Of a stretch of 20,956 bases of DNA, positions 1 to 20,956 are shown piece after piece (within the stretch, counting starts at the first letter, position 1; the number at the start of each line of letters is the position of its first letter). Source of the stretch: a virus; the IMG/VR virus record IMGVR_UViG_3300024518_000679, positions 1 to 20,956 of that record; one strand, written 5' to 3'. Both the position numbers and the translations under genes were made by a program. The notes below the pieces were generated by a model. It did no database searches, was not told the DNA's origin, and worked only from the letters and a program-made list of their open reading frames with translations.

Positions 1-119
1 TTTGGATGGTGTTGGTCATTAGCTATAAGAGATGCCTTAGACACCTCTTTAATAGCATTAGGGAAATACTTTATAAATCCTAGATAAACTGGTATCTTCT
101 TTCTTTCTTGTGCTGTCAT
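1..119 (-). CDS. DUF5664-like (dATP/dGTP diphosphohydrolase-type) protein, 5' part only
   Basis: This open frame starts with ATG at 119 and runs off the left edge, so only about 39 N-terminal residues are visible (MTAQERKKIPVYLGFIKYFP, then a segment ending NDQHHP). The motif of a Y-x-x-FIKYFP-x-A-I-x-EVS core followed by QHHP resembles, from memory, phage proteins of the DUF5664 family annotated as dATP/dGTP diphosphohydrolases, which adjust the nucleotide pool during replication. It begins 4 nt after the stop of the upstream nuclease-like gene, consistent with one transcript. The C-terminal half and any catalytic residues lie outside the window, so the family call is moderate and activity is inferred only. 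Confidence 0.6.
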   Translation of the reverse strand, partial: MTAQERKKIPVYLGFIKYFPNAIKEVSKASLIANDQHHP

Positions 120-123
120 ATTT

Positions 124-513
124 TTAAATCTTTATAGCTATATCTTCGGGTAATACATAACTATATTTTGTTATTTTATCGTTTTTATCGAAATCCGTAG
201 TCATAGGACACTCTATACCTTTTATGGGTAGGTTTACAAGCAGTTTAATGGTGTTTGATACATTATACACCCAAACACCCTTCTCATCTGTTACAACGTA
301 TAAGAACTTCTTACCTGCAATCTGAGCCTTTTGATAGTTTACGAACAATTTAGAGGCTTCAATCAATTTTTCCTTATAATACTTCCTTCTGTTTTTTATC
401 TCTACTATGTAGTTTAGGTCTAAAGCATCATAAGAACTATACTTATCCTTGCATAAGACAAGTAAAGTTCCTGATGACTTATTTATTAAATCTATAGTTA
501 ACTGTTCTGTCAT
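124..513 (-). CDS. PD-(D/E)XK nuclease-like protein
   Basis: The protein has 129 residues. A segment around residues 29-40 reads D-x8-E-I-K (D29, E38, K40) within a predicted beta strand (NYIVEIK). It is followed by a helix rich in Lys/Glu (residues 42-62) and another strand (KKFLYVVTD, 68-76). This D...ExK layout is the signature of the PD-(D/E)XK fold used by resolvases, VRR-type nucleases and restriction-like enzymes. The size fits a minimal single-domain enzyme. It follows the metallophosphoesterase gene with no gap (ATG at 513, preceding stop at 514), which suggests a role in DNA processing or nucleic-acid turnover. The substrate cannot be deduced, and the fold assignment rests on motif spacing only. 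Confidence 0.5.
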   Translation of the reverse strand: MTEQLTIDLINKSSGTLLVLCKDKYSSYDALDLNYIVEIKNRRKYYKEKLIEASKLFVNYQKAQIAGKKFLYVVTDEKGVWVYNVSNTIKLLVNLPIKGIECPMTTDFDKNDKITKYSYVLPEDIAIKI

Positions 514-1233
514 CTACAAATCCATTTTAACATTAAAAGCAGTATGTCCACCAACTACGATACCACAACCAATAGCTTCTTTCTTGCCACCTTGCATATA
601 TCCCATAGCATACGATTTTGAATCTATACCACAGCCTACTGCCATACCAAAGATTGCTCTAGTTTTTCCAAACATCCACTCACAATAGAAATCTGTATGG
701 TAATGTCCAGATACAGTAGATACCATATCACGCTTTGCTGCCATACGTGCTTTACCGCTCTTATCACCGTGAACATAACGTACATCATCGTGATACACAT
801 CCGTAACGAATCTCCAATTAGGTGTTTCTAATACTTCACCAAACTCTTTAATCCATTTGCTAGGTATGTTAGATGATTGTGCCTTACGTATTATTATTCT
901 ATCGTGGTTACCTAAAGTTACATCAGCATCAGGGAACGCCTTATACCATTTAGATAATTTCTTAATAGCAAATTCTAATTCATCAGCACCACCCATACCA
1001 TCAGCATCGGTTTCGTGATAAGAACTGTAGTGTGAATCAATCACATCACCAATAAACACAACCTTATTACAGTTGTACTTTGCATAAGTTTCTTTACAGA
1101 AATCTAAATACCCATCAAGGCAAAAAGGCTCGTGCAAATCACCTATTACTAATATTCTACTCTCTTCTTTGGTCATATTAAGAAACATCTTTTTAACTGA
1201 ATCTCTTAATCTTGGTCTAAAATCTTTGCTCAT
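514..1233 (-). CDS. Calcineurin-like metallophosphoesterase
   Basis: This 239-residue protein carries all the hallmark metal-binding motifs of the calcineurin-like phosphoesterase superfamily in the right order: GDLH (residues 31-34), GDVID (62-66), GNHD (108-111), VHG (154-156) and GHYH (176-179). These bind a dinuclear metal centre that hydrolyses phosphodi- or monoesters. Phage versions have been linked to DNA or RNA end processing and nucleotide metabolism, but the substrate here is unknown. It sits directly between the CGC-motif protein (stop at 1234, no gap) and the PD-(D/E)XK-like gene, so it is probably co-transcribed and acts in the cytoplasm during replication or early infection. 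Methionines at residues 16 and 20 are alternative starts just before the first strand. Confidence 0.88.
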   Translation of the reverse strand: MSKDFRPRLRDSVKKMFLNMTKEESRILVIGDLHEPFCLDGYLDFCKETYAKYNCNKVVFIGDVIDSHYSSYHETDADGMGGADELEFAIKKLSKWYKAFPDADVTLGNHDRIIIRKAQSSNIPSKWIKEFGEVLETPNWRFVTDVYHDDVRYVHGDKSGKARMAAKRDMVSTVSGHYHTDFYCEWMFGKTRAIFGMAVGCGIDSKSYAMGYMQGGKKEAIGCGIVVGGHTAFNVKMDL

Positions 1234-1662
1234 TTAATATGTTTTAATTATTGTTTCTAATTTGTTCATAACACCTCTTAAACACGATGAACAAGTTGAG
1301 TTCTTTAGTGTAGTACTAAACACCCTATTGTAGATTACATACAATCTCTCACGTTGTTCAAATGTAATATTATACTTTCTCTCTTTATAGAAGTTAGATA
1401 GCCAGTTATATTCCAACTCATCTAAGCAATTAGGTTTAGAGAAGTGAAACTCTTTGTTTAATAACTTCTGTCTTTCATCGCAACCACAATCTTCTCCTGC
1501 GATAAACTTAACTAACTTATCTATTCCTGTGGCTTTAGTAATCTTAGCAACTACATCTCCAAGACCATCTGGTTTCTTAGATTGTTCTTCATTGAAATTC
1601 TTTAGCCAAGCCTTATACTCTCTGTATTCCTTTGACCGTTTGTCTACATTTGGTTCTTTCAT
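1234..1662 (-). CDS. Conserved phage protein with CGC and CxxC cysteine motifs
   Basis: The protein has 142 residues. Residues 33-50 read GLGD-x-VAKITKATGIDKLV, followed by CGCDERQKLLN (59-69) and a C-terminal C-S-S-C (124-127), with another Cys at 79. From memory this GLGDxxxxxTKATGI...CGCxxRxxxLN pattern recurs in Bacteroidota phages next to replication or packaging genes, without an assigned function. The paired cysteines could bind zinc. The N-terminus is highly charged and helical (many K/E/R in residues 1-30). It begins 2 nt after the sigma-like gene stops and abuts the phosphoesterase gene. I do not know its function. Confidence 0.72.
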   Translation of the reverse strand: MKEPNVDKRSKEYREYKAWLKNFNEEQSKKPDGLGDVVAKITKATGIDKLVKFIAGEDCGCDERQKLLNKEFHFSKPNCLDELEYNWLSNFYKERKYNITFEQRERLYVIYNRVFSTTLKNSTCSSCLRGVMNKLETIIKTY

Positions 1663-1664
1663 AA

Positions 1665-2228
1665 TTATTTTATTTTATTGTAATCTCCATTAAAAAAATC
1701 TTGTGCATCTTCTCTAAACATATCATCTATAACCTCTCGGTATTTTCTTATAGAATTATATAAGCTACTTCTACCAATACCTGTTTCAGCAGATAATTTG
1801 TCTAATGATAATTCACTTGTAAAGTATGCTATGAAGATATTTCGTTTGTAGAAATCCCAAGAATTAACCTCTACGAATATTTTGTTAATAAGTCTTTCGT
1901 AAGCACCTTCCATTTCAACGTCAGAATACTCATCTTTAAGTTTATTTAAGACATCGTTTAGCTTGTCTGTATCTACTGGCTCGTAGAGTAGAACCTTCTT
2001 TTTCTTGATACCATTTATGTAGATAGCACGTAATGTCATATACATATAGAAGTCATTTACATCATCATCACCGTAATCTATGTTAGTACCCTTCTGCACG
2101 TACTCAAACACTCTAATATATGCGTCTTGTACCACATCCTCTGCATAACTCTTGTTACAGCCTAAACTCTCTACTAAACTAATCCATTTATCGTGTTTTA
2201 ACGCAAGTAATTCTAATTCTCTGCACAT
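1665..2228 (-). CDS. Phage sigma-70-like transcription factor
   Basis: The 187-residue protein has the architecture of a small (ECF-type) sigma factor. An N-terminal segment resembling region 2 (residues 28-45, YAEDVVQDAYIRVFEYV) matches the typical 'AEDxxQDxFxR' pattern. A C-terminal helix-turn-helix resembling region 4 follows (residues 139-162, LSLDKLSAETGIGRSSLYNS then IRKY). An acidic linker of about 60 residues joins them. It could redirect host RNA polymerase to phage promoters, for example late ones, or act as a DNA-binding regulator that keeps only sigma-like helices. It is preceded by a 151-nt non-coding stretch full of palindromes (2280-2360), which probably controls it. The N-terminal similarity is weaker than the C-terminal HTH, so it may not bind core polymerase. 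Confidence 0.62.
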   Translation of the reverse strand: MCRELELLALKHDKWISLVESLGCNKSYAEDVVQDAYIRVFEYVQKGTNIDYGDDDVNDFYMYMTLRAIYINGIKKKKVLLYEPVDTDKLNDVLNKLKDEYSDVEMEGAYERLINKIFVEVNSWDFYKRNIFIAYFTSELSLDKLSAETGIGRSSLYNSIRKYREVIDDMFREDAQDFFNGDYNKIK

Positions 2229-2304
2229 ATATTAAATTTGTTTATAAATATACATTATTTTATGCTTTTTTAGATGTTAAGTTGTTAACAATATTAAATT
2301 TAAG

Positions 2305-2360
2305 TCGAACATTAAAACGTTCGATAACAGTTGATATAGTTCATCAAAACGAACTATATC
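2305..2360. promoter_or_regulatory. Tandem palindromes upstream of the sigma-like gene (possible operator)
   Basis: Two perfect inverted repeats lie side by side. TCGAAC (2305-2310) pairs with GTTCGA (2319-2324), and GATATAGTTC (2333-2342) pairs with GAACTATATC (2351-2360). Both loops are 8 nt and nearly the same (ATTAAAAC and ATCAAAAC). Neither is followed by a T-run on the minus strand, so they do not look like terminators. A further small palindrome, TTGTTAACAA, lies at about 2282-2291. They occupy the region directly upstream of the sigma-like gene, so operator sites or structured RNA are both possible. Confidence 0.5.
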
Positions 2361-2380
2361 TTTGTGTTGTGTGTAATAGC
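2351..2380 (+). repeat. Left copy of an imperfect inverted repeat flanking a 69-aa gene
   Basis: The sequence AACTATAT...TTGTGTGTAATAGC matches, in inverted orientation, 2609-2637 (AACTATAT...TTGTGTGTAGTAGC on the minus strand). About 24 of 28 aligned positions are identical by eye, with one single-base gap. The copy sits immediately after the stop codon of the enclosed gene. Confidence 0.72.
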
Positions 2381-2589
2381 TACTTCCACCAATAATCATT
2401 ATTGCAAATACTATTAGGATTGCTATTTATTTCGTCAATCCCAATGGTTGCACTTAATCTCTCATCTTTAATTTTATGATAATTACCGTTTTTGTACTGA
2501 TAAATTAATTTATCTCCAAACTTTTCGCTATGAAATATGTTATTAGACACTTCTATAAATTTCATTCCTTTATAATAAAATCCTTTCAT
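2380..2589 (-). CDS. Small unknown protein inside an inverted-repeat cassette
   Basis: This is a 69-residue protein (start MKGFYYKGMKFIEVSNNIFH) ending in a Trp-Trp-Lys tail after an Asn-rich stretch (NSNPNSICNND). I do not recognise the family. The N-terminal half reads like short alternating beta strands (YYKGMKFIEV, KLIYQY). ATG at 2589 follows an A-rich leader (TTTAAAACAACAAAAAAATG), which supports real translation. The gene is bracketed by inverted copies of a GTTGTGTGTARTAGC-type element at 2351-2380 and 2609-2637. It therefore looks like a discrete cassette and not a core phage gene. Confidence 0.6.
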   Translation of the reverse strand: MKGFYYKGMKFIEVSNNIFHSEKFGDKLIYQYKNGNYHKIKDERLSATIGIDEINSNPNSICNNDYWWK

Positions 2590-2608
2590 TTTTTTGTTGT
2601 TTTAAACC

Positions 2609-2637
2609 GCTACTACACACAACAATGTATATAGTTT
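2609..2637 (-). repeat. Right copy of the inverted repeat flanking the 69-aa gene
   Basis: On the minus strand it reads AACTATATACATTG then TTGTGTGTAGTAGC, matching 2351-2380 inverted. Together with 2675-2710 (minus GCTAACGGACGA-GTATATGG and TTTTGTAAGCC) it also forms an imperfect long palindrome with a loop of about 37 nt. GCTA pairs with TAGC, GTATATGG with CTATATAC, and TTGTAAGCC with GGCTTATAA. This gives the boundary a second layer of symmetry. Confidence 0.7.
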
Positions 2638-2727
2638 ATAAGCCTAATTAATATTTGTTTTTAATTGTAAATTTCTGCTATGGCTTACAAAACCATATAC
2701 TCGTCCGTTAGCAAACATTTAAGTAAG

Positions 2728-3135
2728 TTATCTGCCTGCCCATTTTTCAAGTTCTTGCATTATCATAGTTCCTTGTGTTTTATCAAAGGTTTTTGATTTA
2801 ATCATATGGCTTTCCCACATTATATTATTTATATTTTCTAAAGTCTGTTCATTTAAACATTTGCTAACACCAGATAAAATTAATTGCTCTTTCTGTGCAT
2901 TTATTATATCTTGGTTATTTGCTTTTTGTTCTTCTAATAATTGTATTTTCTCTTTCAATACTTTTATTAATTCTTTGTTTATTTCTGCTTCTTTGTTCAT
3001 TATATTTTTGTTTAATTCTGCTTTTAATTTTTCGTCTTCATAATAACCAAAAGCATAAGTTATACTTGGTTTTCTTCCAGAGTAATGTCTTGGTAACAAG
3101 AAACTAATTGCTTCTTTGTAAGTTATTTGTTTCAT
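2728..3135 (-). CDS. Mom-like N-terminal fragment fused to a coiled coil
   Basis: The protein has 135 residues. Residues 4-38 (ITYKEAISFLLPRHYSGRKP, SITYAFGYYEDEKLK) resemble from memory the N-terminus of phage Mom-like/GNAT-type proteins, in which HYSGR-x-P and a Y-A-F-G strand open the fold. Where those proteins continue with a conserved strand (typically CTFG), this one switches at about residue 38 to a Lys/Glu-rich coiled coil (about 38-85) and an unrelated tail ending in EKWAGR. The gene may be a deletion product or fusion. An internal ATG at 3000 could start an independent coiled-coil protein. A complete Mom-type enzyme is not present, so DNA modification cannot be claimed. Confidence 0.55.
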   Translation of the reverse strand: MKQITYKEAISFLLPRHYSGRKPSITYAFGYYEDEKLKAELNKNIMNKEAEINKELIKVLKEKIQLLEEQKANNQDIINAQKEQLILSGVSKCLNEQTLENINNIMWESHMIKSKTFDKTQGTMIMQELEKWAGR

Positions 3136-3149
3136 TTTAATTTTTCAAA

Positions 3150-3305
3150 TTAATTTAAAACCCACTCAAGCATACCTATTTCAGCTTGTAAAAGATTTAT
3201 GTCTGTTTGGTTATTTATGTATTCGTAATCTTCAGCTTGTTTTAGTCTGTAAATTTCCTCTTTTATACTTTTGATATTTTTAATAATTTGTTGTTCTTTC
3301 TTCAT
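3150..3305 (-). CDS. Small coiled-coil protein of unknown function
   Basis: An ATG at 3305 in an ATT-ATG context opens a 51-residue frame, starting MKKEQQIIKNIKSIKEEIYR and ending LEWVLN. Heptad-like spacing of I/L residues with Lys/Glu suggests one or two amphipathic helices, with residues 12-25 and 36-50 the most likely. It precedes the Mom-like/coiled-coil gene by 14 nt. No family is recognised. Its reality rests on position, start context and charged helical composition. Confidence 0.55.
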   Translation of the reverse strand: MKKEQQIIKNIKSIKEEIYRLKQAEDYEYINNQTDINLLQAEIGMLEWVLN

Positions 3306-3339
3306 AATGTTTTAAATTAACTATTCATATTCTAATACG

Positions 3340-3729
3340 TTATATTGAAGTTATTATTATCTCTACTCTAGGGTTATCTCTATCTAACTCTGTTGGTAGT
3401 ATCGTTTCTGTTTTTACGTGGTCATCATTATCATCTTCCCAGCATCCTAAGTTTGTTAAAGCATCTAACAGGTATTTACTTGTTACCGCAATCACATTCA
3501 TTTTATCTAAACGTCTTTTAGAGCCTTTTAAGACACGATAAGTTATCTCGACAGGTGTTACTATCACTTTACCCTCAACCTGCTCTCTAATCGTCTCTAA
3601 ATAGGCTTTCTTGACCTCATTGTTAGTAAAGGTATTCGTGTTTCCGTAAGCGTTCATATTTAGATACACTCTTTTGGGTTTTGTTCTTACTCTTGGCAGG
3701 TCGATGTACAATGGTGATATTATCTTCAT
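3340..3729 (-). CDS. RusA-like Holliday junction resolvase
   Basis: The 129-residue length matches the compact RusA family, whose dimers cleave four-way DNA junctions. The conserved acidic core is visible. K-R-R-L-D-K-M-N (residues 71-78, with D75) corresponds to the RusA RxDxxN-type motif. KYLLDAL (85-91, with D89) supplies the next Asp and a Lys. W-E-D-D (97-100) supplies the last acidic pair, followed by a final strand (RVEIIITSI). The protein probably resolves recombination or replication intermediates before packaging. Its ATG overlaps the TGA of a 22-codon hydrophobic frame (ATGA at 3726-3729). The family call is from motif order alone. Confidence 0.8.
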   Translation of the reverse strand: MKIISPLYIDLPRVRTKPKRVYLNMNAYGNTNTFTNNEVKKAYLETIREQVEGKVIVTPVEITYRVLKGSKRRLDKMNVIAVTSKYLLDALTNLGCWEDDNDDHVKTETILPTELDRDNPRVEIIITSI

Positions 3730-3794
3730 ATTAAAATAAATGGTAAGGATATTAATACTGCTAAGTCTAAGATTGAATTTTTTATTGATTTCAT
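3726..3794 (-). CDS. Possible 22-aa hydrophobic micro-protein upstream of the resolvase
   Basis: ATG at 3794 opens a 22-codon frame: MKSIKNSILDLAVLISLPF, then I-L-I. It ends in a TGA that overlaps the resolvase start as ATGA. The peptide has two N-terminal lysines and a hydrophobic stretch long enough for one membrane span. The overlap suggests translational coupling, either as a leader peptide or as a tiny membrane protein. It is short enough to arise by chance in AT-rich DNA, so confidence is low. Confidence 0.35.
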   Translation of the reverse strand: MKSIKNSILDLAVLISLPFILI

Positions 3795-3842
3795 TGTTTC
3801 TAATTTTTAGCTAAATTAACAAAAATTATTAACATTACCAAA

Positions 3843-4271
3843 CTATTTCTCAAATTTATTTATAATTCTTGTAACTTCACTCTCAACGAATTTAATAATG
3901 TCTGCCTCTTTTATAGTGTACGTCAGGGTTTTAAGCAGTTCTTCATCGTTTGCGTGTATCTTTTCTGCTGCTCTGAAATTCATCATAGGTAATTGTTCTT
4001 TCATTTCTAAGCACCAATCGTAAACACTCTTACTTAGAATTTCATCAATAACTTCAATACATCTTACGCCAGAATAACTATCGGTGTTGGATAATAATAT
4101 CATTTGATGAATCCATAACTTCGCTAGGTTCTCATTTTGAGATAGGTTTCTGCTCTCTTGAAGTTCCTTATACTCTACAATAGAGTTATACGCTTCAACG
4201 TCTGTTTTAGTTGGTCGCCACGAGTTTTTAAACTTCCACTCAAGGTGTTCTAATGCTTTATTTATATTCAT
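3843..4271 (-). CDS. Helical protein of unknown function next to the helicase-like gene
   Basis: This 142-residue, mostly alpha-helical protein starts MNINKALEHLEWKFKNSWRP and ends EVTRIINKFEK. There is no signal peptide, membrane span or cysteine motif. It begins 2 nt after the RecA-like ATPase stops, which points to a shared role in replication, for example as a helicase loader or accessory factor. The residues do not prove that. The phrase ALEHLEWKFKN-x-WRP-x-x-D-x-x-AYN recalls small proteins found beside phage helicase genes, but I cannot name a family. Confidence 0.72.
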   Translation of the reverse strand: MNINKALEHLEWKFKNSWRPTKTDVEAYNSIVEYKELQESRNLSQNENLAKLWIHQMILLSNTDSYSGVRCIEVIDEILSKSVYDWCLEMKEQLPMMNFRAAEKIHANDEELLKTLTYTIKEADIIKFVESEVTRIINKFEK

Positions 4272-4273
4272 TT

Positions 4274-5113
4274 TTATTTATAATTAGATTCTACGTTATT
4301 AGAACTACCATCTGTTTCAAATGGTATTCCTTTTTCATCTACACTAAAAGTGAAGTTGTCAAAGGGTATATTCCTTGAATACTTAGCCTCAACAGTTACT
4401 ATGTCATCATTTTTGGTAACAAATACAGTTGTTTCTGCTTTCTTTAATACCGCACTACCTAAGTGTCCTGTTGGCTTATCACTATCAAAGTTCTTATGTA
4501 ATATAGTTATTATAGCGACATTGTAATCACTACTCCAAGTCATTAACTTTTGTGTTATCTCGTTACTAGATTTTAAGTCATTCACATCTTCAATTAAATC
4601 AGCTACACCATCAATACTTAAAACTGCAATCTTACCTGCAAAATCACTTTCAGTTAATATCCATTCTATAAATGCCACTCTTTCTTTAGGTGTTTTCGGT
4701 CTTAAAGCTAATCCTTTGTAACCGCCATAGTTTTTACCTACCATAGTGTTTACACGCTTAACAACTCTTTGAACGTGGTATTTACCTTGCTCTGTATCTA
4801 TGTCTATAACGTATTTACCTTGTACCTCGTGACCTTTAACTTCTGGGAAGTAGTTTTGTGCCTGTCCACCGATAGCACACGCTAGAAAAGCAGATTTAAG
4901 GAATGATTTCATTGACTTACTTGCTCCAACTATGCAACAGAAGTTACCGTAAGTTACTAATGGCACTAATTCTTCATACTTAAATCCAATACTTATAGCA
5001 ATAGGTGGTTTAGGTAATTCTTCATCAGGATTTATTAAACACTCATCAAACGCTACTGATGGGTCAAATTTAATTTCTTCTTCTTCAAAGTCTGCTAAAT
5101 TTAGTTTTTCCAT
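4274..5113 (-). CDS. RecA-fold ATPase, RepA/DnaB-like replicative helicase
   Basis: The protein has 279 residues. A Walker A loop lies at residues 63-70 (GASKSMKS) after a strand (NFCCIV). An acidic DTE follows at 106-108 (YVIDIDTEQG), which may supply the catalytic Glu. Walker B is at 163-168 (AVLSID), and a sensor-like ILHKN is at 204-208. A GHLGS turn follows at 216-220. This layout fits the AAA_25/RepA-like branch of hexameric replicative helicases, which unwind the phage template. The Walker A glycine at the fifth position is replaced by Ser (GASKSMKS), a common variation. It starts at a TAATG overlap with the DUF6291-like gene, suggesting coupled synthesis of initiator and helicase. Confidence 0.82.
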   Translation of the reverse strand: MEKLNLADFEEEEIKFDPSVAFDECLINPDEELPKPPIAISIGFKYEELVPLVTYGNFCCIVGASKSMKSFLKSAFLACAIGGQAQNYFPEVKGHEVQGKYVIDIDTEQGKYHVQRVVKRVNTMVGKNYGGYKGLALRPKTPKERVAFIEWILTESDFAGKIAVLSIDGVADLIEDVNDLKSSNEITQKLMTWSSDYNVAIITILHKNFDSDKPTGHLGSAVLKKAETTVFVTKNDDIVTVEAKYSRNIPFDNFTFSVDEKGIPFETDGSSNNVESNYK

Positions 5114-5766
5114 TATAGTTGTCCAGTTTGTTTTTTTGCTCCGTAAAGAGAATATTCTTTAGATAGTTCTGCGTTAAAGTACTTACTCACATTCTCTAAA
5201 AAGTGTTTAGGTCTTAAATACATAGAGGCTATATTTTTATTCTCCTGTTTAAAAAGACCACCTAACGCTTTATTTATTTCTTCTTTAGTAAATTCTTTCT
5301 TCGCTTTCTCAAATTCCTTTGCTTCATTGAAATCTAATTTCTTAATAGAAGTAGGCTTTTTTAAATACACCTTCCTAGAATATTCCCAATTATATAAAAA
5401 ATCTTTTTCGCTATATATATATTGCTCTTTCTCTTTCTCTTTCTCTTCTACTTGTACGGTAGGGGTATCAGCACCCCCTTGCGTACCCCCTTCGGTAGGG
5501 GTAGATTTATTATTGTTATAGGGTGTTCCATCTAGTCTGGTCTTAGTTTTATCTTCATAACCTTTAACTTGCGAATCAATACTATTAAGTTGTGAGATAT
5601 ATGCAAACCTAGATTGAGTACCTTTAATCAACTTTGGATTAACACCCATAAATTGTTTATTCAATAAAGCATCTATAAAAGCTAATTTATCCTCATCAGG
5701 TAATTCATTATACACATCAAAATAAGACCTAAAGAAGTTAAAACCTTTTCGTTTTGTTAATTTCAT
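5113..5766 (-). CDS. DUF6291-like replication protein (possible helicase loader or initiator)
   Basis: The protein has 217 residues in two parts. Residues 1-65 (F-F-R-S-Y-F-D-V-Y-N-E-L-P-D-E-D-K-L-A-F followed by IDALLNKQFMG and the strongly helical TQSRFAYI) resemble the DUF6291 domain common in phage replication proteins of Bacteroidota. Residues about 83-115 are a Thr/Gly/Glu/Lys low-complexity linker. The C-terminal 100 residues are a helical Lys-rich domain with a conserved-looking K-x-F-L-x-N-V-x-K-Y (around 187-197). It lies between the SSB-like gene and the helicase-like gene, so loading or initiation at the phage origin is the likely job. A GGGAGG/CCTCCC hairpin separates it from SSB. 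Confidence 0.62.
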   Translation of the reverse strand: MKLTKRKGFNFFRSYFDVYNELPDEDKLAFIDALLNKQFMGVNPKLIKGTQSRFAYISQLNSIDSQVKGYEDKTKTRLDGTPYNNNKSTPTEGGTQGGADTPTVQVEEKEKEKEQYIYSEKDFLYNWEYSRKVYLKKPTSIKKLDFNEAKEFEKAKKEFTKEEINKALGGLFKQENKNIASMYLRPKHFLENVSKYFNAELSKEYSLYGAKKQTGQL

Positions 5767-5778
5767 TTGTTTTTAGGT

Positions 5779-5803
5779 TAAAAGGGAGGCTTTTACACCT
5801 CCC
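5779..5803 (-). terminator. GC-rich hairpin with T-run after the SSB-like gene
   Basis: On the minus strand GGGAGG (5798-5803) pairs with CCTCCC (5784-5789) over an 8-nt loop (TGTAAAAG) and is followed by TTTT. It sits between the SSB-like stop (5820) and the next start (5766). It looks like an intrinsic terminator or attenuator that limits read-through into the replication genes. Confidence 0.65.
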
Positions 5804-5819
5804 GATTGATTGGTTAATA

Positions 5820-6212
5820 TTAAAACGGTAAATCATCATCTCCTTCTTGAACCTTAATAGGCTCTTCTAAGGGAGGAAAAGCACCATCGATAACGTCTAC
5901 TGCCTTTTTCATATTATCATCGCTTAAATCGGCTTTATATACCTTCCACGCCTCTATGGTGTTGAACGTAACTACCTCACCTTTTGGATTTGTCCATTGT
6001 CTACCTTTCAGATTGAAAGAAACATCTACTTTATCACCAACTTTATTATATTTGATAACGCTATCTGCTTTATCTTTGTTGGATTGTAGTTTAATAAACT
6101 GTGGATATTCTCCATCATCTACTTTTACTACCCATTCGACACAGTAAAACTCACTACCTGTAAAGGTCTTTAACTTGTCAATACTAATAATTTCTACATT
6201 TTTTAATTCCAT
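5820..6212 (-). CDS. Single-stranded DNA-binding protein, DUF3127 type
   Basis: The protein has 130 residues. The N-terminal domain (about 1-105) has the strand order and motifs of DUF3127, the Bacteroidota phage SSB-like OB fold: F-Y-C-V-E-W-V-V-K (22-30), PQFIKLQSNKDKAD (37-50) and NPKGEV-x-x-F-NTIEAWKV (around 76-92). The C-terminus is a disordered acidic tail ending GDDDLPF, the same tip that cellular SSB proteins use to recruit repair and replication partners. It should coat single-stranded DNA during phage replication. It lies just upstream of the replication protein and helicase genes and is followed by a hairpin terminator that could tune its level. Confidence 0.78.
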   Translation of the reverse strand: MELKNVEIISIDKLKTFTGSEFYCVEWVVKVDDGEYPQFIKLQSNKDKADSVIKYNKVGDKVDVSFNLKGRQWTNPKGEVVTFNTIEAWKVYKADLSDDNMKKAVDVIDGAFPPLEEPIKVQEGDDDLPF

Positions 6213-6231
6213 AATAATCTATTTATTTAAT

Positions 6232-6429
6232 TTATATTAATGATTCGTATGCTAATTCATTTACAATCTCTGGATAATCATCTCCTAATTGTATGAGTTC
6301 ATCTTCGGTTAATTCTCTATCTTCTGCTATATGCCATCCTTCACAGAAATAAGCATCACAGAAATGTGGGTAATCTCTAGTGTCTACACTATCAACACAT
6401 AAGTTTTCAACATCTTCTATCTTTATCAT
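6232..6429 (-). CDS. Small acidic phage protein
   Basis: I chose ATG 6429, one base after the upstream stop at 6431, over the longer frame to 6474, which would overlap the upstream gene by 44 nt. This gives 65 residues (MIKIEDVENLCVDSVDTRDY onward). The phrase DTRDYPHFCDAYFCEGWH and an acidic LTEDELIQLGDDYPEIVNE tail recall small phage proteins of unknown function. It is net negative and has three cysteines. It may be an accessory replication or host-takeover factor, but nothing in the residues shows this. Confidence 0.62.
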   Translation of the reverse strand: MIKIEDVENLCVDSVDTRDYPHFCDAYFCEGWHIAEDRELTEDELIQLGDDYPEIVNELAYESLI

Positions 6430-6430
6430 C

Positions 6431-6817
6431 TTACTTGCGTTTAAAATCTTCTGATTCATCTTCACCAAATACACCTAACTCATAGAAACCTGTTAGTTTA
6501 AGTACTGCTCTACTCATAGCACGTTTCTCTGCCATCTCCATAACATACCAAGTGTTACAGTTACCATCTTTAAATGATGCACCTTTCAATGCACTACCAA
6601 AGGTTTGTATCTTAGCACCTTCCTTAGACGCATTAGCTTTCACTACACAGAAGTTAGATTCACAGTTAATAACTTCATAATCGATAAATATCGCTTCCTT
6701 CGCTTGTATCTTATCAATACCACTTCTAGTGATAATAATATAATGTTGATGCTTGTAAACATCTGTTTTGTCTAGTTCGTACTTTCTGTACAATACTGTT
6801 AATTTCTCTTTGTTCAT
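6431..6817 (-). CDS. Conserved phage protein, possible ssDNA annealing or binding factor
   Basis: The protein has 128 residues, with alternating short strands (YIIITRSGIDKIQAKEAIFI and EVINCESNFCVVKANA, about 26-61) followed by a helix (EMAEKRAMSRAVLKLTGFYE, about 94-113) and an acidic end (FGEDESEDF). The A-E-K-R-A-x-S-R-A-V helix after beta strands recalls the C-terminal helix of ERF/Rad52-type annealing proteins. It sits just upstream of SSB, where phage recombination genes are often found. The resemblance is partial, so I treat the role as inference. Length, composition and position make it a real gene. Confidence 0.7.
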   Translation of the reverse strand: MNKEKLTVLYRKYELDKTDVYKHQHYIIITRSGIDKIQAKEAIFIDYEVINCESNFCVVKANASKEGAKIQTFGSALKGASFKDGNCNTWYVMEMAEKRAMSRAVLKLTGFYELGVFGEDESEDFKRK

Positions 6818-6818
6818 C

Positions 6819-6992
6819 TTAATCTAGTTTGTTAAATTCATTAATAATCACTTCTTTGTATTCATCAGGACAATCCCTGTCACATAACTCAAAAACCCAA
6901 GTTTCTAGTTGTATGTTTCTCTCCCTACTCTTAGTGAGTTCTTGTTGTAATGCACCAATCTGTGCGTTCTTAAATTCTACTAGGTCTTTCAT
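6819..6992 (-). CDS. Small coiled-coil protein in an ATGA-coupled gene run
   Basis: ATG 6992 overlaps the TGA of the preceding gene (ATGA), so I prefer it to the longer frame from 7016. The protein has 57 residues. Residues 3-34 are a likely coiled coil (LVEFKNAQIGALQQELTKSR). The C-terminal part has two cysteines (CDRDC) and EYKEVIINEFN. Function unknown. Confidence 0.6.
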   Translation of the reverse strand: MKDLVEFKNAQIGALQQELTKSRERNIQLETWVFELCDRDCPDEYKEVIINEFNKLD

Positions 6993-7201
6993 AATTCGTT
7001 GCTCAATATTACACATTCGTTTAATTCTTTAGTTTTTCTCCTATTAATTCTTGTGGTGTTTTTAGTATGTCTTTTACCAGACATAGCGTAAGTTCTTTCT
7101 CCTTCATCTTCAAATCTACTCTTACAATCATTATAACTCTCTACTTTGTATCCTGTAATTGGATTAATGTTTCTTTCCCAAAATGGTTTTTTACTTTTCA
7201 T
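6989..7201 (-). CDS. Small basic protein in an ATGA-coupled gene run
   Basis: A 70-residue, strongly basic protein (MKSKKPFWERNINPITGYKV then SYNDCK...) with a cluster KRHTKNTTRINRRKTKE near residues 43-59, suggesting nucleic-acid binding. Both ends overlap neighbours as ATGA: its start with the gene at 7198, and its stop with the gene at 6819. No family recognised. Confidence 0.6.
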   Translation of the reverse strand: MKSKKPFWERNINPITGYKVESYNDCKSRFEDEGERTYAMSGKRHTKNTTRINRRKTKELNECVILSNEL

Positions 7202-7341
7202 AATTTTGTATCTTTTTCTATTAATTCGTATAATTCTTCTACTGATAATGGATTGAATTTTCCCATTGAATCCATAATTACGATTGAACCAAAGTCATCC
7301 TTGCCAATCATATTTCTGTTGTATATCTTAATTTCTTTCAT
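7198..7341 (-). CDS. Small protein of unknown function in an ATGA-coupled gene run
   Basis: ATG at 7341 overlaps the stop of the zinc-motif gene and its own TGA overlaps the next start. The 47-residue product starts MKEIKIYNRNMIGKDDFGSI and has an acidic helix near the end (PLSVEELYELIEKD). It lacks cysteines and membrane spans. The perfect overlaps at both ends are the main support for it as a gene. Confidence 0.6.
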   Translation of the reverse strand: MKEIKIYNRNMIGKDDFGSIVIMDSMGKFNPLSVEELYELIEKDTKL

Positions 7342-7460
7342 AATAAATCAGCCTTTTTACAATCGTTGCTGCAATAAGTATCATTGGTAGGAATACCACA
7401 ATAGGCACATTCGTTTTCTTTCTCTTCCCCAACACTATCTATTTCATCGTAGTAATTCAT
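7338..7460 (-). CDS. Tiny zinc-finger-like protein (CxxC-x8-CxxxC)
   Basis: A 40-residue frame starts at ATG 7460, which overlaps the upstream TGA. It carries CAYC (18-21) and C-S-N-D-C (30-34), a short treble-clef or zinc-ribbon-like spacing suited to one zinc ion, preceded by an acidic leader (DEIDSVGEEKENE). Its TGA overlaps the next ATG. Phage proteins of this size often act as regulators or host-interaction factors, but no function is shown. Confidence 0.6.
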   Translation of the reverse strand: MNYYDEIDSVGEEKENECAYCGIPTNDTYCSNDCKKADLL

Positions 7461-7666
7461 AATTCTTCGTCTAAGATTGCGTTATACAAATTACGCCAAT
7501 ACTCTGCACCTTCTGGTGACTTATCCCATTCAAATGCACCTAGTACTGCTTGATGCAAACTATTTCTCTCGTAAGTAAGATTGTTTAGACTAGTGTTGTC
7601 TATTGCTTTTGTCTTGTATGGCTGTTTAAGTTCTGTTAGCCAATTAAAAATTGTTTTTGTTTCCAT
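7457..7666 (-). CDS. Small phage protein with FEWDKSPEG motif
   Basis: The protein has 69 residues and starts METKTIFNWLTELKQPYKTK. The central segment LHQAVLGAFEWDKSPEGAEY and following YWRNLYNAI resemble a small protein family seen, from memory, in many phages of Bacteroidota. Its role is unknown. It is the first gene of a run in which four successive stop/start pairs overlap as ATGA. The start follows a hairpin (7681-7700) that could influence translation or mRNA stability. Confidence 0.7.
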   Translation of the reverse strand: METKTIFNWLTELKQPYKTKAIDNTSLNNLTYERNSLHQAVLGAFEWDKSPEGAEYWRNLYNAILDEEL

Positions 7667-7680
7667 AATATTTTGTTTTA

Positions 7681-7700
7681 AGGGAGGTTTTACCCTCCCT
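7681..7700. other. GGGAGG/CCTCCC hairpin between two small early genes
   Basis: AGGGAGG (7681-7687) pairs with CCTCCCT (7694-7700) over a 6-nt loop, giving a perfect 7-bp stem. On the minus strand it lies between the stop at 7708 and the start at 7666 and is not followed by a T-run there. It may be an mRNA end-protecting or pausing structure, not a full terminator. It belongs to the same hairpin class as 5784-5803 and 13186-13203. Confidence 0.6.
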
Positions 7701-7707
7701 ATTATTT

Positions 7708-7914
7708 TTATATAAATTCTACTAATCCTGTTTCTACTAAAGTTTCAAACTTTTTAATCCCATATCTTTGTTTGGTTATGTTGTTGCAAGAAACATTAAA
7801 ACTTTTTCCGAAAGAATATACAACAGATTTTTCTGTTATCTTTTCAATCATACATTCTTGTCCGTAGTAGAAGTTGTCTTTGTCTGTGAAAATAAATTTT
7901 TGTGAAGTTGTCAT
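7708..7914 (-). CDS. First early-operon gene, small unknown protein
   Basis: The 68-residue product starts MTTSQKFIFTDKDNFYYGQE and appears rich in beta strands (a small barrel-like pattern: KFIFTD, YYGQECMIEKI, SVVYSFG). Two cysteines are present (C21, C43) but no clear motif. It is the first gene read after the terminator at 8021-8049. ATG 7914 follows the leader AATTAAAAACAAATAAA. It is probably expressed early from the candidate promoter at 7938-7968. Function unknown. Confidence 0.68.
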   Translation of the reverse strand: MTTSQKFIFTDKDNFYYGQECMIEKITEKSVVYSFGKSFNVSCNNITKQRYGIKKFETLVETGLVEFI

Positions 7915-7937
7915 TTTATTTGTTTTTAATTATACTG

Positions 7938-7968
7938 CTAATTTACAACCTCTTTTTAGATAATCAAG
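7938..7968 (-). promoter_or_regulatory. Candidate Bacteroidota-type promoter for the early genes
   Basis: On the minus strand CTTG (7965-7968) is followed after 19 nt by TAAATTAG (7938-7945). This is close to the consensus TTTG-N19-TAnnTTTG, with one mismatch in each box. It would start transcription around 7931-7934, about 20 nt before ATG 7914. It lies in the only clear gap between the two transcription units. Confidence 0.4.
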
Positions 7969-8020
7969 CATAATAATAATATTTTAACATAACTTTAACA
8001 TTTAGAATTAAACATAGAGC

Positions 8021-8049
8021 AAAAACCCCTACTAATTAAAGTAAGGGTT
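8021..8049 (-). terminator. Rho-independent terminator closing the structural and lysis genes
   Basis: On the minus strand AACCCTTAC (8041-8049) pairs with GTAGGGGTT (8024-8032) over an 8-nt loop: nine pairs, one of them G-T. The stem runs into TTTTT. It lies about 30 nt after the last lysis-region stop (8082) and before the early genes, so it separates the two units. Confidence 0.8.
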
Positions 8050-8081
8050 CTTAACTAAAAACAAATAAAACAAAGAAAAAA

Positions 8082-8510
8082 TTACGCAAAAAACAAAGAC
8101 ATTGATTTTAAGTCATCACAATCGAAATAGATAAAGTCTTTACCGACACCTATTCGAGTTACACCTCTTAGTATTAAACCTCTAACTAACCTAAGTCGTT
8201 TTTGTACGTTTAATACTCTTATTTTTACTGCTAGTCCAACTCTATGCGAATCTTTAGTTGGAAGAAAATGGTCTTTATATGCTGATTTCTCACAAACATA
8301 TCCTAAAAGCACATCAAATCTCATTCTCTCTTCTCTAGCTATATCATCTAATATTAGAACGGGTTGACGTTCCATATAGTTTTTACCAGAATTAACATTA
8401 CATTTACCACACTTACATCCGAATTGACTCCATCTTAAAAAGCCAAGACCTTGCGTATCGGCTTCCTCGTCATAGTCGTAGGTATAGTCTGGTTGGTGCA
8501 ATAAAGACAT
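8082..8510 (-). CDS. Degenerate M15-type peptidase homologue, probably catalytically dead
   Basis: The protein has 142 residues from ATG 8510; a TTG at 8516 is less likely as the start. The layout follows phage M15 peptidoglycan peptidases: a fold entry (LILDDIAREE, 52-61), a GY-containing segment (70-71), S-H-R-x-G-L-A-V (88-95) and R-I-G-V-x-x-x-F (119-126). In active members the core reads SHxxGxAvDI and the end FxHVD. Here the Asp ligand is Lys96 (AVKI) and the final His is Tyr128 (FIYFD), so only one of three zinc ligands remains (H89). A CKCGKC cluster lies near residues 32-37. It follows the holin, has its own promoter and may act as a structural binder or regulator of lysis. An intact M15 enzyme lies at 9191-9604. 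Confidence 0.75.
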   Translation of the reverse strand: MSLLHQPDYTYDYDEEADTQGLGFLRWSQFGCKCGKCNVNSGKNYMERQPVLILDDIAREERMRFDVLLGYVCEKSAYKDHFLPTKDSHRVGLAVKIRVLNVQKRLRLVRGLILRGVTRIGVGKDFIYFDCDDLKSMSLFFA

Positions 8511-8513
8511 AGG

Positions 8514-8545
8514 CAAATATAAAGAAAATAACAGTTATGACCAAA
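8514..8545 (-). promoter_or_regulatory. Strong Bacteroidota-type promoter, probably giving a leaderless mRNA
   Basis: The minus strand shows TTTG (8542-8545), 20 nt, then TATATTTG (8514-8521). These are perfect matches to TTTG and TAnnTTTG at near-canonical spacing. The box ends only 3 nt before the ATG at 8510, so transcription should begin at or next to the start codon. Direct repeats TAACAGTTA (8529-8537 and 8555-8563) lie in the spacer and just upstream of the -33 box and could be regulatory sites. Confidence 0.72.
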
Positions 8546-8560
8546 ACAAGTTATTAACAG

Positions 8561-9028
8561 TTACTTCGCTTTAGTTTTACCGTACTCTCTTAGTGTAAAA
8601 TAACCGCCTATAACAGTAACACCCATAGTCATTAGTAACGGTAAATAAGCCTCACCTAATGGCTTTCCCCACATAGAACTAAGAATAACTATATCTATTA
8701 ATAAAGTGAAGTTAGCAACCGTTAAAGGTCTTATGTTTCTAGGTAGCCAATCTTGGGATTGATTGTCTGAAATCCATCTCTTAGTTAGTTCTTGGTCTAC
8801 AGCAACATCTTTTTCTATTTCAGCTAATAATATCTCTTTGTCTGCTTCGCTTAATTCTGTTGACCCGTTTATTAGTGAGCCTAAATCCTTTAAAGATTCA
8901 ATACCTGTTAACGCTCCTGCTGCACTTAGTATTTCAGGTGCAATAGTCTTACCTTGCTTAGCAAGCCATCTTAAAGCGTTGCCAACATTAGTTCCTTCTC
9001 CACCGTTCTTCTTCTTTTTATCACTCAT
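8561..9028 (-). CDS. Holin, 3TM/GTA-holin-like
   Basis: The protein has 155 residues. The C-terminal part contains the phrase W-L-P-R-N-I-R-P-L-T-V (94-104) that typifies the GTA-holin/3TM holin family. It is followed by two hydrophobic spans (about 103-119 and 128-146) and a basic tail (REYGKTKAK). The N-terminal 90 residues are soluble, with a Lys-rich start, an Ala-rich weakly hydrophobic segment (30-55) and an acidic helix (58-80). It should insert in the inner membrane and open it at lysis time. It lies downstream of the M15 peptidase and overlaps the preceding 49-aa gene by 8 nt. Confidence 0.75.
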   Translation of the reverse strand: MSDKKKKNGGEGTNVGNALRWLAKQGKTIAPEILSAAGALTGIESLKDLGSLINGSTELSEADKEILLAEIEKDVAVDQELTKRWISDNQSQDWLPRNIRPLTVANFTLLIDIVILSSMWGKPLGEAYLPLLMTMGVTVIGGYFTLREYGKTKAK

Positions 9029-9170
9029 CTTCCATCTCTATATCTTCGCAAATCGACATTATTAAAGTTCCATCAACACCAACAGACGCACGTATAGATA
9101 GATAATTAAACTCGTTATCCATCATATAATATCCTAGAACATCAATTAAATTATCTCTATTAATCTTCAT
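9021..9170 (-). CDS. Small acidic protein overlapping the holin start
   Basis: ATG at 9170 opens a 49-residue frame starting MKINRDNLIDVLGYYMMDNE and ending EDIEMEDE. Its TGA overlaps the holin start region by 8 nt, suggesting coupled translation. The middle looks beta-rich (FNYLSIRASVGVDGTLIMSI), the end strongly acidic. It has no membrane span. It may modulate holin expression or lysis timing, but nothing recognisable supports a function. Confidence 0.5.
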   Translation of the reverse strand: MKINRDNLIDVLGYYMMDNEFNYLSIRASVGVDGTLIMSICEDIEMEDE

Positions 9171-9190
9171 ACGCTATATATTAAACATTC

Positions 9191-9604
9191 CTATAATCTG
9201 TAATCCCAAGTACTGTAATATTTTCTTAAATCTACGTGTGTAAACGTATTATAACGACCTATTCCTTGAAACTTAACACCTTTAATCATTGGGTTTCTTC
9301 TTAGGTTTTGTATTACATCAAAAACTTCGTCAGGAGTAAAATGCTTTATAGTGATGTCTGCTGCTTTACCTAAAACGTGTTGACTTGTATCTTTAGAACC
9401 TATACTGCGATTATGTTTCTTACATCTATACGCACTATTAATATTTATAGGCTCGTGAACATAATCTCTCACTATCTGTAATTCTTCTGCTAACTTCTTT
9501 ATATTAGCTAAGACATCGTCAGGCATCTCGCAACCGCACTTACATTCAAATTCGCTTAAATTAAAGTTTCTTGTTATTTGCATCTTTTTCGTCATTATCA
9601 TCAA
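9191..9604 (-). CDS. Peptidase M15A-type endolysin
   Basis: The protein has 137 residues. It shows the complete zinc site of the M15 peptidases: SQHVLGKAADI (74-84) with H76 and D83, and T-H-V-D (122-125) with H123. It also has the entry motif NFNLSEFECKCGCE (13-26) and SAYRCKKHN (57-65) typical of the Peptidase_M15_3 group. These enzymes cut peptide cross-links in peptidoglycan, so this is the likely endolysin. It lacks a signal peptide, as expected for a holin-dependent enzyme. It overlaps the upstream one-TM gene by 44 nt. Starts at 9595 or 9583 are also possible and would shorten the overlap. Confidence 0.9.
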   Translation of the reverse strand: MMIMTKKMQITRNFNLSEFECKCGCEMPDDVLANIKKLAEELQIVRDYVHEPININSAYRCKKHNRSIGSKDTSQHVLGKAADITIKHFTPDEVFDVIQNLRRNPMIKGVKFQGIGRYNTFTHVDLRKYYSTWDYRL

Positions 9605-9776
9605 ATGGATTATGAAATGTGTCGGGGTCTTTTCTTACTAATCGCCACCACTTTGCAGCAGTAAAACCAATTGATACAAAAAGTAAACTAAACTTAAGAA
9701 TGTAATCAATACTTTGCAGCGATATAAAAAGCGTCGTCCCATTTATCAGCCATATTTTTATGTAATCTAAATTCAT
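9561..9776 (-). CDS. One-TM membrane protein, holin or antiholin candidate
   Basis: The protein has 71 residues. The N-terminal two thirds are hydrophobic, with one clear span (about 25-44, YILKFSLLFVSIGFTAAKWW) and a weaker one before it (IWLINGTTLFISL, 8-20). It is followed by a charged tail (RLVRKDPD... DDNDEKDANNKK). Size, topology and position directly upstream of the M15 endolysin match phage holins or antiholins. Because a larger holin-like gene exists at 8561, the two may form a holin/antiholin pair. Neither role is proven. Confidence 0.6.
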   Translation of the reverse strand: MNLDYIKIWLINGTTLFISLQSIDYILKFSLLFVSIGFTAAKWWRLVRKDPDTFHNPFDDNDEKDANNKKL

Positions 9777-9778
9777 TT

Positions 9779-9892
9779 TTATTCGTCTTTTTTTATCACA
9801 AAGATAGTATTATTGTTTCGGTCTTTCTTACTCAAATATTCTTTAAGTTTCTCGACATTTTCTTCTTTAGGTTTGTACATATTTTCACTCAT
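9779..9892 (-). CDS. 37-aa charged protein coupled to the connector gene
   Basis: ATG at 9892 overlaps the TGA of the connector-like gene as ATGA and the frame ends 2 nt before the one-TM gene. The product starts MSENMYKPKEENVEKLKEYL and ends TIFVIKKDE; it is helical and Lys/Glu-rich. The exact fit between two genes is the main evidence. Function unknown. Confidence 0.5.
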   Translation of the reverse strand: MSENMYKPKEENVEKLKEYLSKKDRNNNTIFVIKKDE

Positions 9893-10407
9893 AATAACCA
9901 TCCTCCTGTATAATTAACATCCTTATCTGGGTACATATCACCATTATCATTATTTATATACTCAGGATATAATGTAGAGTTAGCACAAATAAAATCTAAA
10001 AACCTCTTAGTATAAAATTCTGCGTTATCTCTTGTACGTTGTATAATGTAATCTAGTTCATCCTTACTAACTACATCACCATTTTCAGATGTGTGTTTAT
10101 GAATACCACCATTCTTTACTTGGAATAAACTAAATGGAAGATACGTAGATTGTGAGTACCATATTAACATAGGCTTAACATAATCATCCAACAAAGTCTT
10201 GTAATCTTCATTAGCTACATCACCAATAGTACCTAGTAATATTAGTTCTTGTAGTTTTCTGTACAGATTACTGCCTAAGTAGTTTTGGATATGTGTGTCC
10301 TGTGCCACTTCTACGAATTGAAGAATCTTATCACTATCAACGTTACCATCAATTATTGATTTCTTCTTTAATTCCCCTACCGATATAAATAATGCTTTTT
10401 TCGCCAT
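9889..10407 (-). CDS. Head-tail connector-like protein (DUF6712-like)
   Basis: This 172-residue, mostly helical protein has a pattern typical of phage head-completion/connector proteins: LFISVGELKKKS, then a D-x-D-K-I-L-Q-F-V-E-V-A-Q-D segment and I-Q-N-Y-L-G-S-N-L-Y-R-K-L. The ILQFVEVAQD...YLGxxLY signature matches, from memory, the DUF6712 family in Bacteroidota phages. Its start is 2 nt after the portal gene stop, as expected for a protein that extends the portal ring and docks the tail. It ends in an ATGA overlap with the 37-aa gene. The function is inferred from family and position. Confidence 0.65.
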   Translation of the reverse strand: MAKKALFISVGELKKKSIIDGNVDSDKILQFVEVAQDTHIQNYLGSNLYRKLQELILLGTIGDVANEDYKTLLDDYVKPMLIWYSQSTYLPFSLFQVKNGGIHKHTSENGDVVSKDELDYIIQRTRDNAEFYTKRFLDFICANSTLYPEYINNDNGDMYPDKDVNYTGGWLL

Positions 10408-10409
10408 AA

Positions 10410-12125
10410 CTATTTACTTCTATATGCTCCTTTATCTGGTCTATCAATCATTCTCTCATCAATCTCTGATGGGTTAATTGGCTCGATGAAATCATCTTTG
10501 GGAGTGATTTGCTTTCCTCCTATCTTTTTATAAACTCTTAACTCCCAAAAATGATGACAATTTTTACCGCCTTTGAATTTAAATAAACTATAATGTGCTT
10601 TGTTGTGTCCTAATTCTTTATTAACACCTCTAAACGACATCATATTAATATCTTCTTTACGAAATACAATATTGTTAGATGTGTAGTTTTCCATATGCTT
10701 ACAGAACTTTCTGCTATCACTAGAATTTCTTACAGGACTATATGCGTATCTTACTTTATACACTCCGTTATCTTGACCACTCTTTTTCTTAGGATTAGCC
10801 TCTGCTAGAGAATCGATTTTAAAGTCCTTTTCCGAGTCTTTTACTTCTTCGGAATGTATTAGCTCCCAACCATCAGAGATAGTCTCTCCAAGGCTCTCTA
10901 ATTGGCTCATAAGGTCATCCTCTTCACCATCGGTTAACTCAATCTTGTCAGATGATAGTTTTTCACCCGTTTCTTCTTCTCTTTTAATCTTAGTAGAGAT
11001 ATTATCTAACTCTGTAAACTCGATAGGTTGAAGTGTAGTGAAATATAAATCTAATATAATATTGTTAACTGAAAGTATTTCTTCAAATGCGTGTAGTATC
11101 TCATCTTGTAATGGTCTAATAATAACATTATCCATTAATACTGATGCTGTACGTAATTCTTCTGCATTATTACCAAACCCTGTGTTATCTTTAATACCTA
11201 ATAGTATTGGTGAGGTTACACCGTGTCCTAACATTATCTTCTCTCTTGCTTCATCACTCATAAATTGGTATTGAGCGTGAGCATCTGGTAAGTGTATAGG
11301 CTCTAAGTCTGCTTTAGTTTCTTGTGATTCGTTAAATGCAATGATAAACTTACCTGCATTACTTGAACCACTAAACTTTTGGTATATCTTTCTCTCAATA
11401 GCATCTTGAGTTTCTTCACTAGGCACTCCATTATTAAAGTTAATTAATAAAGATGGTTGTAGTCCGTTCTGTATATTGTTAATATGATAATTCGATACCT
11501 CTTCTTCTAGTGAGCAATACTGTAAACATCCGTGATAGTCAACAGGAGCATAGTAATAGAAACCACTTCTGTAAGGTTTAACTACATATATCTCGTTAAG
11601 TTCTTTATTAGAACCATTACCAAATGATGGTATGCGTTTAGGCTTATCAGTAGTTTTAATATCCTTCCAAGATGGGTGATAGTAGTATGCTCTAATAAAT
11701 CCTTTTCTATCTGCTTTCTCTGCTCGTAAACACTCCATAGGGAAGTGAGATACTTTAAGTATCTTAGTTCTCGCCTTGTTGTAAGTAACTTGAATAGCTG
11801 CTTGACCTAATAGCTTATAATCTGAACAAACCTTCTTTACGTGTCGTTTATGTAACAAACGTTTCATCTCAAGATACTCTTTAGGTTTGTCTAAAGAATC
11901 TAATGCGTCAAGACCTCTACCGAATATCATATCGGTAATACCATTAACACATCTTGAATTTGTAGGTGAGCCTAAGTATCGTTCTATAATCTTATCAAAG
12001 TAATCATTGTTATCGCCAAAGTTCATCCAACTCTTATTGTAATCTTCTTTAACGGTAGGTTTTTCGTACCCTGATAAGTTATACTTAGATACTCTTATTC
12101 CTGTTTGTGGTTTTTTATCTTCCAT
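10410..12125 (-). CDS. Portal protein with a C-terminal NCHH minor-head-like domain
   Basis: The protein has 571 residues. The central part resembles phage portals. One conserved-looking segment reads MLGHGVTSPILLGIKDNTGF, followed by N-N-A-E-E-L and an I-I-R-P-L-Q-D-E-I stretch that precedes the long helix. Portals form the dodecameric ring through which DNA enters and leaves the head. The last 130 residues look separate, with VRYAYSPVRNSSDSRKFCKH, then FRGVNKELGHN and KGGKNCHHFWELRVY. The NCHH motif could bind metal and is seen in head-maturation or minor-head proteins of related phages. An acidic linker (about 385-430) joins the parts. It is followed within 2 nt by the connector gene. Confidence 0.75.
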   Translation of the reverse strand: MEDKKPQTGIRVSKYNLSGYEKPTVKEDYNKSWMNFGDNNDYFDKIIERYLGSPTNSRCVNGITDMIFGRGLDALDSLDKPKEYLEMKRLLHKRHVKKVCSDYKLLGQAAIQVTYNKARTKILKVSHFPMECLRAEKADRKGFIRAYYYHPSWKDIKTTDKPKRIPSFGNGSNKELNEIYVVKPYRSGFYYYAPVDYHGCLQYCSLEEEVSNYHINNIQNGLQPSLLINFNNGVPSEETQDAIERKIYQKFSGSSNAGKFIIAFNESQETKADLEPIHLPDAHAQYQFMSDEAREKIMLGHGVTSPILLGIKDNTGFGNNAEELRTASVLMDNVIIRPLQDEILHAFEEILSVNNIILDLYFTTLQPIEFTELDNISTKIKREEETGEKLSSDKIELTDGEEDDLMSQLESLGETISDGWELIHSEEVKDSEKDFKIDSLAEANPKKKSGQDNGVYKVRYAYSPVRNSSDSRKFCKHMENYTSNNIVFRKEDINMMSFRGVNKELGHNKAHYSLFKFKGGKNCHHFWELRVYKKIGGKQITPKDDFIEPINPSEIDERMIDRPDKGAYRSK

Positions 12126-12127
12126 AA

Positions 12128-12472
12128 TTATACAAAGGCATATTCGCCACTGTTATCATTTTGTTCGTAATCAGAATCCGTATCTAGCCTATTACTAAAT
12201 ACAACTATATCTCTATAAATTGGTAGGTTATTAGAATCAATAGCTGATACCAATAATGTTGTGTTTACATTTACATTAGCAACTAAATCTGTTATATCAA
12301 TAGTAAAATAGCCATCATAGAAAACAGAAGTAGGTAGAGTTACTGCATCACAAAAGAATTTCTCCTTAGTTTCTTGGTTAGTAACCCACGCACCAATAGC
12401 AGGATTCTCTACATCTCTTAAGATATAGGGAATACTTATTGTAGGTAGATTGTCGTAATCGAATATTGTCAT
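12128..12472 (-). CDS. Small structural protein of unknown function upstream of the portal
   Basis: This 114-residue, beta-rich protein starts MTIFDYDNLPTISIPYILRD and ends in an acidic, Asn-rich tail (DYEQNDNSGEYAFV). There is no signal peptide or membrane span. It sits 2 nt upstream of the portal and downstream of a double hairpin. A head-decoration, adaptor or completion role fits the position, and the strand pattern (FYDGYFTIDITDL, NTTLLVSAID) fits a beta-sandwich. No family can be named with confidence. Confidence 0.65.
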   Translation of the reverse strand: MTIFDYDNLPTISIPYILRDVENPAIGAWVTNQETKEKFFCDAVTLPTSVFYDGYFTIDITDLVANVNVNTTLLVSAIDSNNLPIYRDIVVFSNRLDTDSDYEQNDNSGEYAFV

Positions 12473-12511
12473 AATATAATAACAAAAAAAGCCATATTTG
12501 TTTTATATAAT

Positions 12512-12543
12512 AAAAAAGAGGCTACCGTTTTAAGTGTAGCCTC
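12512..12543 (-). terminator. Strong terminator between the tube-like gene and the portal block
   Basis: On the minus strand GAGGCTAC (12536-12543) pairs with GTAGCCTC (12518-12525) over a 10-nt loop and is followed by TTTTTT (12512-12517). It lies between the stop at 12576 and the start at 12472 and should reduce read-through into the portal block relative to capsid and tube transcripts. Confidence 0.8.
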
Positions 12544-12559
12544 CATATTATTAAACATT

Positions 12560-12579
12560 TTAATACTATTAAGTATTAA
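12560..12579. repeat. AT-only inverted repeat over the stop of the tube-like gene
   Basis: TTAATACT (12560-12567) pairs perfectly with AGTATTAA (12572-12579) over a 4-nt loop. It covers the TAA stop at 12576-12578 and lies just upstream of the terminator in transcription order, forming a double hairpin. Confidence 0.6.
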
Positions 12580-13145
12580 GGTACTAGAACTCCATCAGAT
12601 AATACTGCTGTTTGAACATCAAATCCTGTTAATGCTCCTGCAACTACAATAGCAGGGTCTACAAAGTAAGCCATACTTAATTCTTTACCTTCGATAGCCA
12701 TTGTGTAACCGTTTAAGTCACCCATTGCACCACCCGTAGAACTAGATACTGCTACTTCACATCCGTTTTGCGCTCCTAGTATTCTAAAATTACCATTATA
12801 ATCTTCAAGGATTATATGTGGTCTACCATAAGATAACAATTTTAACTGCACTTGAGTTAAGTTATCTTGTTTTTTAACAACGATGTTCGCTGTTTGTGTC
12901 CAGAACGATGTTCCGTTATCACGAGAGATTTCGTTAGCTTCATCAAAAGTATTATTTTCACCTCGTAACTCAAATTTATACACATCTACTGGTGTAACTA
13001 AAGCGGTTATAAGGTCTAAATCTTTATCTGCATCTAAAAACTCATCGTACATTCCTGCTGAAAAGTTACCGATATACATATTACGTAAACCACCTACATT
13101 GGATTTACACGCTTCGGTTCTTCCTGCACTAATATCACAAGCCAT
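12576..13145 (-). CDS. Tail-tube-like or accessory structural protein next to the capsid gene
   Basis: The protein has 189 residues. The start MACDISAGRTEACKSNVGGL, the phrase NGTSFWTQTANIVVKKQDNL, and the segments LLSYGRPHIILEDYNGNFRI and GAMGDLNGYTMAIEGKELSM match, from memory, a widespread protein encoded near the capsid gene in Bacteroidota phages and prophages. Alternating polar beta strands and a Gly-rich body fit a tube or jelly-roll-like structural protein. It is separated from the major capsid gene by a short gap with a GGGAGG hairpin and from the portal block by a terminator, suggesting high, separately set expression. Tail tube is my best guess, but head decoration is also possible. 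Confidence 0.65.
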   Translation of the reverse strand: MACDISAGRTEACKSNVGGLRNMYIGNFSAGMYDEFLDADKDLDLITALVTPVDVYKFELRGENNTFDEANEISRDNGTSFWTQTANIVVKKQDNLTQVQLKLLSYGRPHIILEDYNGNFRILGAQNGCEVAVSSSTGGAMGDLNGYTMAIEGKELSMAYFVDPAIVVAGALTGFDVQTAVLSDGVLVP

Positions 13146-13185
13146 AAGTTTATATTTTTTTTTAATTAATTAATTAGATAATATT

Positions 13186-13203
13186 GGGAGGCTTTCACCT
13201 CCC
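13186..13203. other. GGGAGG/CCTCCC hairpin after the major capsid gene
   Basis: GGGAGG (13186-13191) pairs with CCTCCC (13198-13203) over a 6-nt loop, 12 nt after the capsid stop at 13215. On the minus strand it is followed by AATATTATC, not a T-run, so it may stabilise the 3' end of capsid mRNA or act as a weak terminator. Same class as 5784-5803 and 7681-7700. Confidence 0.6.
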
Positions 13204-13214
13204 TTATATTATTC

Positions 13215-14138
13215 TTAGTTAGCAGCGTTAACGATACCGTAAGTTACAATTTCTGTAATCTGTCCGTATTGTGTTCCTGCGGTCATTCTCATAATGATTC
13301 TCACATTCTCATCACCTAAAGTATCGGCAGTATCAATTACCTTAACCATATTAGTGTCATTCAATAATCCCGTTCCAAACCACAAGTTAGATTTAAGAGT
13401 TGCTATTGCTGTGTTAGCTGCAAGTCCATTAACCATAACTACTGTGAAACCATCGATTACTACTTCACCAAATGATTGGTTATTGAATCTATCAACAAAT
13501 CCTAAGTTACCTAACGCTTGAACATACGCTCTGTAAATGTTTTGTGATACATATATTCTTAAATCAGGGTTTCCAAATAAAGTATCAGGAATAGCTGAAT
13601 GAATTTTCTGTAACTCTGCAATAACGTTAGTTGCAGTAATAGCTGCACCTGTAATCTCTTGTGCTGCTGGTAAGTCTGCATCTAAAGCGATTTGAGTAGC
13701 GAAACCATCGAAACTACCTGCTGCTGCTGTACCTCTCCAAATAGATACTTCATTCTCTGCTGCTACTTGCTTAACAATGTGTGCTAATAAGAATGATTGA
13801 AAATCAGGAGGTAAATTATCGTATGCACTATATCCCATAGAGATTGCATCCCAATCTTCTCTGAAATCATCTTTACATAAGACTTTGTTTACCATTAAAG
13901 ATTTTGGCTCTAATACTCTTTCGTCTAATACTACTGTTCCTGCATCTGTGAAATCACAAGCTGCATCTTGTAAAAGACCATTAGTTACTACGTTTTTTAC
14001 AGTTGTTCTGTATTTAACGTTAGGTTTTACTGTTACCAATCCTTTCTCTAAGGTTGGAGCAGATAATAAGGCAGCTGAAATATATTTCTGTGCGTCAAAT
14101 TCCCCTGCGTAAGTTGATGTTACTGTTGCTGTTGGCAT
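13215..14138 (-). CDS. Major capsid protein (HK97-fold type)
   Basis: The protein has 307 residues and an alternating Ala/Gly/Thr-rich composition typical of HK97-like coat proteins. There is a short N-terminal arm (PTATVTSTYAGEFDAQKYIS), an E-loop-like region around residues 55-95, and a helix (SFLLAHIVKQVAAENEVSIW, around 116-135) that resembles the spine helix. A receptor-like P-domain middle and a C-terminal strand (VRIIMRMTAGTQYGQITEIV) follow. It is placed 6 nt after an acidic scaffold-like gene and directly before a tube-like gene, the classical scaffold-capsid order. No maturation cleavage site is obvious near the start. The identification rests on overall pattern, size and neighbours. 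Confidence 0.8.
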   Translation of the reverse strand: MPTATVTSTYAGEFDAQKYISAALLSAPTLEKGLVTVKPNVKYRTTVKNVVTNGLLQDAACDFTDAGTVVLDERVLEPKSLMVNKVLCKDDFREDWDAISMGYSAYDNLPPDFQSFLLAHIVKQVAAENEVSIWRGTAAAGSFDGFATQIALDADLPAAQEITGAAITATNVIAELQKIHSAIPDTLFGNPDLRIYVSQNIYRAYVQALGNLGFVDRFNNQSFGEVVIDGFTVVMVNGLAANTAIATLKSNLWFGTGLLNDTNMVKVIDTADTLGDENVRIIMRMTAGTQYGQITEIVTYGIVNAAN

Positions 14139-14144
14139 AATTTT

Positions 14145-14588
14145 TTAATTAAATAGTTTATTATAAATTTTAGACTCTAATGATTCATTGTTCGCTTTAG
14201 GAACGTGAAAATTTTGTTTCTTCTCTACTTCCAATTCTGGAGAATGAGCAATCTCTTCAACTGCTAATTCAACTTCTTCTTCTTTAGATTTAGAAAGTTC
14301 TTGAGGTACTTCTTTTTCAGTAATGGATTCTTTTTGCCAAGCAACAAGTAAGTCCATAAACTTCTTTTTCATTTCCTCTAATTCTAACTTCGTTGCGTAC
14401 TCTACCGTTTGTACAGGTGCAGCCTCAACAGGTGCTTCCTCCTTTACAGGCTCTTCCGCTAATTCCGTTTGTTCAACCACTTCTTCTACTACTTCCTCCA
14501 CTACAACTTCCACCTCTGATAACTCGGCTTCTATCTCTTTAGGAGAAAATACTTCTTGAAGTTTTTGTAAAACATCTTTTGTATTCAT
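14145..14588 (-). CDS. Acidic scaffold-like protein upstream of the capsid gene
   Basis: This 147-residue protein is very rich in Glu, Val and Pro in its first half (about residues 20-60, VEVVVEEVVEEVVEQTELAE). It then has a helical, more mixed segment (YATKLELEEMKKKFMDLLVA, about 63-82) and a basic C-terminal end (PKANNESLESKIYNKLFN). Low-complexity acidic proteins directly upstream of capsid genes are often scaffolds, or a capsid delta-domain split off as its own gene, that guide procapsid assembly and are then removed by a protease. An XkdF-like protease gene lies further upstream (20753). Function is inferred from position and composition only. Confidence 0.62.
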   Translation of the reverse strand: MNTKDVLQKLQEVFSPKEIEAELSEVEVVVEEVVEEVVEQTELAEEPVKEEAPVEAAPVQTVEYATKLELEEMKKKFMDLLVAWQKESITEKEVPQELSKSKEEEVELAVEEIAHSPELEVEKKQNFHVPKANNESLESKIYNKLFN

Positions 14589-14643
14589 AATTATTGGGTT
14601 TATTTATAATATAATAACAAATTCGTTTAAATTCCGTTTCATT

Positions 14644-17600
14644 TTACAACTTCATTCTAATTTCGCCAGTTGCAGTTACATATAAATACCCACTTGGATA
14701 ACCTGCCACTACTGCTGCTGCTTCGTCTGCAAAAGATGCGTATGTTGTCATCAATGGACTAGGTTTAGTAAATACTACAAAGTCATCAACTGCATCTAAA
14801 TTAGCTACTTTCCGCAACGTTATAGACATACCATTCTTAAGTATAGGATCTATAAACGTGACCGCTCCTAAGTTGTCTCCAAAATTAATACCTTGTCTCA
14901 TATCCATTACATAATTTGGATTACCCTGCATATCAAATTCACAATTTTCTAATACAGTTGTTCCCAAGTGATTAATATCAAATAATTTCTGACTTGCGAT
15001 ATAATTATATGCAAAGGCTTGTTCTATTTTAAATTTGTGATTTTTTAAATAATAACTAACATTCTTTTCTGCTGTTGACCATAGGGCAAAACCATTATTA
15101 GTCATAGGATAACCATCAGCTTCTAAGAGATTGAATTCAGAATCTATATATGTAATTAAAGGTGTTGGACTAATAATCGTGGATTCGTATTGATTCAAAT
15201 CTTCCTCAACCCAACTATTAACAATTAGGTTTTCTCTTGTGTAATCTACGGGGAAACCATAGTTAAACTCTACTGGTATATCAATTCTGCAATTTGTAGT
15301 GCCTAATCTAAACCATCCATTTCCGCTAGAAAAATCCCTGCTGTCTACCGATGGAAGCATACCTGTGACAGTATTACCTGTAAACACACCACCTATATCT
15401 AACGTTTGTGTTTGTCTTAAAAACAACCTGTTAACTGTTAAACCAAGTTTTACAGAATTGGTAATCATATTGTTTGAACTTGATTGCGTGTCGTTTTTCC
15501 ATTCAGAAACATCATTAAAAACAAATTCATTGTCTATAAATGAAGCTGCGTTAAAACTTTCTTTAAAATAGTAAGAACTGTTGTCTAAATCATATCTGAA
15601 TACATTATTCTTAAATACAGATGGATTACCAACTCTAGAATTACTCGTGTTTTCGTAAAGTGCTATATTTCTGAAAAGGTTTTGTTCAATCGATTCACCT
15701 GTTCCTTCATAATCTACTCTACCAAATATGAACTTATTTTCAAACATTCTTGTTCTCCTACTAATACCAGTACCACAGTTATAAAGCGTGTTGTTGTAAA
15801 CTTCGACATTGTACCCATTAGTAGTTATACCTGCTTGCCATTCATTAGTTGGTGCAGCACTTAAATCTAGTGTTTCAGCACCTATCACGTTACCACTTAT
15901 AAATACATTCTCAGCGTTTTTAATGGAAATACCACCCCAACAGTTAAAGATACGGTTGTTTGTAATTCTTAAGTTTTGTTTAATTCGTCCTCCATCTTCC
16001 CAGTTAATTGCATACCCAGGACCTGCGGGTAAACCTCCAATATTGGCTAGTATGTTATTATCAATCTCGTAGTCTGAACCACCATTAGAGTATGCTTCAC
16101 GACCACAGAACATTATTTTGGAATTATACAAACCACCACCGAATGAGTGTAAAGATGGTCTTAAATTAATTTCAATTTCAGCAGTATCACCACCAAAATT
16201 ATCAGGGTTCATTAACAAAATCTTACATTTAACATAACTTTCTTCTGGAATATATACCCTAGAAAACCACGTTAAAGGTTGTGTTTTCCATAAAAAATTA
16301 TCATTTGTGTCATAGTATAATACCCAAAAATAAGGATTAGCAGAACCACCCCACGAACCAAAAGCACTACCCGTTAGCATCATAAATCTTTGTACTCCTA
16401 CCGATGTAATGTTATCAAATTGACCACCTTCTAAGGTTAGAAATGATGTTGAATACACAAAGTCTGTGTTAGCAGCATCTACCACACCAAATTCGTCAAT
16501 ATATCCAACACTTATTAAGCTATCTGTTGCAGCGTCTATTTTGTTTGTTCCATCTATTTGATTCATAAATTGAGAATCTCCCGTGCCATAGATACCATCA
16601 CCATAAAACCCAAAAATGTTCACACCATTTTCAGTACAATTAACGCTCATAGAGTGCTTGACAATACAGTGATTATTTTCACTTTTTCCGTTTTGATTCG
16701 TATAAATATGAACTCCTAATGGTGTTTTATAATCTCCTAAAAAACGCCCACCAGTTCCTATTATGTGAGAGTTTCGTGTGTACCAAGTTGAGAGCAGATG
16801 TGATTTTTCTAAGTCGTGAGAAAATAATTGAATATCTCCTTGTATATAAACGTTATGTCCATTTGTCTTATCACCTATGCACCACCCTGATGGTCTGTAT
16901 GTTATACCTGCTGCAACAAATACAGATTTTGTTGTCATAGTTTTACCGCTAGAACCAATCGTTAAATTAGAACCATTAATCTGATTCATCATTCTTAATG
17001 CTTGGTCTACCAAGTTGAAATCATCACTACCATATATGTAATTAGTACTTGATGTTGTATTATCTGCTGCATCGGCTAATTCAATAGTAGTGGCATTTGT
17101 TACACTTGCAATAGTTGAAGATAATACATAATTAATAGATTGCCCTACATTAGCGTTAACACCTGCATCAATTACTGTTATAGTTTTCCCAACATCATTA
17201 GACGTAAATGATGCTGTTGCATCAGTAAAAGTTGTTGCACCTGCCGATATATTACCACTACCCATTTTAAGTAATCCATCTTCACGAACTCCAAACATTT
17301 TAGTTGTTAGTTCAGTTGGTGGATTCCATACCCCATCCAATTGACTTACTTCGTCTAACTGAAAATAAACCTGTTTAGTAGTTAGACCATCAAACGAAGT
17401 GTTATCTCCTGTTATATTAAATCCATTTAAAATAATTTTACCTGTTGAAAAGTAAAGAGTTGAATCACTAGGTACTACATAATTAGCTAATAATGTAATA
17501 GGCTCTTGTATATCTATAATCTTATTAGTGCCTGTTACTGCTAGTAATTCTGCTAAACTTGTAACAACAATTATATTTGGGTTACTAGAACCGCCACCTC

Positions 17601-17757
17601 CGCTTGAAGATATAATAGGGTTAGCAGGGTCTGATGAATCTACGGTTACATTTGTACCCGCTACGATAGCTTGAACAACACCTGCAACACCTTGTATTCC
17701 TGGGTCTCCTTTTGATCCTGCGTTTAAGGTTACGCCACCTTGTTTTACTATTGCCAT
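14644..17757 (-). CDS. Collagen-tipped beta-helix tailspike
   Basis: This is the largest protein in the window at 1037 residues. The N-terminus carries a short collagen-like repeat (G-S-K-G-D-P-G-I-Q-G, 14-23), then a Gly/Ser linker (SSSGGGGSS, 50-58). A long Asn-rich solenoid follows with recurring N-x-x-F or N-N-x-x-F turns, clearest at about 590-760 (TNNRIFNCWGGISI, YNNTLYNCGTG, FKNNVFRYD), typical of pectin-lyase-like right-handed beta helices. It probably forms trimers that bind, and perhaps cleave, host polysaccharide. The last 40 residues (S-F-A-D-E-A-A-A-V-V-A-G-Y-P-S-G-Y-L-Y) match a C-terminal tail motif common in Bacteroidota phage receptor-binding proteins. Catalytic residues cannot be assigned by eye. 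Confidence 0.82.
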   Translation of the reverse strand: MAIVKQGGVTLNAGSKGDPGIQGVAGVVQAIVAGTNVTVDSSDPANPIISSSGGGGSSNPNIIVVTSLAELLAVTGTNKIIDIQEPITLLANYVVPSDSTLYFSTGKIILNGFNITGDNTSFDGLTTKQVYFQLDEVSQLDGVWNPPTELTTKMFGVREDGLLKMGSGNISAGATTFTDATASFTSNDVGKTITVIDAGVNANVGQSINYVLSSTIASVTNATTIELADAADNTTSSTNYIYGSDDFNLVDQALRMMNQINGSNLTIGSSGKTMTTKSVFVAAGITYRPSGWCIGDKTNGHNVYIQGDIQLFSHDLEKSHLLSTWYTRNSHIIGTGGRFLGDYKTPLGVHIYTNQNGKSENNHCIVKHSMSVNCTENGVNIFGFYGDGIYGTGDSQFMNQIDGTNKIDAATDSLISVGYIDEFGVVDAANTDFVYSTSFLTLEGGQFDNITSVGVQRFMMLTGSAFGSWGGSANPYFWVLYYDTNDNFLWKTQPLTWFSRVYIPEESYVKCKILLMNPDNFGGDTAEIEINLRPSLHSFGGGLYNSKIMFCGREAYSNGGSDYEIDNNILANIGGLPAGPGYAINWEDGGRIKQNLRITNNRIFNCWGGISIKNAENVFISGNVIGAETLDLSAAPTNEWQAGITTNGYNVEVYNNTLYNCGTGISRRTRMFENKFIFGRVDYEGTGESIEQNLFRNIALYENTSNSRVGNPSVFKNNVFRYDLDNSSYYFKESFNAASFIDNEFVFNDVSEWKNDTQSSSNNMITNSVKLGLTVNRLFLRQTQTLDIGGVFTGNTVTGMLPSVDSRDFSSGNGWFRLGTTNCRIDIPVEFNYGFPVDYTRENLIVNSWVEEDLNQYESTIISPTPLITYIDSEFNLLEADGYPMTNNGFALWSTAEKNVSYYLKNHKFKIEQAFAYNYIASQKLFDINHLGTTVLENCEFDMQGNPNYVMDMRQGINFGDNLGAVTFIDPILKNGMSITLRKVANLDAVDDFVVFTKPSPLMTTYASFADEAAAVVAGYPSGYLYVTATGEIRMKL

Positions 17758-17761
17758 AATT

Positions 17762-18286
17762 TTAATTTGTTTTTTCTATTGATATATTATCTACATAAAA
17801 ATGATGTCCTATTGTTGCACTTGCAAATTGAGGGTAAAATCTTAAATAAGCTGTTGCTGTTGCACTTGCTTCTACATTGAAAACATATTCGTTCCACCCT
17901 GCTGTTACTGTTACAGGGCTTGGTGTAACTACGAACCCCGCCCAATAAGCTATAATGTTAGTTCCTGTACCTGCTTTAGCCCATATTTTAATAGTATATT
18001 GGTCTCCTGCTACTACTTGAATTCGTGTTTCACCTCTTTGATTACTACCTCCTCCTGTATTAGTTATTTTAATACAATAATCTCCATTTTGTGCAACTGT
18101 CGTATCTGATTGTCCTACACCTGCTGATTCTACACTACAATTTGATATACCCCAATACCCAAAACCTGTATTAGCTGTTTTCACAGTTGCTGTTTCCGTT
18201 GTATAATCTGCTGAATCTTCAAAATCGTATAATTCTGTAAAACCAACCACCGCTTGCTTAAAAAACATTGCTTTTTTCTTGCTCAT
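17762..18286 (-). CDS. Carbohydrate-binding-module-like structural protein
   Basis: The protein has 174 residues. A short basic start (MSKKKAMFFKQAVVGF) precedes a beta-sandwich-like body with the classical CBM_4_9 pattern: NGDYCIKITNTGGG, RGETRIQVVAGDQYTIKIWA, GWNEYVFNVEASATA, TAYLRFYPQF and the closing FYVDNISIEK. Such modules bind surface glycans and here may help the virion adhere to its host. It overlaps the preceding gene by one base (TAATG) and is followed after 4 nt by the tailspike gene, so it probably works beside it on the tail. It lacks a signal peptide, in line with a virion protein. Confidence 0.75.
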   Translation of the reverse strand: MSKKKAMFFKQAVVGFTELYDFEDSADYTTETATVKTANTGFGYWGISNCSVESAGVGQSDTTVAQNGDYCIKITNTGGGSNQRGETRIQVVAGDQYTIKIWAKAGTGTNIIAYWAGFVVTPSPVTVTAGWNEYVFNVEASATATAYLRFYPQFASATIGHHFYVDNISIEKTN

Positions 18287-18942
18287 TACAAATCGTATTT
18301 ATTATCAAAATAATCAAGTATTTCAGTTTGAAACCAAGTTGCAGTTCCAATCATCCCTTGAACTAAATCTAATTCTGTTTGATTATTTGTAATTACTTTA
18401 GCAATCTCTTGCTTTGCTTGTTGAAAGTTGCCTAAAATTAACCATTGATAAACAGGGGCAAACCATTTCTTTAAATCTCTCCCCTCGCCTTGCGTTAATT
18501 TATTATTAGCATCTGAATCCTTGAATCTTCTTCTCCATATTTTGCGTTCACATCTACCGTATAAATTCGCTCCTTTTTGCGTGTGTGCGTCTATTTTAGT
18601 TCTAGCTTCTGAATCTTCGTTAGTTTCTAAATTAGCATCTAATTCAATTTGAGTAAAAGCAATTACAGGGTGGGTGAATTTTTGAGTTGTTACATCAAAA
18701 AACAAATCTCCTAACTTTTCAATAGCTGTATCGTAAGTTGGTTTCACAATACTAAAAAACCCATCTGCTTCGTGAATATCAATTAAGGTTTGATACCCAT
18801 CTGTTCTCTGTCCTACAAAATATGTAGGTGAATAGAAACTTTTAGGTATTAATGATAATTGTCTAATGCTTCCAACATCGTAATTTCTAAAGAAATTAGA
18901 GTTTAGGTCTTTTAATTCTTGTGTTATGGTTATTGCTATCAT
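18286..18942 (-). CDS. Unknown structural-cluster protein
   Basis: This 218-residue protein starts MIAITITQELKDLNSNFFRN. It shows no signal peptide or membrane span and does not match any family I recognise. The middle carries a basic patch (GRCERKIWRRRFKDSD, about 129-144) and the C-terminal region is helical (QWLILGNFQQAKQEIAKVIT). It lies between fibre-type genes, starting 3 nt after the 544-aa fibre gene ends and sharing one base with the CBM-like gene. It may be a tail-tip or fibre-assembly protein, but this is from position alone. Confidence 0.62.
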   Translation of the reverse strand: MIAITITQELKDLNSNFFRNYDVGSIRQLSLIPKSFYSPTYFVGQRTDGYQTLIDIHEADGFFSIVKPTYDTAIEKLGDLFFDVTTQKFTHPVIAFTQIELDANLETNEDSEARTKIDAHTQKGANLYGRCERKIWRRRFKDSDANNKLTQGEGRDLKKWFAPVYQWLILGNFQQAKQEIAKVITNNQTELDLVQGMIGTATWFQTEILDYFDNKYDL

Positions 18943-18945
18943 ATC

Positions 18946-20580
18946 TTAATCTTTTTGTGAAATTTGAACCAACCATATATCAGTAGTTGTATTAACATAT
19001 TCTATTACTATTGTATTTAATGCTGCTGTGTCATACACACCTCGTATATATGTACTCCATCCTGCGGGATATGTAGGAGCAAATGCACCATCCATATGAA
19101 TAGTTATTACTTTTGTTCCGTTTGCAGGTAAATTGGTGTCACTAAATACTGTTGCTCCTGTCATAGTGTATCTGAATGTTTCTGCTACACTCCAATCAAT
19201 ATTCTTTGTTCCTGTAACCGCTAAATCTTCACTTACTCTATCGTTAATAGCTTTCACATTTTCAGTTGTAGCACTTACTAAACCACTATACAAAGTATTA
19301 ACAGCGTTATCACCTGTATTTGTACCACTTGTATTACCTACAACAACTTTCTCTGCATCGGTTACGTAATTATCATCTGCTCCAAGAACAGGCGCATAAG
19401 TAGTACTTGCAGTTGATGGTGATAAATAATCTGTATCTGCTACTAATGGCACTTGGTAATCTGTACCTGCTACAAAGTTAGCTGCTCGATAATCATTTGC
19501 GTAAGTTGTGTTTGCTGCGTTATTATCCGAATTATCTGTTCCAACGGGGTCAAAATCTACACCGCTTACTGGTATAACTTGGTCACCTGTATTTGTATTA
19601 GTTGTGTTTCCAACAACTACCTTTTCTGCATCTGTGAAAGCATTTGTATTAGCATTATTCTCATAAGCAATTTTAACTTCGGCATCAGTCATTGTACCAC
19701 CAACCGCTTCATCTCGCACTTCTTGAATAGCTGCTTGTACATCTGTTGATGCTATACTTCCATTAGGTACAAAAACTATATCGCTAGCAGTTGTTGGTGT
19801 TACCGCTCCATCGGTAATTACTACGAAATAATTAGTAGGATGTCCGCTAGGAAAATCAATGTCATACTCAGCTTGAGTGCCACCCCAATAAACTGGCGAA
19901 ATATTACTATTAGTATCTACTTTAAATACTTGACTTTCTATAAAATCATATAAAGCGTTTTGACTTGGAGCAACTCCTATAACTCCATCCCAACTAATAG
20001 AATATGCTGCATCACTTACACCACCACTACCACCCAAAGCAACGATAGCTTGTTTAACACGTTCAGCAGTCCATATACGCTCTGTTGTTGCTGTACCTGC
20101 TTCTGCTTCAACCTGACTAACTACATCAGGATTTGCTTCTTCTGTTGTTACGCCAACTTTAGCATTGTTAGTTGTTATGTCACTTGCTTGTTGTACAGTA
20201 ATACCTACTTTAGCAGTATTCGCATTTATAATAGGGTCATATGTAGATGATAACATATCACCACCGCCAAGACCTGCTATATCGTCTTGAGTCATTAACT
20301 TATTAACTCCCGTAACAGGCGATAAAGTATCTGCATCTTTTAATACATCAGCATCATTATAAATAGTATCAGTATCAGTAAATACCGCATCACTAGGTAC
20401 TGCTTTCTCAACTAATGGGTGTGCTATGTTAGTTTCTTTAGCAGTATTCAAATCAATAGCTGCTTGTTTCGCAACTAAGTCATCTGCTATGTCTACTAGG
20501 TTTGTTCCTACTCTTGTTGCTGTATTCGCTCCCGTAGTTGTTTCATCTCTGATTACTACTGCGTCTGTTTTTATACTCAT
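18946..20580 (-). CDS. Modular tail fibre protein
   Basis: The protein has 544 residues, mostly Thr/Asn/Asp/Ala-rich, with a structure of short repeated modules. A unit TDAEKVVVGNT-x-x-T-N-T-G-D occurs twice (about 314-332 and 405-423), a typical tail-fibre repeat. The segment YSISWDGVIGVAPSQNALYD (about 192-211) is a common phage fibre motif. Short Gly-rich spots (GLGGGD, about 102; GGSGG, about 183) are probable hinges. The C-terminal about 85 residues (from NIDWSVAETFRYTMTG) are a beta-rich tip seen in many fibres and likely contact the host. It begins 6 nt after the small Cys4 gene and just ahead of the other adhesion genes. No intramolecular chaperone domain is apparent. Confidence 0.78.
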   Translation of the reverse strand: MSIKTDAVVIRDETTTGANTATRVGTNLVDIADDLVAKQAAIDLNTAKETNIAHPLVEKAVPSDAVFTDTDTIYNDADVLKDADTLSPVTGVNKLMTQDDIAGLGGGDMLSSTYDPIINANTAKVGITVQQASDITTNNAKVGVTTEEANPDVVSQVEAEAGTATTERIWTAERVKQAIVALGGSGGVSDAAYSISWDGVIGVAPSQNALYDFIESQVFKVDTNSNISPVYWGGTQAEYDIDFPSGHPTNYFVVITDGAVTPTTASDIVFVPNGSIASTDVQAAIQEVRDEAVGGTMTDAEVKIAYENNANTNAFTDAEKVVVGNTTNTNTGDQVIPVSGVDFDPVGTDNSDNNAANTTYANDYRAANFVAGTDYQVPLVADTDYLSPSTASTTYAPVLGADDNYVTDAEKVVVGNTSGTNTGDNAVNTLYSGLVSATTENVKAINDRVSEDLAVTGTKNIDWSVAETFRYTMTGATVFSDTNLPANGTKVITIHMDGAFAPTYPAGWSTYIRGVYDTAALNTIVIEYVNTTTDIWLVQISQKD

Positions 20581-20586
20581 AATTCT

Positions 20587-20760
20587 TTAGTTGAATGTTG
20601 TGTCAAATGTTTCATCAAATATATCAAGTAACACCTCTTCTTTTGGTAATGCTACTGTTCTACCTATACCGTGTTTCCAATAGTAAGGTTGTTTGTCACA
20701 CTTACATAAGTGTTCTGCTAAATATCTGTTTTTGCATAAGCAATAGAAACTCTTAGGCAT
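20587..20760 (-). CDS. Small Cys4 protein between the protease and fibre genes
   Basis: An ATG at 20760 overlaps the end of the protease gene by 8 nt and gives a 57-residue frame (start MPKSFYCLCKNRYLAEHLCK). Two C-x-C pairs (C7, C9 and C19, C21) could bind zinc, and the second half is acidic (EEVLLDIFDETFD). I know of no family match. Context suggests a virion-assembly or regulatory accessory. Confidence 0.6.
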   Translation of the reverse strand: MPKSFYCLCKNRYLAEHLCKCDKQPYYWKHGIGRTVALPKEEVLLDIFDETFDTTFN

Positions 20761-20956
20761 CTTTTAATATTTCTTTAATTTGTTCTAACCAACTTACTTC
20801 TTGTTCGGTTAGTTTATCTTCAAGTACTTCTTTATTCATCTCTAATTTATCACTAAAGAATCCTTCAATACTGAAACCTTTTACTCTCTTAGTTTTAACA
20901 AACTCTTCCCAAATCTCATCGTTGTTTACCTTGACAGAAACCATCCACGCTCCAAC
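20753..20956 (-). CDS. XkdF-like prohead serine protease, C-terminal part only
   Basis: The frame is open through the right edge, and the codons above the first visible ATG read V-G-A-W before MVSVKV, so the true start lies outside the window. The visible about 67 residues (VGAWMVSVKVNND, then V-K-G-F-S-I-E-G-F-F) match, from memory, the C-terminal part of the XkdF-type prohead protease family, where GxW-x-x-x-VKV and KGFSIEG are conserved. It is followed by a charged helical tail (EVLEDKLTEQEVSWLEQIKE). The enzyme would cleave scaffold and capsid proteins during head maturation. Only part is visible, so catalytic residues cannot be checked. Confidence 0.75.
   Translation of the reverse strand, partial: VGAWMVSVKVNNDEIWEEFVKTKRVKGFSIEGFFSDKLEMNKEVLEDKLTEQEVSWLEQIKEILKDA

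Follow-up and report, generated by a model that had tools for sequence, protein, structure and literature searches.

A conserved and apparently inactive M15-like peptidase encoded beside the holin and endolysin genes of phage contigs

The DNA analyzed in this study (20,956 nt, referred to below as the window) is one entire IMG/VR record, IMGVR_UViG_3300024518_000679. Its minus strand carries, at positions 8082–8510 (ATG at 8510, stop codon ending at 8082), a gene encoding a 142-aa M15-like pseudopeptidase, P0001, for which motif, profile, conservation and fold evidence was collected. On the same strand, the gene of a 155-aa holin (8561–9028; phrog_3427, E 1.1e-10) lies between the P0001 gene and that of an M15_3 endolysin, P0002 (134 aa; 9191–9595; PF08291, E 5.3e-21; phrog_894, E 1.4e-39). 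The motif alignment revealed that P0002 has the complete set of Arg, His, Asp and His, and its distance from the P0001 gene (681 nt) agrees with the first-pass annotation of this DNA, which had placed an intact M15 enzyme about 700 nt away. Upstream of the endolysin gene, still on the minus strand, are a 71-aa ORF with a hydrophobic stretch and no family match (9561–9776) and a 40-aa gene (9779–9901), which in the contig L003 directly precedes the pseudopeptidase gene. Elsewhere in the window, an ORF at 1665–2228 gave a sigma-factor match (phrog_1740, E 9.2e-7); L022 and L024 have comparable ORFs.

An intrinsic terminator-like hairpin (8020–8053, minus strand) is located approximately 29 nt past the stop codon of the P0001 gene. 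A hairpin of this kind is found at the same position in L001, L021 and L003 and, of 18 loci inspected, most have one shortly downstream of the stop codon, in agreement with the earlier proposal that the gene has a dedicated terminator. In the L022-type loci, a Bacteroidetes-type promoter-like motif is present just beyond the hairpin. Between their holin and pseudopeptidase genes, L024 and L025 have short candidate terminators, which were disregarded.

The gene had also been credited with its own promoter, a claim for which the sequence is suggestive only. A Bacteroidetes-type promoter-like motif, TTTG-N20-TATATTTG (8514–8545, minus strand), does precede the ATG, but it is a motif only; it ends 3 nt upstream of the ATG, and the transcription start site would fall almost on this codon. 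TAnnTTTG occurs at about the same position in L001, L021 and L003, and the upstream TTG at the expected spacing in the window and L003 only. A sigma-70 scan was uninformative (fewer sites were detected than in shuffled sequences). The motif is at most suggestive of a promoter belonging to the P0001 gene.

P0001 contains the motifs SHRVGLA, AVKI, RIGV and FIYFD, the first and third of which reproduce the M15 layout recognized previously (SHR-x-G-L-A and R-I-G-V). By alignment, H89 corresponds to the first zinc ligand and is retained, K96 (AVKI) is found in place of the zinc-ligand Asp, and Y128 (FIYFD) replaces the last zinc His, so that the His-Asp-His triad reads H-K-Y. Both substitutions had been named in the first-pass annotation and are real, but its tally of lost key residues was too low, since V72 stands where the SAYRC motif has its substrate Arg. 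In the D-Ala-D-Ala carboxypeptidase of S. albus, the M15 site is composed of H154, D161 and H197, with R138 as the substrate Arg (PMC11266112).

When P0001 was used alone, no convincing family was found in Pfam or PHROGs (PF08291 was not reached), and neither phmmer nor a profile search of solved structures gave a useful match. Intact M15 proteins were matched by tblastn in Rheinheimera phages (E 3e-4) and, weakly, in Aeromonas phage P5. A profile generated from intact M15s only detected P0001 at E 7.6e-7 and its divergent relatives at E down to 2e-14; these values are those of the first-round profile, as the second-round profile had absorbed pseudopeptidase members and its values were discarded. 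Alignment (hhalign) of the pseudopeptidase-family profile with the intact-M15 profile gave a probability of 99.7% over 118 columns. PF08291 was matched at E ≤ 0.01 by 18 of 34 family members (best 5.9e-5), and phrog_894, which is named "endolysin", by 25/34, so that automated annotation may give the name endolysin to inactive proteins. Profile similarity therefore places the pseudopeptidases in Peptidase_M15_3 (PF08291) as a homologous family and, judged from its sequence, P0001 is a true M15_3 homologue that has lost its zinc site.

A comparison of the predicted structure with M15 structures, suggested in the first-pass annotation, led to the same family. The best solved match of an AlphaFold model for which only the 34 pseudopeptidase sequences served as input (pLDDT 82) was the zinc DD-peptidase 1LBU (Z 10.1, rmsd 3.3, 118 residues aligned), followed by the M15 endolysins LysECD7 (7.0) and LysB4 (6.8) and by Hedgehog domains. 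The pseudopeptidase family is thus predicted to have kept the M15 (LAS/Hedgehog-DD-peptidase) fold. A first model, based on 9 sequences, was weak (pLDDT 57), with designed proteins among its top matches and Hedgehogs at Z 5.4, and was superseded by the 34-sequence model. Foldseek against the PDB alone gave no match with E < 0.001. The Hedgehog family PF01085 was matched by one of the 34 members (E 0.0088), and structural likeness to Hedgehog is common to all M15 proteins.

Relatives of P0001 were found on 53 IMG/VR contigs besides the window, all of them metagenomic viral contigs; the collection was searched by short patterns, and more distant members may be missing from this number. The first search identified 11 orthologues, and a survey of related intact M15s revealed a second, divergent group, starting with L074, through which 42 loci were found. 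No relative of the pseudopeptidase was detected in 84,980 bacterial and archaeal genomes, which were scanned twice. Among the tblastn matches examined for both groups, no named phage carried the dead form, and these matches were intact M15s. The copy in L152 (5008–5413) is split across two frames and represents either a broken gene or an assembly error.

The loss of the active site is a property of the whole family. In an alignment of 161 homologues, Arg, His, Asp and His were present in 116/116 complete intact M15s. The 35 distinct full-length pseudopeptidases in the same alignment all retain the first zinc His, all have Tyr in place of the last one, and all lack the substrate Arg of SAYRC (V, T or I instead), while the position of the zinc Asp is occupied by K (4), R (6), V (18) or E (7). 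The family-wide triad is therefore H-{K,R,V,E}-Y. The pseudopeptidases also lack the Ser, Asn and Trp that intact M15_3 members conserve, and no orthologue keeping the Asp and His was found among the 35. The protein is thus as dead-looking as had been proposed, and of its two substitutions the Tyr proved to be conserved in all orthologues, whereas the Lys did not. With an invariant first His and Tyr and a variable Asp position, it is the loss of Asp that matters, and not the gain of Lys. Because the catalytic residues are lost, degradation of peptidoglycan by P0001 appears unlikely, and the status of its family as predicted pseudoenzymes is well supported.

Across 34 pseudopeptidase members 17 residues are invariant, including the first His (H89), Gly92, Tyr128, Asp130 and Asp132. 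This raises the question of whether the cleft has been repurposed as a different site, for ligand binding or for catalysis, perhaps with a metal held in a new geometry. Such a site could be composed of the invariant H89, Y128, D130 and D132 together with the gained R48 and K104. It would account for the invariance of H89 and Y128 on either side of a variable Asp position, and for the six residues (C32, G42, R48, F65, K104 and Y128) that became fixed after a switch or gain; C32, D130 and H89 are, by conservation only, candidate alternative metal ligands. However, D130, D132 and K135 were merely inherited from intact L017-type enzymes, zinc is rarely bound by Tyr, the protein shows no known active-site signature, and H89 and Y128 may be invariant for structural reasons. 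We consider a repurposed cleft of this kind doubtful.

A relative of the window's holin gene lies upstream of the pseudopeptidase gene in 49 of the 50 contigs with a visible upstream neighbour (a manual tally from the neighbourhood table), and ERF-type early genes lie downstream wherever the contig reaches far enough. With the holin upstream, and the hairpin and early genes downstream, the pseudopeptidase gene is usually the last late gene. In the second group there is space for a small basic ORF between holin and pseudopeptidase: L074 encodes there (at about 2730–2861) a small, very basic protein ending KRPGVHSKNASVGKRGHKKAYRGQGR, and DNA resembling this gene is found upstream of the pseudopeptidase in L119–L149.

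From gene position we infer a role in lysis. The link is positional only, and L003 keeps the gene without an endolysin or holin beside it. There, the pseudopeptidase gene comes right after the portal, 172-aa and 40-aa genes, with no lysis block at this site but with a similar upstream stretch (GTTAATAACTT); the contig is short, and the lysis genes may lie elsewhere. The gene could accordingly be a late, end-of-operon backbone gene that happens to border the lysis block (encoding, e.g., a minor virion protein or a host take-over factor). Its absence from 43 of 44 sampled M15-holin pairs of other phages is in line with this, and indicates that it is an accessory of one phage group and not a fixed part of the endolysin-holin pair. 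The distances of the pseudopeptidase also track those of ERF (correlation 0.89) slightly better than those of the holin (0.86) or endolysin (0.75), although these values mostly reflect linkage. On the other hand, the position after the holin is maintained across deep divergence, and the ancestor of the protein was a peptidoglycan peptidase, which makes a function unrelated to lysis rather unlikely.

The first-pass annotation had regarded P0001 as a paralogue of the neighbouring endolysin, a view that is contradicted by the tree. The 35 dead sequences form one clade (support 98/95), which persists after removal of the active-site columns (SH-aLRT 83) and is located among L017-type M15_3 proteins, apart from the endolysin of the window; with few columns and long deep branches, the exact sister group of this clade is unsure. 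The endolysins adjoining the pseudopeptidase genes represent three separate M15 lineages. One dead clade beside three endolysin lineages points to an old, separate line, which stayed in place while the endolysins changed.

This history bears on a direct partnership of the two proteins, in which the pseudopeptidase would bind the adjoining M15 enzyme as its inhibitor or regulator. An M15 endolysin and a holin nearly always adjoin the gene, and there are known pseudometallopeptidases that act as regulators or partners of their active relatives (PMC11266112). However, as the endolysin has been exchanged between lineages, the pseudopeptidase would have no single fixed endolysin partner, and in L003 it has no adjoining endolysin at all. 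In both groups measured, moreover, the pseudopeptidase evolves under stronger constraint than the endolysin (median dN/dS 0.185 vs 0.229 and 0.052 vs 0.099). A dedicated endolysin regulator is, in our opinion, improbable.

With a median dN/dS of 0.104 in the third group, the values for the family range from about 0.05 to 0.19, and it is under purifying selection. Decay of an endolysin gene, to which the missing catalytic residues and the broken frame of L152 might point, can be dismissed almost entirely in view of these values, the reading frame that is open in nearly all contigs, the invariant residues and the single old origin; the first-pass annotation had likewise argued against decay.

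The reading that we prefer is that of a phage pseudopeptidase which works by binding, as an accessory of lysis; we assign it a probability of roughly 0.45. P0001 would have an M15 (LAS-type) domain folded like those of peptidoglycan peptidases, without a catalytic zinc held by the M15 site and without the ability to bind the substrate carboxylate through the usual Arg. It would be expressed late, at the end of the structural-lysis module. Since the protein has no signal or membrane segment (maximum 19-residue hydropathy 0.79; pI 8.6), it should remain in the cytoplasm, like the endolysin, until the holin opens the membrane. It would then bind a lysis component, a protein of the envelope or, in an altered manner, peptidoglycan, and thereby tune or assist lysis. 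A binding, regulatory or decoy role had been suggested earlier. Binding or regulation is still the most likely kind of role, but a peptidoglycan decoy or simple binding of stem peptides is disfavoured, since the Arg and further cleft residues kept by intact enzymes have been lost. A more specific version of the lysis-accessory reading is conceivable, although the odds are against it: a peptidase that became a non-catalytic, more conserved lysis-control protein with a rebuilt cleft (the invariant His89-Tyr128-Asp130-Asp132) and was retained as the end of the late operon, while the neighbouring endolysin was swapped between lineages.

The pseudopeptidases share with the Peptidase_M15_3 endolysins (PF08291; phrog_894) the fold, the HxxGxA and RIGV/HxDxD framework, the size and the position in the lysis region, and differ from them in lacking the zinc Asp, the last zinc His, the substrate Arg and the conserved Ser, Asn and Trp. 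The N-terminal signalling domain of Hedgehog, a structural match, likewise uses the M15/LAS fold for binding and not for proven cleavage. Hedgehog is an animal signalling ligand, however, and Shh retains the zinc ligands H140, D147 and H182 (PMC11266112), two of which have lost their counterparts in the pseudopeptidase. Hedgehog is the only M15 pseudopeptidase named in a review (PMC11266112), and no paper on an M15 pseudoenzyme or an inactive endolysin of a phage was found in the open literature searched. The family would therefore add a second case in which the M15 fold serves a purpose other than catalysis. Animal pseudopeptidases are well known; here, a family with conserved loss of catalysis occurs on at least 54 phage contigs, and its location beside holin and endolysin provides a setting in which the participation of a pseudoenzyme in phage lysis can be tested. 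The degenerate LytM/M23 amidase activators EnvC, NlpD and ActS (PMC8360153 for ActS) have peptidoglycan metallopeptidase domains without catalytic residues and act by protein binding in envelope biology. Their likeness to the pseudopeptidase is an analogy only, as they are exported, cellular members of family M23 with known amidase partners.

Among named phages, the window portal matches those of the Nonlabens phages P12024S and P12024L (Inhavirus; 36.7% identity), which, like the window, have an endolysin-holin pair after the structural genes. The environmental viruses that carry the pseudopeptidase are relatives of a phage infecting marine flavobacteria. In P12024S no pseudopeptidase was found; a 50-aa ORF follows the holin. 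The window portal itself (571 aa; 10410–12125) has a C-terminal extension of approximately 150 aa, which is absent from the 413-aa portal of L022.

Two other observations concern lysis regions of other contigs. Chaperonin-like (GroEL-type) and co-chaperonin-like ORFs, judged by reading only, are located upstream of the same type of M15 endolysin and holin in phages that do not carry the pseudopeptidase (L014:1595–3395 and L015:1079–2879). In the related phages L022 (6694–7149), L024 (6602–7057) and L025 (6737–7192), a protein of approximately 151 aa with an N-terminal lipobox-like sequence and HELSHD (HExxH) is encoded between the M15 endolysin and the holin, and is a candidate exported metalloprotease of the lysis cassette.
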